From contig JAPLKC010000089.1 in the NCBI GenBank assembly GCA_026388255.1, positions 1 through 64,000 on the forward strand: a stretch of DNA of 64,000 nucleotides, read 5' to 3'. This DNA comes from Pseudomonadota bacterium (GTDB taxonomy: Bacteria; Desulfobacterota; Syntrophorhabdia; Syntrophorhabdales; Syntrophorhabdaceae). The position numbers and the translations under genes are program-made. Below the pieces are notes generated by a model, which ran no database searches, was not told the DNA's origin, and saw only the letters and a list, made by a program, of their open reading frames with translations. Positions 1 to 64,000 of this stretch are shown one piece after another. Within the stretch, counting starts at the first letter, position 1; every line of letters begins with the position of its first letter.

Positions 1-50
1 GCATAATCCTCATACTTATAATTAGTTTCACCTTCTCGCTGTGACATCAT
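1..50 (-). CDS. 5' end of an unidentified gene (partial)
   Basis: A strong Shine-Dalgarno sequence (AAGGAGG, minus strand, about 53-59) is followed by two adjacent ATG codons at 50-48 and 47-45 and an open frame to the window edge, starting MMSQREGETNYKYEDYA. It lies 67 bp downstream of the alcohol dehydrogenase on the same strand, so it is probably the next gene of that operon. Only about 16 residues are visible, too few to identify the product. The second ATG has the better spacing. Confidence 0.55.
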   Translation of the reverse strand, partial: MMSQREGETNYKYEDY

Positions 51-117
51 GTACCTCCTTTAAATAATCAGAAAATAGCCTGACTTCATTCAATAGACTA
101 AAATTCTACGTTTTAGA

Positions 118-1212
118 CTAAGGACGCAGAATAGCTTTTAATGTTATTCCTTTCTCAGAGTCTTTGGCGGCCTGGTTAATCTGATCCAAGGTATAGAATT
201 TAATCATCCGGTCAAAAGGAAAACGGCCACGCATATGAAGTTCTATCAGTTGAGGAATAAAAATATCGGGGTTTGAATCGCCTTCCACAATACCCAGGAT
301 CGTGCGCCCGTTCAGGATGTTTTGCATGTCCAGGATTGCTTCGGCGCCGAAAGGCGCAACACCGATAAGCCCACATGTACCGCCTATTGCTATGGCATCA
401 ACCGACTGACGAAAGACCTTTGGAATGCCGGTACACTCAAGGGAATAGTCAGCACCGGGACCGGTAATCTTTTGGATTTCTGCAACAGGATCCACCTGAT
501 CGGGGTTGATAGCATGTGTTGCTCCAAACTCCCTGGCAATTTTGAGCCGATCTTCATTGACATCAACTGCAATAATCGTGGTGCATCCACAGGCAAATGC
601 AGCCATGATTGCGCTCAACCCCACAGAACCTATCCCGAAAACAGCAATAGATGAACCTGCCCTGGCGCGTAGAGAATTCAAGACTCCTCCTGCACCGGTC
701 TGGAAACCGCAACCCAATGGACCAAGTATATCAAGAGGAACATCCTTACGAACTTTGACCACATTTCGTTCATTTGCAAGAACATGCGAAGCGAAGGACG
801 ACTGGCCGAAGAAAGCGCCGTTGATGGTTTCTCCGTCTTTGTGCATCGTAGACGTACCGTCGAAACGTACACCTGCGAAATTCGACCCGAGAAAATTTAA
901 ACAATGTGCAGGCACACCCTTTACGCAGGAAGGGCACGTCCCGCACGTAAGATAACTAAGTACCACGTGGTCGCCTGGAGCAACTTTTTTAACCCTCGAC
1001 CCGACCTTTTCTACAACACCTGCACCTTCATGCCCGAGGACAGCAGGAAGCGGAAAGGGGAGATATTGCTCTCGCGCCACCAGATCCGTGTGGCATAGCC
1101 CTGAGCCTACAATGCGTATAACTACTTCGTTTTCCCTTGGATCATCGAGTTCAATATCTTCGATGAGAAAGGGGCCTGACTTCTCACGAACCACAGCAGC
1201 TTTAATTTTCAT
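118..1212 (-). CDS. Zinc-dependent alcohol dehydrogenase (MDR family, aryl-alcohol type)
   Basis: Medium-chain zinc alcohol dehydrogenase, 364 aa, the usual length. Catalytic zinc ligands are visible as Cys40 (GLCHTD), His61-Glu62 (GHEGAG) and Cys168. The structural zinc lobe is Cys90, Cys93, Cys96 and Cys104. The Rossmann glycine motif GIGSVG is at 193-198, and Asp217 at the end of the following strand favours NAD+ over NADP+. It would interconvert an alcohol and its aldehyde. It closes the run aldehyde dehydrogenase, AOR, MoaD-like, ADH on the same strand, which suggests one alcohol-aldehyde-acid route. The benzyl-alcohol-dehydrogenase look suggests an aromatic substrate, but this is inference. 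A clear AAAGGAGG precedes the ATG. Confidence 0.93.
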   Translation of the reverse strand: MKIKAAVVREKSGPFLIEDIELDDPRENEVVIRIVGSGLCHTDLVAREQYLPFPLPAVLGHEGAGVVEKVGSRVKKVAPGDHVVLSYLTCGTCPSCVKGVPAHCLNFLGSNFAGVRFDGTSTMHKDGETINGAFFGQSSFASHVLANERNVVKVRKDVPLDILGPLGCGFQTGAGGVLNSLRARAGSSIAVFGIGSVGLSAIMAAFACGCTTIIAVDVNEDRLKIAREFGATHAINPDQVDPVAEIQKITGPGADYSLECTGIPKVFRQSVDAIAIGGTCGLIGVAPFGAEAILDMQNILNGRTILGIVEGDSNPDIFIPQLIELHMRGRFPFDRMIKFYTLDQINQAAKDSEKGITLKAILRP

Positions 1213-1355
1213 ATTATGCCTCCTTTAAGGTTTGTACTTTTATATTCCAATGGCTTGCGAGGTCGTTCGCACACTATCCATCCAACACTTCCGGTTTGCT
1301 CACACATCTCACCGTTGCCCCTCTTTGCTGTTGTACATTATCATTTCCAGAGTCG

Positions 1356-1619
1356 CTACCCACCCGATACCTGAACGAAGATGCTGACCTCATCGGACTC
1401 TTGAAGCGTATCTGTGAGTCTTTTTGATAAACCTCTCACAAAGAAAACATGCGCCTCATTTTCGGGTATGCCGAGTACATTCAGCAGGTCCCTGATTGTC
1501 TGTCCTTCTTCCAAAATTATTGCTATGCCTTTGCTGTGATCGTATTCGGGTACATAATTTCTGAGTGTCCCGAATAGTTTCACATTCACCGAAAATGATT
1601 TATGCAACGGCCTATTCAT
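1356..1619 (-). CDS. MoaD/ThiS-family small sulfur-carrier protein
   Basis: An 87-aa beta-grasp protein ending in Ser-Gly-Gly, the C-terminal diglycine that MoaD/ThiS proteins need for adenylation and thiocarboxylation. It starts 37 bp after the AOR stop codon on the same strand. MoaD-like proteins are regularly encoded beside aldehyde:ferredoxin oxidoreductases and are thought to supply dithiolene sulfur for the tungstopterin cofactor. That link is known for the family, and its role here is inferred from position. The extra N-terminal segment (MNRPLHKSFSV) may be optional; a start nearer residue 10 cannot be excluded. Confidence 0.85.
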   Translation of the reverse strand: MNRPLHKSFSVNVKLFGTLRNYVPEYDHSKGIAIILEEGQTIRDLLNVLGIPENEAHVFFVRGLSKRLTDTLQESDEVSIFVQVSGG

Positions 1620-1656
1620 AAATTACAATTAACAGATACTACAATGTACCTGCCTA

Positions 1657-3390
1657 CTAAAGGTCACCCCACATACGGTCCAGCTCCTCGTCCGGAACAG
1701 TAAAGGTTACATTATGAGGAGGAAGCTTCTCCTCTTTCATAAATTCCGGCAAACGGTCGTCAAGGTTGGTCAAACCGGCTGCCTTATTGAAATCCCTTTC
1801 GGTTTTGATAACCTGAATCCCGAGTTTTATTGCATCATCAAGAGTCAAATCCGCTCCGTAAAGACCGCTCATCATTTCAAGAAACCCCTGCCCTCCTTCG
1901 GGGGTGCCCCCAACCACCATGTTCACAAACATACAAAGCCCTGTGCAATCCATTGCGGCTGTTACAACCTGTATCTGCTTGGAGATATCCACCTGACCGT
2001 CAGGCTTATGCGGGTCCAGAGTCCCTCCCATAACTTCAAGATTGAAATTGAGAACCCAGCCGGCAGTATGATCTGCACCCATAGGAGTAGTGGCATAGGT
2101 TACCCCCATTCCGTGAATCCCTCTGGGCTCATACATTGATATGCTCTGTTTCTTTACTACCGGTACCCGTCTTGCGCCAAATGCCCTTCCTGTGGACCAG
2201 GCGCCTGAACCCAGGATTCTCCCCAGTGGTGTGCCCTTGCCCACTTCTTCCAGAAGTTCCAACAGCCCATTTCCGTCACCAAAAGCTTTCACATCTGCTT
2301 CCATAGCAACACCTATTGTTCCGCCCATTTCCATTGTATCCATACCGCAGTCATCGCAAAGCCTGTCTGCCCTCGCAATGATGTCGAGGTCTGAAATACC
2401 GCAATTTGCACCAAAAAGACCAATTGTTTCATATTCAAGGGCAGATGTTATGTAGTCTCCTTTTTCATCAACATACACATTGGAACACTGTATAATACAC
2501 ATCGAGCACCCGGCATGAGACGGTTTCCCGCCTCGTTTGGTTATCAATTCATACATGTATTCACCGTTCACCTTATCTATCCCTTCGAATGTCCCTGCGC
2601 TAAAGTTTCTTGTGGGATATGCACCTGCAACGTTAAGGAGGCTGGCAATACCATTTGTACCATATAGTTTCAGATTCTGGCCTGTTTCAGGGTGATCCTG
2701 AATCGCCTTTACAAAAACCTTCATTCCTTCTTTGAATCTTTCAGGGTTAGCCACAAAAGCGCTTTCGCCGCCCTCATCATCAATAACAATTGCCTTGAGA
2801 CCCTTCGACCCCATTACAGCGCCTGTTCCTCCCCGTCCTGCATGCCTGCATGGAAATCCGGAAGTGTCCGTGCTGGCAATAGTAGAAACAGGAAGTCTCA
2901 TTTCACCGACAGGGCCAATTGAAAGAACGGCTATTTTCTTCCCATACTTTTCTTGAAGCTTCTCGGCAAGTTCATAGTTTCGCATGGAGCGGTATTCATC
3001 TGCGGCAATCAGCTCACCACCGCTCTTTGTCACACGGAGAACATAGAGCTTGCCTTTTTCAGGAAACCCCTCGACTATTATAGCGCCTACACCGAGCCTG
3101 CCCAGCCGATATGCAGCCGTACCGCCAACGTTACTCTCCTTAATCCCGCCGGTTAGAGGACTCTTTACCCCGATTGAAAGTCTTCCTGAATTCGGCGCAT
3201 TCGTTCCGGCAAATGCACCCGGGGCTATTACCAGTTTATTGTGACTTCCCAGGGGCTCGCAGGTCGGTGGAACTTCCCTTGCAACAATCGTGGATGTAAG
3301 GCCTCTGCCAGCTAAACCCATATATTCTGTTGGAATTCCCTGCATAAAAGTTTTTACTTCCGACATGTTTACACGCAAAATATTTTTCAT
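1657..3390 (-). CDS. aor: Tungsten-containing aldehyde:ferredoxin oxidoreductase
   Basis: Oxidises aldehydes to carboxylic acids with ferredoxin as acceptor, or the reverse, in the cytoplasm. At 577 aa it is close to the usual ~600. The N-terminal AOR domain holds tungstopterin-binding glycine-rich stretches (KSPLTGG, GRGGTGAVMGSKG). The [4Fe-4S] ligands appear as CSMCIIQC near residue 295 and a distal cysteine in DCTGLC near residue 485. It is followed by a MoaD-like carrier and sits between two other aldehyde/alcohol enzymes. The 222-bp gap upstream contains a 25-bp motif (3471-3495) nearly repeated before the aldehyde dehydrogenase, so both may share a regulator. Confidence 0.93.
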   Translation of the reverse strand: MKNILRVNMSEVKTFMQGIPTEYMGLAGRGLTSTIVAREVPPTCEPLGSHNKLVIAPGAFAGTNAPNSGRLSIGVKSPLTGGIKESNVGGTAAYRLGRLGVGAIIVEGFPEKGKLYVLRVTKSGGELIAADEYRSMRNYELAEKLQEKYGKKIAVLSIGPVGEMRLPVSTIASTDTSGFPCRHAGRGGTGAVMGSKGLKAIVIDDEGGESAFVANPERFKEGMKVFVKAIQDHPETGQNLKLYGTNGIASLLNVAGAYPTRNFSAGTFEGIDKVNGEYMYELITKRGGKPSHAGCSMCIIQCSNVYVDEKGDYITSALEYETIGLFGANCGISDLDIIARADRLCDDCGMDTMEMGGTIGVAMEADVKAFGDGNGLLELLEEVGKGTPLGRILGSGAWSTGRAFGARRVPVVKKQSISMYEPRGIHGMGVTYATTPMGADHTAGWVLNFNLEVMGGTLDPHKPDGQVDISKQIQVVTAAMDCTGLCMFVNMVVGGTPEGGQGFLEMMSGLYGADLTLDDAIKLGIQVIKTERDFNKAAGLTNLDDRLPEFMKEEKLPPHNVTFTVPDEELDRMWGDL

Positions 3391-3470
3391 GGTTCTGCCT
3401 CCCTGTTAAGGATTGATTTTCTTTGTTTATTTTCTTAACAGGTAAGATATTACATTTTGCCATCATAACA

Positions 3471-3495
3471 GTCTATCCGTAGACATACGTATTTT
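3471..3495 (+). promoter_or_regulatory. Candidate operator, copy 1, upstream of aor
   Basis: A 25-bp sequence made of GTCTATCCGTAG, two variable bases and ATACGTATTTT. It matches 22 of 25 positions at 5176-5200, in the same orientation and likewise in the leader of a minus-strand aldehyde-oxidising gene. Long identity between two otherwise different leaders suggests a regulator site. The nearby NarL-type response regulator is the obvious candidate, by inference. Confidence 0.5.
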
Positions 3496-3612
3496 GTTCC
3501 GGAATCTTCCGTAATTTTTGCCCTTCACCCTGTCTCCGTTATCCGGGATTGCCGCCGTGAATAAAGACGACACCCCTTCATGTGCTTATTATCGCATGTG
3601 GTTATCCTCCTT

Positions 3613-5052
3613 TCAGAACGGCAACATCCTTTTTGACTTCTGGATTGTTACCCACTTCAGTTCAGTGAGTTCCTCCAACGAATAACGGCCGCCTTCACGA
3701 CCCTGACCACTTGCCTTGCAGCCGCCGAAGGGGCAGCATGCATCGGCATCAATAGAACCGTCGTTGACATGGACCATGCCTGCTTCCAGGCCTTCTGCAA
3801 GAAAGATGGCCTTCTCCAGATCTCTGGTTATGACACCTGCTGAGAGTCCATACATCGTGTTATTCGCAACCTCAAGGGCTTCTTTTTCATCATTAACCGG
3901 GATAATCGAGGTAACCGGGCCAAAGGTCTCCTCATGATATATGCGCATATCGGGAGTGATATTTATAAGTACTGTGGGATTGTAAAGTCGTCCTTCATAC
4001 GTACCTCCGGTGAGAAGGGTCGCACCTTTGGCAACTGCATCCTTCACATGGGCATCAATACTTTGAATCTGATTGTCACTGATCACGGGGCCGATAAATG
4101 TGGTGGGGAGACTGGGGTCGCCGACAGGCAGATGTGCAGCCAATCCCGCCAATCCTGCTGAAAATTCCTCCACTATAGATTTTTCCACAATGACACGATC
4201 AACGGACATACATATTTCACCCTGGTGCAGGAATGCGCTGAATGCTGCAGACTTCACGGCATATTCCATATCTGCGTCGGCAAGAATAATAAGAGGGTTT
4301 TTTCCACCAAGCTCAAGGGTATATTGCTTCAATTTTGCCGCAGCCCTCATGGCAACATGGCGGCCTGTAACGGTCTCGCCTGTAATTGCAACAAAGGAAC
4401 AGCGGTCATCGTCAATGAGCGCATCACCGAGAATACTTCCTGGTCCTGTTATGACGTTAAGGACACCGGGGGGAAGTCCGGCCTTCTCGAAGAGTTCCCC
4501 GATCTTAAGACCGATAACCGGCGTTTCGCTTGCCGGTTTCAAAACAACGGTATTTCCCGTCGCTATGGAGTAGGCCACTTTATACATTGAGAGAATCAGC
4601 GGAAAATTCCAGGGTGAAATGGCAAGCACCGTGCCTCTGGGCTTGCGGAGCGTCATGGAAAGCTTACCGAGGTCGTTATGGAACGTCTCGCCAAGTATAC
4701 GTTTGCTGTCCGCAGCAGCAGTCTCAAGGAGATCTACTGTTTGGGAAATCTCGAACATGACCTTGCCGAAAACCCCACCCCCTTCCTGAGTTAGGACATC
4801 TGCAAACTCCTGCCTGCCAGCTTCGAGCAGTTGAGCTGCCTTATAGAGAATCTGTGAGCGCGTCAAGGGAGGTGTTGCCGCCCATTGTTTACGGGCAGCA
4901 TAGGCCGCAGCCATAACACGGTCCGCATCCCTGGCATCCCCTTTTGGCACGTGTGCATATACATCCCCTGTGTAAGGGTTCATGTCATCAAAGGTTGCCC
5001 CGGACAAGGCATCCACCCACTGACCACCAATAAACATCTGATAGTTTTTCAT
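3613..5052 (-). CDS. NAD(P)-dependent aldehyde dehydrogenase (benzaldehyde/vanillin dehydrogenase-like)
   Basis: Aldehyde dehydrogenase superfamily, 479 aa, full length. Visible catalytic elements are Asn149 in PWNF, Glu248 in LELGGK and the nucleophile Cys281 in GEICMS. The nucleotide-binding turn (ITGETVTG) is near 224-231. It irreversibly oxidises an aldehyde to the acid with NAD(P)+. Sequence style is that of the aromatic-aldehyde branch, but the substrate is not proven. It is the first gene of the minus-strand run that includes AOR and the alcohol dehydrogenase. A good AAAGGAG precedes the ATG. Its leader carries three ACGTA-type motifs. Confidence 0.93.
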   Translation of the reverse strand: MKNYQMFIGGQWVDALSGATFDDMNPYTGDVYAHVPKGDARDADRVMAAAYAARKQWAATPPLTRSQILYKAAQLLEAGRQEFADVLTQEGGGVFGKVMFEISQTVDLLETAAADSKRILGETFHNDLGKLSMTLRKPRGTVLAISPWNFPLILSMYKVAYSIATGNTVVLKPASETPVIGLKIGELFEKAGLPPGVLNVITGPGSILGDALIDDDRCSFVAITGETVTGRHVAMRAAAKLKQYTLELGGKNPLIILADADMEYAVKSAAFSAFLHQGEICMSVDRVIVEKSIVEEFSAGLAGLAAHLPVGDPSLPTTFIGPVISDNQIQSIDAHVKDAVAKGATLLTGGTYEGRLYNPTVLINITPDMRIYHEETFGPVTSIIPVNDEKEALEVANNTMYGLSAGVITRDLEKAIFLAEGLEAGMVHVNDGSIDADACCPFGGCKASGQGREGGRYSLEELTELKWVTIQKSKRMLPF

Positions 5053-5175
5053 ATAAATCTCCTTTCTTACTATCGTTCCTCATATTCAATGCATTTCATT
5101 TGAATGAGGTGCGCTTTTACTATTCCTGAATGTATCCTAAGTATCCGATTCAGTATTGCATAGGAAATTGACTGT

Positions 5176-5222
5176 GTCTATCCGTAGTAATACGTAATTT
5201 ATTGTTATAATATACGTAATTT
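5176..5222 (+). promoter_or_regulatory. Candidate operator region, copy 2, upstream of the aldehyde dehydrogenase
   Basis: Positions 5176-5200 repeat the 25-bp motif found at 3471-3495 with 3 mismatches. Its right part, TACGTAATTT (5191-5200), recurs exactly at 5213-5222. The 22-bp spacing is about two helical turns, as expected for side-by-side binding of a dimeric regulator. The region lies between the aldehyde dehydrogenase start and the end of the response-regulator gene. Confidence 0.5.
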
Positions 5223-5275
5223 GGTTTGTATAAGGTTTTATTGTCACATTGTAGCAGGCAAAGAAATTGTTTAAA

Positions 5276-5938
5276 TTATACCAAATCTTCGGTTGGAAGC
5301 ATGCCCTTTTTCAGGGCGTATTTGATAAGGTCAGTCTGGGTGTGAAGGCTAAGCTTCCGCATCATATTTGCCCTGTGTGTTTCCGCTGTTCGGGAACTTA
5401 TGAAAAGCTTAGCAGCAATATCGGCGTTGCTATAACCTTCTATGGCAAGGTGGAGAACTTCTCTCTCACGGGTACTCAACGTATTATAGGGATCGAGAAC
5501 AGTGTCTTTTGTCTGCTCCAGATAGGTGCCTATGGCACGCTCTGAGAGCGGGGGACTGAGATAATGGCGACCTGCCATAACCTCACGGATAGCATGGACC
5601 AGATCAGATATGTTGGATTCCTTAAGAACATAACCATATGCACCATTTCGTAATGCCTCAATAACGTAAGGCTCATTCATATACATGGACAGAACGAGAA
5701 TCTTTGTTTTTGGGGAAAGCTTTGAAACTTGACGTGTTACCTCGAGTCCGTTCAAACCGGGCATCATTAAATCTACTACTAATACATTTGGTTTCAGACG
5801 CACGGTAAGGTCTACTGCTTTTAAACCATCACTGGCTTCGCCAATCACCGAAAAATCTGCATCATTTTCAAGTAATGCTTTTACTCCTTGTCGTACAATA
5901 TGGTGATCATCGGCAAGGATAATACTGATTATGCTCAT
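5276..5938 (-). CDS. NarL/FixJ-family response regulator
   Basis: Two-component response regulator, 220 aa. The receiver domain (about 1-120) has the acidic pocket Asp10-Asp11 and the phosphoacceptor Asp56 in VVDLMMPG. A LuxR-type helix-turn-helix (about 150-215; LSTREREVLHL and the recognition helix SSRTAETHRANMMRKL) follows. Its ATG overlaps the stop codon of the upstream histidine kinase by 4 bp, so the pair is translationally coupled. It is probably a DNA-binding activator of the downstream aldehyde-oxidation genes; this target is inferred from adjacency and the repeated ACGTA motifs. Confidence 0.95.
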   Translation of the reverse strand: MSIISIILADDHHIVRQGVKALLENDADFSVIGEASDGLKAVDLTVRLKPNVLVVDLMMPGLNGLEVTRQVSKLSPKTKILVLSMYMNEPYVIEALRNGAYGYVLKESNISDLVHAIREVMAGRHYLSPPLSERAIGTYLEQTKDTVLDPYNTLSTREREVLHLAIEGYSNADIAAKLFISSRTAETHRANMMRKLSLHTQTDLIKYALKKGMLPTEDLV

Positions 5939-8900
5939 GATTCTCCGCTTTGTAGTGAGCTTATCGGAAACTCAGCCGAAAGACGGGTACCGGCACCAGG
6001 GTGAGCTTCAATAGTAAAGTGGCCTCCCAATAATACTGCCCGTTCACGCATCCCATTCAAGCCGCTTGTGTTGCCTGTTTTCAATACGGCCTCAGGGTTA
6101 AAACCAACACCATGGTCTTCGATCTGTACCCCCAACACTGCCTCGTCAGACCACAAACGCACTGTGGCCTCGTTTACCTTAGCATGACGGGCAACATTGG
6201 TCAATGCCTCCTGTATAATTCTAAAAACTGCCGTCTCCATTTCAAGGGGGAACTTCTTGTCGCTGAGACCCATGTGCTCGAATACCACATGAATATTCAT
6301 CCGGCTGGTAAAGCGTTCAAAGTGCCAGGGCAGTGTGAGGAGAAGACCGAGATCATCAAGCATCGATGGCCTCAAATTTAGTGACAACTCACGAACAATA
6401 GCCACCAGCTTATTCACCATTGATTGGGCATTCATCAAACCTGCCTTTGTTTCTCCTGCTGATTGCAGAGCATTCATTTCGAGAGCAAATTTAAGGCCGG
6501 TCAATTGCTGACCTATTTCATCGTGCAGTTCCCGTGCAAGATATCTACGTTCAGCCTCCTGCACTTCAACCAGTTTTAAAGAAAGCGCTTTCATCTGCGC
6601 ATGAGATTGCTTTACCTGTTCAAAAAGACGTGCGTTCTGTGTAGCAACTCCGATTTGTTTTCCGAGGGTTCTGAAAAAGGCTATCTGGCTGGCTTGAAAT
6701 TTGCCGAATTCTTTATCTATAAGGAATATCATGCCCTGGATTTCGTTCTTTGCCTCAAGGGGAATGCAGAAAGAACTTTGCCATATACGGCGGAATTCAT
6801 TGCTAAGCGAATCATTCGATTGTATAGGATAGACGTGACTTTTCACAACGGTGCTTTCACTTTTCTGCATAACCATTCCAGTGCCATAGGAGTCTACTGC
6901 AAAGGTTTCGAAATCATGGAGCATGGCAAAAGGCACCCCCCAGGACATTTCCATGCTGATCCTGTGGGTAACTTCATTGTAGAAGAAAATACCGCCTGTT
7001 TTAATATGCAATTTATCAATAAATACATTCTTTAGGGTCTCCAGAATTTCGGGCAGGTGGAGAGAGCTACTGACAGATGTAATAATATCGTTTAAAACCT
7101 CCAGCTCCAGGTTTCTTTCTCTGATTCGGTCTTCAGCTTCCTTACTCTTCGTAATATCCTCACAGGTCATTAATATTTCACCGGCCCCCAGTTGCACAGG
7201 AATGAAATTGATGTGTTTCATCATGCCGTCCTTGCACATCACCTTCCTCGTATACGGCCTTCCTTCACCAGGCTCTATTGATTTCAAAGCAATCCATTCC
7301 GACACAACCTCGTCACGATAAAATGGATCAGGATACGCCAGCGTAACCCAATCTCTTAAATTGGGTATATCAATAAGATCGTAACCGAATATTTCTTTAA
7401 ATTTTGGATTCACGTATTTGAATGTATCATCAGCACCTATCATTACCATGCCTACAGGTGAACTCTCCGAAATGGTTTGAAATCTCTGTTTTTCCGCCCT
7501 TAGTTCTTCTTCTGCCTTTTTACGTGCTGTAACATCAGTGAGAACAATAAGGTTCCTGTCGCCCAGATAGGTTATCCGGAACTCTATATCCTTATATTGT
7601 CCGTCCTTGCAATCTATCCTGAATTCTACATCTTTACCGCGCCCTTCCTGTAATCTGTCGGCCTTCCAGAACTTTGCAACCCTCTCTCTGTATTCCGGGT
7701 CACGATAGGCCATTCGAGCCCAATCTCTAATTGTTGGAAGGTCCTCGATAGTATATCCGGTAATCCTCGTAAATTCAGGGTTGAAATATGCAAACCTGTC
7801 ATTATCATCAAATAAAGCAATGCCATGGGGATTGTTCTTCATTACAGAGAAGAAGACTTCTCTTTCCTTGAAAACGAGTTCTTCCATACGTTTACGTTCC
7901 GTGATATCACGGGTGCTGGCAAGGATAAAATCTCCCTCAGGGAGAGACAACTTATTTAAGAATACCTCCACATCAAATACATAGCCGTCCTTTGGTCGTC
8001 TGCCTTTACACTCAAGGAACTGGTCTTCACCGGACATAACCTTCTTCCAGATGACAGAAAAATCCGGACGCCCATCGGGCACAGTGTAGTCCACAGTAAT
8101 CAAACGACCTATTGCTTCTTCGCGGGTGCATCTATATCTATCCAGCATTGTTTTGTTTACATCAATCACCTTTCCATTAATATCATGAATAAAAACAGCA
8201 TCATGTATATTATTAAAGACAGTTTTCAGATAATCTTTGGTGGCAAGAAGTTCTTTTTCCACCCTTTTACGTTCTGTGATTTCACGGATAACTGCAAGGA
8301 CAAAATCTCCCTCAGGGAGAGACAACTTATTTAAGAATACCTCCACATCAAATACATAACCGTCCTTTGGTCGTCTGCCTTTGCACTCAAGGAACTGGTC
8401 TTCGCCTGACATGACTTTCTTCCAGATAGCAGGCATATCCGGACGCCCATCGGGCGAAGTGTAGTCCACAGTAATCAAACGCCCTATGGCTTCTTCCCGG
8501 GTGCTTTTATACATATCCAGCATTTTATCGTTGACATCTATCACTTTACCGTCAACATCATGAATAAAGACCGCATCGTGTATATTGTTGAATACCGTAT
8601 TCAGATAATCTTTGGTGGCCGTGAGCTCTCGCTCGACCTTTTTACGGGCGCTAATGTCACGGACGCTCGCAAGAATCGAATTGCCGTCAGGTAGCGGCAG
8701 CTTCGTTAAAAACACCTCCACGTCGAACTCATAGCCATCCTTCGGCCGTCTACCCCTGCATTCGAAAGTCCCGTCTTCCCCTTCCAGAACTCTCTTCCAG
8801 ATTGCGGGAAAATCCGGACGCCCATCCGGGGTAGTATAGTCCGGGATGATCATATATTTTAATGCCTCGGCGCGGGTGGTGAACTGATACATTTCAAGCA

Positions 8901-9882
8901 TTTTGTCATTAACGTCTAAGACCTTTCCGTTAACATCATTAACAAAGACCGCATCGTGTATATTATTGAAGACCGTATCCAGATAACATTTGGTGTCCGT
9001 GAGTTCCCGTTCAAACCGTTTTCTTTCTGTAATATCGTGTACGCTTGCAAGGATAAAATCCCCCTCAGGCAGCGGAAGTTTCGTTAGCGCCACCTCCACG
9101 TCAAGGGTGGAACCGTCGCTTGGACGCCTTGCTTTCCACTCAAAGAACTGGTCTTCTCCGACCATCACCTTTTGCCAGAGAACAGGCTGATAGTCTCCCA
9201 TGGTATTATCGGGGGCTGCAAAATCCGGGACGATGGAAAGGCCGACGGCCTCTTCACGGGTACACCGATAGATCTCAAGCATCTTGTCGTTGACGTCCAC
9301 GATCTTCCCCATAAGATCATGGACAAAGACCGCATCATGGATCTTGTTGAAGACCGTATTAAGATAGTTCCTGGTAACAGTCAGTTCCCCTTGGACCCGT
9401 TTACGCTCCGTAATATCGTGTATGCTTGCAAGGATAAAATCCCCATCGGGCAGCGGAAGTTTCGTTAGCGCCACTTCTACATCAAGGGTGGAGCCGTCAC
9501 TTGGACGCCTTGCTTTCCATTCAAAGAACTGATCTTCTCCTGCCATAACCTTTTGCCAAAGAACAGGTTGATAGTCCCCCATGGTATTGTCGGGAGCTGT
9601 AAAATCGGGAACAATGGAAAGTCCGATGGTCTCTTCACGGGTGCACCGATAGATCTCGAGCATCTTATCGTTGACGTCTACGATCTTACCTTCAAGATCA
9701 TGGACGAAGACCGCATCATATAGGGCATTAAAGATAGCCCGATAGTCGGTCTCTGATACCTGCATCATCTCATGGGTGGGTTTACAACCTGATTTCCCTT
9801 CCACTGCTTTGTCTTGCTTTCTATGTAAATCCTGCAATCCCTGCTGCATTGGTCGGGATATATCTTCTTTCCTTTTAAACAT
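5935..9882 (-). CDS. Multi-PAS soluble sensor histidine kinase (NarX-like HisKA_3 type)
   Basis: A 1315-aa cytoplasmic sensor kinase with no membrane segment. Seven PAS/PAC units occupy about residues 45-910. The first five form a tandem array of about 125-residue copies, with units 1/2 and 4/5 nearly identical. A GAF-like domain (about 925-1090), a HisKA_3 dimerisation/phosphoacceptor region (His1120 in RELHDEIG) and a HATPase domain (EDHGVGF, GLNGMRERA) follow. It phosphorylates the NarL-type regulator encoded immediately downstream with a 4-bp overlap. The signal is unknown; redox, oxygen or an aromatic ligand are typical for PAS sensors. The amplified PAS units suggest recent intragenic duplication. 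Confidence 0.93.
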   Translation of the reverse strand: MFKRKEDISRPMQQGLQDLHRKQDKAVEGKSGCKPTHEMMQVSETDYRAIFNALYDAVFVHDLEGKIVDVNDKMLEIYRCTREETIGLSIVPDFTAPDNTMGDYQPVLWQKVMAGEDQFFEWKARRPSDGSTLDVEVALTKLPLPDGDFILASIHDITERKRVQGELTVTRNYLNTVFNKIHDAVFVHDLMGKIVDVNDKMLEIYRCTREEAVGLSIVPDFAAPDNTMGDYQPVLWQKVMVGEDQFFEWKARRPSDGSTLDVEVALTKLPLPEGDFILASVHDITERKRFERELTDTKCYLDTVFNNIHDAVFVNDVNGKVLDVNDKMLEMYQFTTRAEALKYMIIPDYTTPDGRPDFPAIWKRVLEGEDGTFECRGRRPKDGYEFDVEVFLTKLPLPDGNSILASVRDISARKKVERELTATKDYLNTVFNNIHDAVFIHDVDGKVIDVNDKMLDMYKSTREEAIGRLITVDYTSPDGRPDMPAIWKKVMSGEDQFLECKGRRPKDGYVFDVEVFLNKLSLPEGDFVLAVIREITERKRVEKELLATKDYLKTVFNNIHDAVFIHDINGKVIDVNKTMLDRYRCTREEAIGRLITVDYTVPDGRPDFSVIWKKVMSGEDQFLECKGRRPKDGYVFDVEVFLNKLSLPEGDFILASTRDITERKRMEELVFKEREVFFSVMKNNPHGIALFDDNDRFAYFNPEFTRITGYTIEDLPTIRDWARMAYRDPEYRERVAKFWKADRLQEGRGKDVEFRIDCKDGQYKDIEFRITYLGDRNLIVLTDVTARKKAEEELRAEKQRFQTISESSPVGMVMIGADDTFKYVNPKFKEIFGYDLIDIPNLRDWVTLAYPDPFYRDEVVSEWIALKSIEPGEGRPYTRKVMCKDGMMKHINFIPVQLGAGEILMTCEDITKSKEAEDRIRERNLELEVLNDIITSVSSSLHLPEILETLKNVFIDKLHIKTGGIFFYNEVTHRISMEMSWGVPFAMLHDFETFAVDSYGTGMVMQKSESTVVKSHVYPIQSNDSLSNEFRRIWQSSFCIPLEAKNEIQGMIFLIDKEFGKFQASQIAFFRTLGKQIGVATQNARLFEQVKQSHAQMKALSLKLVEVQEAERRYLARELHDEIGQQLTGLKFALEMNALQSAGETKAGLMNAQSMVNKLVAIVRELSLNLRPSMLDDLGLLLTLPWHFERFTSRMNIHVVFEHMGLSDKKFPLEMETAVFRIIQEALTNVARHAKVNEATVRLWSDEAVLGVQIEDHGVGFNPEAVLKTGNTSGLNGMRERAVLLGGHFTIEAHPGAGTRLSAEFPISSLQSGES
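7905..9770 (-). repeat. Tandem DNA repeats encoding PAS domains (5 units, 375-381 bp)
   Basis: Landmark sequence AAGGA(T/C)AAAATC, or its diverged equivalent, recurs near 7921, 8296, 8671, 9049 and 9430, giving periods of 375, 375, 378 and 381 bp. The units starting near 7905 and 8280 share long identical stretches, as do those near 9030 and 9410. The middle unit is the most diverged. This indicates at least two separate recent unit duplications within the kinase gene. Confidence 0.8.
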
Positions 9883-9935
9883 TGATAGACCTTGATCTAA
9901 ATGTCAGGAATCCACAGGCTTTAGCCGGTGGTGGG

Positions 9936-10970
9936 TCAATTAATAAATACTCTTTTGTATCTTTTCATATCCTCCAGGGCCTGTCCGGCACCCATAACTA
10001 CAGACAGCAACGGTTCATCGTTTATTTTTACTCTTATCCCTGTCTCTGCCTCAATTCTCTGGTCAAGTCCTTTCAGCAAGGCCCCTCCGCCGGTTAATAT
10101 CATACCCGTCTCATTTAAATCAGAAACAAATTCCGGCGGTAATTTTTCCAGAGCCCTCCTTACTGCATCAACAATTGCGGCAACGGGTTCTTCAATGGCT
10201 TCCCTTATCTCTTCCTCTGATATCTTTAAGATTTTTGGTATTCCGGTCAGCATATCTTTTCCAACAATACTCACAGGAATATTTCTGTAATTCATCGGAT
10301 ATATTGAGGCTGCCTCCATCTTAATCTTTTCAGCGGCAATTAAACCAATGGATAACTGGTGTTTTTTCTGAAGATATCTCACAATCGATTCATCAAGCTC
10401 ATCCCCGGCAACCCTCAGAGATTCGCTATACGCTGTAGCAGAAAGGCTTATAATGGCCACCTCTGTTGTTCCTCCTCCTATGTCGACAACCATATTCCCC
10501 ATTGGTTTCTCAATGGGCAGTTGCGAACCGATTGCAGCAGCCATCGGCTCCTCAATAAGGAATACATCCCTGATTCCAACATGAAAACAGGCGTCTACGA
10601 CAGCTTTCTTTTCCACCTGTGTAATCCCGGAAGGTACTCCAACCACCATTTTCGGTTTTGAAATCTTTCTGTCCTTTCTGACGACCATAAGAAAATACTT
10701 TATCATGGCCTTTGTAACGTCGAAATCCGCAATTACCCCATCCTTCAAGGGCCTTATTGCACTGATATTAGGGGGCGTTCTCCCGATATATTCCTTGGCA
10801 TCCCTGCCGACAGCAATGACCTTTCCATTAACGTTGTCCATTGCTACTACCGAAGGTTCATTAAGCACAACACCTTCTTCTTTCATATAAATGAGCGTAT
10901 TTGCCGTACCGAGATCCATCGCAAGATGTGTGGAGAAAAAACCAAATAATTTACTAAAATAATCAATCAT
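9936..10970 (-). CDS. mreB: Rod shape-determining protein MreB
   Basis: Bacterial actin homologue of 344 aa that forms membrane-associated filaments guiding lateral cell-wall synthesis. Actin-fold motifs are visible: phosphate-1 loop MDLGTANT near residue 18, phosphate-2 VVDIGGGTTEVA near 160 and the adenosine loop TGGGALLKG near 290. The N-terminal hydrophobic stretch (YFSKLFGFF) fits an amphipathic membrane anchor. A strong SD (AAGGAGG) precedes the ATG. mreC/mreD are not next to it: the flanking genes are a sensor kinase and a GAF protein. It implies a rod-shaped cell. Confidence 0.96.
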   Translation of the reverse strand: MIDYFSKLFGFFSTHLAMDLGTANTLIYMKEEGVVLNEPSVVAMDNVNGKVIAVGRDAKEYIGRTPPNISAIRPLKDGVIADFDVTKAMIKYFLMVVRKDRKISKPKMVVGVPSGITQVEKKAVVDACFHVGIRDVFLIEEPMAAAIGSQLPIEKPMGNMVVDIGGGTTEVAIISLSATAYSESLRVAGDELDESIVRYLQKKHQLSIGLIAAEKIKMEAASIYPMNYRNIPVSIVGKDMLTGIPKILKISEEEIREAIEEPVAAIVDAVRRALEKLPPEFVSDLNETGMILTGGGALLKGLDQRIEAETGIRVKINDEPLLSVVMGAGQALEDMKRYKRVFIN

Positions 10971-10996
10971 GCCCCCTCCTTTTTATGCCATCAGAA

Positions 10997-12367
10997 TTAA
11001 CGATCATTTCTTCCTTCAGCTCTATTGAGAAGTTCCCAGATACTTACTATGCCATCTTCGGGGAACTTTGCTATTCCTGTTTCTATACCACCTGAAATAT
11101 CCGGGATATTTTCCTCTGCAACACTTTTTTTAATAGTATAGCCCAAAATCCTCATAATATTTTGTAAATCCACCCTCTCATCGCTTTTTAATAACACATA
11201 AAAATGACCGCCGCCTTTTCTTGTGATAAACGCTTGCCCTCCGACGCAATACCTTATAATTTTAAAAACCTTTTTTAAAAGATCATTCGTATAGCTTAAA
11301 CCCATATGTTTATTAAACAAACGCATATTTTGCAGCTTAAGGGAAAGCAAAGAAAATTTGTCTCCTTTTTTCGTCATATTTTCAAGTATTTCAAGAAAAA
11401 CCGGGAATTGGATGGAATCTGTTATCGGTTCAAAATCCCTTAATCTTTCCAGGTTTTCCTTCATCCACAAAGAAGAACAATACAGAGACAGAAGTGCTGA
11501 AACATTTCTTAAAATGCCTATTGATCGCTCACTTAAATTCTTATCTGAAACAGAAACATACCCTGTAATGCCTATTGTAATATCATCCGTAATCAATGGA
11601 AAACCGAAAAACTGCTTTGCCTTTAAAGACTCTCCGGAAAAAAATAACGGTTTTTCCCTCAAAAGCCTACTATTATAAGGAAGCAGGAGTTCTCTTCCAC
11701 CTTCCATAACCATAGAGGCGATACTGGCGCCCAGGGTACATTCTTTTTTTATATATCCGTCTGAATCAATTCCAAAAAAATCATGGATAAACATCTTGCC
11801 GCTTTTTTCAATACAGATAAAACATAAATCGGCTCCGGAAAGGTCCAGGCACTCCGTAAACAATTCATTTAAAGAAATCCTTGAAAGATTCAGCTCGTTG
11901 AAGAGGTTTACAATTCTTCTTTCTGCATATAATTCTTCAATACTTTCTTCCATATCGAGAGTTCTCTTTTCCCTTTCGATCTCTTTATGGAGCATGGAAG
12001 CAAAAGCACCGAGTATCTTCTTTTCCTTATCGGTAAAGACCCATTTTTTCTTGCTGTCAACAACAATAACTCCTTTACCTTCAAGAGGGTATCCCATAAA
12101 AGATTTGATGCCTTCTGCCGAGTTATAATATCCGAGGGTATCCTCATCTTTGTCAAAATTGGGGATGATAAGAGGCTCATTATGCTTGATCACCCACCCG
12201 GGGAGTGTCCCTTCGATGAGTATATCCTTGTTTTTATCAAAACTGTTAGCGAACGTTATTGATGAAAGACATTTCAAACTGGAATGTTCTTTAAAAAACA
12301 ATGCCACTGTAAAAGCCTCGTATATGTTGAATATAAGGTTTGAAAAACCGTCCAGCAGGATGCTCAT
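10997..12367 (-). CDS. GAF-domain protein with degenerate GGDEF domain
   Basis: A 456-aa signalling-type protein. The N-terminal half has one or two GAF-like regions (GYPLEGKGVIVVDSKKKWVF near 96-115; a second near 160-300). Residues ~325-450 align by eye with a diguanylate-cyclase fold (SLLSLKLQNMRLFNKHMG, then RKGGGHFYVLL), but the signature is GGGHF instead of GG(D/E)EF. Cyclase activity is therefore unlikely; it may bind nucleotide or act as a scaffold. No output domain or membrane segment is visible. It lies between mreB and the tRNA-thiolation genes on the same strand and may be cotranscribed with mreB. Confidence 0.7.
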   Translation of the reverse strand: MSILLDGFSNLIFNIYEAFTVALFFKEHSSLKCLSSITFANSFDKNKDILIEGTLPGWVIKHNEPLIIPNFDKDEDTLGYYNSAEGIKSFMGYPLEGKGVIVVDSKKKWVFTDKEKKILGAFASMLHKEIEREKRTLDMEESIEELYAERRIVNLFNELNLSRISLNELFTECLDLSGADLCFICIEKSGKMFIHDFFGIDSDGYIKKECTLGASIASMVMEGGRELLLPYNSRLLREKPLFFSGESLKAKQFFGFPLITDDITIGITGYVSVSDKNLSERSIGILRNVSALLSLYCSSLWMKENLERLRDFEPITDSIQFPVFLEILENMTKKGDKFSLLSLKLQNMRLFNKHMGLSYTNDLLKKVFKIIRYCVGGQAFITRKGGGHFYVLLKSDERVDLQNIMRILGYTIKKSVAEENIPDISGGIETGIAKFPEDGIVSIWELLNRAEGRNDR

Positions 12368-12382
12368 AACAGCATTATGTCA

Positions 12383-13453
12383 TTATCCCCCGGGGCTGTC
12401 AAGGCTGGATGGAGAATATTCTTCAAAAAAAACAGGTTCCTCTATCCCAAATTTTTCCAGTATCCTGCACATACTGCATTTCTCACCAAAAGCAGGGTAT
12501 CCGCAAACTGCACAGTGGCCATCCTCTCTGCCCCTTTTTACATCATCATGAGCCGAATCCTCAAGGGTTTGGCTTCCAGGAAAGAGTTGAATATCTGTTG
12601 CATTGTCTTCCCTGGCTCCATCGACAGAACCTTGCATATTGGCCATATCCCGATCAATGGACTTAATCTTTTTTGTCATTCTCAGATAGCCCTTAATAAA
12701 ACCAATTTTCGTCGCCGGTGATAATTCCTCTAATTTGTTAAGGATTCCTTTATACAGTAATGACTTGGCGCCGGTTGAAAAGGGGCATTCTTCATATATA
12801 TAGTCTATCCCGTTTATGATTGCATAAGCTGCCATCTCCCGTTCCGAACATAAAAATAACGGCTTTGCCTTACTGGATAAGCGCCCTTCCCTGCCTTCCA
12901 GCAAAACATCTTTTTTCCACAAATATTCATCCTTCCAGTAGAGGACATTTCCCAGCAGAGCAGATGCCTCATCGTCAAGATTATGACCTGTCATAAGAAC
13001 AGAATAGCCGTAATCCATACATACCTTATTCATAACATACCGCTTGACCATGCCACATGCGGAGCAAGGCACTCTCCTTAAGGTCTTCGCCAATTCTTCA
13101 ATACCTTTTCCGAACATATCCCGGAAATGGAAAATAAAAACCTTTCTTTTTAAGTCGTCAGCCATTTTCTTTATTTTTAAAAGAGATATGTCAGAATAGT
13201 TCTCAATGCCGAGATCAATATAAATGCCATCAGCAGGGAATCCGAGTTTATTCATAATATGCCAGAGGGCAAGGCTGTCTTTCCCGCCTGATACTGCAAC
13301 TACCGGAGTATCTCCGTCTTTTATCAGGGAATATTTGTTGATTGTTGTTAAAACCCTTTTTTCAATAAAATCGGTAAAATCCTCCGCGCACAAGGCAGTG
13401 TGATAAGCGCTTAAGCTGATGTTTGCCGGTTTACCGCATACCCTGCATTTCAT
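12383..13453 (-). CDS. TtuA/TtcA-type tRNA 2-thiolation enzyme
   Basis: PP-loop ATPase of 356 aa. The ATP-pyrophosphatase loop SGGKDS is at 55-60. An N-terminal zinc-knuckle pattern (Cys3, Cys6, Cys22) and a C-terminal Cys-rich segment (CAVCG near 318, CSMC near 331) are visible. Cys130, Cys133 and Cys223 are placed like the three iron-sulfur ligands of TtuA/TtcA enzymes. Such enzymes adenylate a tRNA uridine or cytidine and replace oxygen by sulfur. The overlapping upstream gene encodes a diglycine sulfur carrier, matching the TtuA-TtuB arrangement (thiolation of T54). A Ncs6-like wobble-uridine role is an alternative. The assignment is from motifs and context. Confidence 0.82.
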   Translation of the reverse strand: MKCRVCGKPANISLSAYHTALCAEDFTDFIEKRVLTTINKYSLIKDGDTPVVAVSGGKDSLALWHIMNKLGFPADGIYIDLGIENYSDISLLKIKKMADDLKRKVFIFHFRDMFGKGIEELAKTLRRVPCSACGMVKRYVMNKVCMDYGYSVLMTGHNLDDEASALLGNVLYWKDEYLWKKDVLLEGREGRLSSKAKPLFLCSEREMAAYAIINGIDYIYEECPFSTGAKSLLYKGILNKLEELSPATKIGFIKGYLRMTKKIKSIDRDMANMQGSVDGAREDNATDIQLFPGSQTLEDSAHDDVKRGREDGHCAVCGYPAFGEKCSMCRILEKFGIEEPVFFEEYSPSSLDSPGG

Positions 13454-13638
13454 CCGCCGGAGATTACCCTTATAAGTTTGACGTTGTCGTCCGCTCCCAG
13501 CTTGCAGTCTTCCGTCATCAGACTGCCGTTCGCGATGACAAGATGGGCTTCCCTGCTGAGAGAAAATTCCTCAAGAAGCTTTGAAACAAACATCGGTTTT
13601 TCAAATTCGTATACTTTGTTTTCCCATTCGACTTTCAT
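13450..13638 (-). CDS. ThiS/TtuB-like sulfur-carrier protein
   Basis: A 62-aa beta-grasp protein ending ISGG, the C-terminal diglycine used for thiocarboxylate formation. It overlaps the start of the TtuA-like gene by 4 bp, so the pair is almost certainly cotranslated. The probable role is sulfur donor for tRNA thiolation by its neighbour. It differs clearly from the MoaD-like protein at 1356-1619, so the window has two dedicated carriers. The E1-like activating enzyme is not in the window. Confidence 0.82.
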   Translation of the reverse strand: MKVEWENKVYEFEKPMFVSKLLEEFSLSREAHLVIANGSLMTEDCKLGADDNVKLIRVISGG

Positions 13639-13836
13639 CGTTTATTAGATAACACAACGAGGTAGTGTTGTCAAAGAGTAGCTGCCTGCTCTGTATAATG
13701 AATACTGCAATTGATTTTATAAAAATGGTGATTATATTAAATTCATCAGTCAGCATTCGACACTCGGCTGACAAAATAATTACAGGAATACAGCAGTAAA
13801 TAGCAACAAAAAGTAAATCCATTACGAGGTGAAAAT

Positions 13837-16419
13837 ATGAACTTTGACAAGTTAACGATAAAAGCCCAGGAAGCTATAGCCGACGCCCAGAAAAGGGCAG
13901 AGAAAAACAGAAATCAAATGATTGAAAACGAACATCTTCTTTACAGCCTTATATCTCAAAAAGAAGGTGTTGTAAAACCGATGCTCGATAAACTGGGGGC
14001 AAACACGAGCTACATTATAAATGACCTGGAAAAAGCATTAAAGAAGTTTTCGCATGTAGAAGGCGCTGTGCAGGTTTACATATCGCCGCAACTGAAACAG
14101 GCAATAGACACGGCATTTGATGAAGCAGAACGATTGAAAGATGATTATGTAAGCGTTGAACATCTACTTATCGGTATAACAGAGGTTCACGAAGGGGCTG
14201 CTTCAGATATACTGAAAAGCTACGGTGTTACAAAAGACAAGATTTTTGCCGTACTGAAAGATATGAGAGGCTCCCAAAGGGTAACGGACCAGTCACCGGA
14301 AGAAAAATACCAGTCTTTGCAAAGATACTGCAGGGATTTAACAGAAGAGGCAAGGAAGGGCAAACTCGATCCTGTCATCGGCAGAGACGAGGAAGTAAGA
14401 AGGGTAATGCAGGTGCTCTCACGCAGAACAAAGAACAATCCCGTCGTTATCGGCGAACCAGGGGTCGGGAAAACTGCCATTGTTGAAGGGTTGGCCCAGA
14501 GGATTATAAGCGGCGATATACCGGAAACATTAAAAAACAAAAAAGTGCTTTCCCTTGACCTCGGGGCCATGCTGGCAGGAGCAAAATTCAGGGGTGAATT
14601 TGAGGACAGGCTCAAGGCTGTCTTAAAAGAGATTGATGAAGCTGCCGGCACAATAATCCTTTTCATAGATGAACTCCACACGATTGTCGGAGCCGGCAAT
14701 GCTCAGGGAGCGATAGACGCATCAAACATGTTGAAGCCCGCCCTTGCAAGGGGCGAACTGCGTTGTATCGGGGCGACAACACTTGATGAATACAGAAAGT
14801 ATATCGAAAAGGATGCTGCCCTTGAAAGAAGGTTCCAGCCAGTTTTTGTTGGAGAACCATCTATTGAAGAAACTATAGCAATATTACGGGGATTAAAGGA
14901 GAAATATGAGCTTCATCACGGCGTGAGGATCAAGGATTCGGCGTTGATTGCCGCGGCAACGCTTTCACACCGGTATATAACGGACAGATTTTTGCCTGAT
15001 AAGGCAATTGACTTAATTGATGAATCATCTTCCAGATTAAGGATGGAAATTGACAGCGTACCGACGGAGATTGACGAGATAGAAAGAAAGATCATCCAGG
15101 TTCAGATAGAGATTGAAGCATTAAAGAAGGAAAAAGACGAAGCCTCAAAAGAACGGAAGAAGAAACTTGAAGAAGATTTGCTTGAATTAAAGACAGATGC
15201 CGGTGAAAAAAGAAAGCACTGGGGAAGGGAAAAAGAACTGATAAAGGCCATAGGAGAGATAAAGGAAAAGATCGACAGAGCAAAGACCGAGGCCGAGGAA
15301 GCGGAGCGCAGGGGAGATTTTGGCAGGGTCGCAGAAATCAGGTATGGCACAATTATAGCACTGGAGACGGAACAGAAAGAGAAAAATAAAGAACTTGCGG
15401 AATTTCAGAAGGGCAATAAGATGCTGAAAGAAGAAGTTGACGAGGAAGACATCGCAAGAGTTGTCTCCAAATGGACAGGCATACCTGTTTCAAAGATGCT
15501 TGAAGGCGACATGGAAAAGCTTGTCAACATGGAGGACAGGATACATAAGAGGGTTATCGGCCAGCACGAGGCTGTGGACGCCGTATCCAGCACAATCAGA
15601 AGGGCTCGCGCCGGTCTTCAGGACCCGAACAGGCCCCTTGGCTCCTTTCTGTTTCTGGGACCCACCGGAGTCGGCAAGACAGAGCTTGCAAAAGCGCTCG
15701 CGGAATTCCTTTTCGACGATGAACAGGCAATTGTGAGGATCGATATGAGCGAATTTATGGAAAAGCACTCCGTATCAAGGCTGATAGGCGCGCCTCCCGG
15801 ATACGTAGGATACGAGGAAGGCGGCTACCTTACTGAAGCTGTAAGGAGAAGACCCTATTCTATCATCCTCATGGACGAAGTGGAAAAGGCACATCCTGAA
15901 GTATTCAATGTGCTTTTGCAGGTACTTGATGACGGCAGGCTTACCGACGGACAGGGCAGAACAGTGGATTTCAAGAATACCGTGATAATCATGACATCCA
16001 ACATCGGAAGCCAGTTTATAACGGATTTCGGCGGCAAGGATTATGAAGAGATGAGAAAACAGGTGTCGGAAGCAATCAAGCTCCACTTCAAACCCGAGTT
16101 TCTCAACAGGATTGACGAGATTATTATATTCAGGTCGCTTTCCGCCGAGGACATAAAACATATTGCCGGTTTGCAGCTCACCATACTGGCAAAGAGGGTT
16201 GAAGAAAGAAAGATAGAGCTCATATTCACCGATAAGCTGAAAAACATGATTTCAAAGGAAGGATACGACCCCATTTACGGCGCAAGGCCCTTAAAACGGC
16301 TTATCCAGAAGAAACTGCAGGATGCACTTGCCATGATGGTTTTAAAAGGCGAAATAAAAGAAGGTGATACGGTTAAAGCAGATGTAAATGCAAAAGGAGA
16401 AGTGGTATTCAAACAATAA
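13837..16419 (+). CDS. clpB: ATP-dependent disaggregase ClpB
   Basis: Hsp100 chaperone of 860 aa that threads aggregated proteins through a hexameric pore together with DnaK. It has an N-terminal Clp repeat domain (about 1-145), AAA+ module 1 with Walker A GEPGVGKT near 207 and Walker B ILFIDELH, a long coiled-coil middle domain (about 400-530) that separates it from ClpA/ClpC, and AAA+ module 2 with Walker A GPTGVGKT near 608. An SD (GAGGTG) precedes the ATG. It is transcribed alone, divergently from the tRNA-thiolation genes, and ends at an obvious hairpin terminator. No CIRCE element was seen in its 198-bp leader. Confidence 0.97.
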
Positions 16420-16432
16420 AATAGCGTCCGGT

Positions 16433-16464
16433 GGGCTGGATAATCCAGCCCCCAGCCTGTTTTT
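16433..16464 (+). terminator. Rho-independent terminator of clpB
   Basis: GGGCTGGA, a 3-base loop and TCCAGCCC form a stable GC-rich stem 14 bp after the clpB stop codon. A T run (TGTTTTT) follows a few bases later, at 16459-16464. Confidence 0.7.
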
Positions 16465-16465
16465 C

Positions 16466-16590
16466 ATGCCAATTAGAATTCATTGATAGAACGAGGCAAC
16501 GACGACGAGCCGACGCAGATGTACAGCACAGTACATCGAGGAAAGTGAGGAGGAGGTAACGAAGTTATATCATTGAAGGCGAATTGGCAT
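16466..16590. repeat. Palindromic intergenic element, copy 1 (125 bp)
   Basis: The ends ATGCCAATT/AATTGGCAT are perfect inverted repeats and the pairing continues imperfectly inwards (ATTCATTGATA against TATCATTGAA). The centre is the hairpin GATGTAC-6 nt-GTACATC at 16518-16537, preceded by GAGCC and followed by GAGGA and purine-rich sequence. A second element with the same plan lies at 39644-39781. There is no coding potential. It may be a REP/MITE-like repeat or a structured RNA. Confidence 0.6.
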
Positions 16591-16649
16591 TAGCAAGTTT
16601 CGCTTGACAATATCATGGAGTTGCTGATATATAAATCCATTCATATAAT

Positions 16650-16724
16650 AGGCGCATAGCTCAGTGGGAGAGCGCTACCCTGACACGGTAGAAGTCCGGG
16701 GTTCAAAACCCCGTGCGCCTACCA
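16650..16724 (+). tRNA. tRNA-Val (GAC)
   Basis: Complete cloverleaf: acceptor stem AGGCGCA/TGCGCCT, D arm GCTC...GAGC, anticodon stem CTACC/GGTAG with loop CTGACAC (anticodon GAC, valine), T arm CCGGG-TTCAAAA-CCCCG, discriminator A and an encoded CCA. Confidence 0.95.
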
Positions 16725-16750
16725 TTAAAATCTATAAATTACCTTGCCCA

Positions 16751-17107
16751 TCAGTGATGAAATTCATTATAATGGTGCCCCTCTCCATTGCGTGATAACG
16801 GCAGAAACCCTGTTCCAATAAAAATCAAAAATAGATCAAAAAGAATAATATACTTGTAGCGGACTGCAATCCTGGGCTTAAGTATCATGCTGCCGAACCT
16901 GAAATACCTCCTTTCTTTTTTTAGGGCAAGATTTAAATTATCAAGCATTTCATCAAATTCTGATGGTTTAGTCCAATTTTTATCTCTTATTACAATTTCC
17001 ATATGATTGAGGTTCCACGATAAAGATGCATCTGCATCATATCCTGTTACAAAGATCAACAAATACAGCGGCGTAAACATGCCAACAAGGATGAGGATTA
17101 TGTACAC
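16751..17107 (-). CDS. Hypothetical small membrane protein
   Basis: A 118-aa open frame with two hydrophobic helices, one at the N-terminus (about 1-22, LILVGMFTPLYLLIFV) and one near 84-103 (YIILFDLFLIFIGTGFLPL), separated by a charged central segment rich in Lys, Arg and Glu. I recognise no family. The first codon is GTG without a good SD; ATG at 17080 is an alternative start. The predicted hairpin topology supports a real gene, but this is weak evidence. Confidence 0.4.
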   Translation of the reverse strand: MYIILILVGMFTPLYLLIFVTGYDADASLSWNLNHMEIVIRDKNWTKPSEFDEMLDNLNLALKKERRYFRFGSMILKPRIAVRYKYIILFDLFLIFIGTGFLPLSRNGEGHHYNEFHH

Positions 17108-17310
17108 CCCCTATATTTACTACTATAATTATAGCGGCAAAAATGGATATGTAAAGATACGGGGAGAAGATCATTTTAGACGTAGCTTCAGGGGCTCAAA
17201 AACTCTGGTGATAATAATTCTGGACGAATGTATATTGTATTGTTATTATTATTCTATATCCAGATAGTTATGGGCAACGGTCTACTTAACCATAAGAAAG
17301 GAGAGTGTCA

Positions 17311-18294
17311 ATGCTGAATGAAGCTATTATGGCAGAAGCAAGAAGTTTTATGAAAAGCCGGGTAATTCTCACAGCAGCAGAGCTTGACTTTTTTACTTTT
17401 CTTGATAAAAAGCCTGCCACTGCGAAAGAGATAGTAAAACAGCGCGGCCTTGATTTGCGGGCCACAACCAGAGTCCTGGATTGTCTTATTGCTTTAGGGC
17501 TGCTGCAAAAAAATTCCGATCTTTATGGAAATACAGAAATGGGGTCATACTTTTCGGCTCATCATCCCGAAACTGTCCTGCCTGTGATTATCCATTGGAA
17601 TCACCTCTGGACAAGCTGGAGCGAACTTACCGATATTGTAAAAAAAGGGACCGACAAAAAATCAAGTGCCGGCGTCAAATTCAGCGATACAGAGATGAAG
17701 GCCTTTGTCGGTGCAATGCATGTAATTGCGCACAATCTCTCCCGTGAAATAGCAGGTGTCTACGATCTCAAACCATACAAGCGTCTTCTTGACATCGGGG
17801 GAGCATCGGGTACCTATACGACAGCATTCCTCAAGAAAAATCCACGCATGAAGGCTATAATTTTTGAATTGGAGGATGTTATCCCTCTGGCTCAGGAAAG
17901 GCTCAAGACGGAAGGTCTTTCAAAACGTACGGAATTGATAGCAGGAGATTTCTATCAGGATGAACTGCCGAAGGGATGCGGCCTGACACTACTTTCAGCG
18001 ATCATTCACCAGAACAGCGAGGAAGATAATTTTCGTCTCTATCAGAGGGTTTTCCGTGCCCTTGAACCCGGGGGTACAGTGCTTATCCGTGACCATGTTA
18101 TGGATGAATCCCGCATATACCCTCCTGCAGGGACTTTATTTGCAATTAACATGCTTGTACAGACCCGTGGCGGCGACACCTATACTTTCCAGGAAATAAA
18201 AGAAACGTTAGAAAAGGCCGGTTTCGTTGATGTAAAGCTAATAAGAACCGGGGAAAAAATGGATTGTCTGGTGGAAGCTCGAAAACCGGCATAG
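17311..18294 (+). CDS. SAM-dependent O-methyltransferase (plant COMT/HIOMT-like family 2)
   Basis: A 327-aa methyltransferase. An N-terminal winged-helix dimerisation domain (about 1-95) precedes a Rossmann SAM-binding domain with motif I LLDIGGASGTYT near 160. The later stretch (LEPGGTVLIRDHV near 250) is typical of family-2 O-methyltransferases. It would methylate a hydroxyl or thiol of a small molecule; the substrate is unknown. The start is set at ATG 17311, which has an AAGGAG at 8-nt spacing. An upstream in-frame GTG at 17305 overlaps the SD and is less likely. It is monocistronic and convergent with the inositol-lipid genes. Confidence 0.85.
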   Translation: MLNEAIMAEARSFMKSRVILTAAELDFFTFLDKKPATAKEIVKQRGLDLRATTRVLDCLIALGLLQKNSDLYGNTEMGSYFSAHHPETVLPVIIHWNHLWTSWSELTDIVKKGTDKKSSAGVKFSDTEMKAFVGAMHVIAHNLSREIAGVYDLKPYKRLLDIGGASGTYTTAFLKKNPRMKAIIFELEDVIPLAQERLKTEGLSKRTELIAGDFYQDELPKGCGLTLLSAIIHQNSEEDNFRLYQRVFRALEPGGTVLIRDHVMDESRIYPPAGTLFAINMLVQTRGGDTYTFQEIKETLEKAGFVDVKLIRTGEKMDCLVEARKPA

Positions 18295-18297
18295 ATA

Positions 18298-18873
18298 TCA
18301 ACTGTTCTTTTTCACAAATACTATTCGCTGGATTACAGTAACATGGGTTAATACTGCAAGGATGAGAACAGCATATTCCAATACATTAAAACAAAGGCCG
18401 ATAAAAAGTATTACCAACCGCTCCGGCCTCTCGAGGATGCCCGTATTGCAGTCAAGGGATGCGGCTTCAGCCCTTGCCTTTGCATAAGGGATAATTGCAG
18501 CGCCGATAGAAGCAATAAAAACGATAATCGAATAAAAGGACTCACCATGCCGCAAAAAATGAATAAATATGCCAAGCATGATAAGAAGGTCTACATACCT
18601 GTCAAGGACAGAGTCGAGGAACCCGCCGAAACGTGTTACTCTGTTCATATGCCTTGCAACTGCTCCGTCCATAAGGTCGAAAAAGCCGGAAATCGCAAGC
18701 AATATCCCCCCTGTCAGCATATAATCAAAGGCTATAAAGGCAGATGCGGCAAAGCCGAAGGGAATCCCGCAAATCGTTAATATATTAGGATTTACTGACC
18801 TGTTTTTAAAAAAGAAACGATAAGTCCCAAGAATTACAGGATCAAGGGCATGTCCTATTTTAGAACTGATCAA
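18298..18873 (-). CDS. CDP-alcohol phosphatidyltransferase (probable phosphatidylinositol-phosphate synthase)
   Basis: A 191-aa polytopic membrane enzyme of phospholipid synthesis. The full family signature D-x2-D-G-x2-A-R-x8-G-x3-D-x3-D is visible from DLMDGAVAR to FLDSVLDRYVD (about 65-95). The family displaces CMP from a CDP-lipid with an alcohol. Because the next gene upstream on the same strand makes inositol 1-phosphate, the likely alcohol is inositol phosphate, giving phosphatidylinositol phosphate. Phosphatidylglycerophosphate synthase is the main alternative. It follows Ino1 by 9 bp, so it is cotranscribed. Confidence 0.85.
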   Translation of the reverse strand: MISSKIGHALDPVILGTYRFFFKNRSVNPNILTICGIPFGFAASAFIAFDYMLTGGILLAISGFFDLMDGAVARHMNRVTRFGGFLDSVLDRYVDLLIMLGIFIHFLRHGESFYSIIVFIASIGAAIIPYAKARAEAASLDCNTGILERPERLVILFIGLCFNVLEYAVLILAVLTHVTVIQRIVFVKKNS

Positions 18874-18882
18874 AGGCGGTTC

Positions 18883-19974
18883 CTACCTCTCCCTTTCACC
18901 CCTTATGAATTCTTCGACCATGTTTTTTGCGATACTATCGGGAAATTGTTTGATCGGATGCTTCATGGTATAGGCCGAAATTGACTCAAGCACACCGGCC
19001 GCCTTTCTGTCCCTCGCTACCTTGCAGCATCTTATTGCGTCTATGATACAGCCACCGCTGTTCGGCGAATCCTCAACGGACAGCCTGAGCTCCATATTAA
19101 TGGGAATGTCGCCAAAGATTCTGCCCTCTATCCTCATAAAACAGACCTTATTGTCGTTCTGCCAGGGTACATAATCAGAGGGACCGATATGGATGTTTTC
19201 CGTAGGCATTGGCACATCCAGCAATGATTGAACCGCTTCGGTTTTTGATATCCTTTTTGATACAAGCCTGTCCTGATTGAGCATATTCAAAAAGTCCGTG
19301 TTGCCGCCGGTATTTAATTGATATGTCCTGTCAATTTTAACGCCCCTGTCGTCAAAGAGCTTAATAAGGGCTCTGTGTATGATTGTTGCGCCGATTTGAG
19401 ATTTTACATCATCACCTACTACAGGTATGCCTTTTTGTTTAAACCTTTCCGCCCAGCCTTCATCGGAAGCAATAAATACAGGTATGCAATTAATCAGACT
19501 TGTCCCGCTTTCAAGACAGCATTCCGCATAAAACCTTGCCGCTTTTTCAGAACCGACTGGAAGGTAATTTACCAGGATCTCCACGTTTCTATCCTTCAAT
19601 ACCTTTACAATATCCACAGGTTTTTCATCGGACACCAGAAAAATTCTTTCTTCAGGATAATCTTTCATATGCGGAGAAACACCATCCAGTATGTGTCCCA
19701 TAGAAACGGTTATATCAGGTTGGATTACATCCTTATCAATAAGCTTCGTACAATTCGGCAGGGCAAAAATCGCGTCTTTAATGGATTTACCGACTTTCCG
19801 CTTATCAATGTCGAAAGCTGCAACGACTTCTATATCTTCAGGTTTGTAACCGCAGATCTCAAAATGCATAAGTCCTATAAGTTCATCTCTTTTCTTTGAG
19901 TAATAACTTAAACCCTGTATAAGAGCACTCGCACAATTGCCAATCCCAACAATTCCGATGCGTATCTTACCCAT
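18883..19974 (-). CDS. ino1: myo-Inositol-1-phosphate synthase
   Basis: NAD-dependent enzyme that cyclises glucose 6-phosphate to myo-inositol 1-phosphate. It has 363 aa, the compact prokaryotic/archaeal length. The Rossmann motif GIVGIGNCASALIQG is near 7-21. Conserved core segments include TGGNTDFLNM and the lysine-rich stretch after it (RISKTEAV), plus GPSDYVPWQNDNK. It is paired with a CDP-alcohol phosphatidyltransferase 9 bp downstream, a two-gene inositol-lipid module seen in archaea and some bacteria. An SD (GAGGTTAATGG) lies before the ATG. Confidence 0.92.
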   Translation of the reverse strand: MGKIRIGIVGIGNCASALIQGLSYYSKKRDELIGLMHFEICGYKPEDIEVVAAFDIDKRKVGKSIKDAIFALPNCTKLIDKDVIQPDITVSMGHILDGVSPHMKDYPEERIFLVSDEKPVDIVKVLKDRNVEILVNYLPVGSEKAARFYAECCLESGTSLINCIPVFIASDEGWAERFKQKGIPVVGDDVKSQIGATIIHRALIKLFDDRGVKIDRTYQLNTGGNTDFLNMLNQDRLVSKRISKTEAVQSLLDVPMPTENIHIGPSDYVPWQNDNKVCFMRIEGRIFGDIPINMELRLSVEDSPNSGGCIIDAIRCCKVARDRKAAGVLESISAYTMKHPIKQFPDSIAKNMVEEFIRGERER

Positions 19975-20068
19975 CCATTAACCTCTTTTTGCGATTTTTT
20001 TTCTTTTAAAACATTTGCATCCAAAAGTCAAAGTAAATTAAATTCCCAAGGGTATCAACTATGGGAAT

Positions 20069-20620
20069 CTATTTTTTATACTTCTGCATCCCGGCATCAT
20101 ATAAATCATTTCCGTATATATCGTTTATTACAAATAACGGCAAATCCTTAACCTCAAGTTTCCTGACGGCTTCAGGCCCAAGCTCTTCATAAGCTATGAC
20201 CTCGGAAGATACAACACATTTGGAAAGCAGGGCGCCTGCGCCGCCTGTTACTCCAAAATATATGCTTTTGTATCGTCTCATAGCATCTTTCACCGGCTGT
20301 GACCTCTTTCCCTTTCCGATCATTCCTTTTAGTCCCATTGATATGAGCGTCGGCGCATAGGCATCCATCCTTGAACTTGTAGTCGGACCACAAGCACCTA
20401 TTACTTTTCCCGGAGATGCAGGGGAAGGTCCACAATAATAGATAACCTGATCCTTTATCTCAACCGGCAGGTTTTCGCCTTTATTTAAGGATTCAATAAA
20501 TCTCTTGTGGGCAGCGTCACGTGCAGTATATATATACCCGTTTAAAAAAACCTTTTCGCCTGCCTTAAGTTGTTCAATCACATCTTCCGTTAACGGTGTT
20601 ATGATACGTTTTATCTCCAT
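20069..20620 (-). CDS. Class I fumarate hydratase, beta subunit (C-terminal domain)
   Basis: C-terminal half of an iron-sulfur fumarase/tartrate dehydratase, 183 aa. The beta-domain hallmark GACGPTTSSRMD is near 97-108, together with YCGPSPASPGKVIG. With the alpha subunit encoded 87 bp upstream it interconverts fumarate and malate. I set the start at ATG 20620 because AAGAGGA lies just before it. A longer frame reaching 20680 would add 20 hydrophobic residues not expected in the family. L-tartrate dehydratase is the alternative, but neighbouring malic enzyme favours fumarase. Confidence 0.92.
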   Translation of the reverse strand: MEIKRIITPLTEDVIEQLKAGEKVFLNGYIYTARDAAHKRFIESLNKGENLPVEIKDQVIYYCGPSPASPGKVIGACGPTTSSRMDAYAPTLISMGLKGMIGKGKRSQPVKDAMRRYKSIYFGVTGGAGALLSKCVVSSEVIAYEELGPEAVRKLEVKDLPLFVINDIYGNDLYDAGMQKYKK

Positions 20621-20707
20621 TTTATTCCTCTTAATTACTGCCAAAAATAAGAAATATTGAAATTGAGAAGATACAAACAAACTTCCCGGCTTCTTAATCT
20701 CTGCATT

Positions 20708-21547
20708 TTAAATTACAACCTCTTTGATCCGGTGTGCATGACACTGGATGTTCACCGCCACAGGGAAAGAGGCAATATGGCAGGGCAGCATCTTTATATG
20801 GACGTCAAGGGCTGTCACCGTCCCTCCGTAGCCCTGAGGTCCTATGCCGGTTTTATTGATCTCCTCAAGGATTTCTGCCTCAAAGGACGCAAGGGACGGA
20901 TCGTCGTTCCGCACGCCAATGGGAACCATCAGGGCTTCCTTTGAAAGAAGGGCGGACGTCTCGAAGTTGCCGCCTATTCCGATGCCTACAATAATCGGCG
21001 GGCATGGATTCGGCCCTCCTTTATTTACCATCTGAAGGACAAAGGACTTCACACCCTCTTTACCTTCCGACGGAACGAGCATTCTCACTTCCCCGTAGTT
21101 TTCACTGCCGCCACCCTTCGGGAGTACAACAATCTTTACGCGGTCTCCAGGCACAATCTTTACATGCAGGATAGCCGGGGTGTTATCGCCGGTATTTTTC
21201 CTAGTAATCGGGTCACAGCAGGATTTTCGCAAATATCCATTTTTATAGGCCCTTCTCACTCCTTCATCAACTGCATAAGCAAGCATGCCCCCTGTTATAT
21301 GCACATCCTGTCCTATTTCAATAAATGTTATCGCCAGCCCTGTATCCTGACATATCGGTATTCCTTCGCTTCTTGCAAGATCGGCATTAGCCATCAGTTC
21401 CCTGATAACTTCTCTTCCAACAGGAGATTCTTCCTTTTCTATCGCCTTTTCAAGGGCCTTGCAGACATCATCCGGCAAATTTATATTTGCATCGATAAAC
21501 AACCTTTCCAAGGCAGATATAATATCATCGACATGAATCTCTCTCAT
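20708..21547 (-). CDS. Class I fumarate hydratase, alpha subunit (N-terminal domain)
   Basis: A 279-aa oxygen-sensitive [4Fe-4S] hydro-lyase subunit. Cluster-ligand cysteines are visible in CQDTGLA (near 62), DPITRKNTGDNTP preceded by SCC (near 109) and GGPNPCPPIIVGIG (near 190). Two-subunit class I fumarases are typical of strict anaerobes and archaea. It sits between malic enzyme and the beta subunit, all on the minus strand, suggesting a C4-dicarboxylate operon running malate, fumarate and pyruvate interconversion. Confidence 0.93.
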   Translation of the reverse strand: MREIHVDDIISALERLFIDANINLPDDVCKALEKAIEKEESPVGREVIRELMANADLARSEGIPICQDTGLAITFIEIGQDVHITGGMLAYAVDEGVRRAYKNGYLRKSCCDPITRKNTGDNTPAILHVKIVPGDRVKIVVLPKGGGSENYGEVRMLVPSEGKEGVKSFVLQMVNKGGPNPCPPIIVGIGIGGNFETSALLSKEALMVPIGVRNDDPSLASFEAEILEEINKTGIGPQGYGGTVTALDVHIKMLPCHIASFPVAVNIQCHAHRIKEVVI

Positions 21548-21603
21548 TTATGCTCCATTTGTTCTATTGTTTACCATTCTTTAAAGGGTCTGTCCGTTAT
21601 TCA

Positions 21604-22956
21604 CTATTCTACATATGGTGCGATTATTCCTTTCTCCATCATCAGTCCGACTTGCTCACGAGCCCTTCTTATCTTTGTTTCAGCCATGTTAAACAATTCC
21701 TTTTCGCTTAATTTCAATCTTGCCACACCCTGCTCTATTGCCTTTTTTGCCACTGCCACTGCTTCTCTCGGGAACACTTCCCATTCATCCATGGTGGGCA
21801 GAAGGTAATCTTCGTGTAATCCTTTATCTTCCGCACATTTGGCAAGTTCATAGGCAGCGGCAATACACATTTCATCGGTGATTGTTCTTGCCATCACATC
21901 CAGTGTACCTCTGAATATGGCAGGGAAACCGACGGAATTGTTTACCTGATTCGGGAAATCGCTCCTGCCGGTAGCAACAATCCTTGCGCCAGCCTCTTTT
22001 GCTTCCCATGGCCATATCTCCGGGATAGGGTTTGCGCATACGAAAACAATGGCATTATCTGCCATTTTCGCAATCCATTCCTTCTTGATCGTATCAGGTC
22101 CTGGCTGTGAAAGGGCTATTAAAACATCCTGACCCTTTATTGCTTCTTCCATATCCCCATCTCTATTTTCAGCATTTGTTATCCGGCAGAACTCCATTTT
22201 TTCTTTATGGGTTGGTTTTATATCATCCCTTTTCCTGTTAAGTATGCCTTTACTATCAACAACAATGAATTTGTTTGGGTCAGCGCCTGCCTTTATGATC
22301 ATCTTTGTTATACAAACATTGGCAGCGCCTATGCCTATCATGGTGATCTTTACATCCTGGATCTTCTTCTTTACGATCTTTAAGGCATTAACAAGCGCGG
22401 CAAGGGTAACTGCTGCCGTCCCCTGCTGGTCATCGTGCCATACGGGTATCGGCGCTTCAGCCCTCAGTCTTTCAAGGATATAAAAACATTTCGGGTTCTC
22501 TATATCTTCGAGGTTTATTCCCCCAAAAGAAGGGGATATATATTTTACGGTTTTTATGATTTCATCAGGGTCTTTCGTATCAAGGCATATGGGGAAGGCA
22601 TCAACACCGCCCAGATATTTGAAGAGCAACGCCTTTCCCTCCATAACCGGAAGGCCTGCCATTGGCCCTATATCTCCAAGACCGAGCACCCTTGTACCGT
22701 CTGTAACTATTCCAACCATATTCGCCTTGTTTGTATATTCAAATACCATATCCGGGTTTTTGTGAATCTCCTTGCATGGCTCAGCTACTCCTGGCGTATA
22801 CCATATGGCAAAATCATTTACGTCTCTGATAACACATTTCGGTACCACCTCTATTTTACCCTTGTAAAAGGGGTGCATCTTCATTGCATCCCGGGCCGGT
22901 TTTTTAGCCTTTTCTATAAGTTCTTCCTTTGTTATCTTCACATCTTCCACGTCCAC
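21604..22956 (-). CDS. NAD(P)-dependent malic enzyme
   Basis: A 450-aa oxidative decarboxylase of malate to pyruvate, of the short bacterial type without a phosphotransacetylase tail. The malic N-domain shows YTPGVAEPC and the metal/substrate region PIPVWHDDQQGTAAVTLAAL (about 165-184). The NAD-binding domain has GIGAANVCITKMI (near 208) and an acidic residue at the next strand end (VVDSKG), favouring NAD+. It is first in a run with both fumarase subunits, 56 bp upstream of the alpha subunit, consistent with C4 acid interconversion. Confidence 0.93.
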   Translation of the reverse strand: MDVEDVKITKEELIEKAKKPARDAMKMHPFYKGKIEVVPKCVIRDVNDFAIWYTPGVAEPCKEIHKNPDMVFEYTNKANMVGIVTDGTRVLGLGDIGPMAGLPVMEGKALLFKYLGGVDAFPICLDTKDPDEIIKTVKYISPSFGGINLEDIENPKCFYILERLRAEAPIPVWHDDQQGTAAVTLAALVNALKIVKKKIQDVKITMIGIGAANVCITKMIIKAGADPNKFIVVDSKGILNRKRDDIKPTHKEKMEFCRITNAENRDGDMEEAIKGQDVLIALSQPGPDTIKKEWIAKMADNAIVFVCANPIPEIWPWEAKEAGARIVATGRSDFPNQVNNSVGFPAIFRGTLDVMARTITDEMCIAAAYELAKCAEDKGLHEDYLLPTMDEWEVFPREAVAVAKKAIEQGVARLKLSEKELFNMAETKIRRAREQVGLMMEKGIIAPYVE

Positions 22957-23534
22957 TCCTCCGTAAGGTATTATTTAAATCCTGATCAATTCAATTTGCA
23001 GTGAATATTGTATAGCTAATTATAAAAATTACAAAGAAAAATATCTTTTATATTAAATCATATCATACGGGGTATATAAGGATTCTGCAAACACGCTGTG
23101 AGCCAATATACCGATAATCATCTATGCTTCCTCCGAACAATTCCCTCCAGAATAATTGTTTACTTATTTTCTCATCATATAACGACATAAATCAATACAA
23201 CAATTTTCGGCTTGCAATGGAAACATAATTGGAAGATAATGAATTTATGGGCAGGGGGCTGATGTTATTGGAAGCAGATTTCTTTTCATTCATAAAGTCA
23301 AAAAACAAATCAAAAAATCCTGTCATGACATCCTTTAAAACCACCTTTGCCAAATATCATATAAAAAATTATGTTCCATTTTTCTATGTAATATCAGCAA
23401 ATACCATTAAGATAAATGATTAATCTTCAATAAAGCAATATTTTGAGAGTTTTTTGTGTTGAGTATTTTGTTAAGTTTAAGAAAAAGTATATTGGTATAT
23501 TAATTGTTATGAATAAAGAATATGCGAGATAAAT
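22957..23534. other. AT-rich intergenic region before the cassette array
   Basis: 578 bp, AT-rich, separating the minus-strand malic enzyme from the plus-strand cassette genes. A 64-codon frame at 23229-23423 lacks a convincing ribosome site and resembles no family I know. GTTRRRY-like strings (GTTGAGT and GTTAAGT near 23459-23480) occur without the stem-forming sequence of an attC; an attI cannot be recognised by eye. No integrase gene is present. Confidence 0.4.
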
Positions 23535-24527
23535 ATGGAACAATTGATCTACTACCCAGGCTTTGAAATAAAAGATCACGACTGGCTCAAATTTGCGCTC
23601 CTATATATCGATGAACTTAATCCCATCATTCCTACCGCTGGTGATATTTTCCTCACTGAGTTACACCGCAAACTTACAGAAGAGACCGACCTGATTAAAC
23701 CGCACAGGCCGAACTATGAAGAGGGAATGAACGCAACCTTTGATGCCCTCGATATTGTTGAAAAGATTATTAGAAACCCATCACGCTATTTGCGATTATT
23801 CGGCACAAGCAAAATCATCGAGAAATGGCAGCAGCCAGAAAATCATAACTATACACTCTTTGAAGACAAATATACTTACGAATGGGAACAGTTTTGTAGA
23901 AATGCGAAATTGTCAACCCAGTCAGATCTTGGGATAATGCTTCCGAAAGAATTAGGCTTAATATACATGACAATTCTTGCAAATGCTATCTCTGAATCGC
24001 GAGGCATATCATCTATAACTGATTATAAGGCCTTAGATAATTTATCAATACTTATTCGTCGTACCACCGATCCTTTAAAAAAGATGAGTACTGCAAAAAG
24101 TATAATAAATTTGAAACTACCTGCTAACCTGCGAGACGTTGCTGTAGACAAAATTATTAAATTCAGAAATAGACCTCAGTTCAAAATAAAGTTAAATTCG
24201 TTTCATCAGGAGCTAAACAATTTCTTGTCGAACATCGAAGTGGGTAATACTGCATTTGATTTTATTGAATCTTATGAGCAAGTTTGGTCCGATTTTTCTG
24301 ATGAATTAGTCCAACTTGGGACAGGTATTGTTACTTTGGGTTTGGGTATCTGGATTGCTATTAGTTCTCCCGAAATCACGACTGCGAAATATTTGAAAGA
24401 GGTCGTTGCTGCTGGCACCACCCTATCTGTCGGATCATTAATTTCATTAAGGAATGCATGGAAAAAGACACAGCCAAAGAGGTTCACAAGAAAATACTTA
24501 GCTGACCTACAAAAGATAAATGATTAG
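23535..24527 (+). CDS. Hypothetical protein with C-terminal hydrophobic segments (cassette gene)
   Basis: A 330-aa protein, mostly helical and charged (about 1-250), with two weakly hydrophobic stretches near 255-300 (GTGIVTLGLGIWIAI and VVAAGTTLSVGSLI). The opening (YYPGFEIKDHDWLKFALLYID) resembles a family of uncharacterised proteins often seen near defence genes. I cannot name the family with confidence. The gene is AT-rich, unlike the GC-rich ATPase that follows. Its stop lies about 10 bp before an attC-like site, as expected of an integron cassette gene. The SD is weak. Confidence 0.7.
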   Translation: MEQLIYYPGFEIKDHDWLKFALLYIDELNPIIPTAGDIFLTELHRKLTEETDLIKPHRPNYEEGMNATFDALDIVEKIIRNPSRYLRLFGTSKIIEKWQQPENHNYTLFEDKYTYEWEQFCRNAKLSTQSDLGIMLPKELGLIYMTILANAISESRGISSITDYKALDNLSILIRRTTDPLKKMSTAKSIINLKLPANLRDVAVDKIIKFRNRPQFKIKLNSFHQELNNFLSNIEVGNTAFDFIESYEQVWSDFSDELVQLGTGIVTLGLGIWIAISSPEITTAKYLKEVVAAGTTLSVGSLISLRNAWKKTQPKRFTRKYLADLQKIND

Positions 24528-24536
24528 TAAAGGGAT

Positions 24537-24601
24537 TCATAACCAAGGCATGCAGCTAATCGGCCTGAAATCAGGCCTCTCGCTGATGCCCGGTGTTAGC
24601 T
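24537..24601 (+). repeat. attC-like site a
   Basis: The left core resembles RYYYAAC (TCATAAC) and the right core is GTTAGCT (24595-24601). L'' GGCATGCAGC (24547-24556) pairs with L' GCTGATGCC(C) (24582-24591), leaving one G unpaired. The central hairpin GGCCTGA/TCAGGCC is perfect. It is about 85% identical to site c at 27658-27721. Confidence 0.75.
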
Positions 24602-24656
24602 TTCACTGATCTCAAACCAAACGACCCAGCTTGTGGTCGAAGGAGAAGGTCCTCTG

Positions 24657-27257
24657 ATGATACTTCAAGAAATACTAAGATGGTCGGAAGGGCTTCCGGA
24701 ATGGCAGAGCGATGCTATAGCCCGACTGCTTGCAAGGCAGGCTCTCGTGCCAGGCGATGTTGACGATTTGTTCGCGCTGCTAAAAGCAGAACATGGCGTC
24801 CCTGACCCGAAGGGTCGCAAGCCGAACCGGCTTACTGCTGACCAGATTCCTGCGCCGCTCGAGGTTTCGACGCACGTCGAGTTGCGTGCCATGAAGAACT
24901 TGCGACATGTAAATGCAATTGCTGAGAAGCAGGTTCTGCCATTTGGCGCTTCCGGACTTACCGTCATTTACGGCGACAACGGTTCGGGCAAGTCAGGATA
25001 TTCCCGCGTGCTTAAGCGTGCTTGTCGTGCACGCGACCAAATGGAAGTGATTCACCCAAACGCCAACGCCCCCACTGGCACCGCGACCGTTGCCGAAGCG
25101 GTGTTTGAGATCGCCGTCAACGGTGCTACGCGGGATGTGCTCTGGACCAATGGGAAGCCAGCGCCTTCCGAACTATCATCACTTGCGATCTTCGATTCCC
25201 GTTGTGCCCGTGCTTACCTGGACAGCGAAGATGACTTCTCATACGTACCTTACGGGCTCGATGTTTTTGAGGGGCTGGCGAAAGTCTGCCGACAACTAAA
25301 AACCATGATCGAGACGGAGCAGGCGCACTCAAATGTCGATCTTACTGCATTCGTATCGCTACACGGCGACACAGCGGTCGGCAAACTGATTGCAGCCCTG
25401 TCCGCCAAGACAACGGCGGCCCAGATTGAGACGTTGGCTTCGCTGACACCTGAAGAACTGACCCAGCATGCCGAATTGGACAAGAGTCTGAAGGAAAACA
25501 ACCCGAAAGAGAAAGCTAATCAGTTACGCTTACAAGCACGTCGGATCGCCACCATAGCCACGAATGCTACCAAGCAAGGCACCCTGATGGATCAGACAGT
25601 GATTGCTAAGCTGCGAGACCTATCGGACGGCTATCACGCTGCACAAGCAGCATCGGTGCTTGCCGCAAAGCAATTCAAGGAAAGTGAAAATCTCCTTGCG
25701 GGCACCGGTGGCGAAGCGTGGCGTGAGCTGTTTGATGCCGCCCGTAAGTTTGCGCTCGAATCCCACCCGGAAAAGAGGTTCCCGGAACTAGGAGCGGATG
25801 CTGCTTGCCCACTCTGTCAGCAACCGCTCGCTGAGGGTGCGGCGCGTTTGGTGCGCTTCGAAGAATTCATCCAACAGGATGCAGAGAAAACCACTCAGGA
25901 ACGTCGCAACGCTCTGTCTACCGAGTACGAGCCTTTTGCCGCGTACGTCTTAACACTAAGCCTTGACGATGTGACCTATGGTGAAATTGAGGCCATCGAT
26001 CCACAGCTTGCTGTTGACGTACGCACCTTTGAACAGGCGTTGACTGCCCGCCATGAAGCCATCAAACGGTCTGTGGCCTCCCATCAGTGGGATGACGCCA
26101 ACCAGGCTTTGATTAGTCCAGCAGCCCGGCTTCAGACACTCGCTGACAAGCTGAATGGCGAAGCCGAAACCTTTGAGAAGGCTGCGGACGAAAATGCCCG
26201 TGCCGCAATGCAAAAACAACTGAGTGAGCTTGATGCGAGGGTGCGGTTACGTCAGGTCAAGAACGCTGTCATCACGGCCGTGGACGGTCTCAAGCACAAA
26301 GCCAAGCTCACGCAATGCCTGTCAGCGGTCAAGACGAATGCCATTTCCTTAAAGGCATCGGAGTTAGCCGAGAAAGTCGTGTCAAAGGAGCTAGCCCGGG
26401 CACTCAACGGGGAGTTCAAGACACTGGGCGTCGGCACGCTCAGTGTCTCATTGCAAAGCCGTTCAGACAAAGGCAAGGCGTTGCACAAGCTCAAGCTAGA
26501 ACTGCCACAAAGTCGTAGCCCCGGTGAAATCTTAAGCGAGGGAGAGCAGCGGGCCATAGCCATCGGGTCCTTTCTCGCCGAAATTGGTCTAACTGGCGGC
26601 AAGGGCGGTATCGTATTCGATGATCCGGTCTCTTCGCTGGATCATCGAATACGCGAGCGCGTAGCGAAGCGTTTGGCGGTGGAGGCCGCTCAGCGCCAGG
26701 TGATCGTCTTCACTCATGAGATCTACTTTCTCTGCGTCCTCGTGGAGGAAGCAGAGGCAGCAGGTGTTCCGGTTTCAACCCAGAGTCTGACCCGCCGCGC
26801 GGAAGGGTTCGGTATAGCTGACCCGGAACTCCCATTCGAAGGCAAAAACGCCAGCAAGCGGATCGGTGCGCTAAAAGCCCAGCACCAGCTCATTGCTAAG
26901 TTGTACAAAAACGGCGAAGAACAGGAGTATCGGAAGCAGACTATGGATGCCTACGTTCATCTGCGCATGGCTTGGGAGCGGGCCGTCGAAGAAGTGCTGC
27001 TGCGCAAGGTGGTTTTACGCTTTCGCAAGGGTATCGAAACGCAACGACTGGCCGAGGTCATTGTTGATGATGGTGACTATGCACAGGTTGACGCCGGTAT
27101 GAAGAAGTGCTCAAACTACGCGCACGACAAGGCCCTCTTGGGGGGAGTAGCGGTGCCTGAACCTGAGGAGTTATTCGCTGACATTATGGCACTGGAAACT
27201 TGGCGGAATGATATTGAGAAAAGAAGCAAGGACACCGCGAAACGTCGAAAAGGTTGA
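24657..27257 (+). CDS. RloC/PrrC-like ABC-type ATPase, putative anticodon nuclease (defence)
   Basis: An 866-aa protein with a split ABC/SMC-type ATPase: Walker A GDNGSGKS near 105, signature LSEGEQRA near 626 and Walker B IVFDDPVSSLD near 650. Helical arms carry a zinc-hook-like CPLC near 383. The C-terminal domain has R770-x3-E774 and His823, matching the Arg-x3-Glu...His triad reported for PrrC/RloC anticodon nucleases. It probably senses phage or DNA damage and cleaves tRNA; this is inferred. The start is ATG 24657 with AGGAG at good spacing. GC content is far above the neighbours, and attC-like sites flank it, indicating transfer as a cassette. Confidence 0.8.
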   Translation: MILQEILRWSEGLPEWQSDAIARLLARQALVPGDVDDLFALLKAEHGVPDPKGRKPNRLTADQIPAPLEVSTHVELRAMKNLRHVNAIAEKQVLPFGASGLTVIYGDNGSGKSGYSRVLKRACRARDQMEVIHPNANAPTGTATVAEAVFEIAVNGATRDVLWTNGKPAPSELSSLAIFDSRCARAYLDSEDDFSYVPYGLDVFEGLAKVCRQLKTMIETEQAHSNVDLTAFVSLHGDTAVGKLIAALSAKTTAAQIETLASLTPEELTQHAELDKSLKENNPKEKANQLRLQARRIATIATNATKQGTLMDQTVIAKLRDLSDGYHAAQAASVLAAKQFKESENLLAGTGGEAWRELFDAARKFALESHPEKRFPELGADAACPLCQQPLAEGAARLVRFEEFIQQDAEKTTQERRNALSTEYEPFAAYVLTLSLDDVTYGEIEAIDPQLAVDVRTFEQALTARHEAIKRSVASHQWDDANQALISPAARLQTLADKLNGEAETFEKAADENARAAMQKQLSELDARVRLRQVKNAVITAVDGLKHKAKLTQCLSAVKTNAISLKASELAEKVVSKELARALNGEFKTLGVGTLSVSLQSRSDKGKALHKLKLELPQSRSPGEILSEGEQRAIAIGSFLAEIGLTGGKGGIVFDDPVSSLDHRIRERVAKRLAVEAAQRQVIVFTHEIYFLCVLVEEAEAAGVPVSTQSLTRRAEGFGIADPELPFEGKNASKRIGALKAQHQLIAKLYKNGEEQEYRKQTMDAYVHLRMAWERAVEEVLLRKVVLRFRKGIETQRLAEVIVDDGDYAQVDAGMKKCSNYAHDKALLGGVAVPEPEELFADIMALETWRNDIEKRSKDTAKRRKG

Positions 27258-27289
27258 AGCTCGTCATCTCTATGTGTTTTATAGAGGAG

Positions 27290-27357
27290 AGCTAACAAAT
27301 GCATGGAGCGGATCGGCAGGAAACGGCACCTGCCTTCCGCTCATGCTGCTGTTGGAA
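27290..27357 (+). repeat. attC-like site b
   Basis: Left core AGCTAAC, right core GTTGGAA. L'' GCATGGAGCGGA (27301-27312) pairs with TCCGCTCATGC (27336-27346) with one unpaired G. A smaller stem GGCAGG/CCTGCC is in the centre. It begins 33 bp after the ATPase stop codon. Confidence 0.65.
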
Positions 27358-27424
27358 CCATATTATAGGAAATAAATTCATTTTCTGATTATTTCCGGCA
27401 ACTATGGATACTGTGTTTGCAACA

Positions 27425-27447
27425 TTTGTTACAACAGTTGTAACAAA
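27425..27447. promoter_or_regulatory. Perfect 11-bp dyad in the non-coding cassette
   Basis: Perfect inverted repeat TTTGTTACAAC/GTTGTAACAAA around a single A. Such a dyad with a tiny loop suits a dimeric DNA-binding protein better than an RNA hairpin. The binder is unknown. Confidence 0.4.
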
Positions 27448-27498
27448 AAGTAAATATTCTGTAGACCAAGGACTGGCTTTGCTTTGAGCTATGAAACC

Positions 27499-27527
27499 TT
27501 TTTTGCGTCCAATTTGGACGCAAAAAA
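27499..27527. terminator. Bidirectional hairpin terminator
   Basis: A perfect 12-bp stem TTTTTTGCGTCC/GGACGCAAAAAA with a 5-nt loop. On the plus strand the stem ends in an A run; read from the minus strand it ends in a T run, and the A/T tracts make it usable both ways. It could insulate the cassette. Confidence 0.55.
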
Positions 27528-27657
27528 TAATAACTACTATGAATTATTAATTTAATGTCTACCAATAAAAACATAGAGACAAAAAACGAAATAAAAAATA
27601 TAATGAAATACAAAGACATTAAAAGGTAAAGAATCGAAGACAAAACGCATAGAAGCG

Positions 27658-27721
27658 TTCCAACAAATGCGTGCAGCCAATCGGCCTGAAATCAGGCCTC
27701 TCGCTGACGCCAGTGTTAGGT
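27658..27721 (+). repeat. attC-like site c
   Basis: Left core TTCCAAC, right core GTTAGGT (27715-27721, a full GTTRRRY match). L'' TGCGTGCAGC pairs with GCTGACGCCA with one unpaired G. The central hairpin GGCCTGA/TCAGGCC is identical to site a. It is the best match to the attC pattern, with site e. Confidence 0.8.
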
Positions 27722-27777
27722 CCAGGATTAAGACAGAGACAACGCTGGCCTATGAGAAATAGATTGAAAGAATAATT

Positions 27778-28368
27778 ATGAAATCAGACTATCTCATAAA
27801 ATTAGGTGATTCAATGAATTTTGCTGCTGGTATCCCTCAAGAGGAACAGGATAAACTATTGAAGCGGTTAAATTCAATCACTATCAGGAAAGACGAGTAT
27901 TTTTTGAGGGCCGGAGAAGTCCCCCAAAGAATAGGTTTTAATGTGTCTGGCTTAATGCGCCTTTTCTATATTGACAGTAACGGGACAGAACGCATAAAGC
28001 ATTTTTGCATTGAAAACACCCTAGCTATCTCGTACAGCGCATTTTTACTGAGAGAAGAATCAAAATTATATATCCAGGCAATAGAAGATACAAAACTCCT
28101 TACCATAAATTACGAAACCTACTGCGAAATCCTGGACAGCCATGCATGTTGGCAGACAGTATTAAGAAAGTTTGCTGAACTGTTGTATATCATCAAAGAA
28201 AAAAGAGAACACGAATTTTTAATGAATAGCGCGCAAGAAAGATATTTACAATTTCTGGAAGACTATCCGAATATTAAAGAGAGATTAAACAATTATCATA
28301 TTGCATCATATCTTGGAATTACCCCCGAATCACTGAGTAGAATTCGCACAAATTTAAAGCAAAATTAA
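27778..28368 (+). CDS. Crp/Fnr-family transcriptional regulator
   Basis: A 196-aa protein. A cyclic-nucleotide-binding-like beta-roll spans about 20-120 (LRAGEVPQRIGFNVSGLMRLF; the Arg-Ser cyclic-AMP cassette is absent, so cAMP binding is unlikely). A helix-turn-helix follows (about 165-190, HIASYLGITPESLSRIR). No Fnr-type cysteine set is present. It is the first gene of a three-gene cassette with a small membrane protein and a short-chain dehydrogenase, which it probably regulates. Composition is AT-rich. The start has an AAAGAATAATT leader without a strong SD. Confidence 0.85.
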   Translation: MKSDYLIKLGDSMNFAAGIPQEEQDKLLKRLNSITIRKDEYFLRAGEVPQRIGFNVSGLMRLFYIDSNGTERIKHFCIENTLAISYSAFLLREESKLYIQAIEDTKLLTINYETYCEILDSHACWQTVLRKFAELLYIIKEKREHEFLMNSAQERYLQFLEDYPNIKERLNNYHIASYLGITPESLSRIRTNLKQN

Positions 28369-28452
28369 CATACATCAATGACTGCAAATCTAACCTCCTG
28401 TATTTTGTTGTAATAGAATTTTAAAACTAACTAAATTCAGGAGGGATATGTC

Positions 28453-28686
28453 ATGAATCACAAAATTGGTGAAGCATTAAAGAGCGGTTTGATTAATGGT
28501 ATAATATGTAGCATTATTGCAGGATTACTCAATTATTTTATCTTCCCTTTCCCCAAAAGCATAATGGATAATGTAATGGGTCATAGTATCGGCGGCTTTT
28601 TTTCTGGCTTTTTTGCGGGTCTCATTGGAGTATTGATGTATATAAAGTTTCACACTGACAATAAAAGTAGGTCTAAATTAGAATGA
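28453..28686 (+). CDS. Small two-helix membrane protein
   Basis: A 77-aa hypothetical protein with two membrane segments (about 12-32 and 44-66), the second rich in Gly and Phe (GGFFSGFFAGLIGVLM). A strong AGGAGG lies 9 bp before the ATG. It sits between the Crp-like regulator and the SDR, on the same strand. I do not recognise a named family. The good SD and clear topology support a genuine gene. Confidence 0.65.
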   Translation: MNHKIGEALKSGLINGIICSIIAGLLNYFIFPFPKSIMDNVMGHSIGGFFSGFFAGLIGVLMYIKFHTDNKSRSKLE

Positions 28687-28736
28687 TTGACATTACCTTG
28701 ATTGTTAAGGATTAGACTGAATATTGGAGGTGAAAT

Positions 28737-29474
28737 ATGGAGTTATCAAACAAAACTATTGTGATTACAGGAGCATCAAAAGGTCTTGGCAAGGAGACTG
28801 CACTCCGTTTATGTCGTCAGAATACAAATCTAGTTCTTGTAGCGCGCACCGAAAACCTACTGAAACAGACGCAAAAAGAAATTGATAATCTGACAGGCAG
28901 ATCGCCATTGATTATTCCTTGCGACGTTTCAAACGAATCGGACGTAGAGCGTATGTCGGGAATAATTAAAACCAACTTTCATCATGTCGATGTCTTGATA
29001 AACAATGCCGGGATTGGGATTCATAAGATTTCGGAAGACATGTCAAGTGAAGAAATGAGGAAACAGTTTGAAGTAAATTTCTACGGTCCTGTTTATTGTA
29101 TAAAGGCCTTGCTTCCGCTGCTTAAGCTCAGTGATTCCCCCTACATATTGAACATTGGTTCCTTGGTCGGTGAAATATCGTTTGCGGATAACAGTATTTA
29201 TGCGGCGACGAAATCCGCGCTATCGTGTTTTTCTGATGGCCTTCGCAGTGAAATGGTAAAGTCTAATATTAGAGTAGGATTATTTTTACCAGGGCTTATG
29301 AGCACCTCGTTTCAAAACGATAGGGAACGTAAGATAAAAACTCCCTCATTTATGATCCTCGATCCCCAGAAAGTAGCTGCAAAACTTGAGAGAGTCATTC
29401 ATCGAAGGAAGAAAAAGGTTTACGTGCACAAATGGATGCTTTTTCTTATGAAAATGAAAAAGTTATATGGATAA
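28737..29474 (+). CDS. Short-chain dehydrogenase/reductase
   Basis: Classical SDR of 245 aa. The cofactor motif TGASKGLG is at 12-19, NNAG near 88, catalytic Ser near 142 (NIGSLVG) and Tyr-x3-Lys in YAATK near 157-161. It is an NAD(P)(H)-dependent oxidoreductase of unknown substrate. The basic C-terminus (RRKKKVYVHKWMLFLMKMKK) could associate with the membrane, and a small membrane protein is encoded 50 bp upstream. It is the last gene of its cassette: attC-like site d begins 46 bp after the stop codon. An SD (GGAGGTG) precedes the ATG. Confidence 0.88.
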   Translation: MELSNKTIVITGASKGLGKETALRLCRQNTNLVLVARTENLLKQTQKEIDNLTGRSPLIIPCDVSNESDVERMSGIIKTNFHHVDVLINNAGIGIHKISEDMSSEEMRKQFEVNFYGPVYCIKALLPLLKLSDSPYILNIGSLVGEISFADNSIYAATKSALSCFSDGLRSEMVKSNIRVGLFLPGLMSTSFQNDRERKIKTPSFMILDPQKVAAKLERVIHRRKKKVYVHKWMLFLMKMKKLYG

Positions 29475-29519
29475 TGTTTTTGAAGTGATACAATAAGATG
29501 AATAATACATAATATGATC

Positions 29520-29576
29520 AACCAACAATCTGATGCAGGCGATTCCTTACAGTCGCGGCTGATCATGGTGTTGGGC
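29520..29576 (+). repeat. attC-like site d
   Basis: Left core AACCAAC, right core GTTGGGC (29570-29576, full GTTRRRY match). TGATGCAG on the left pairs with CTGATCA on the right with one unpaired G. A GCGA/TCGC step extends the stem. At 57 bp it is the shortest site in the array. Confidence 0.7.
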
Positions 29577-29680
29577 CCAGACAAGAGACGTTATGGTATG
29601 AGGACGACCGGATTATTCCCCATGTCAGTTTGCCAACGAGAAATCCTGGTACAGGGTTACATAAGGCATTGAGAAGCTCG

Positions 29681-29709
29681 TTGACAAAAGTTCTCAATTA
29701 TGCTAACCT
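29681..29709 (+). promoter_or_regulatory. Sigma-70-type promoter of the HigB/HigA-like cassette
   Basis: TTGACA (29681-29686), a 17-bp spacer and TAACCT (29704-29709). The expected start of transcription falls at about 29716, the first base of the toxin ATG, and no Shine-Dalgarno sequence is present. The toxin mRNA may therefore be leaderless. Confidence 0.6.
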
Positions 29710-29715
29710 GGTTTA

Positions 29716-30042
29716 ATGAGATATACCATTGAGTACTTTAATCCGTATGTAAGAGAAGAAATTGAGGATTGGCCCGCCGACGTTCTGGCCGACTATGCGC
29801 GAATTGTAGAGTTGCTCATGGAGTTCGGGCCACATTTACGTATGCCACATTCACGAGCTATGGGGGATGGGTTATTTGAATTGAGGCCTCGAAGTTCTGA
29901 AGGTATTGGAAGAGTATTCTATTGTTTCATGATAAATCAACGCATCGTGATACTTCATGCATTTATCAAAAAGACACGAGAAACCCCAAAAAGAGAATTA
30001 AAGCTGGCCCGTAAAAGAATGAAGGAGGTTAAAAATGACTGA
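29716..30042 (+). CDS. HigB-like toxin (RelE/phage Gp49 superfamily)
   Basis: A 108-aa protein of the Gp49-like/RelE fold. It has the typical stretch GDGLFELRPRSSEGIGRVFYCF and a basic C-terminus after a KKTRETPKRELKLARKR segment. Such toxins cleave mRNA on the ribosome. It precedes and overlaps by 8 bp an HTH antitoxin, the reversed toxin-first order of HigBA systems. Both lie between attC-like sites d and e, so this is a toxin-antitoxin cassette with its own promoter. Confidence 0.88.
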   Translation: MRYTIEYFNPYVREEIEDWPADVLADYARIVELLMEFGPHLRMPHSRAMGDGLFELRPRSSEGIGRVFYCFMINQRIVILHAFIKKTRETPKRELKLARKRMKEVKND

Positions 30043-30397
30043 CATTAAATACGATCCTGTGTCTCACGACCATGAGGCATTCTTGAATAAGGCCAGGAAG
30101 CGTCAAGGTTTTCGCGAAGCGTATGACAACTTAGAGGAAGAATATATGCTTGTTCGTGAGATGCTGTCTGCCCGCTCAGAGTCCGGTCTCACACAAGAAG
30201 CTGTTGCAGAACTGATGGGTACCACTAAGAGTGCAGTATCACGTCTGGAATCAGCGGGCAAACATGCTCCGTCAATTACAACGCTCAAGAGGTATGCGAA
30301 AGCCGTTGGTTGTGATCTGCAAATCAAGTTAGTTCCTAAAAACAGCCCAACAAGGCGCTCCACCCAATCGGCAACAAAAGACGTTGCCTCTGGGTGA
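30035..30397 (+). CDS. HigA-like HTH antitoxin
   Basis: A 120-aa XRE-family protein. The helix-turn-helix at about 50-85 (GLTQEAVAELMGTTKSAVSRLE) gives autoregulatory DNA binding, and the N-terminal part likely neutralises the toxin. It overlaps the toxin gene by 8 bp, and GGAGG lies before its ATG. The last ~17 codons are written by the attC-like site e: the body of the protein ends near KLVPKN and the tail (SPTRRS...) is recombination-site sequence. The stop codon lies inside the site. Confidence 0.88.
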   Translation: MTDIKYDPVSHDHEAFLNKARKRQGFREAYDNLEEEYMLVREMLSARSESGLTQEAVAELMGTTKSAVSRLESAGKHAPSITTLKRYAKAVGCDLQIKLVPKNSPTRRSTQSATKDVASG

Positions 30398-30411
30398 GCT
30401 TTGTGTTATGC
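30345..30411 (+). repeat. attC-like site e
   Basis: Left core GCCCAAC (30345-30351, full RYYYAAC match), right core GTTATGC (30405-30411). GCTCCACCC pairs with GGGTGAGC with one unpaired C. The central hairpin is GGCAAC/GTTGCC. It overlaps the 3' end of the antitoxin gene. Confidence 0.8.
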
Positions 30412-30424
30412 CATGAAAAGGGCA

Positions 30425-30462
30425 TTGACTACCACATTTAAAGTACGTTATAATGTACGTTA
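30425..30462 (+). promoter_or_regulatory. Promoter and repeated operator of the Phd/ParE cassette
   Basis: TTGACT (30425-30430), an 18-bp spacer and a perfect TATAAT (30449-30454). GTACGTTA occurs twice in direct order (30443-30450 and 30455-30462), 12 bp apart and covering the -10 box. This is the layout of an autorepressed toxin-antitoxin promoter. Confidence 0.65.
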
Positions 30463-30479
30463 TTTATGTGAGGTGCTAT

Positions 30480-30761
30480 ATGAAAAGACTCAGAGTCAAT
30501 GAAGATATCCGGCCAATGTCGGAGTTTCGCACTGGCATTGCATCCTTCCTCAAACAGATACACGATACAAAGCGCCCACTCATCATCACACAGCATGGGA
30601 AAGGTGTGGCTGTTTTGCTCGACGCAGGCGAATATGAAGCTATGCAAGAGAGAATTGAATTACTTCAAGACATACAGACATCTATTGGTCAGATAGAAGC
30701 TGGTCAGGGAATTGACCATGAAAATGCCAAGACCACCTTATTGAAACAGATCAGAGAATGA
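30480..30761 (+). CDS. Phd/YefM-family antitoxin
   Basis: A 93-aa antitoxin. The N-terminal Phd/YefM fold (MSEFRTGIASFLKQIHDTKRPLIITQHGKGVAVLLD) binds DNA as a dimer, and the helical C-terminus wraps the toxin. The start is set at ATG 30480, which has GAGGTG 6 bp upstream; an earlier ATG at 30453 lies inside the -10 region. It overlaps the ParE-like toxin by 4 bp (ATGA), so the pair is translationally coupled. The upstream GTACGTTA repeats are its likely operator. Confidence 0.9.
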   Translation: MKRLRVNEDIRPMSEFRTGIASFLKQIHDTKRPLIITQHGKGVAVLLDAGEYEAMQERIELLQDIQTSIGQIEAGQGIDHENAKTTLLKQIRE

Positions 30762-31054
30762 AAATCATCTGGTCTCCCGTTGCAATGGACAGAGTCTCAG
30801 AGATAGCAGGGTACATAGCACAGGAAAATCCGGTTGCTGCAAAAAGTTGGATAGAAACAGTTTTTCAAAGAGTGGGTGAACTGAAAGTATTTCCTGAGAG
30901 CGGTCGCGTTGTGCCGGAAACCGACAGTGAAACTATAAGAGAACTGATATATGGCAACTACCGAATAATCTACCGGTTGGAAGAAAAGAGGATTTCCGTG
31001 CTTACCGTTCGTCACGGGAAGCAGATATTGCCGGTGGATGAAATCGTGGTATAA
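30758..31054 (+). CDS. ParE/RelE-family toxin
   Basis: A 98-aa toxin of the ParE/RelE superfamily with the usual pattern: WSPVAMDRVSEIAGYIA helix, then FPESGRVVPE, then RELIYGNYRIIYRLE and a terminal VRHGKQ. ParE members inhibit DNA gyrase and RelE members cut mRNA; the sequence style (IYRL...VRHGKQILP) is more ParE-like. It is coupled to the antitoxin by a 4-bp overlap. A degenerate attC-like site follows directly at its stop codon. Confidence 0.9.
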   Translation: MKIIWSPVAMDRVSEIAGYIAQENPVAAKSWIETVFQRVGELKVFPESGRVVPETDSETIRELIYGNYRIIYRLEEKRISVLTVRHGKQILPVDEIVV

Positions 31055-31103
31055 TCAGCCGTGGAGGCTATCGCTTACGCTCCGGCCCAACTTCGTGTTA
31101 CGC
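31051..31103 (+). repeat. Degenerate attC-like site f
   Basis: The right end CGTGTTACGC resembles the GTGTTA(T/G)GC ends of the other sites, and GCCGTGGAG can pair with CTCCGGC across a short loop with two unpaired bases. No RYYYAAC left core is evident. It overlaps the ParE-like stop codon. Probably an eroded attC. Confidence 0.4.
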
Positions 31104-31150
31104 AACAAAAGACGAATGATAGGTATCACTAAAAACAGAAGGGACTTGTC

Positions 31151-31348
31151 ATGCAAAAAGAAGAAGATCACTCTGGAGAGTTAGACAAAAAGTTAGCCGC
31201 TGTGTGCGGGCTTTACTGTGAGGCATGCACTTTTTTCATTGCCACGAAGGAAGACCCGGCAAGGCTCAAGGGACTGGCAACACGATTTCAGATTTCAGAG
31301 GAAGCGGTCAAGTGTTACGGATGTCGGTCGACCAAGAGAGTACCTTAG
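31151..31348 (+). CDS. DUF3795-like cysteine-rich protein, shortened
   Basis: A 65-aa protein with the DUF3795 opening CGLYCEACTF and a later CYGC, presumably metal-binding cysteines. DUF3795 proteins are usually 90-150 aa and continue after C-x-GC with further cysteines. Here the frame stops 8 residues after CYGC, so it looks C-terminally truncated, perhaps by cassette recombination. It is followed 7 bp later by a DUF2905 gene. Function unknown. Confidence 0.65.
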   Translation: MQKEEDHSGELDKKLAAVCGLYCEACTFFIATKEDPARLKGLATRFQISEEAVKCYGCRSTKRVP

Positions 31349-31355
31349 GAGAACA

Positions 31356-31562
31356 ATGGGACGTTGGATAATAATAGCAGGATTAATATTAGTTGTAATA
31401 GGGATAATACTGCACTTCGCTCCCTGGCTTGTGAATTGGTTCGATAAATTGCCAGGTGATATACGTATTGAGACTGAGCGGAGCAAAATATTTATTCCTA
31501 TTACATCCATGGTGATACTTAGCATTATTCTGACAGTGCTAATAAACTTATTTAAACGATAG
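31356..31562 (+). CDS. DUF2905 family small membrane protein
   Basis: A 68-aa protein with two membrane helices (about 5-25 and 47-66) linked by the family's hallmark WFDKLPGDIRIE loop. Function unknown, widespread in bacteria. AGGAG lies 6 bp before ATG 31356. It is cotranscribed with the truncated DUF3795 gene. The sequence just after its stop codon (CTGACAACGCAACCGGCCACGGC) looks like the left half of another attC, without a recognisable right half. Confidence 0.85.
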   Translation: MGRWIIIAGLILVVIGIILHFAPWLVNWFDKLPGDIRIETERSKIFIPITSMVILSIILTVLINLFKR

Positions 31563-31850
31563 GCTGACAACGCAACCGGCCACGGCTACATAACACAATG
31601 CTTGAGAAGGCGCGTCGGCCTGTCTCAAAGACATTCGGACGCTTTGGCCGCAGTTTTCTCCGAAACGTTTTCGGAGAAAGCCCTATGCCCTGCAAACCCA
31701 ATACAGGCTTAGCTTTAGAGCACGGAACCTTTTTTGTATTCACAGTGAATACAGACTGCAAAATATCATGTTCTACCCGGCTTGACAGCCACTTTCCTAT
31801 TTTGTAGGATTAAAGTTTCAGCACGTTAATTGTAGAAGGAGGATTCACAT

Positions 31851-32426
31851 ATGGATTTAAAGGGAACAAAAACCGAAAAGAATTTGCTCTTAGCGTATAC
31901 CGGCGAGTCTAACAACAGGAACTTATATTCCTATTTTGCATCACAGGCAAAAGAAGAAGGATATGAACAGATTGCCGCAATTTTTTTGGAAACAGCCGAC
32001 AATGAACAAGAACATGCCAAACAAGAGTTAAACTTTATTCAGACAAGTGATGTAGAACTCCCTGCCGGTATTTATCCTGTTAAAGGATTTGGCAAGACTG
32101 TTCCCAATCTGGAAACAGCCGTTGCCGGTGAACACTACGAGCAGAGTATAATGTATCCTGAGTTTGCCGACACAGCCGATGAAGAAGGTTTTTTTGAAAT
32201 TGCCCGAATGTTGCGGCACATTGCCTCTATAGAAGCTCTGCATGAAAAACGGTATCTTGCCCTTTTAAATAATATAAAAGAAGGGAAAGTTTTCAAAAAG
32301 GATACGGTTGTTAAATGGAAATGCCGCGTATGCGGATATGTAAATGAAGATAAGGATGCCCCTGATAAGTGTCCTGTATGTTCTTATGGCCGTGCCTTTT
32401 TTGAGTTATCAGCAGAAAATTATTAG
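31851..32426 (+). CDS. Rubrerythrin
   Basis: A 191-aa oxidative-stress protein of anaerobes that reduces hydrogen peroxide. The N-terminal ferritin-like four-helix domain (about 1-145) holds the diiron ligands (ESNNRNLY; ETADNEQEHAKQE; EHYEQ; HIASIEALHEKRY). The C-terminal rubredoxin domain (about 153-188) has CRVCGY and CPVCSYG for the Fe(Cys)4 centre. A strong AGAAGGAGG precedes the ATG. It is monocistronic and lies between the cassette region and the cobalamin operon; it may mark the return to core chromosome. Confidence 0.96.
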   Translation: MDLKGTKTEKNLLLAYTGESNNRNLYSYFASQAKEEGYEQIAAIFLETADNEQEHAKQELNFIQTSDVELPAGIYPVKGFGKTVPNLETAVAGEHYEQSIMYPEFADTADEEGFFEIARMLRHIASIEALHEKRYLALLNNIKEGKVFKKDTVVKWKCRVCGYVNEDKDAPDKCPVCSYGRAFFELSAENY

Positions 32427-32504
32427 GATTGGATCGGGAAAATTCCAGGAAAGATTTATAGATGTTGAAATTTAATTTAATACATGATAAAGATTTCAGC
32501 TAAG

Positions 32505-32665
32505 CAATATTCGTCCGATTTGCAAGGGAAGTGAAGTGAAAATCTTCCACTGTCCCGCAACTGTGAAGGGTTAAAGGCAACGCATGGCATATGCCGGCCA
32601 CTGTCCGGAAAAATGGATGGGAAGGTGCGTGGGCTTAATTCCCGGAAGTCAGGAAACCTTGGATT
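32505..32665 (+). promoter_or_regulatory. Cobalamin (AdoCbl) riboswitch
   Basis: The leader of the TonB receptor gene carries the conserved B12 aptamer landmarks in order: AAGTGAAAATCTTCC-type arm with ACTGTCCCGCAACTGTGA (near 32549-32566), the B12 box GCCACTG (32597-32603) and AGTCAGGAAACC (32647-32658). Downstream, CCTTA (32685-32689) can pair with TAAGG (32697-32701), which overlaps the SD of the receptor gene. Control is thus probably translational: bound cobalamin hides the ribosome site. Confidence 0.93.
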
Positions 32666-32710
32666 GGATGTCTGAAGATACTGTCCTTACGAGGCATAAG
32701 GAGGTTACTC

Positions 32711-34627
32711 GTGAAGCATCCAATATCATTATTTCTCTTGTTTTTGATTTTTATCTTTCCCCATGTGGCAAAATGCCAGCAACTCCACAGTTTAGACGAA
32801 ATCGTTGTTACTGCAACAAGGGTCGAAACACCGGTAGAAGAGGTGGCAAGCTCGATCAGCATAGTAACATCAAAAGAGATTGAGGATAAAAAAGAACCTA
32901 TGGTGCTGGATGTCCTCCGGGGATTGCCCGGGGTCGATGTGACGCAAACCGGAGGGCTCGGCAGGTCATCATCAATATATATCAGGGGCGCCAATCCGGA
33001 GCATACCCTTGTAATGATCGATGGGATGGAAGTAAATGATGTAATGCACTTCGGCAGGCTCTATGATTTTTCAGACCTTACGATTGATAATGTTGAACGC
33101 ATTGAGGTTTTACGGGGGCCTCAGAGCACTCTTTACGGTTCAGGCGCCATAGGCGGCGTTATCAACATAATTACAAAAAAGGGGGCTGGAAAACCGAAAT
33201 TCTTTGTATCCGGAGAGGGCGGTTCCTATAATACATTCAGGGAATCAGCCGGATTAGAGGGCTCTTTGAAAAACTTTTACTATTCTTTGGGTATCTCACA
33301 CATAAATTCCAAAGGTATCTCATCGGCCTACAGAAAAGACAGTAATATTGAAACCGACGGATATGATAATGCGTCCTTTTCATCAAGGTTCGGATTTACC
33401 CTTGGAAAACACGTCAATACCGATTTTATTGTCCATTACACCAAAACAAGATCAGACATCGACAATGGAGGGGGGCGAGGGGGCGATGATGTAAATAACA
33501 TATACAGAGCTGCCCAGCTTCTTTTAAAGGGAAAGGTGGATATCGCCCTATTTGAAGGAAAATGGATACAGTCCATAGAGTTCGCTACCAACACCAATGA
33601 CAGAACATACTTTAACCCCAGAGATTTCCAGCACCCTGATGATGCAGAAAAATCGAGCTACAACGGAAGACTTAACAAAATAGGATGGCAGCATGTTGTT
33701 GAGGCTCATAAAACAAATACGCTCACCTTTGGTGTGGAATATAAGGAAGAAACGGGAAAATCCGATTACCGCTGGATAAATGCCTGGGGCACAGGGACAA
33801 CCCTCTTTCCCGAAAAGTCGGCACATAATACAGGCTATTACATACAGGATCAGGTTAAGCTTGGGGAACAGTTTTTCGGAACCATAGGCTTGCGCCTGGA
33901 TGATCACAGCGAAATAGGATCGAAAATCACATACAGGATTGCCCCTGCTTACTTCATAAAAAAGACAGGAACAAAGATACGAGGGACATACGGCACCGGA
34001 GAGAGGGCTCCCTCCTTGTACCAGCTCTATGCGCCTGCAACGGTATGGGGGGCTGTGGGTAATGTCAATTTAAAGCCGGAGGAAAGCAAAGGCTGGGATT
34101 TCGGGATAGATCAGGATTTTTTTAATGAAAAAGTCACCCTCGGAATCACCTATTTCAGTAACAAATTTAAAAATCTCATAGATTACGATAACACCCTCGG
34201 TTACGTAAATATCGGAAAGGCACAAACTGACGGAGTGGAGTTCTCAACAAGGATTAAGGCAAGAGATGATCTTACATTCGATTTCAGCTATACCTGTATG
34301 GACACTGAAAACCAGGATACCGGCGAATCTTTATTGAGAAGACCGAAGAATAAGTTCAGCGCTGATACAAGCTATAGTTTTTCAGAAAAAGGGAGCATTC
34401 ATCTCAGGGTTCTATATACAGGTCAAAGGAGGGACTGGATGCCATATCCTTCAAGCGGTATAGTCGGAGGACATACTCTGGTAAATATTGCAACCAAATA
34501 TAATATAACCAAACAAATTCAGCTTTTCGCAAGGATTGAGAACCTCCTGAACAGGCAATATCAGGAAGTCCGGGGATATGGGACGCCCGGCTTTTCCATG
34601 TACGGAGGTTTTAAAGTTGCCTTTTGA
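32711..34627 (+). CDS. btuB: TonB-dependent cobalamin/corrinoid receptor BtuB
   Basis: Outer-membrane gated beta-barrel of 638 aa. A signal peptide (about 1-22, FLLFLIFIFPHVAKCQ) precedes a TonB box-like DEIVVTAT, then the plug (LRGLPGVDVTQTGG; RIEVLRGPQSTLYGSGAIGGVINI) and a long barrel ending in an aromatic residue (KVAF). The terminal Phe is the usual barrel-assembly signal. The upstream B12 riboswitch and downstream btuFCD assign it to corrinoid uptake. It starts at GTG with AAGGAGG 6 bp before. Confidence 0.94.
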   Translation: MKHPISLFLLFLIFIFPHVAKCQQLHSLDEIVVTATRVETPVEEVASSISIVTSKEIEDKKEPMVLDVLRGLPGVDVTQTGGLGRSSSIYIRGANPEHTLVMIDGMEVNDVMHFGRLYDFSDLTIDNVERIEVLRGPQSTLYGSGAIGGVINIITKKGAGKPKFFVSGEGGSYNTFRESAGLEGSLKNFYYSLGISHINSKGISSAYRKDSNIETDGYDNASFSSRFGFTLGKHVNTDFIVHYTKTRSDIDNGGGRGGDDVNNIYRAAQLLLKGKVDIALFEGKWIQSIEFATNTNDRTYFNPRDFQHPDDAEKSSYNGRLNKIGWQHVVEAHKTNTLTFGVEYKEETGKSDYRWINAWGTGTTLFPEKSAHNTGYYIQDQVKLGEQFFGTIGLRLDDHSEIGSKITYRIAPAYFIKKTGTKIRGTYGTGERAPSLYQLYAPATVWGAVGNVNLKPEESKGWDFGIDQDFFNEKVTLGITYFSNKFKNLIDYDNTLGYVNIGKAQTDGVEFSTRIKARDDLTFDFSYTCMDTENQDTGESLLRRPKNKFSADTSYSFSEKGSIHLRVLYTGQRRDWMPYPSSGIVGGHTLVNIATKYNITKQIQLFARIENLLNRQYQEVRGYGTPGFSMYGGFKVAF

Positions 34628-34669
34628 CCGGGGCTAAGCGGTAAGATATATGCACGAAGGAGGTATATA

Positions 34670-35638
34670 ATGTACGGGGATAAAGAGCTTAATACAATGA
34701 AAGAACTATCATCCAGATTAAATAATATTTTTACCGGTGCTGTTGAAAAAATGGCCGTGCCCAACATTCTTTTCTCCGGCGGACTTGATACAAGCATCAT
34801 TGCAGCTATTGCATGCCACATCTATCCGCCCTCTGAAGTTCAAGCAGTTACGATAAACCTTTTGTCTGAAGGCGATGATCTCCAATATTCAAAAGAGCTT
34901 GCACAGGCCCTGCAATTCCATCATATCCAGAGATCAATCAGCATTGATGAGGCGCTGCAAGCTATTCCCGTTGTAATCAAAGCGCTTGGAAGCTTTGACC
35001 CTGCAATACCGAATGATATTACCGCCTACTACGGTTTAAAGACCCTCTCCGGCATGGGCATCTCTTCATTCATGACAGGGGACGGTGCAGACGAACTTTT
35101 TGGCGGCTATGATTTTATGAAAGAAATTGATGATTTATCCAATTATATAAGAAGGATAACCTCGCACATGTCTTTCAGTTCAAATGTGCTTGCAGATTTC
35201 CTGGCAATGGATGTAAGACAGCCCTTTCTCGAAAAAGAGGTAATCAAATTCGCTCTGGAAATACCGGATAAATTCAGGATTCGGGCAGAGCACGGGGTGA
35301 TCCACGGCAAATGGATACTTAGAAAGGCCTTTGAAGACCTTCTCCCGGTCAGGTTCATCTGGCAGGGGAAAAGACCCCTTGAATACGGTTCCGGCATGAC
35401 AAGACTCAGGGAGATCATATCTTCGATGGTCAGTGACGAGGAGTTTCGAAATAATCCTTATCCTGTCAGGTTTTTTAATAAAGAACATTTCTATTATTAC
35501 AAGGTGTTCTGTGAAGTTGGCAACACGATCCCGGCACCGAAAGAAGGAGAAAAGGCATGTCCGGCCTGCGGCGCCGGCATGTCAGTCAATTCCTTTCACT
35601 GCCGTGTGTGCGGGCACGTACTTGAATGGAAGTTATAA
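34670..35638 (+). CDS. Asparagine-synthase-like amide synthetase with C-terminal zinc ribbon
   Basis: A 322-aa protein containing only the synthetase half of AsnB: PP-loop SGGLDTS near 38-44 and the second signature GDGADELFGGYD near 141-152. The glutaminase domain of normal AsnB is missing, so it would use free ammonia or an external donor. The last ~30 residues form a zinc ribbon (CPACGAG...CRVCGH). It lies in a cobalamin-riboswitch-led operon, 42 bp after btuB and 20 bp before a Dph6-like amide-forming enzyme. A role in corrinoid side-chain amidation is my inference; the substrate is unknown. Confidence 0.82.
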   Translation: MYGDKELNTMKELSSRLNNIFTGAVEKMAVPNILFSGGLDTSIIAAIACHIYPPSEVQAVTINLLSEGDDLQYSKELAQALQFHHIQRSISIDEALQAIPVVIKALGSFDPAIPNDITAYYGLKTLSGMGISSFMTGDGADELFGGYDFMKEIDDLSNYIRRITSHMSFSSNVLADFLAMDVRQPFLEKEVIKFALEIPDKFRIRAEHGVIHGKWILRKAFEDLLPVRFIWQGKRPLEYGSGMTRLREIISSMVSDEEFRNNPYPVRFFNKEHFYYYKVFCEVGNTIPAPKEGEKACPACGAGMSVNSFHCRVCGHVLEWKL

Positions 35639-35658
35639 ATTATTACAAGGAGGTTACT

Positions 35659-36318
35659 ATGAAGACATTTTGTTCATGGAGCGGAGGAAAGGACAGCGCC
35701 CTGGCATTCTATGAGGCAGCCAGGTCCGGCATAGCAATCACCCACTTACTCAATATGGCAACGGAAAACGGCAAGCATTCACGTACTCACGGCCTTACAT
35801 CAGAGCTTCTCGTCTCTCAGGCTGAAGCGCTCAACATCAGTCTTGTACAACAGGGGGCATCCTGGGACACCTATGAAAATGAATTCAAGAAAGCCGTTGC
35901 AGGCATCAAAGAGGGTAACGCACTCAGAGGAGTCTTCGGGGATATCGATATGATAGAACACAGGAACTGGGTGGAGCGGGTATGCCTGGAGTCGGGGGTA
36001 GAACCCATGCTTCCTCTTTGGTTGAGAGAAAGAGAGGAACTCCTCAACTCTTTTATCGACGCAGGCTTTAAGGCCATCGTCGTTGCAACGGATAAACAAT
36101 ATTTAGGCGAAGAATGGCTTGGCAGGGAAATAAACAGGGCATTTATGGATGATCTAAAGGCATTTGACCGTGTCGATCTCTGTGGTGAAAAAGGAGAGTA
36201 CCATACCTTTGTTTATGATGGCCCCATCTTTGTAAAACCCGTAGAGTTCAGCATTATACGAAAGGTATTAACGGACTCATATTGTTTTCTGGAACTTACA
36301 GCAAATAAACAGATGTGA
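35659..36318 (+). CDS. DUF71/Dph6-like ATP pyrophosphatase (predicted B12-salvage subgroup)
   Basis: A 219-aa N-type ATP-pyrophosphatase with the loop SWSGGKDSALAF near 6-17 and family residues GVFGDIDMIEHRNWVE and GVEPMLPLW. Eukaryotic/archaeal relatives (Dph6) amidate diphthine with ammonia. Bacteria lack diphthamide, and comparative genomics of DUF71/COG2102 predicted a bacterial subgroup in B12 salvage, which fits this operon. The start is ATG 35659 (AAGGAGG 5 bp upstream); the frame opens earlier at 35626 but overlaps the preceding gene. Its end overlaps or abuts btuF. Confidence 0.85.
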   Translation: MKTFCSWSGGKDSALAFYEAARSGIAITHLLNMATENGKHSRTHGLTSELLVSQAEALNISLVQQGASWDTYENEFKKAVAGIKEGNALRGVFGDIDMIEHRNWVERVCLESGVEPMLPLWLREREELLNSFIDAGFKAIVVATDKQYLGEEWLGREINRAFMDDLKAFDRVDLCGEKGEYHTFVYDGPIFVKPVEFSIIRKVLTDSYCFLELTANKQM

Positions 36319-36329
36319 CCAAAATAACA

Positions 36330-37202
36330 ATGAAAAAACACGTTATAACTACGCTTTTTATTGTTGTTTTTGCTTATGCCGGCATTTTTATCCTGACCAA
36401 TTCTTACGCAGGTGAGCCTACAGCGAAGCCAACACCGTATCAAAGAATCATTTCCTTGAGTCCTGCCATCACAGAAGCCCTATATCTGCTCGGTGTTGAA
36501 GACAGAATCATCGGCGTCACTACATATTGCCAGAAACCCCCTGATGCAGCAAAAAAAGAAAAAATCGGTACAATATTGGAAATCAATACGGAAAAGGTGA
36601 TCAGCCTAAAACCCGACCTTGTTATCGGCACAGGGCTTACAAATTCAAAAGATACCAAGAAATTAAAAAACCTCGGGATAAATGTGGTAACTTTTGATAT
36701 ATCAAAGGACTTTGATTGGCTCTGTCACATTTTCATTGAACTCGGCAAATTGGTGGGAAAAGAAGAACAGGCAAGGACTATGATAGCTGAATCGAAGAAA
36801 AGGATAGTAAAAACACAAAAAAAGGTGGAAGGCCTGTCCCGTAAAAAGGTCTTTGTCCAGCTCGGCTCCAAACCACTTTTTGCAGTCACCAGAGATTACT
36901 TTATCAACGATCTTATAGAATTTGCCGGCGGGGTAAATATTTTTAAAGATGCACAATCCGGTCTCGTAAGCAGGGAAGAAGTGGTACGGCGCAATCCCGA
37001 TATAGTTATTATCACAACCATGGGCATTACAGGCGAAAAAGAGCAAAAAACATGGCAACAATACAGAACCATTAATGCCGTGAAAAACAAGAATATATAC
37101 CTCGTAGATTCCGACAGGATGTGCAGCCCCACACCGGTCAGCTTTGTAGAATTGCTTGAAGATATCGTAAAGATACTGCATCCAGAGGCATTTGAAGGAT
37201 AG
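36330..37202 (+). CDS. btuF: Periplasmic cobalamin-binding protein BtuF
   Basis: Class III substrate-binding protein, 290 aa. A signal peptide (MKKHVITTLFIVVFAYAG..., about 1-25) leads to a mature protein starting near AGEPTAK. Hallmarks are RIISLSPAITEALYLLG, TTYCQKP and KPDLVIGTG in lobe 1 and GGVNIF with RRNPDIVIIT in lobe 2. It delivers corrinoid to BtuCD. The start is uncertain: GTG 36315 overlaps the previous stop codon and would add five residues; ATG 36330 gives the better signal peptide. Confidence 0.93.
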   Translation: MKKHVITTLFIVVFAYAGIFILTNSYAGEPTAKPTPYQRIISLSPAITEALYLLGVEDRIIGVTTYCQKPPDAAKKEKIGTILEINTEKVISLKPDLVIGTGLTNSKDTKKLKNLGINVVTFDISKDFDWLCHIFIELGKLVGKEEQARTMIAESKKRIVKTQKKVEGLSRKKVFVQLGSKPLFAVTRDYFINDLIEFAGGVNIFKDAQSGLVSREEVVRRNPDIVIITTMGITGEKEQKTWQQYRTINAVKNKNIYLVDSDRMCSPTPVSFVELLEDIVKILHPEAFEG

Positions 37203-37205
37203 GGA

Positions 37206-38210
37206 ATGAAAAAAACTATATTGAACTGGCGGTACTCCATACTTCTTTCAGTGGGGTTCCTTCTTGCCGCAAGCCTCTATTCGCTGAGCAGTGGCTCATC
37301 CGACATAACCCTGAAAGATGTTATACCGACGCTCTTAAGAGGCAGCGGAACCCCTGAGTTCAGCATTCTTTTTGATATCCGCATACCCAGGATTCTGCTG
37401 GGCTTTGCTGTCGGCGGTTCTTTAAGCCTTGCCGGGGTTATCCTCCAGGGCATGTTCCGGAACCCCCTTGTTGAGCCTTATACGCTTGGCATTTCAGGAG
37501 GCGCTGCCCTCGGCGTAGCCCTCTGTATTATTCTGGGACTGCACAGAATATTCCCGGACCTTGCCATGCCGCTTTTCGGATTCATAGGCGCCTTTGCTGT
37601 GGCCCTTCCCATCTCCCTTATAAATATAAGGAAAGGTACGGTTAAAACAGAGGGTCTCCTTCTTACAGGCGTAATGATAAGCTATATCTCTTCTTCCATA
37701 GTTACCCTTATATTGGCCATATCGCGCACTGAAGACCTCCAGGGCATCATATTCTGGATAATGGGCTCATTAGAAGAACCAAGCTGGTTGCTCATCTCCA
37801 TTGTCCTGTTTATTTCTTTGACCTGCCTTGTCTTGTCTTACATCTTCTCTTTAGATCTGAACGCCCTTGCCCTGGGCGAGGAAGAGGCCGTTCATCTCGG
37901 CGTAAACGTGGAAAGGGCAAAGAAGATGCTCTTTCTCATTGCATCAGTTTTGACAGGTGTCAGCGTATCCATTGCAGGCATAATCGGTTTTGTCGGGCTT
38001 GTTGTGCCTCACTTTGTAAGGATGCTTGCAGGGTATGACCACAGGGTACTTCTTGTCATGTCATTCCTTACAGGCGCAGGCTTTCTCATATTCTGCGATA
38101 CCCTGGCGCGGACAATCATTTCACCCGTCGAACTTCCTGTAGGGGTTATAACTGGCATACTCGGAGGTAGCCTTTTTGTCTATGCCTTAAGCAGAAGGTT
38201 TTTGAAATGA
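37206..38210 (+). CDS. btuC: Cobalamin ABC transporter permease BtuC
   Basis: FecCD/BtuC-family inner-membrane permease, 334 aa, about ten helices. Family landmarks are RIPRILLGFAVGGSLSLAG and GMFRNPLVEPYTLGISGGAALG near 55-100, and GFVGLVVPHFVRMLAG near 263-278. It is followed with a 4-bp overlap by the ATPase gene. It forms the BtuC2D2F importer that moves corrinoid from periplasm to cytoplasm. Confidence 0.95.
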   Translation: MKKTILNWRYSILLSVGFLLAASLYSLSSGSSDITLKDVIPTLLRGSGTPEFSILFDIRIPRILLGFAVGGSLSLAGVILQGMFRNPLVEPYTLGISGGAALGVALCIILGLHRIFPDLAMPLFGFIGAFAVALPISLINIRKGTVKTEGLLLTGVMISYISSSIVTLILAISRTEDLQGIIFWIMGSLEEPSWLLISIVLFISLTCLVLSYIFSLDLNALALGEEEAVHLGVNVERAKKMLFLIASVLTGVSVSIAGIIGFVGLVVPHFVRMLAGYDHRVLLVMSFLTGAGFLIFCDTLARTIISPVELPVGVITGILGGSLFVYALSRRFLK

Positions 38211-39004
38211 TTGAAATAAATAATTTTTCATGCGGATATGGCTCAAAGGTCATACTCAACAATATCGATCTCCGGGTAGAAAAGGGGGAGTTTGTGGGCA
38301 TCATCGGCCCTAACGGATCAGGTAAAACCACTCTGCTTCGCGGTATTACACGGTTAGTCAAGCCCTTTGGAGGTATGATCCGTTTCGGCGGGAAAGATAT
38401 AAGGGGGATGGGCTTCAGAGAAATTGCACAAAAGATAGCTGTAGTATCCCAGGGCATTCCTTCAACAATAATGACTGTTGAAGAATATGTCCTCCTCGGC
38501 AGAATACCCCATTACAGCACATTCCAGTTGTTCGAAACCGGAAAGGATATTGAACTTGCCGAACATTGTATGGAGATTACCGATACAATAAGATTTAAAG
38601 ACAGGTATATCTCTATGTTAAGCAGCGGAGAGGTACAGCTCGCGCTCATTGCGCGTGCACTCACTCAGGAACCGTTGCTACTGCTGCTTGATGAACCTAC
38701 TGCCCATCTGGATATTACTCATCAGGTGGGAATCCTCGATCTTATCAAAAGATTAAACAGGGAATATGCCCTTACCATTATCATCGTGCTTCACGATCTC
38801 AACCTTGCCGCAGAATACTGCGACCGCCTCGTCCTCATGGACAAAGGCGCCATCAAAAGAACGGGAAAACCGGAAGACGTACTGAATTACAGTGATATTG
38901 AAGAGGTTTATAAGACGGTTGTTGTTGTGGAAACAAACCCTCTGTCTTCTAAGCCATTCGTGCTTGTCGTGCCTGAGGAGGTAAAGAAACGATGCAAAAG
39001 ATAA
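38207..39004 (+). CDS. btuD: Cobalamin ABC transporter ATPase BtuD
   Basis: ABC ATPase, 265 aa. Walker A GPNGSGKTT near 35-43, signature LSSGEVQLALIARAL near 139-153, Walker B LLLLLDEPTAHLD near 159-171 and switch His in VLHDLN. The signature reads LSSGE instead of LSGGE, common in the FecE/BtuD family. It overlaps btuC by 4 bp and cobU by 13 bp, so all three are tightly coupled. Confidence 0.95.
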   Translation: MIEINNFSCGYGSKVILNNIDLRVEKGEFVGIIGPNGSGKTTLLRGITRLVKPFGGMIRFGGKDIRGMGFREIAQKIAVVSQGIPSTIMTVEEYVLLGRIPHYSTFQLFETGKDIELAEHCMEITDTIRFKDRYISMLSSGEVQLALIARALTQEPLLLLLDEPTAHLDITHQVGILDLIKRLNREYALTIIIVLHDLNLAAEYCDRLVLMDKGAIKRTGKPEDVLNYSDIEEVYKTVVVVETNPLSSKPFVLVVPEEVKKRCKR

Positions 39005-39510
39005 TTATTATACTTGGAGGCGCAAGGAGCGGAAAAAGTCATTATGCATTGGCAGAAACATCTCTTATAAAAGGGAAAAAGGCCTTTATTGCGACAGCAG
39101 AGCCCCTCGACGACGAGATGCATATCCGTATAGAAAATCATAAGAAGGAAAGAGGCAACGACTGGGATACCTACGAAGAACCGATTCACATAGCCCCTCT
39201 AATAAGCAGGATCAAAGGAAAATACGACGTTATCCTCATAGACTGTCTTACCTTATGGGTTTCGAATATCATGCATGCCGGTTTTGACATTGTTGAAGAG
39301 GCAGGGAAACTCGTTTCCGTTATCTCAACCTACTCCCCTACCCCTCTATATATTATTTCAAATGAAGTAGGGCTGGGACTTGTCCCGGAATCGCCTCTCG
39401 GAAGGGCGTACAGAGACAATCTGGGGCATGTGAACCGGCAGGTTGCGCAGGCGGCGTCAGATGTAATCTTTATGTTTGCAGGCATTCCATTAAAAATAAA
39501 GTCATCATAA
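38992..39510 (+). CDS. cobU: Adenosylcobinamide kinase/guanylyltransferase CobU
   Basis: Bifunctional CobU/CobP, 172 aa. Walker A GGARSGKS at 9-16, DWDTYEEP (with the nearby guanylylated-residue region) near 54-62 and the Walker B-like LIDCLTLWVSN near 82-92. It phosphorylates adenosylcobinamide and makes adenosylcobinamide-GDP, the acceptor for the lower ligand. GAGGAGG lies 9 bp before the ATG inside the btuD 3' end. A 348-bp structured gap separates it from cobT. Confidence 0.95.
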   Translation: MQKIIIILGGARSGKSHYALAETSLIKGKKAFIATAEPLDDEMHIRIENHKKERGNDWDTYEEPIHIAPLISRIKGKYDVILIDCLTLWVSNIMHAGFDIVEEAGKLVSVISTYSPTPLYIISNEVGLGLVPESPLGRAYRDNLGHVNRQVAQAASDVIFMFAGIPLKIKSS

Positions 39511-39575
39511 AATGTTTTTGAAATGACTACGAAAATTTAATAATGATAAACCAGGGGGAGGAAGGGTAAAGTATG

Positions 39576-39603
39576 GGAAATGAAGAAGGATTTCTTCATT
39601 TCC
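39576..39603. other. Perfect 12-bp hairpin
   Basis: GGAAATGAAGAA (39576-39587) and TTCTTCATTTCC (39592-39603) are exact inverted repeats around GGAT. It lies 66 bp after cobU and is directly followed by a second stem. No T run follows, so it is not a standard terminator; it could be an mRNA-end stabiliser. Confidence 0.5.
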
Positions 39604-39643
39604 GCCGGATTCACATAAGCGTATATGTCAATCCGGCTTGGGT

Positions 39644-39781
39644 GGTCAGCGGCATGGCAGGGATGTTTTAGATTCGTATGGGCTGTGAGCCTTGCAGGCC
39701 GTAATCGTACTGAATGTACGATGGAGGATCGCAAGGTGAAGCAGAGCGCCGAAGATAAACATTCCAATCATGCCGCTGACC
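39644..39781. repeat. Palindromic intergenic element, copy 2 (138 bp)
   Basis: The ends GGTCAGCGGCAT/ATGCCGCTGACC are perfect 12-bp inverted repeats, with pairing continuing to GGATGTTTTA/TAAACATTCC. The central hairpin is ATCGTAC-TGAAT-GTACGAT (39704-39722), preceded by GAGCC and followed by GAGGA. It has the same plan as the element at 16466-16590, but the outer arms differ in sequence while staying paired. Confidence 0.6.
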
Positions 39782-39858
39782 TACTAGGGTAAAAACAGAA
39801 AAAACGTATGTCTATAAAACAAAATTGACAATACTGCGTGGAAAAACAGGAGGTATAA

Positions 39859-40905
39859 ATGAAGAAACTCACGATTGAACCGATAAAGACATCATTGCTT
39901 GAATTGGCACAGACACGACTCGACAGCCTTACAAAACCGATAGGCAGCCTTGGCAGGCTTGAAGAATTTGCGAGAAGACTTGTCGGCATAACAGGTCAGG
40001 AGATCCCGCCTCCTTTTTCAAAAAAGGCGATCTTCACTTTTGCAGGAGACCATGGAGTTACAGAGGAAGGGATATCGCTTTATCCGAAAGAAGTAACGGA
40101 ACAGATGGTATATAATTTTCTCAGAGGCGGTGCAGGCATAAACGTACTTGCAAGACATGCCGGGGCGGATGTTGTTGTTGTGGACATCGGCGTAGACTGT
40201 GATTTTACCGGACAGGCTGGTCTCCTCATAAAGAAAGTCGTCAGAGGAACAAAAAATATGCGAAAGGGACCTGCCATGACCCGTGAAGAGGCAGAACAAT
40301 GTATCGACACAGGTATTGCGCTCGCTATGGAATATGCCGACAAAGGCTATTGCATGTTCGGAACAGGGGATATGGGGATAGGCAATACCACCGCATCCAG
40401 CGCCATTGCAGCGGTCATTTCAGGGAAGCCTGTTGCCGGGGTAACAGGCAGAGGAACAGGTATATCCGACGAAGCCTTGGCACACAAGATCAAGGTTATC
40501 GAAGATGCAATAGCCTTCAATAGACCGGATCCAAAAGACCCGATTGATGTGCTCTCCAAGGTGGGCGGCGCAGAGATAGGTGGGATTGCAGGGATTATTC
40601 TCGGGGCTGCATACCGGAAGATACCGGTGGTAGTAGACGGCTTCATTTCTACTGCAGGGGCACTAATAGCCTATACTATAGAACCGGCAGTAACAGACTA
40701 TATATTCGCAGCACATAACTCAGTGGAAACAGGTCATAAGATTATCCTTGATGCAATGGGCTTACAACCCATCCTTAATCTGGACTTAAGGCTCGGTGAA
40801 GGCACCGGGGCAGCCCTGGCTATGTTCATAATTGAAGGGGGTCTTAAAATATATTGTGAAATGGCTACATTCGATGAAGCAGGCGTTTCAAAGGAACTGT
40901 CGTGA
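39859..40905 (+). CDS. cobT: Nicotinate-nucleotide:dimethylbenzimidazole phosphoribosyltransferase CobT
   Basis: Makes alpha-ribazole phosphate, the nucleotide loop precursor, from NaMN and a benzimidazole or other base. 348 aa, full length. Family landmarks are [17 protein letters not shown] near 17-33, [11 protein letters not shown] near 62-72, [11 protein letters not shown] near 174-184 and the catalytic Glu in [13 protein letters not shown] near 316. An AGGAGG precedes the ATG. It overlaps cobS by 4 bp. Confidence 0.96.
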
Positions 40906-41717
40906 AATTACGAAACATTGCCCTCGCCTTTCAGTTTCTCACCATCATACCGATAAAAACAACCGGTGAGGTTTCAGAAAAAGATATAGCCGATTCTTCG
41001 ATATTTTTTCCTGTTGTAGGGGCTTTTCAAGGGCTTATACTTGTTGTCTTATCTTTTTTACTTATGAAGGTTTTTTCTCCGGAAATAACGGCTGCTATTA
41101 TTTTGCTTGGATACCTTCTAACAAATGGAGGTTTTCATCAGGACGGCCTTTCCGACACATTTGACGGCATTTCTGTAAAATCTACAGGAAATCGGGCACA
41201 AGATATACAAAAGAGGCTTGCGGTAATGAAAGATAGTACAACAGGGCCAATAGGGGTGACTGCCATTGTCTTTTCATTGCTTTTCAAATATCTTTTAATG
41301 AAGGCAATTCTGCAAATAGAGGGGAATGCGTATCTTATCCTTTTTTTAATGCCTATTTATTCAAAATGGGCTATGGTATCAGTCATGTATCGTTCAAGAA
41401 GCGCGCGTTCAGACGGCATCGGCAGGATTTTTCTCGAACATGGAGGTTTCAAACACGTTGCATTCTCTACCCTCCTTATGGTTATTATGGGCATAACGGC
41501 ATTCTATGCATGTGTATATTGCACATCTTCTTCTCAATGGGGAGCAGGCACGCTTATCTTGTTTCTTATCTGTGAAATAGCTGTAATTTATCTCTTTTGC
41601 CTTTTTTTAAGACAAACTTTCATAAATAAATTCGGAGGACTCACAGGGGATAATTTTGGTGCAATCCATGAAATATCAGAAATTGCATTTCTGTTCGTTG
41701 CATTGTTATGGAAATAA
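40902..41717 (+). CDS. cobS: Adenosylcobinamide-GDP ribazoletransferase (cobalamin synthase) CobS
   Basis: Polytopic inner-membrane enzyme, 271 aa, joining adenosylcobinamide-GDP and alpha-ribazole (phosphate). The metal-binding signature [14 protein letters not shown] is near 78-91 and [14 protein letters not shown] near 106. Several hydrophobic helices follow. The start is GTG at 40902, overlapping the cobT stop codon; its end overlaps cbiB by 10 bp. Confidence 0.94.
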
Positions 41718-42706
41718 TTAACAACCATATTCTCATTGTTGTATTTATCCTTGCATTCCTGCTCGATCTGGTAATGGGCGACCCCCCGTGGCTTCCGCAT
41801 CCTGTAAGGATCATCGGAAAAGGTATCACCGTACTTGAATATCTGCTGACAAAATCCGCTTCAATGAAAGCACAGGAAAAGCTGGCCGGGATTCTTCTGG
41901 CAGTGATGATCGTTCTTTCAACATTCCTTATAGCCTATATAACAGAGAAATGGATCCTTTTCGGCACACAGGGTATAATCAAATTAGCCGGCATAGTTTT
42001 TCTCGTATATCTCACATCAACAACCCTTGCGACAAAAGAGCTTTTAAGGGCGGGGTTTAACGTTATAGAGGCTCTTAAAGAAGATAATATATTCCTTGCC
42101 AGAAGACATTTAAGCATGATCGTGGGTCGCGATGTGGACAGCCTCGATAAAAAAGACATATTGAAGGCAACGATGGAAACCATTTCCGAAAACTTATCCG
42201 ACGGCGTTATCGCCCCCCTCTTTTACCTTGCGATAGGGGGAATGCCACTCGGGCTTGTTTATAAGGCGATAAACACGCTCGACTCTATGGTCGGGTATAA
42301 AAACGAAAAATATATACGTTTAGGCTGGGCCTCGGCGCGCCTTGACGATCTTGCCAACTACATACCGGCACGTATATCCGGTCTTCTCATTGTATTGTCA
42401 TCAGGTGTACTCTTTCGATCCCGGCAAATCATGCGTTATGCCTTCATAACCATGTACCGTGACGGAAGGAAGCATGCGAGCCCGAACAGCGGTTATCCTG
42501 AAGCCGCGATGGCAGGCGCCCTCGGGGTCAAACTCGGAGGACCGTCAACGTACGGTGGGGTTCTTTTCGATAAACCGTACATCGGCTCCGAAAGGACGGA
42601 AGAATATCTTTCTGCTTCTCTCGATACCATAAGGATCGTAAAGATGGCTTCATTCTTTGGCTTTTTTATATCAATTGGTGTACTATGTCTGCGGGCAATT
42701 TTATGA
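41708..42706 (+). CDS. cbiB: Adenosylcobinamide-phosphate synthase CbiB
   Basis: Membrane protein of 332 aa that attaches aminopropanol phosphate to adenosylcobyric acid. Landmarks are LDLVMGDPPWLPHPVRIIG near 18-36, SENLSDGVIAPLFY near 158-171, NTLDSMVGYKNEKY near 188-201 and the C-terminal HASPNSGYPEAAMAGALGV near 257-275. Its ATG lies within the cobS 3' end and its stop codon overlaps the cobD start (ATGA). Confidence 0.95.
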   Translation: MEIINNHILIVVFILAFLLDLVMGDPPWLPHPVRIIGKGITVLEYLLTKSASMKAQEKLAGILLAVMIVLSTFLIAYITEKWILFGTQGIIKLAGIVFLVYLTSTTLATKELLRAGFNVIEALKEDNIFLARRHLSMIVGRDVDSLDKKDILKATMETISENLSDGVIAPLFYLAIGGMPLGLVYKAINTLDSMVGYKNEKYIRLGWASARLDDLANYIPARISGLLIVLSSGVLFRSRQIMRYAFITMYRDGRKHASPNSGYPEAAMAGALGVKLGGPSTYGGVLFDKPYIGSERTEEYLSASLDTIRIVKMASFFGFFISIGVLCLRAIL

Positions 42707-43773
42707 CAGGTCACGGCGGCGATATCTACGGTTTTGCTGAGAAAAGAATGGATTCCTTGTCTCAAATTAATGTTATAGATTTCAGCGCCTCCATAAATCC
42801 TCTCGGAACGTCCAGAAACGTTATTCTTGAGATAAAAAAAAATCTCAGGCACCTTATCCACTACCCCGATAACAGGGTAAAAAAACTGACCGATAAGATT
42901 GCAGAAACGCTCAACATTGACCCGGAATATGTTTTCTGCGGAAACGGGTCTACAGAACTGATATATCTTATCCCAAGGGTAATAGGATTCAAGAAGGTAC
43001 TTCTTGTTCAACCCACATTCAGCGATTATGAAAGGGCTTGCAGGATAGCATACCCCCAATGCGTTGTAACAGATTATTTACTTGAGCGCAGCAACGATTT
43101 TGACATAGAACCTCAAAAATTGATAAATTACGCCCTGGACAAAAAAGTTGGAGCCGTGTTTATATGCAACCCGAATAACCCGACAGGAAGACTCGTTGCA
43201 AAAGAGGGGCTTCTGGAAATAGTCGAAGCAACACAAAATCAACAAATCTATCTCATCGTAGACGAATCCTTCATTGATTTCTGTCAGGACGGGACTGTTG
43301 CCGGTGAAGTCAAAAACAACCCCTATCTTATTGTGTTGAGGTCAATGACAAAGTTTTATGCTCTGGCCGGTTTACGGCTGGGTTATGGCATCTTTCCGCC
43401 CATCATTGCCGGGATGCTGAAGAAATACAAAGAACCCTGGAGCGTAAATGCCCTTGCACAGGCTGCCGGTATAGCCGCATTGAATGAAAGCTCTCTTAAA
43501 GAAAGGACAATGAAGATCATAAGCAGGCAAAAAAGGATTTTAGAAAAAGGTTTCAGGAATCTCGGCATAGATTATGTCCCTTCCCATGCAAATTATTATC
43601 TTTTGTGCACCCCTCATGCTCAAAGGATTGCCGAAGGTCTCTCGCGCAGAGGCATTATGGTAAGGGATTGCTCGAACTTCAAAGGGCTTGATCACAGATA
43701 TTTACGAATTGCGGTAAAATCACAAAAAGAGAACAGGCTTCTCTTAAAACATATGGAGGAATGCATTGAATAG
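42703..43773 (+). CDS. cobD: L-threonine-O-3-phosphate decarboxylase CobD
   Basis: PLP-dependent fold-type I enzyme, 356 aa, making (R)-1-aminopropan-2-ol phosphate for CbiB. Opening HGGDIYGFAEK, IDFSASINPLG, CNPNNPTGR and the PLP-lysine region RSMTKFYALAGLRLGY (Lys near 219) are all typical. I set the start at ATG 42703, which overlaps the cbiB stop codon as ATGA and gives the standard short N-terminus; an ATG at 42685 would add six residues. A histidinol-phosphate aminotransferase role is less likely in this context. Confidence 0.92.
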   Translation: MTGHGGDIYGFAEKRMDSLSQINVIDFSASINPLGTSRNVILEIKKNLRHLIHYPDNRVKKLTDKIAETLNIDPEYVFCGNGSTELIYLIPRVIGFKKVLLVQPTFSDYERACRIAYPQCVVTDYLLERSNDFDIEPQKLINYALDKKVGAVFICNPNNPTGRLVAKEGLLEIVEATQNQQIYLIVDESFIDFCQDGTVAGEVKNNPYLIVLRSMTKFYALAGLRLGYGIFPPIIAGMLKKYKEPWSVNALAQAAGIAALNESSLKERTMKIISRQKRILEKGFRNLGIDYVPSHANYYLLCTPHAQRIAEGLSRRGIMVRDCSNFKGLDHRYLRIAVKSQKENRLLLKHMEECIE

Positions 43774-44386
43774 AACCAACCGTACACGATTATTTCTCAT
43801 AAGACACGGCGATACAATCGACGAAGAAACAAAAAAAGTCTTTAAGGGAACCAGCGACATACCATTGTCCGAAAAAGGCAGGACAAAGCTGCAAAAGGCT
43901 TCTCAATTTCTCACACGCTATAATTTTGATCACATATATACATCCGCCCTTTCACGGTGTATTGAAAGCGGTAAAATTATTGCCGAGCCACACAATCTTG
44001 ATACAGAGATTGCCGAAGCCTTTAATGAAATCCATTTCGGCATCTGGGAGGGGAGAAGCTTTGAAGAAATAGATGAGGAAAATCCGACAGAATTCCGGAG
44101 ATGGGTAAAAAACCCGGACATTCATACACCCCCTCAGGGCGAACCGCTTATAGATGCCCAACAAAGAAGCGTCGCCATCTTTCACGAGATGATAAACAGG
44201 CACAGAGGACAGAATACCGTCATAGTCACTCACGCAGGCATACTGAGATTGATACTTGCTTCGATCCTTGACATGAAAATATCCGCGATATTCAGGATTG
44301 GCCAGGATTACGGCTGTATTAACATAATAGACATTTACAAGGATGATATTGCTGTAATAAAGCTTCTCAATTTTACTATGTATTGA
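43766..44386 (+). CDS. cobC: Alpha-ribazole phosphatase CobC (histidine phosphatase)
   Basis: Histidine phosphatase of 206 aa with the catalytic LIRHGDT near 10-16, the second Arg/Glu region FGIWEGRSFEEI near 90-101 and the second catalytic His in VTHAGILRLI near 152-161. It removes phosphate from alpha-ribazole phosphate or from cobalamin phosphate. It starts at TTG with GGAGG 6 bp before and overlaps the cobD stop codon. It closes the corrinoid operon; only a weak GC hairpin (CCGGG...CCCGG near 44395-44430) follows. Confidence 0.9.
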   Translation: MNRTNRTRLFLIRHGDTIDEETKKVFKGTSDIPLSEKGRTKLQKASQFLTRYNFDHIYTSALSRCIESGKIIAEPHNLDTEIAEAFNEIHFGIWEGRSFEEIDEENPTEFRRWVKNPDIHTPPQGEPLIDAQQRSVAIFHEMINRHRGQNTVIVTHAGILRLILASILDMKISAIFRIGQDYGCINIIDIYKDDIAVIKLLNFTMY

Positions 44387-44480
44387 TTATTACCGGGACA
44401 CCCGCAAGCGTTTGCCCGGTCGCCTTTAGTGAAAATTGTGTTGTCTGTAAGTAAATGCCTGTGATATATAAAATAATCAT

Positions 44481-44552
44481 GCCGACGTAGCTCAGGGGTA
44501 GAGCAGCTCACTCGTAATGAGCAGGCCGCGGGTTCGAATCCCATCGTCGGCT
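44481..44552 (+). tRNA. tRNA-Thr (CGT)
   Basis: Acceptor GCCGACG/CGTCGGC, D arm GCTC...GAGC, anticodon stem GCTCA/TGAGC with loop CTCGTAA (anticodon CGT, threonine), T arm with GGTTCGAATCC. The discriminator is T and CCA is not encoded, unlike the tRNA-Val in this window. Confidence 0.93.
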
Positions 44553-44655
44553 TTGATATTTCAACAGTTTACAAATCTACCAGAAAAACAACCAATTCAT
44601 TTTGAACTTAAGGGGTGACATAATTATATTGTAGACACACATTTGTCTGATGCCA

Positions 44656-44684
44656 TTGCCAAGACGTTAAAAAGAAGCTATAAT
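44656..44684 (+). promoter_or_regulatory. Sigma-70-type promoter of the second RelBE-like module
   Basis: TTGCCA (44656-44661), a 17-bp spacer and perfect TATAAT (44679-44684), 40 bp before the antitoxin ATG. Confidence 0.6.
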
Positions 44685-44724
44685 AGAATTACTCAATATT
44701 ATCTAAAAGATAAGGAGATATTCA

Positions 44725-44934
44725 ATGACAAAAAGCATTTTGAAGACCAAACCTCAGGTGGTAATGAAAGACGGCAGACCAAGTGCCGTAATAATCGATA
44801 TCAACGACTATCGTGAATTGCTTGAAAAGCTTGAAGACAAAGAAGATCTTGCAGACCTCGAAAAAATACGCGTGGGTGGTATGAAGATAAGAAAATTTGA
44901 GGATTTCCTGACGGAACGTGATAATGTCCTATGA
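44725..44934 (+). CDS. Phd/YefM-like antitoxin
   Basis: A 69-aa antitoxin with the short Phd/YefM/RelB pattern (VVMKDGRPSAVIIDINDYRELLEKLED). AAGGAG lies 8 bp before the ATG. It overlaps the RelE-like toxin by 11 bp. It is located directly downstream of tRNA-Thr and outside the cassette array; no attC-like site is near it, so it was probably acquired separately. Confidence 0.88.
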   Translation: MTKSILKTKPQVVMKDGRPSAVIIDINDYRELLEKLEDKEDLADLEKIRVGGMKIRKFEDFLTERDNVL

Positions 44935-45187
44935 ACTTTATATAGAACGACACGCTGAAAAAGACCTCAATAAACTCCCGCCAACATTATTTTCACAAAT
45001 TGCTGCAAAGATCAAAAAACTTGCTTCCGATCCTCACCCACGGGAAAGTAAAAAAATAAAAGGTTCACTAAAGGACTGGAGGCTGCGCGTTGGCGATTAT
45101 CGCGTTCTTTACGAGATTGACAGTGCAACAAATAAAATAACAATAATGCGCATCAAACATCGTCTTGAAGCATATCGTGATTTATAA
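44924..45187 (+). CDS. RelE-family mRNA interferase toxin
   Basis: An 87-aa RelE/ParE-fold toxin with the usual order: YELYIERHAEKDLNKLP, then KIKGSLKDWRLRVGDYRVLYEI and a C-terminal IMRIKHRLEAYRDL. RelE toxins cut mRNA at the ribosomal A site. ATG 44924 is preferred over a GTG at 44918, giving the normal N-terminus. Cotranscribed with the upstream antitoxin from the promoter at 44656-44684. Confidence 0.9.
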   Translation: MSYELYIERHAEKDLNKLPPTLFSQIAAKIKKLASDPHPRESKKIKGSLKDWRLRVGDYRVLYEIDSATNKITIMRIKHRLEAYRDL

Positions 45188-45390
45188 ACCTTTTCATTTT
45201 TCATTTGCAAAGCATAGGTTGACGTTGAGGTAAAAAGTGTTTGCAATAAAATAATAAAATTAGGAAAATAAAGAATACAATTCAATCTTATATTTTTCAT
45301 TCTTCATTAGCACAGCAGCAGGCGGAGGGATGATCTATCAGCGTAATCAACATATGATTTTCAATCAGAGGGGGTTATCGAAATATTTAA

Positions 45391-45696
45391 GAACATCCCT
45401 ATCATCCCTACACCTTCGGCGGTCATGAAAGGGTGCTTAGGAGGTGTGCAGAACAGGACATCGGCTGGATAATCGGCAAGACCGTCCATGATATTGACGG
45501 CCCCCATCGCTGGATGAGACCCTATTACTATTCACTGAGACGTTTTGGAAATGATCTGAAGGATGCCTGGGTCTGTGGTGAGATGTTTCATAATATGCCG
45601 TATCAAAAACGGCTTCACGAGGAACTTCCGAAATGTCTGAAAATATGTGAAGAGTTTGATATGCTGTATATCGGGTCATATTCCCGCAATGTGTAA
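45391..45696 (+). pseudogene. Remnant or short hypothetical gene
   Basis: An open frame with protein-like composition (HPYTFGGHERVLRRCAEQ and WMRPYYYSLRRFGND), rich in Trp, Tyr, His and Cys. The only start in the frame with company is GTG 45433, yet good-looking protein sequence continues upstream to an in-frame TAA at 45388. This suggests the 3' part of a larger gene that lost its beginning. I recognise no family. Neighbours on both sides are unrelated. Confidence 0.35.
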
Positions 45697-45855
45697 ATAT
45701 TGCAGCCGTTGCACTTGCCGTTGAAAAAGCCTGAGCAGCGGCTGTTTCCGCAAACAATGCTTTTTACGCTTAAATGAGAGATATTGTACTTATTGCACTT
45801 CAAGTTTGCCGATGATATAAATATAAATTAAAAATGAAACAACGAGGAGGAATAC

Positions 45856-46197
45856 ATGGGATTTAACAGGGATATTTATGATTTTGCCGCCAAGGCCGGA
45901 TCGCTTGAGGGTTACGTGTTCCCGAAGGAGATGGAGACTTCTTACCTGGCAGCCTGGATAGGCCATATTGTGGATGGTTACAACATGCTTCCCGAGGAAG
46001 TAAGACGGGAATTTCAGGATTTATGCAACGGTACTATCGGACGAACTATACAGTCTCTCATAACTGTACTCGGAGAAAATCATGAATTAATAATCAAGCT
46101 GAAAAGTATTTTTACAGGCGAATTGCCTTCATCGCCTTATGAGTTCGACCGCAAAAACGTGATAAGCCACGAGGGAAAAGATATTCCTGCACCTTAA
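45856..46197 (+). CDS. Hypothetical protein
   Basis: A 113-aa soluble protein without recognisable motifs, predicted mainly helical (YLAAWIGHIVDGYNMLPEEV, RTIQSLITVLGENHELI). A strong AGGAGG is 7 bp before ATG. It is followed by a convergent sensor kinase. I do not recognise a family. Confidence 0.65.
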   Translation: MGFNRDIYDFAAKAGSLEGYVFPKEMETSYLAAWIGHIVDGYNMLPEEVRREFQDLCNGTIGRTIQSLITVLGENHELIIKLKSIFTGELPSSPYEFDRKNVISHEGKDIPAP

Positions 46198-46243
46198 CAG
46201 AGAAAAGTGGGTGGAAAATCAGCCTGTCGTGCCCTATCCTGTC

Positions 46244-47803
46244 TCATACTCTCGGAAAGATTATTGAAAAAATACTTCCCCCGGAGGCAAAGCACTCCGA
46301 TTTTGATTTAATGTTTTGACAGATGGAAGTCCTGCCCGGGCAGGTGTCCGTATCCGCAGGGATAAAAACACAGCGTGAACTCTTAAAACCAAGGCTAAAT
46401 CCGTGTTGTTCGGAAAAAACCTTCATCCTGAGAAGGTCGGAACCGGAGCCCCCTGCATTGAACATGTATGGTTCTTTTGATGAATACATCTCCGTATCCT
46501 GGGTATGGAAAAAACCTCCGAAGATCATCTTCTTGTTTTCCTGGGAGATTCCGACGCCAAAATCACGGAAGTCTATCTGTACCCCATCACTTATGGAATA
46601 GGTGCTTACTTCAATCCTGCCCTCATCAGGCGTATTCTCAATAGCATTTTTCAGCAGACCGCCGCATACCTTTTTTAAGATACTCAGGTCCACATCTATG
46701 GCAATCCCCTTTTCAAATGTTCGTTCAATCTCAAGTTCCCTTTCTTTTATGGATATAGTTGCCTCATCACAGAGATTGTTCATAAAAGAATCAAGCATAA
46801 TACGTTCTGCCTTTACATCTTCCATCTTGTATAAAGACTCAATACGGTTGTTTATGAGGTTGAAAATCTCTGCTCCGGATATATTTTCCTTCTCTTTGAG
46901 CTCTTCCACAAAATAGACGGCATCCTGAATAATGTTCAATACCTTTTGTTTCTCCTCTGAAGGTTTCTGGTGCAGCACATCATCTATTTTGGTCTGCAGC
47001 TCCCGCAGCCGGGTAACATTGCGTTGCCCGATGGCAATGGTCCGCTCCAGCATTGTAATATTTGCCTCTCTTACCTTTTTTGATACCCGGTCGAGTACCC
47101 CTGAAATGATAGCCAGAGGTGTTCTTAGTTCATGAGAGAGGTGGTTGATAACCCGTTCTTTGGCTTTGTCAAGCAGTTTGAGGTCTTCGTAGAGTTTCGA
47201 GTTTTCAAGGGCAATGGCAATATAGTGAGAAACCGGCGTGAGAAGCTCGATATCTTCCTTTGCGAAATCCCCGGTTTTTTTATTCAACGCCTGAAGTATC
47301 CCGATACACTCATGGGACCTGTTAATCAAGGGAATGCAAAGAATGTTTCTGGTTAGAAAACCGGTTTTTTTGTCCACTTCTCCATAAAAACGGGAGTCAT
47401 TGTAGCAATCATTGATTACCAGAGGTTCCTGGTGCTGAAAAACCCAACCCGCCACCCCATGGTCTACAGGAATTTTGATCTGTTCATCTTTCATGCCTGT
47501 TGCCACAAAAGACCAGAGCTCGTTATTTTTAACGTCATGCAGAAATGCGGTGCTTCTCTCTGTATCAAGGATTTGATTGGTCTGTTCCATGATGATATCA
47601 AAAAGAGCGCTCAAATTCATTTCAGAGATAATGATCTGACCGACCCTGAAAAGCTGGCTCTGTCTTTTAATCCTGTCCCTTACAAACCAGTCTTCATTCC
47701 GCCTCCCCATACTTCTTGTCATTAATTCGTTCTCAAGCGAAACGGTCATTTTACCCCTTTCTGCAAGTAAATATGTAAATAAACGTTTTTCAACCGGATG
47801 CAA
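46244..47803 (-). CDS. GAF-domain sensor histidine kinase
   Basis: A 519-aa soluble kinase. The GAF domain (about 50-200; GVAGWVFQHQEPLVINDCYNDSRF) precedes a HisKA H-box SHELRTPLAIISG near 217-229, then a HATPase with N-box LLKNAIENTPDEG near 377, G1 DFGVGIS near 407 and G2 GGSGSDLL near 443. The C-terminus adds a Cys-containing tail (DTCPGRTSICQNIKSKSECF) before a final FSIIFP strand. No response regulator is adjacent, so it is an orphan kinase. It is divergent from the MFS transporter by 112 bp. Confidence 0.9.
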   Translation of the reverse strand: MHPVEKRLFTYLLAERGKMTVSLENELMTRSMGRRNEDWFVRDRIKRQSQLFRVGQIIISEMNLSALFDIIMEQTNQILDTERSTAFLHDVKNNELWSFVATGMKDEQIKIPVDHGVAGWVFQHQEPLVINDCYNDSRFYGEVDKKTGFLTRNILCIPLINRSHECIGILQALNKKTGDFAKEDIELLTPVSHYIAIALENSKLYEDLKLLDKAKERVINHLSHELRTPLAIISGVLDRVSKKVREANITMLERTIAIGQRNVTRLRELQTKIDDVLHQKPSEEKQKVLNIIQDAVYFVEELKEKENISGAEIFNLINNRIESLYKMEDVKAERIMLDSFMNNLCDEATISIKERELEIERTFEKGIAIDVDLSILKKVCGGLLKNAIENTPDEGRIEVSTYSISDGVQIDFRDFGVGISQENKKMIFGGFFHTQDTEMYSSKEPYMFNAGGSGSDLLRMKVFSEQHGFSLGFKSSRCVFIPADTDTCPGRTSICQNIKSKSECFASGGSIFSIIFPRV

Positions 47804-47915
47804 AAAGAATGTGCTTTAGGGGAAAATTAGCACGGAGGAAAAATACTGTCAAGAATAAACATTTTTCATTTTACTATTGTAAAACAGTAAGGATAGTGTA
47901 GATTGTTTGCACATT

Positions 47916-49337
47916 ATGACAGGAGATGATAAAAAATTATATTTAATTGTTCTGAGTATAGCCTTCGCCTCATTTCTCAGCCGCCTGAATATGTACACTG
48001 TCAATATTTCCCTGCCTACAATCTCCCGAACCTTTAACATCGGAACCGGTGAGGCTTCCCGCATTGTCACTGTATACCTCCTTGTTATCACATGTTTTCT
48101 CATGTTCTTTGGAAAACTTGGCGACAGGGCAGGGCAAAAAAACATGTTCATTGCCGGATATGGAGTTTTTATACTGGGGTCGCTTTTCTGCGGCATATCC
48201 ATAGGGATTACTACGCTGACCATTGCCCGGGCAATTCATGGCCTGGGAAGTTCAATGCTTCTGGCTGCAAGTTTTGCAATCATGGCGCGAGTTGTCCCTG
48301 AACATAAATTGGGATGGGCCTTCGGCATTAATGCATCCGCAACAGCCCTCGGAGTTGCTGCTGGCGCGCCATTAGGCGGTATTATAGCCGAATATTTATC
48401 ATGGAGAGGAGTGTTCCTTATTAATGTCCCTCTTGGAGCAGCCGCCATGATCTGCGCATACAGGTTCATCCCCTCATCGGTTCGCAAGCATGATACACCA
48501 TTTGCCGGTTTTATACACAAATTTGATTTTCCTGGCGCAATTCTTAGTTTTATTGCTCTTTCTTCACTCTTTTACTTCAACGTTGTTGGAAATAAAGATG
48601 GTTGGATTTCATTTAAAACCTTTGCATCAATAGGTGTTTTTCTCATGGCCCTCTTCTTCTTTGTCACGCATGAAAAGAGGCATGAAGACCCTCTTCTGGA
48701 CCTCGGCGCTCTGAAGAACTCTAAATTCACATTTGTATTATCCGCAACAATGACGGCATACATGCTTGTTGCAGGAAATTCCTTCCTCCTTCCTTTCTAT
48801 CTTGAACTCATAAAAGGGCTCAACCCTTCAGGAACAGGAATGGTTGTCCTTGTTTACTCCCTTATTTATGTGTTCGTATCTCCTTATGCAGGCAAGCTTT
48901 CAGACAAAAGAAACCCGGCCATTCTCTGTGTCATAGCCATGGCAGTGGCAACAATAAACACCCTTGCCTTCTCCTTCAGTATAAAAAACGAAGGTCTGAT
49001 TTCTGTAATAATTTTCCTTGCATTGTTAGGTTTCTCCTATGTATTTTTCCTGTCGCCCATTAATAACATGGCCATGAGCTACGCTTCAAAGGGGAAGGAA
49101 GGTATGACATCCGGTCTTCTTAACACAGCCATTAATTTGAGTATGGTCTTCGGTGTTGCCATATTTGAAAATGTTTTCATTGGTTCGCTTGGAAATTTTG
49201 CCCCACACGGTGTAAACCTCCGCCAATTGAATATTCCCGAATCGATATTGCTGGATGGATTCAGCCATACTTACGTGGCCGGGGGGTTGATGTGTCTTTC
49301 TGCTATGGTTTTTTCATTTTTTGCAAAAAAACGGTAA
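47916..49337 (+). CDS. MFS multidrug exporter (DHA2, 14-helix type)
   Basis: A 473-aa inner-membrane proton antiporter of the EmrB/QacA branch, with about 14 hydrophobic helices. Motif A-like GKLGDRAGQKNMFIAG is near 68-83, motif C-like GAPLGGIIAEYLSWRGVFLINVPLG near 150-174 and GKLSDKRNPAILC in the second half. ATG 47916 is preferred to the upstream TTG because homologues begin close to the first helix. The gene is divergent from an orphan sensor kinase that might regulate it, by position only. Confidence 0.88.
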   Translation: MTGDDKKLYLIVLSIAFASFLSRLNMYTVNISLPTISRTFNIGTGEASRIVTVYLLVITCFLMFFGKLGDRAGQKNMFIAGYGVFILGSLFCGISIGITTLTIARAIHGLGSSMLLAASFAIMARVVPEHKLGWAFGINASATALGVAAGAPLGGIIAEYLSWRGVFLINVPLGAAAMICAYRFIPSSVRKHDTPFAGFIHKFDFPGAILSFIALSSLFYFNVVGNKDGWISFKTFASIGVFLMALFFFVTHEKRHEDPLLDLGALKNSKFTFVLSATMTAYMLVAGNSFLLPFYLELIKGLNPSGTGMVVLVYSLIYVFVSPYAGKLSDKRNPAILCVIAMAVATINTLAFSFSIKNEGLISVIIFLALLGFSYVFFLSPINNMAMSYASKGKEGMTSGLLNTAINLSMVFGVAIFENVFIGSLGNFAPHGVNLRQLNIPESILLDGFSHTYVAGGLMCLSAMVFSFFAKKR

Positions 49338-49387
49338 CTTATCCAGGGGATGGATATGTTATCATATTATAATTTAGAGGATATTTT

Positions 49388-51118
49388 ATGGAAACAATAC
49401 TTTCAAGAGAACCCATTCTGGAACCAAACAAATGGGCAGCCGTTCCCGGTTCCAATAGCGTTGAAATATACCCCTTAATCCGGAAGCCCTGTGTTACCTG
49501 TTCCAATACGTTTATTCTGAAATCTGATTGGTATATTATCATTATCGATCCAGGTGCCGAACTTGAACAGGCAGAATATATAAGGCGGATGGTATTGCCG
49601 ATTCAAAAAGAAAAATACCGCCCTGTTTTTATCTTTTTTACACATTGCCACATAGACCATTTCCTCGCTGTACCCCATCTCATGCAAAATGAACCAGGTG
49701 GTGAGATTATTTGCCATTTCGAGGCGGCAAGAGCCATTGAGACTCGAGATGAAAGCATCACGCTTGCAAACATGAATGGTTCAGTGCTACCTGAATGCAA
49801 GGTAAGGGCCCATTTTTTTGAAAACCACAGCGAAACTCATACAACCGAAGAAAACCCGTTGACCATTGAGGATGGCATTATAGAACTTGAGAATGGTCAG
49901 ACTATACCTTGTCAGACCTTTGCAGTCAGCGAGAACGACAAAATGGTGATTTTCCATACCCCGGGGCACAGCCCGGACAGTGTCAGTTATCGGCTGGGAG
50001 CACTTCTCTGCACTGGCGACCTGCACTTGGCCACAACACCGGGAATTGCCGGAAAATCAGGGTGGGATAACGAGAAGCTGGCCGTATCTTTAAGGGCAAT
50101 GATAGAAAAAGGGAAGAAAGAAGGTATATCTCTTGTTCTTCCGGGCCACGGCAGCATACTCAGCTTTGCCAAAGCAGAGAAGATATTCGAAGATGCTTAC
50201 AAAGATACGTTGAAGCTCAAAAATATTTCTCATTTTGACCGGGAACGATCTTTGTATTTGTCGGAATACGCTACCATTCTCCTGGAGGAAGCGAGCAATA
50301 TATTCTCTATTATTGCCGCACGCCTACTGAAAACTTCCTACTACCTCGAGATATTGGAAGAAGAGGAAAGAGCGGTGGAAATCTTAGGCGCTATCGACTT
50401 TGATGAAATTGACAATATCGTAAACGAGTTTCAAAGTTTTTTCGACGAACTCAAGGGGAAACGCGGTGCACCGCTCATTTCGAAGGCTGTCCATTTTTCG
50501 AGAAAAGTTAATAAGATATTTGAGCCCGAAAAGCTTTCCGGACTCTTTGATCCCCACTTTCTTCGCAGGATCAGAAGTCTGCTGTCAGATTTTGTAAATG
50601 TAGTCTATGGGATCCATTTCAAAGACCAGGAGACCCTCTTTGACCTCAACGAAGCTGTTTCAGAGACACTTGACTCAATCATGAATATTTTATCTCAAGA
50701 TGAAAGAATATTTGATTCCCTCGATGATGACAGAAAATTTGTTGATGAACTTACGAGAAGGATTGCCTATACCCCTCTCTTCTCTTCAATCCAGATGGCA
50801 TTCGATCCAATGCAGGAGGACCTTCTTATAACTGCCGACAAGTTCATGTTCCAAGATGTTCTAACGGCCTTCCTGGAACAGCTTGCTATCTCAGAGGTTC
50901 CTCAAGCCCTTTTGAAAACATATCGCAATCATCAAGATATTAGCCTGTCAGTTACGCCCATGCACAATAACAATCCCTTTACCATGAGGGAATCAAAACT
51001 GCTCTATCAGCAGCATTCTATGAGGCTTGCCGGAGGGGATTTCAGAAGAATTGTATCCCAGGGGGTAGAAGCTTATCATTATGTTTTTTCATTGGGGTCA
51101 GATCTTTCTATATCTTAA
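49388..51118 (+). CDS. Metallo-beta-lactamase-fold protein with kinase-like C-terminal region
   Basis: A 576-aa two-part protein. Residues ~1-260 are an MBL hydrolase: THCHIDH (near 83) gives the dinuclear metal motif H-x-H-x-D-H, with later ligands in FHTPGHSPDS (near 195), CTGDLHL and LPGHGS. Residues ~280-576 are helical and then resemble a degenerate histidine-kinase DHp/HATPase pair (DKFMFQDVLTAFLEQLAI; NNPFTMRESKLLYQQHSMRLAGGDF). The ATP-binding glycine boxes are not intact, so it may be a sensor scaffold. AGAGGATATTTT precedes the ATG. Confidence 0.72.
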   Translation: METILSREPILEPNKWAAVPGSNSVEIYPLIRKPCVTCSNTFILKSDWYIIIIDPGAELEQAEYIRRMVLPIQKEKYRPVFIFFTHCHIDHFLAVPHLMQNEPGGEIICHFEAARAIETRDESITLANMNGSVLPECKVRAHFFENHSETHTTEENPLTIEDGIIELENGQTIPCQTFAVSENDKMVIFHTPGHSPDSVSYRLGALLCTGDLHLATTPGIAGKSGWDNEKLAVSLRAMIEKGKKEGISLVLPGHGSILSFAKAEKIFEDAYKDTLKLKNISHFDRERSLYLSEYATILLEEASNIFSIIAARLLKTSYYLEILEEEERAVEILGAIDFDEIDNIVNEFQSFFDELKGKRGAPLISKAVHFSRKVNKIFEPEKLSGLFDPHFLRRIRSLLSDFVNVVYGIHFKDQETLFDLNEAVSETLDSIMNILSQDERIFDSLDDDRKFVDELTRRIAYTPLFSSIQMAFDPMQEDLLITADKFMFQDVLTAFLEQLAISEVPQALLKTYRNHQDISLSVTPMHNNNPFTMRESKLLYQQHSMRLAGGDFRRIVSQGVEAYHYVFSLGSDLSIS

Positions 51119-51522
51119 CAACAAGGAGGGGATGGTAATATTTTCTCCGAAAGTAACGCTTCGCGATTTTTACATAAATCACAACATTTTTTCCTGTTAT
51201 CAACAGTTTTGAGCAAAAATGCTCCCTTCAGGGGCACTTAAAATAGTAAGTTGACAAACGCAAAATGTCGGCTATATATAGAATATAGTATAATGAAGAG
51301 AAAGTTGTAATGGTGCAGGAAAGAACCAGTAGGACGTTTTTTATTTGAATCTTTGAGTCCGGAGGTGATGCAAAACGGGCATGTGTGACAGGCCAACACA
51401 GATGGTGCAAGAAAGGTTTGGCGGACATATGACCGGAAATATACAATTCCCACACCTGTTATAAAATGAGTTCGCAAGTAGGTGGGCAACTGTGAGCACT
51501 GAAGAAATAGGAGGGCCGAGAC
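51119..51522 (+). other. 404-bp intergenic region with promoter-like sequence
   Basis: A probable sigma-70 promoter TTGACA (51251-51256), 16-bp spacer, TATATA (51273-51278) points toward the cytidylate-kinase-like gene and the ATPase operon, leaving a leader of about 235 nt. A 26-codon frame at 51132 follows an AAGGAGG at too short a spacing to be convincing. GAGCA/TGCTC near 51211-51224 is a weak hairpin. No known riboswitch motif seen. Confidence 0.45.
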
Positions 51523-52290
51523 ATGTGGGAGAATATTAAAATAGAAAAATGTGAGTCTTTTATTAAGAGCAATTTTCACCCGAAGAGCAAAGATACTTCT
51601 GAAACTTCTATTGAAACTTCTATTGGAACATCTATAAAACCGGCAATAACAATTTCACGTGCAGAAGGCGCGGGCGGGCTTACGGTCGCCTCAAATCTGG
51701 CCGAGTACCTGCAAGTACACGTTCCTTCCCACGATGTGTGGACCGTTTTCTCTCAGCATCTCGTTGCAAAAGTTCTGGAGGAGCACAACCTTCACAAGCA
51801 CATCGGCGATTTTATGAAGGAAGGCCACAAGGGCATGCTGACCAATGCACTTGAGGAGTTGCTGGGTTTACACCCCTCCACCTGGACGCTCGTGGAACAG
51901 ACTAACGCAACCATATTACGCCTTGCGCAAATAGGGAATGTTATTCTGGTGGGCCGAGGAGCCAATGTAGTCACCAGCGAGCTTCAGACTGTTTTTCATG
52001 TGTATCTGGTTGGGGCGCTTGAAAACAGGATCGAACGGGCGGAGAAGACCTTCGGTTTAGATCGAAAATCAGCCGTCAATTATATCAAGAAAAAGGATGA
52101 GGGACGCAGGCGCTATCTGAGGGACAACTTCGACAAAGACATCAATGATCCATTGCTCTACCACATAATCATTAATACGGATCTGGTTCGGCACGACGAA
52201 GCCGCCCGGTTGATCGGCGACGAAGTAATTAAACGTTTTAATCTGGACAAACCTGTGAAAGCTACTAGAATTGGTAACCGTTTAACGTAA
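51523..52290 (+). CDS. Cytidylate-kinase-like family protein
   Basis: A 255-aa P-loop-type protein of the cytidylate-kinase-like family. The expected nucleotide loop reads ISRAEGAGGLTVASNLAEYL (about 44-63), in which the usual G-x-G-K is replaced by GAGG, as in this family, so kinase activity is uncertain. Later segments VILVGRGANVV and RRRYLRDNFDKDINDPLLY are typical. AGGAGG lies 8 bp before the ATG. It leads the V/A-type ATPase operon with only 31 bp before the next gene; the link to the ATPase is unexplained. Confidence 0.82.
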   Translation: MWENIKIEKCESFIKSNFHPKSKDTSETSIETSIGTSIKPAITISRAEGAGGLTVASNLAEYLQVHVPSHDVWTVFSQHLVAKVLEEHNLHKHIGDFMKEGHKGMLTNALEELLGLHPSTWTLVEQTNATILRLAQIGNVILVGRGANVVTSELQTVFHVYLVGALENRIERAEKTFGLDRKSAVNYIKKKDEGRRRYLRDNFDKDINDPLLYHIIINTDLVRHDEAARLIGDEVIKRFNLDKPVKATRIGNRLT

Positions 52291-52321
52291 CAGCAGGAGC
52301 TCATTTTCAGGGGAGGCTGTC

Positions 52322-52636
52322 ATGCGTGATGTAATCCAAAAGATCATTGCGACAGAGGGTGAAGCAAGGGTTATAGTTGAATCGGCCAGGACTGAAGCAG
52401 ATCGCATCTTGTCAGACGCTCAGAAGAAGGGGCACGATGTTGTTGAGCAGGCCCATCAGGAAACGCTCATCGAGGCCGATAGAATCGTGGAGGCCGCAGT
52501 AGAAGCAGCCGAACGGGAAAAACAGCATCGTTTGACTGACGCTGCCGCAGAAATCGAAAGTCAGATCCAGCTTGAGCCTGCCAATAGTAGATTGGCCGTT
52601 GAAGGGGTCATACGGTGCGTGTGCAGACAACCGTAG
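52322..52636 (+). CDS. V/A-type ATPase subunit G/H (peripheral stalk)
   Basis: A 104-aa mostly alpha-helical protein with the coiled-coil Ala/Glu/Arg-rich pattern of stalk subunit H (EGEARVIVESARTEADRIL). It pairs with subunit E to form the peripheral stalk. The final residues (VEGVIRCVCRQP) leave the coiled coil and overlap the start of the subunit C gene by 22 bp. Position at the head of the ATPase genes supports the call. Confidence 0.8.
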   Translation: MRDVIQKIIATEGEARVIVESARTEADRILSDAQKKGHDVVEQAHQETLIEADRIVEAAVEAAEREKQHRLTDAAAEIESQIQLEPANSRLAVEGVIRCVCRQP

Positions 52637-53727
52637 CTGACTCCGGCAATGCTTCAGCCATTACTTCAACAAGACAAACAGCTATCGACCTGGATTATCT
52701 CGCGGCCCGTCTTCATGCCCGCCGCAGCCGCATGGCCGAGGCGGAGCGGCTCGATGGCCTGTGCCATATCAAGAATCTTCCGGAATTTTTTCGCACAATC
52801 TTTCCGGATTCTGATTTAAAGGAAGCTGTTGATTTCCAGCACCTATTGGTCCATACACTGATTAGCGAAATATCCGGCTTCCGTGCCTATGTGCCCGGCC
52901 CGGGTGTCAATCTGCTCGATTGGATGCTAGTTCGGTTTCAAATGGAAAACTTGAAGGTATTGTTCCGGGCATGTTTGACAAAGATACCCATCGAAGAGCT
53001 ACACGGTTATCTTGTCTCCCTTCCCAAGGAGTTAACCTTGAATACCCAAAGGCTGGCTTCAGCGGAATCTCCGGAAGATTTTGCCCGGTTGGTCCCAAAG
53101 GGACTCCTTCGAGAGAACCTGGAGAAGGCTCTTGAGATCTATCGTAATTATCCCCGAACATTCTTCTTTGAGGCAGCGCTGGACCAAGTCTATTTTCAGG
53201 GGTTGATCTCCAGGATGGAAAAACTGCCTCGGGAAGACCGGGAAATCGTAAGACCGATAGTTTATCAAGAGGTGGACATCTTCCATCTCATGTTGGTCGT
53301 TCGGGGAAAATTCCACTATAACATGACGCCGGAAATGTTACGGCAGTTTCATATCGAAGGAACACTGATCCGGCGCGCGCTTTTTGCTGCTATGCTTAAT
53401 GACCTGGACCTCTATACATCGGTGGACCGCGTTGCGGAGCATATTCTCAATACAGCGCCTTCAAAACACGGATCGAATGATGAATCGATGACTGTTGATG
53501 CTCCAGTTCTGGAGGGTCTCGCGTGGAAACAATTCTTTCGTTTATCCAACCAGGCCTTTCGTCAGAGCCACATGGGATTGGGGGCAATTATAGGTTTCGT
53601 AGGTCTCCGGCGTGTGGAAGTGGCCAACCTCATCACGATTTCCGAGGGAATTCGTACCGGCGTGGCTGCCGAGGCAATCCGTGGACGATTAATCCCACGG
53701 ACTAATGTGGAGGGAGCCTATGTTTAG
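52615..53727 (+). CDS. ntpC: V/A-type ATPase subunit C (subunit d, rotor funnel)
   Basis: A 370-aa helical protein that caps the proteolipid ring and links it to the central shaft. It shows the typical DYLAARLHARRSRM opening, DWMLVRFQMENLKVLFRA (about 102-119) and the final GFVGLRRVEVANLITISEGIRTG (about 325-347). It starts at GTG 52615 and overlaps the next gene by 23 bp. Confidence 0.9.
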   Translation: MRVQTTVADSGNASAITSTRQTAIDLDYLAARLHARRSRMAEAERLDGLCHIKNLPEFFRTIFPDSDLKEAVDFQHLLVHTLISEISGFRAYVPGPGVNLLDWMLVRFQMENLKVLFRACLTKIPIEELHGYLVSLPKELTLNTQRLASAESPEDFARLVPKGLLRENLEKALEIYRNYPRTFFFEAALDQVYFQGLISRMEKLPREDREIVRPIVYQEVDIFHLMLVVRGKFHYNMTPEMLRQFHIEGTLIRRALFAAMLNDLDLYTSVDRVAEHILNTAPSKHGSNDESMTVDAPVLEGLAWKQFFRLSNQAFRQSHMGLGAIIGFVGLRRVEVANLITISEGIRTGVAAEAIRGRLIPRTNVEGAYV

Positions 53728-55738
53728 GGCTGTGCCTATGATGCGGCTGCATGCAGTCGTGCTCGCTCAGGATGAGCGTTCCGTAATCAAGGGTTTGGGT
53801 TGGTTGGGAGCGGTGCACCTGACGCGTACGCTGTCCGGGCCCGATACGGCGCCACTGGCCCCTACCGACCACACCGGGGAAATGGCACGATATGATCATA
53901 TCCGGGCTCGTGTTCAGGAGCTTCGCCAATCATTGGAAATGAACTATCCCGCAGCAAGCTATGAGGTAAGCACCAGGGGAGTAATCCCCTTTTTGTCCAA
54001 CGAACAATTGCCGTCAATGACCTTGAATCAGGCTGAAGAAAATCTCCTTCCCATGGAACAACGGAGCACAGACTTATTGGGGCATCGCCAGCGTCTCATA
54101 CAACGCCAGAAGGAGTTGGTCGCCATTAGCGAACGGGTATCACGTTATCGCGGGCTCGAGATTCCCTTGGACGGTCTTGATCAATTTTCATTCCTCCATT
54201 TTATTACAGGGAGTTTACCGTCGGAGAACCTTGAGAGTCTTGGAAAAGAAATTGGCGATAACGTTGCTCTCCTTCCCTTAGCCCAACAAAAAGGGCAGCA
54301 GTCGCTTTTCGCGATCACCACCCGTCAGGGCCGACCCGCCCTGGAAAGGGCGTTGCAACAGGCGGGCTTTCAACGCGAGATGCTTCCTGTAGTCGAAGGC
54401 GGCACAGTGGATAGACTGTCCGAAGAAGGCCAGAGAGAACAGGAACAGTTATTAGCGGAATTGGAGCAATTGAATGGCAGGATCAAGACGATTGCGGCCG
54501 AGTTCACGCTGCCCCTGGCTGAGATTGAAGGGTTTGTAGATATGGAGTGCCGACTCCTGGAGGCAAGTCAGAAGTTTCCGCGCACGGAGGCTGCGGTTCT
54601 GATCGCGGGATGGGTTCCAGCCAGCGATGTAGCGGCTTTGGAGCAGCGTATGGGAGAAATCACCGGCGGACGGTATGTTATTGAGGCTGCCCTTCCGGAC
54701 TATTCAACAGAGGAAGAGATCCCTGTCCTGCTCAGGCACTCGCGGTTGCTGCGGCCCTTCGAGATGCTGGTTTCAACTTATGGCCTCCCGAACTATCGGG
54801 AACTGGAGCCTACGCTGTTTGTGGCCCTGAGTTATCTCGTGATGTTCGGCATGATGTTCGGTGACGCCGGACACGGAGCTGTACTTGCCGCGTGCGGGCT
54901 CATAGCTCTGCTTGCCGGTCGATCCGAAAAGGTGCGGGACGTCGGCCTGCTCCTTCTTTTCGGGGGTTTGTCCAGTATCATTTTTGGCGTGGTGTATGGC
55001 AGCTACTTCGGTATTGAAGTACTCAAGAAGTACGCACTCTGGCATGATCCGCTTGAGGGTGATCCTATGAGTCTCATGTACGGTGCTATCGGGATCGGCG
55101 TCGTTATGATCAGTATCGGCCTTATATTGAATGTCATCAATCGTTTTCGACAGGGCGATGTCATCGGTGCTATCCTCGATAAGTTCGGCCTCATCGGCCT
55201 TCTGTTCTACTGGGGAGTGTTGGTTCTGATAATGAACGGCGCTGCTATCCGGTCGCGGGGGCTCATGGGAATATCGGTCATTCTGTTTCTCATAGTGCCC
55301 ATTGTCGGTTGGTCTCTCAAGGAACCCATAGAACATTTTATGAGCCATGGAAAAGGCGAGCATAATAAGGCGAGCGGCGGGATAGGCGGCGCTATAATGG
55401 AATCATGCGTCGGGGCTTTTGAAGCGCTTCTCAGCTACCTTGCAAACACCATAAGTTTTGTCCGTCTTGCAGCCTACGCTATGAGTCACGCGGCATTGCT
55501 CTTTGCCGCTTTTATGGTAGCTGCGGAGGTCAAAGATGTTCCTTTCGGGGGCAGCCTGTGGAGTCTTTTGATCATCATTCTCGGCAATTTCGTTGCAATT
55601 GTCCTGGAAGGAATCATCGCTTCAGTACAGGCATTGCGTCTCGAATATTATGAGTTCTTCGGGAAGTTTTTTTCAGGCACCGGCCAACCATTTGAACCCT
55701 TTAGTTTGGCCCCGAATGATAAGAATTCGTTGACATGA
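53705..55738 (+). CDS. ntpI: V/A-type ATPase subunit I (subunit a, ion channel stator)
   Basis: A 677-aa two-part protein. The N-terminal cytoplasmic half (about 1-335) contains coiled coils that hold the peripheral stalks. The membrane half has about eight helices, with MMFGDAGHGAVLA near 385 and the essential helix SFVRLAAYAMSHAALLFA near 581-598, whose Arg carries out ion exchange with the proteolipid ring. It is full length. It ends 196 bp before the proteolipid gene. Confidence 0.93.
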   Translation: MWREPMFRAVPMMRLHAVVLAQDERSVIKGLGWLGAVHLTRTLSGPDTAPLAPTDHTGEMARYDHIRARVQELRQSLEMNYPAASYEVSTRGVIPFLSNEQLPSMTLNQAEENLLPMEQRSTDLLGHRQRLIQRQKELVAISERVSRYRGLEIPLDGLDQFSFLHFITGSLPSENLESLGKEIGDNVALLPLAQQKGQQSLFAITTRQGRPALERALQQAGFQREMLPVVEGGTVDRLSEEGQREQEQLLAELEQLNGRIKTIAAEFTLPLAEIEGFVDMECRLLEASQKFPRTEAAVLIAGWVPASDVAALEQRMGEITGGRYVIEAALPDYSTEEEIPVLLRHSRLLRPFEMLVSTYGLPNYRELEPTLFVALSYLVMFGMMFGDAGHGAVLAACGLIALLAGRSEKVRDVGLLLLFGGLSSIIFGVVYGSYFGIEVLKKYALWHDPLEGDPMSLMYGAIGIGVVMISIGLILNVINRFRQGDVIGAILDKFGLIGLLFYWGVLVLIMNGAAIRSRGLMGISVILFLIVPIVGWSLKEPIEHFMSHGKGEHNKASGGIGGAIMESCVGAFEALLSYLANTISFVRLAAYAMSHAALLFAAFMVAAEVKDVPFGGSLWSLLIIILGNFVAIVLEGIIASVQALRLEYYEFFGKFFSGTGQPFEPFSLAPNDKNSLT

Positions 55739-55934
55739 GTAAGAAGGGGTGGCCGGGAAACCTGCTTACGAATCATGCCGTGGGACGTAGGACTACAGTC
55801 TCTACAATCATTCGGGCGTAGGACGAGAAAGGTATTTACGTCCCAGCTTTATATAGGCCCTATTTGACGTATATGACCTATTCTGAAAAATCACTGGAGG
55901 GGGCGACGCAAGCCCCAGAAAACGGAGGTGTTAA
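55739..55934 (+). other. Leader of the proteolipid gene with two stems
   Basis: The only sizeable gap inside the ATPase operon. TGGGACGTA (55781-55789) and TACGTCCCA (55837-55845) can pair across a 47-nt loop, and GGGGC/GCCCC (55900-55916) forms a small stem just before the CGGAGGTG ribosome site of subunit K. Such structure could set a higher expression of the ring subunit, which is needed in many copies. Confidence 0.45.
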
Positions 55935-56279
55935 ATGATGAAGTTTTCATTCTGGCGAATTGGACCAATCGGAGCGGTTCTGGCGGGTATAATCCTGCCC
56001 ACTACGATAGTAATGGCAGAGGAAGCCTCACGCGGGGGCGCACCGACAGATATGGTATCGGCGTACAAAACCATCGGCCTGGGTTTGTCAGCCGCCTTTG
56101 CCATTGCCATGAGTGTGCTTGGTGCAGGCCATGCCGTAGGACGGATCGGGTCGGCAGCACTCGGTGCAGCAGCTGAAAAACCTGAGTTGTTGACCCGCAG
56201 TATCTTATTCGTGGCATTAGCAGAGGGGCTTGGTGTGCTCGGCTTCGCTATTGCCATGATGTTGATACAGAAAATATAA
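55935..56279 (+). CDS. ntpK: V/A-type ATPase proteolipid subunit K (c ring)
   Basis: A 114-aa protein with a cleavable-looking N-terminal hydrophobic leader (about 10-30, ending VMAEEA) and one two-helix hairpin (about 44-73 and 85-112). The ion-carrying Glu sits in LAEGLGVLGFAIAMM near 95. Helix 1 (LSAAFAIAMSVLGAG) lacks the Gln typical of sodium-binding rings, which favours protons, by inference. CGGAGGTG precedes the two adjacent ATGs. Confidence 0.92.
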   Translation: MMKFSFWRIGPIGAVLAGIILPTTIVMAEEASRGGAPTDMVSAYKTIGLGLSAAFAIAMSVLGAGHAVGRIGSAALGAAAEKPELLTRSILFVALAEGLGVLGFAIAMMLIQKI

Positions 56280-56290
56280 GAGATCGACTT

Positions 56291-56599
56291 GTGAAGTTCT
56301 ATTGCATTGCCGACGAGGACACGGCGCGCGGGTTCCGTTTGGCAGGTATCGGTGTGCAGGTTGCAGCGACGGTGGAAGAAGCCCGGATTGCCATCGAGAA
56401 TATTACTGCACACCCTGACTGTGGAATCATTATCATCACCGAAAAGGTAGCAGGCTGGATCCGGCCACAAGTAGAGATGATTCGACTGGAGCGTGAATAC
56501 CCGCTAATTGTCGAGATACCCGGGCCGGAAGGACCGCTGTCAGGACGTAAAAGTCTGCGCGAATTAGTACAGGAAGCTGTGGGCGTTAGTGTTGGTTAA
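56291..56599 (+). CDS. ntpF: V/A-type ATPase subunit F
   Basis: A 102-aa Rossmann-like protein of the central shaft. Typical landmarks are the opening FYCIADEDTARGFRLAG and the middle CGIIIITEKVAGWI, and a terminal helix with LRELVQEAVG. It starts at GTG 56291, 11 bp after the proteolipid stop codon, and precedes the subunit E genes by 12 bp. Confidence 0.92.
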   Translation: MKFYCIADEDTARGFRLAGIGVQVAATVEEARIAIENITAHPDCGIIIITEKVAGWIRPQVEMIRLEREYPLIVEIPGPEGPLSGRKSLRELVQEAVGVSVG

Positions 56600-56611
56600 G
56601 GAGGCTTGTGG

Positions 56612-56929
56612 ATGACAACAGATCAAAACTCTACAGAAATATTGCGCGAAGAAATCCTCGTAGACGCTCGGGGAGAGGGCGAGGAAATGATCATTCGCGC
56701 GAAGCAGGAGGCGGAAAGTTTCTTAACCGGCGCCGTTGCCGAAGCTGAACAGGAACGACGAGGGCGGCTTGACCATGCTCGTCGAGAGGCTGCCCGCAGG
56801 AGTGAATTGATTCTGGCTACGGTTTCCGTCGAAACCGGGCGGCTACGGGCGGCACGCATTGAAGCACTGCTTGAGTCTGTGTACGAGGAAGTGTGCCGGC
56901 GATTGATGGCCCGGGAAGGTTTTGAGTGA
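56612..56929 (+). CDS. V/A-type ATPase subunit E, N-terminal part (split gene, E1)
   Basis: A 105-aa protein corresponding to the coiled-coil half of subunit E (DARGEGEEMIIRAKQEAESFL through RIEALLESVYEEVCRRL). It ends just where the globular C-terminal domain should begin. ATG 56612 follows AAGGAGG at good spacing; a TTG at 56606 is less likely. The next gene starts at GTG 56926, overlapping this stop codon by 4 bp, and encodes the missing domain. It is either a true split subunit or a -1-type frameshift. Confidence 0.82.
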   Translation: MTTDQNSTEILREEILVDARGEGEEMIIRAKQEAESFLTGAVAEAEQERRGRLDHARREAARRSELILATVSVETGRLRAARIEALLESVYEEVCRRLMAREGFE

Positions 56930-57249
56930 TCGCCCTTGCATCTCATGCCATAAACCAGATGGCAGGTTCTGCATTTGTGGCAAAGCTGCCGGAGGCGGAC
57001 TTTACCATGCTTAGCGACGGTCTGGCCGATGAGATTGCTCGCCACGTCGGACGGCCGGTAAACATCACTGTTTCGTGCGGACCGGACTTTAAGGAAGGCG
57101 GTGTTATTGTTGAGGATGCGGAAGTTCGCCAGGTGTGGGATAACCGCTTTGTGAAGAGGCTGGAACGACTGTGGCCGGAACTGAGGCGACAGATAGCCGT
57201 GCAGGCGGCATTCGTCCCTAAAACGGGATCAGAAGGAGATAGCCCATGA
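56926..57249 (+). CDS. V/A-type ATPase subunit E, C-terminal part (split gene, E2)
   Basis: A 107-aa protein matching the globular head of subunit E that binds the catalytic A3B3 crown (ALASHAINQMAGSAFVAKL; GPDFKEGGVIVEDAEVRQVWDNRF, ending in a RLERLWPELRRQIA helix). The GGVIVED segment is a hallmark of the domain. It starts at GTG within GTGA, so ribosomes could reinitiate from E1. It overlaps the subunit A ATG by 4 bp. Confidence 0.85.
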   Translation: MIALASHAINQMAGSAFVAKLPEADFTMLSDGLADEIARHVGRPVNITVSCGPDFKEGGVIVEDAEVRQVWDNRFVKRLERLWPELRRQIAVQAAFVPKTGSEGDSP

Positions 57250-59057
57250 CTATCGTTACCAATACTACTGAACCGATGGCTACCCGCATCAGCGGTCCCA
57301 TCGTAACCGCTGTGGGTATGTACGCAGCACAGATGTACGAAGTCGTGCAGGTAGGCAGTCTGGGCCTGGTGGGAGAAGTAGTACGACTGGTTGGCGATCA
57401 TGCCACCATTCAGGTGTACGAGGACACCACCATGTTGAAGCCTGGAGCGCCGGTTAAATGTACGGGCGCGCCCTTGTCTGTGTGGCTCGGCCCCGGGCTG
57501 GTTGGCAACATCTACGACGGTATTCAACGTCCGTTGCCGGGCATTCAAGCTCATAGCGGCGCCTGGATCCGTCGCGGCGAAAAGGTGGACCCTCTTGACA
57601 CCAAGAGATACTGGACCTTTGAGCCGCAAGTTACGCCCGGTGAGGTTGTAACAGCCGGTCAGGCTATAGGCCATGTTGTAGAGACACCGCTGGTCAATCA
57701 TCGGATTATGACTCCCCCGGATATTAGCGGTACTGTGAAGTCCATTGTCGATAAAGGTGATTATAGGCTCCTCGATCCACTGGCTGTTATCGAAACCGCA
57801 ACGGGCCCGCGTGAGGTCACTATGCTTCAGCAATGGCCTGTACGGGTGCCGCGTCCCATTTCTGAACGATTGCGTATCACTGAGCCGCTGATTACAGGAC
57901 AGCGCATCATTGATACCTTCTTCCCCATCGGCAAGGGTGGCGCCGCGGCTATCCCGGGCGGATTCGGCACAGGAAAGACGATCACCCAGCACCAGCTCGC
58001 AAAATGGTCAGATGCCGAAATCATTGTCTTCATCGGTTGCGGGGAACGGGGCAATGAAATGACTGATGTGCTCCGTGAGTTTCCGGAACTTAAAGACCCC
58101 CGTTCCGGGCGGCCTCTGATGGAACGGACCATTCTTATCGCCAATACCTCGAATATGCCTGTGGCGGCGCGGGAAGTGTCCATCTACACCGGTATCACCC
58201 TGGCCGAATATTACAGGGACATGGGCTTCAGCGTGGCGGTTTTTGCCGACTCGACCAGCCGCTGGGCAGAGGCCCTGCGTGAACTGGCCGCGCGTTTGGA
58301 AGAGATGCCGGCGGAAGAAGGTTTTCCGGCGTCGTTGCCTACCAGACTGGCGCAGTTTTATGAGCGCGGCGGAGCCGTAACTACGCTTGCAGGCGAACCG
58401 GCTTCCGTAAGTATCGTGGGCGCTGTCAGCCCACCCGGAGGCGACTTTTCCGAACCAGTCACCCAGCATACACGACGTTTTATCCGTTGTTTTTGGGCTC
58501 TTGATACTGAACTGGCCAATGCCCGGCATTATCCTTCAATCCACTGGCTGCACTCGTATTCGGAGTATGTGGAGGATGTCGGCCCCTGGTGGAAAAAAGA
58601 GGCTCCCGACTGGATCGAACTGCGCACAGAAGCCCTGACTCTCCTTCAACGGGAAGATCGTCTCCAGCAAATCGTTAAACTGGTAGGTCCCGATGTCCTG
58701 CCCGACAGTCAACGCTTGATCCTGTTTGTCGCCGAGATTATTAAAGACGGTTTTCTTGCCCAAAGCGCTTTTAACGAAAACGATATGTACTGCACACCTG
58801 AACGACAAGTTGCACTCCTGCGCATTATCCTTACTCTGTATCGCAGGGGCCGTGACTTAATTCAAGGGGGTGTCCCGCTGACGCGAATCCGATCTTTAGG
58901 CTGTGTGCCCTATTTACTTCGGGCAAAGGCTGATTTCGGCAACAGTGATCTCGATAAGCTTACAGAGCTGGAACAAAGGGTCATGGAGGAAACGGAAGCA
59001 CTGGCAAAAGAATATACCAAGGAGGCTACCTTAATATGCACACCACCTTCGAAATAG
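57246..59057 (+). CDS. ntpA: V/A-type ATPase catalytic subunit A
   Basis: Catalytic subunit, 603 aa, full length. P-loop PGGFGTGKT near 236-244, [19 protein letters not shown] (about 270-288), [21 protein letters not shown] (about 332-352) and the archaeal/V-type insertion region (about 100-190). Together with B it makes the A3B3 head that synthesises or hydrolyses ATP. It overlaps subunit B by 22 bp. Confidence 0.97.
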
Positions 59058-60451
59058 AAGACCGGGGATTACAGTACGTCGGCTCTTGGCGAATCGAGGG
59101 GCCGCTGGTTGTGGTGGAACGGATTCGTGATGTTGGCTATGATGAAATTGTTGAGATTATCGATGCCGCCGGTCGTCCCCGTATCGGCCGCGTCCTTGAT
59201 ATTTCCGAAACCCAGGCCGTGGTGCAGGTCCTCGAAGGAACAACAGGCCTCTCGAATCAAACCCTGCGCGCCCGCTTCCTGGGGGAAAGCTTTCGTCTGC
59301 CCGTATCAAGGCAGATGCTGGGTCGCGTATTCGATGGTCTCGGCCGCCCGGCTGACGGCGGTCCGCCTGCACTATCGGCGGAGCTGCGCGATGTGAATGG
59401 AATGCCCATAAACCCGTATGCCAGGCGCTATCCACGCGAATTCATACAAACAGGTGTGTCGGCCATTGACGGGATGAACGCATTGGTCCGCGGCCAGAAG
59501 CTGCCTGTTTTTTCCGGAAACGGTCTGCCCCATGACCGTGTGTCCGCTCAGATCGTGCGGCAGGCTCGCCTGCTGGAAGAAGAGGTCGAGTTTTCGATTG
59601 TCTTTGCCGCCATGGGCGTGAAGCATGATGTGGCCGAGTTTTTCATCCGTAACTTCCGGGATTCCGGTGCCCTTGCCCGGGCTGTCATGTTCTTTTCTCT
59701 GGCCGACGCGCCGAGCGTGGAGCGCCTTCTTACCCCGCGTGTCGCCCTGACCCTGGCAGAGCACCTGGCCTTTGATTGCGGCCAACACGTGCTGGTACTG
59801 CTGACGGATATGACAAACTACTGCGAGAGTCTGCGCGAAGTGGGCACAGCAAGGGGTGAAATCCCAGGCCGCAAAGGTTATCCGGGTTACCTTTACTCGG
59901 ACCTCGCCAGCATCTACGAGCGGGCCGGGCGTATTGAAGACTCGCCGGGTTCGATCACCCAGATACCCATTTTGACCATGCCCGCAGACGATATCAGCCA
60001 TCCTGTCCCTGATCTCACCGGCTATATCACTGAAGGGCAGATAGTGCTGGATCGAGATCTGTTTCAGCGTGGCGTTTACCCGCCCATTGCCGGTCTTCCA
60101 AGTCTGTCACGTCTGATGAAGGACGGCGTTGGCAAAGGTTACACCAGGGAAGATCATCCGATTCTCGCAAGCCAGTTATTCGCCTGCTACGCCTACGTGA
60201 AACGGGTACGGGGACTGGCCGATGTCATCGGCGAAGAGGAGTTGAGTACAATCGATAAACAATACCTGAAGTTTGGTGAAGCCTTTGAAATGCGTTTCCT
60301 GAACCAGGGCGAATATGAGAACCGGACTATCGAGACAACGCTCGAACTTGGCTGGGATGTGTTATCCACATTACCCAAGGATGAGTTGCACCGTGTGAGC
60401 GACGCTCTGTTGAAGGAATACTATCATGAGAAAGTGGATGCCTGTGTCTGA
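59036..60451 (+). CDS. ntpB: V/A-type ATPase subunit B
   Basis: Non-catalytic head subunit, 471 aa. As expected it lacks a Walker A lysine loop ([17 protein letters not shown] near 161-177). [34 protein letters not shown] near 262 and [20 protein letters not shown] near 281 are typical. The ATG lies within the 3' end of the A gene and GGAGGCTACC serves as ribosome site. Confidence 0.97.
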
Positions 60452-60493
60452 GTGACGCTGCTTCAGGGGGACATAAACGGGTAGAATGACTCT

Positions 60494-61132
60494 ATGGGAA
60501 AACTGAATATTGCACCGACTAAATCGAATTTGCTCGTGCTGAAAAAACAACTTGCCTTCGCCGAGGAAGGCTACGATCTTCTCGAACAAAAACGACAGAT
60601 CCTTATCTTTGAACTTATGAGCCGCCTCAGTCGTGCCCGTGATGCCGAACAAGCTGTTGATAAAGCACTCAGTCGGGCTTTTGAAGCTCTTCGCTATGCC
60701 CAGTTGGACAGGGGGTCCGAGGCTCTGGACAGTGCTGCTCTTGCCGTAAAGATGGATCACCAGGTAGATATTTCGGATCAGCATCTTATGGGCATGAAGA
60801 TTCCCCATGTGACGGTGCAAACGGAGCCGGTCAGCGTTCAGTTTGGAATAAGTGGAACTTCGGTAAATGCCGATATTGCCATGAGCCGTTTTGTTGAAGT
60901 GCTTCCTCTGCTTGCGGAATTGGCGGAGCTGGAAAATGCCGTAATGCGGCTGGCGCGGGAACTTCGCAAAACCCAACGCCGCTGCAACGCGCTCTCCAAG
61001 ATCTTTATGCCGGACTACCGTGAAACGATCAACTATATCACGGGTTCACTGGAGGAACGGGAACGCGAGTCCTTCGTTATCCTGAAAATGATTCGTGATC
61101 GCCTCGGGCAATCACCCTCTGATAACGCCTGA
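60494..61132 (+). CDS. ntpD: V/A-type ATPase subunit D (central shaft)
   Basis: A 212-aa long antiparallel coiled coil that rotates in the A3B3 head. Opening APTKSNLLVLKKQLAFAEEGYDLLEQKRQIL and the C-terminal KTQRRCNALSKIFMPDYRETINYI are diagnostic. It is the last gene of the operon, 42 bp after subunit B. No clear T-run terminator follows. Confidence 0.95.
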   Translation: MGKLNIAPTKSNLLVLKKQLAFAEEGYDLLEQKRQILIFELMSRLSRARDAEQAVDKALSRAFEALRYAQLDRGSEALDSAALAVKMDHQVDISDQHLMGMKIPHVTVQTEPVSVQFGISGTSVNADIAMSRFVEVLPLLAELAELENAVMRLARELRKTQRRCNALSKIFMPDYRETINYITGSLEERERESFVILKMIRDRLGQSPSDNA

Positions 61133-61430
61133 AGTGTGCCCTTCCTGAAATTCAGGCTGCGCGGTCTTTGCCTTAGATGCATACGGCGTGGTTTTTGCCT
61201 GAAGCACGTATAGCTTCCTGAAATGGCGCCTATGGCATTCATTAGCAGCATACTTCATTGCAAGTGGTATTCAATGGTGCAGTTGAGAAGTTTTTGCTTG
61301 AAATCTTAAGGGAATTGGAACACAATTGATTTTATGCGGAGGGGGTTGAGTACAGGGTTGAGTTTGGTATGTCTGCAAAAAGAAAGATCTGGCCCCCAAT
61401 TCTTAACGATGCTGTCGAGAGGTTAGAACA
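61133..61430. other. Intergenic region after the ATPase operon
   Basis: 298 bp with no gene that I can support. It contains two similar strings TTCCTGAAAT (61142-61151 and 61211-61220), 69 bp apart, each near GCGC-containing sequence. No T-run terminator and no strong promoter were seen. Confidence 0.35.
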
Positions 61431-62963
61431 ATGAATAGGTTCGAAATCCTTATTAATCAATTGCAGGACAAAAGCGATTCTGTAAAATCAAGATATAAAG
61501 CTGCACGAAAACTCGGAATAATTGGCGATCCACGCGCAGTTAAACCACTTATTGCCATGCTGGGCAATGACGCTGAGGAATTATTATCTGTTGTTAAGGA
61601 AACCCTCGATAAAATATATCCTGACTGGAGAGATTCAAACGAAGCTAAAAATCAAATTTCTGAGTTAATTGCCTGTCTTATAGATAATAATGAAACTCCC
61701 ACGGCCCAAAAGAATGCTGCATTTGCCTTGGGTGAAATCAAAGACCCAAGGGCAGTAGAACCCCTTATGGCAGCTTTGGGAGATAAAAATGAAGATGTTC
61801 GCTCTGCAAGTGCAAGTGCATTGTGTAAAATCAAGGACCCACGAGCAGTAGAACCCCTCGTTGCTGCTTTGAGGCGTAGAAGTAAAAATGTCCGATTGGC
61901 AGCTACACAGGCACTGGGCCTTATCAATGACCCCCGGACAGTAGAATTCCTTATTGCTGAATTAAAAGATACGGATGAAGATCTCCGCTCCGCAGTTGTT
62001 GATACACTCAATACAATCAATCCTGACTGGAGAGATTCAAACGAAGCAAAACGTCAAGTATTAGAATTAATTTCAATTTTGTTGGATGTAAATAAACATC
62101 TATATTTCCGCTCTGTAGCTGCATATGCACTGGGTGAAATCAAAGACCCACGAGCAGTTGAACCCCTTGTTGTTGTAATAAAAGGTAAAAGGGATCACAA
62201 CTCTGCAGAAGGCAATAGAGATGTCCACGCTGCCATATATGCTCTGTCTAAAATCAAAGATTCACGAGCAGTAGACCTCCTTCTTGACGCTTTGAAAGAT
62301 AAAAGTAGGAATGTCCGTACTGCGTCTGTAATGGCATTGGGTGAAATCAAAGACCCACGAGCAGTAGAACCACTTATTGCTGCACTGGGTGACAAGAATG
62401 GTGTGGTCCGCTGGGTCACTGCAACCGCACTGGCTAAAATAAAAGATTCGCGAGCAGTAGAACCACTTATTGCCGTCTTGAAAAATAAAGATAAGGATCC
62501 GGGGCTCCTCGGGTATGCCATAGAAGCATTGGGTGAAATCAAAGACCCACGAGCAGTTGAAGCACTTATTGCTGCCTTGAAAAATAAAAAACATATTTAT
62601 TTATATTTCCGTTCTGCGACCGTAGAAGCATTGGGTAAAATCAAAGACCCACGAGCAGTAGAACCACTTATTGCTGCACTGGGTGACAGGAATAGTGTGG
62701 TCCGCTCTGCCGCTGCACGTGCATTGGGTGAAATCAAAGACCCACGAGCAGTTGAAGCACTTATTGCTGCCTTGAAAGATGAAGATAAAGATGTCCGCTC
62801 TGCCGCTGCATGGGCACTGGGTGAAATTAAAGACCAACGTGCTATAGAACCCCTTATTGCTGCGTTGAAAGATGAAGATAAAGATGTCTGTTATTACGCT
62901 GAATATGCATTGAGTGAGATAAATCCTGACTGGAGAGATTCACAGGAGGCAAAGCTCTGGTAG
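61431..62963 (+). CDS. HEAT/PBS-lyase-type repeat protein
   Basis: A 510-aa all-helical solenoid built of about twelve ~31-residue HEAT-like repeats with the consensus LGEIKDPRAVEPLIAALKD...VRSAAA. Such proteins mediate protein-protein contacts and some act as bilin or phosphate-group lyases, but no catalytic residues are recognisable. A second-order unit, PDWRDSNEAK, recurs near residues 63, 198 and 499. The protein ends within the third copy, suggesting loss of further repeats. No signal peptide. Function unknown. Confidence 0.85.
   Translation: MNRFEILINQLQDKSDSVKSRYKAARKLGIIGDPRAVKPLIAMLGNDAEELLSVVKETLDKIYPDWRDSNEAKNQISELIACLIDNNETPTAQKNAAFALGEIKDPRAVEPLMAALGDKNEDVRSASASALCKIKDPRAVEPLVAALRRRSKNVRLAATQALGLINDPRTVEFLIAELKDTDEDLRSAVVDTLNTINPDWRDSNEAKRQVLELISILLDVNKHLYFRSVAAYALGEIKDPRAVEPLVVVIKGKRDHNSAEGNRDVHAAIYALSKIKDSRAVDLLLDALKDKSRNVRTASVMALGEIKDPRAVEPLIAALGDKNGVVRWVTATALAKIKDSRAVEPLIAVLKNKDKDPGLLGYAIEALGEIKDPRAVEALIAALKNKKHIYLYFRSATVEALGKIKDPRAVEPLIAALGDRNSVVRSAAARALGEIKDPRAVEALIAALKDEDKDVRSAAAWALGEIKDQRAIEPLIAALKDEDKDVCYYAEYALSEINPDWRDSQEAKLW
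61720..62860 (+). repeat. Near-identical ~93-bp tandem repeats in the HEAT gene
   Basis: GGTGAAATCAAAGACCCACG (20 bp) or one-base variants recur in phase through the gene, for example near 62129, 62339, 62530 and 62727. DNA-level conservation beyond protein needs suggests recent unit duplication or gene conversion. It is not a CRISPR: units are coding, contiguous and in frame. Confidence 0.75.
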
Positions 62964-63074
62964 GCGAACCAGATTATTGCAGGACTTATCGGGTAGATAA
63001 TCTTGCCGGTGGCATACCGTTGTGATCAGCGCATGAGATTTAAATTAGCAAAACTAAATTTATGGGGGTGTATT

Positions 63075-63257
63075 ATGCCGCAATATACATTCAAGATTAA
63101 TGATGAATACGTGACAGCAGAAGCTTTTGACCTTGAAGATGCTTTGCGAAAGGCAGGTATCCAAAAGACTGATGCCTATGAGGTTGTGGGGGAGGATGAT
63201 TTCGAGGATAAGTGTTTTCTGTCAGCGATTACAGACGACATTTTATTTGGTTCATAG
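63075..63257 (+). CDS. Small hypothetical protein (60 aa)
   Basis: A 60-aa acidic protein (PQYTFKINDEYVTAEAFDLEDALRKAG...) with a beta-strand-rich start and an acidic C-terminal half. It resembles small stand-alone proteins without assigned function; I recognise no family. ATG 63075 follows GGGGGTG, so it is preferred over earlier in-frame starts. It stands alone between the HEAT gene and the convergent helicase gene. Confidence 0.55.
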   Translation: MPQYTFKINDEYVTAEAFDLEDALRKAGIQKTDAYEVVGEDDFEDKCFLSAITDDILFGS

Positions 63258-63286
63258 GCTTTTCCACATAGAAACTTGAGAAAATA

Positions 63287-64000
63287 TTAATATTCTATTA
63301 ACTCTCTATCAATATAGTCCAAGAAAGGGGTCATTTTCTTATTAAAATTTTTGTATTGTCTAAATCCTGTTATAAATAGATTTCTTTTTGCTCTTGTTAT
63401 CGCCACATAAAAAAGTCGTTTCTCTTCTTCCAGATTATCTCCACGAAAAATGGGTATAAAACCATCTACTGCTCCTGCAATAAAAACAGATTTAAATTCG
63501 AGACCCTTGCTCTGATGTATTGGAGCAACCAGTATGTTGTTGGACCTATCGACCAAGTGATCCAAATTCTGTGCCAAGCTTACATATTGCACCAACATAT
63601 GAAGAGCATCAAAAGGAATAAGATCGATACGGTCATGTTCTTCAAAAATCTTCAATAATTGATCCAGATTATCAAGACGATTTTTTTCAGTACGGTAATA
63701 TTCTTTAAAATTAAACTCTTCCATAATGTATTGTAATAGTGCCACTGGGCGCATCTCGTGAGAGCATCGCCTCAAGTCTTCTAATTTATTTGCATAATCT
63801 TCAAATATGTATTTGTATTTGTTGATAATTGTTTTTCGTTGTTCGCATTTCTTATCAATCCTTGGGATAAGTCGATGAACAAGTTCAACGGTAGCCAAAA
63901 CGTCATCCAGGGCATTATGCGTAGATTGTACATTCAATTCTAACTCTCGGCAGATATCTTCAAGTCGGTATGACTCACTTTTTATTAGCCGCCTTGCAAT
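63287..64000 (-). CDS. UvrD-like helicase with DEDDh-exonuclease-type motif (3' part, runs off the window)
   Basis: The C-terminal ~237 residues of a larger protein whose frame stays open to the window edge. The helicase part shows SF1 motif V (HQSKGLEFKSVFIAG) and motif VI (FYVAITRAKRNLFITGF), the UvrD/PcrA C-terminal core. N-terminal to it lies SYRLEDICRELEL then STHNALDDVLAT, which matches the Exo III motif (H-x4-D) and the preceding helix of DnaQ-type 3'-5' exonucleases. This suggests a helicase with an inserted exonuclease domain. The 5' part including Walker A is outside the window. Confidence 0.75.
   Translation of the reverse strand: MARRLIKSESYRLEDICRELELNVQSTHNALDDVLATVELVHRLIPRIDKKCEQRKTIINKYKYIFEDYANKLEDLRRCSHEMRPVALLQYIMEEFNFKEYYRTEKNRLDNLDQLLKIFEEHDRIDLIPFDALHMLVQYVSLAQNLDHLVDRSNNILVAPIHQSKGLEFKSVFIAGAVDGFIPIFRGDNLEEEKRLFYVAITRAKRNLFITGFRQYKNFNKKMTPFLDYIDRELIEY

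Follow-up and report, generated by a model that had tools for sequence, protein, structure and literature searches.

The window, that is, the whole 64,000-nucleotide stretch of DNA analysed here, contains an integron cassette array in which an intact open reading frame of 866 amino acids lies at 24657-27257, running from an ATG at 24657 to a stop at 27257 (translation might instead begin at a GTG in the same frame, 24 nt further upstream). An earlier sequence-only reading had taken this gene for a cassette-borne relative of RloC and PrrC with a candidate nuclease triad, and the positions that it gave for the frame, the CPLC motif, R770-x3-E774 and H823 are all correct. The features of the region are given below; bit scores of attC sites refer to a covariance model, R1, for which 11 attC sites in the host genome served as the training set.

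23388-23508: leader of about 125 bp before the first cassette, ending at a GTT junction
23535-24527: 330-aa ORF of the upstream cassette; weak DUF6236 match, no confident family
24537..24601, + strand: attC of the upstream cassette, whose R' forms the left junction; 67.7 bits (training-set site)
24596..27351, + strand: integron gene cassette of 2,756 bp holding the CDS; R''/R' match; GC 0.549
24657..27257, + strand: CDS, 866 aa, RloC-like ABC ATPase with a predicted C-terminal HEPN-like domain (PDC-S06; PADLOC, Pfam)
24972..24995, + strand: Walker A GDNGSGKS, residues 106-113; G106, N108, G111, K112 and S113 invariant (n=50 sequences)
25806..25817, + strand: zinc-hook-like CPLC, residues 384-387, with long predicted helices on either side; CxxC in all homologues displayed
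26532..26549, + strand: ABC signature LSEGEQ, residues 626-631
26610..26642, + strand: Walker B and D-loop, residues 652-662
26715..26717, + strand: H-loop histidine H687; FTH/LTH in all displayed homologues covering the position
26850..27254, + strand: putative HEPN-like domain, residues 732-866 (AlphaFold2 domain model; weak Foldseek matches; topology as in PMC3710099)
26964..26978, + strand: R770-x3-E774 in predicted helix 2; invariant in the C-terminal alignment
27105..27125, + strand: K817-x5-H823, resembling the HEPN R/Kx4-6H motif, at the end of predicted helix 3 and in the following loop; H823 invariant, 817 Lys or Arg
27290..27357, + strand: the RloC-like cassette's own attC, 32 nt after the stop; 56.6 bits (training-set site); R''/R' match
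27658..27721, + strand: attC of the following cassette (27352-27715), which apparently lacks a gene; 74.1 bits (training-set site); R''/R' match

The cassette and its array

The gene at 24657-27257 lies in a genuine integron cassette. Once a cassette is integrated, its attC has an R'' box complementary to the R' box at the leading junction. Independently of model R1, the R'' box AGCTAAC at 27290 is the exact reverse complement of the R' box GTTAGCT at 24595, and because these boxes pair exactly, the borders of the cassette are placed at 24596-27351. Within the window, R1 gives 56.6-74.1 bits to 24537-24601, 27290-27357, 27658-27721 and 30345-30411, each of which belongs to its training set, and 24.8 bits to 29520-29576, which does not; genome-wide, it gives 52 matches at E<=0.1 across many contigs, training sites counted. 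Exact R''/R' pairing holds at four of the five window sites (the remaining pairs are TCATAAC with GTTATGA at 23506, TTCCAAC with GTTGGAA at 27351 and GCCCAAC with GTTGGGC at 29570) and fails for the site at 29520. Chance resemblance to attC was considered and dismissed, since four of five sites match their upstream junction exactly. The flanking sites, described as attC-like in the sequence-only reading, are thus genuine attC sites, with scores of 67.7 and 56.6 bits (both training-set sites) and exact R''/R' pairing. The high GC content that had also been pointed out holds, being 0.549 in the cassette against 0.382 and 0.338 in the adjacent ones and 0.451 in the window. A search of Rfam over the cassette region gave no match.

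Copies of the leader at 23388-23508, about 80% identical to it, are found on G000:C85, G000:C135 and G001:C64, with attC sites following those on C85 and C64 and none seen in the short C135 stretch; the leader may represent a dispersed attI-like array head. Upstream of our gene, the 330-aa ORF was considered as a partner and dropped, no relative of it being found beside homologues. Downstream, no ORF reaching 70 aa lies on the + strand of the 364-bp cassette at 27352-27715; from other integrons, cassettes that lack a gene but have promoter activity are known (PMC11014356). All window neighbours of the CDS are separate cassettes or other genes, with no type I restriction-modification (R-M) linkage. 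The array region also contains two toxin-antitoxin pairs, Gp49-like/HTH at 29716-30397 and Phd-YefM/ParE at 30453-31054, the second of which may be followed by attC-like remains.

No intI gene was seen adjoining the array. Of the intI homologues in the genome, the two that match best (G000:C45:2251-3193 and G000:C53:12258-13195) are broken by stop codons or shifts of frame; on C53, attC sites lie on the same strand as intI, beyond its 3' end. Promoter-like sites across 23200-27800 stand near the shuffle mean, with no clear excess over shuffled sequences. Since no adjoining intI was seen and promoter-like sites do not clearly exceed shuffles, the gene may be silent in its host.

Domain architecture and the predicted active site

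In the 866-aa protein, the ABC ATPase head is of the Rad50 type and is divided by a long predicted coiled coil bearing a CxxC of the zinc-hook kind. Pfam assigns it to AAA_13 (81 bits), and two PADLOC models of PDC-S06 match it, PDLC04891 at 742 bits over residues 2-857 and PDLC04893 at 559 bits. The full-length AlphaFold2 model (pLDDT 78.8, pTM 0.53) finds its best fold matches among SMC and Rad50 heads; a search of solved structures with the full sequence returned only ABC-type or chance matches, Rad50 being the best.

A separate AlphaFold2 model of the C-terminal domain (pLDDT 79.6, pTM 0.75) is a helical bundle, in which helix 1 (732-751) is followed by helix 2 (755-781), holding R770 and E774, a low-confidence loop, helix 3 (805-819), a loop containing H823, and helix 4 (836-865). 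HEPN domains are four-helix bundles with an acidic residue in helix 2 and an Rx4-6H motif at the end of helix 3 (PMC3710099), a layout with which the modelled domain agrees, so placed that the triad would sit where HEPN active sites lie. Foldseek gave no match to the domain model at E<=0.001 (best E 0.12); its weak best matches include 2hsb, 1wol, 1ufb, 1o3u, AbiV 9bj6 and the HepT chains of 7bxo, 6m6w, 6m6u and 5yep, intermixed with designed and other four-helix bundles. Among these, 1ufb and 5yep are HEPN proteins. None of the Pfam HEPN models matches the domain, any Pfam model matches at most one of 24 members, and a search of solved structures with the domain sequence found none.

As regards membership of the HEPN superfamily, the model thus has the four-helix layout, the Foldseek E-values are non-significant and position 817 is mostly lysine. 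The non-significant E-values and the absent Pfam HEPN match count against a reading of the protein as RloC-like and HEPN-bearing. On balance, a HEPN-like nature of the C-terminal domain is moderately supported by the modelled structure; with a four-helix bundle, HEPN chains prominent among the weak matches and a HEPN-like placement of the triad, the nuclease proposal of the sequence-only reading stands.

Relatives, conservation and spread

We gathered 40 relatives from species genomes at 53-79% identity (loci are designated by L numbers) and seven from viral contigs at 28-66% identity, the latter by an alignment-based scan; scanning viral contigs with the single protein gave none, and a search of phage records for direct relatives found none. 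Matches were also present in 267 plasmid records, always below 60% identity. R770 and E774 are identical in all 39 sequences reaching that region, and H823 is kept in 38 of these; only L024 departs, its reading frame being shifted from about residue 793 onwards. In the C-terminal alignment (24 sequences, identity down to 25%), only 9 of 171 columns are invariant, with R770, E774 and H823 among the nine. As judged from the aligned sequences, conservation of the triad exceeds chance, and its persistence down to 25% identity is in keeping with the residues originally singled out. Position 817 is Lys or Arg in the aligned homologues, mostly Lys, giving K/R-x5-H, and in two staphylococcal plasmid relatives LR-x3-E is retained, as is a His in the corresponding position. 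Besides the frameshifted L024, one further relative is broken (L038, six stops).

No conserved partner gene was found across the neighbourhoods of 47 loci, in which no neighbour cluster is common to more than nine, in agreement with the claim that the gene stands alone. BREX genes adjoin L061 and L070, and L027 has a type I R-M neighbourhood; these neighbours may be counted in favour of an RloC-like defence function. One 30% relative (L063) lies on Klebsiella michiganensis plasmid pMX581-77k near the efflux genes tmexC2-tmexD2-toprJ2, and many Klebsiella and Pseudomonas plasmids carry relatives of equal score.

The distribution of the gene is sporadic. At E<=1e-20, the one same-genus genome gave no match, nor did 34 of the 35 same-family genomes searched, and at E<=1e-100 only 3 of 395 genomes of the phylum match, host included; in the same-genus genome, the left flank runs on into other genes where the host's array starts. 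The boundary heptamer AGCTAAC/GTTAGCT is found exactly in five homologous loci, from Halomonas (L012), Pseudohongiella (L013), a gammaproteobacterial MAG (L016), Oceanobacter (L018) and Marinomonas (L031, where the heptamer is exact but the attC hairpin poor), and boundaries that look similar by eye, with no exact match, occur in L038 and L017. On a rough, unfinished tree, the cassette-borne copies need 3 label changes versus 7.6 in shuffles. Cassette-borne copies are under purifying selection, with dN/dS of 0.13-0.15 between pairs. The host probably acquired the gene horizontally, and the gene would be mobile as one integron cassette; its cassette nature, already suggested earlier, is borne out by the attC sites and the matching boundary boxes.

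Proposed function and comparison with known systems

The reading that we favour, with a probability of roughly two in three, is that the gene encodes a stand-alone RloC-like abortive-infection RNase, controlled by its ATPase and hook, whose triad would cut tRNA anticodon loops or other RNA. By analogy with RloC (PMC2610378), the ATPase and zinc hook would keep the C-terminal RNase inactive until phage-induced DNA damage or DNA interference is sensed; the R770/E774/H823 site would then cleave tRNA anticodon loops (or another RNA), translation would stop and the infection would be aborted. We infer the RNase activity, in particular that of an anticodon nuclease, as well as the RNA target, the trigger, the defence phenotype and the expression of the protein.

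The closest competitor is an ABC-HEPN RNase with the same active site and regulation, directed against mRNA, rRNA or phage RNA instead of the anticodon loop. The HEPN superfamily includes both tRNA and mRNA nucleases (PMC3710099), and because the C-terminal domain has no detectable profile similarity to PrrC, the target specificity of PrrC is not transferable to it; nevertheless, in both its zinc hook and its R-x3-E-x36-52-H spacing the protein agrees with what is published on RloC, a proven tRNase (PMC2610378), and we regard another target as rather unlikely. It is improbable that the cassette is a mere passenger, silent or in decay, that serves no purpose in the host today: the lack of any intI found next to the array, the interrupted intI homologues, the promoter-like sites near the shuffle mean and the broken copies L038 (6 stops) and L024 (frameshift) would fit such a state, but the ORF is intact in the host and dN/dS is 0.13-0.15 in cassette-borne copies elsewhere. 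Less probable by far is a Rad50/SbcC-like DNA-repair ATPase devoid of nuclease activity; SMC and Rad50 heads are indeed the best full-length fold matches, yet Rad50/SbcC proteins lack such a C-terminal domain (PMC2610378), which is here retained with an invariant triad.

Compared with the published description of RloC, the RloC-like reading finds its features in the ABC ATPase, with Walker A, signature, Walker B/D-loop and linchpin His, in the CxxC (here CPLC, 384-387) within the coiled-coil insert that splits it, and in a linkage to R-M systems that is only rare in both. RloC proteins measure 658-897 aa and carry a C-terminal R-x3-E-x36-52-H (PMC2610378, Davidov and Kaufmann 2008), ranges that include both the 866 aa and the x48 of R770-x3-E774-x48-H823; length is thus not a real departure from RloC, as size and motif spacing fall inside its published definition, and the earlier statement that the protein is longer and differs elsewhere does not hold in this respect. 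RloC is further marked by a wobble-excising, zinc-responsive tRNase activity. A difference lies in the roughly 70 residues preceding the ATPase domain. These mark a longer form of PDC-S06: the shorter PADLOC model PDLC04886 begins at the ATPase domain (where its best stretch covers it), and the N-terminal stretch is missing from L111, a PDC-S06 relative of 792 aa in which CPFC and LR-x3-E are present and whose alignment to the family lies chiefly in the ATPase part. We consider it possible, albeit on the doubtful side, that the long form is an ABC-HEPN RNase branch apart from RloC and PrrC, with a sensor of its own, formed by the conserved helical stretch N-terminal to the ATPase, and its own RNA target, and that it spreads among distantly related bacteria in an integron cassette of unusual size.

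With PrrC (aligned from 2 copies in genomes of the host's phylum, 9 in viral contigs and 6 in plasmids), the protein shares ABC ATPase homology, hhalign aligning residues 626-730 with the PrrC ATPase at E 4.6e-7, and R-x3-E with a later His. In contrast, PrrC is shorter (about 350-460 aa), all six plasmid PrrC copies read sit inside type I R-M operons, and the nuclease domains show no detectable similarity, hhalign of the C-terminal domains giving no alignment (probability 0.4%). Of the original designation RloC/PrrC-like, the RloC half is therefore retained and the PrrC half set aside: the features of RloC are present, and 'RloC-like' fits better than 'PrrC-like' because the nuclease domain has no detectable profile similarity to PrrC. 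HEPN toxins (HepT of MntA-HepT and the integron-cassette HEPN 3jrt) resemble the modelled C-terminal domain in their four helices, the acidic residue in helix 2 and the basic-x5-His closing helix 3, and differ in that the structural match is weak and the domain is here fused to a large ATPase.

Overall, the interpretation of the sequence-only reading is supported, for a gene already catalogued as PDC-S06; of the two outcomes named there as refuting it, an unrelated C-terminal fold and a lack of conservation of the three residues, neither came about. To that family, a candidate in PADLOC for which no functional test turned up in the literature searched, the protein is alike over its full-length profile, with no difference in sequence. 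The partial literature searched gave no report of an RloC-like or anticodon-nuclease integron cassette. If active, the gene would extend the defence genes carried and exchanged by integrons to RloC-like nucleases that arrest translation; cassettes of one kind occur in the host and in several Gammaproteobacteria, marine ones and others, and the exact borders of the present cassette make it a ready unit for cloning and testing. Phage-defence cassettes of chromosomal and mobile integrons are published (Darracq 2025, Kieffer 2025 and Getz 2025, cited in PMC12409362), and like these the present one is a single defence gene, here a candidate, inside an attC-bounded cassette. With PDC-S06 catalogued, RloC characterised and integron defence cassettes described, the gene is an example of an RloC-related family already known as a candidate for phage defence, not a new system.
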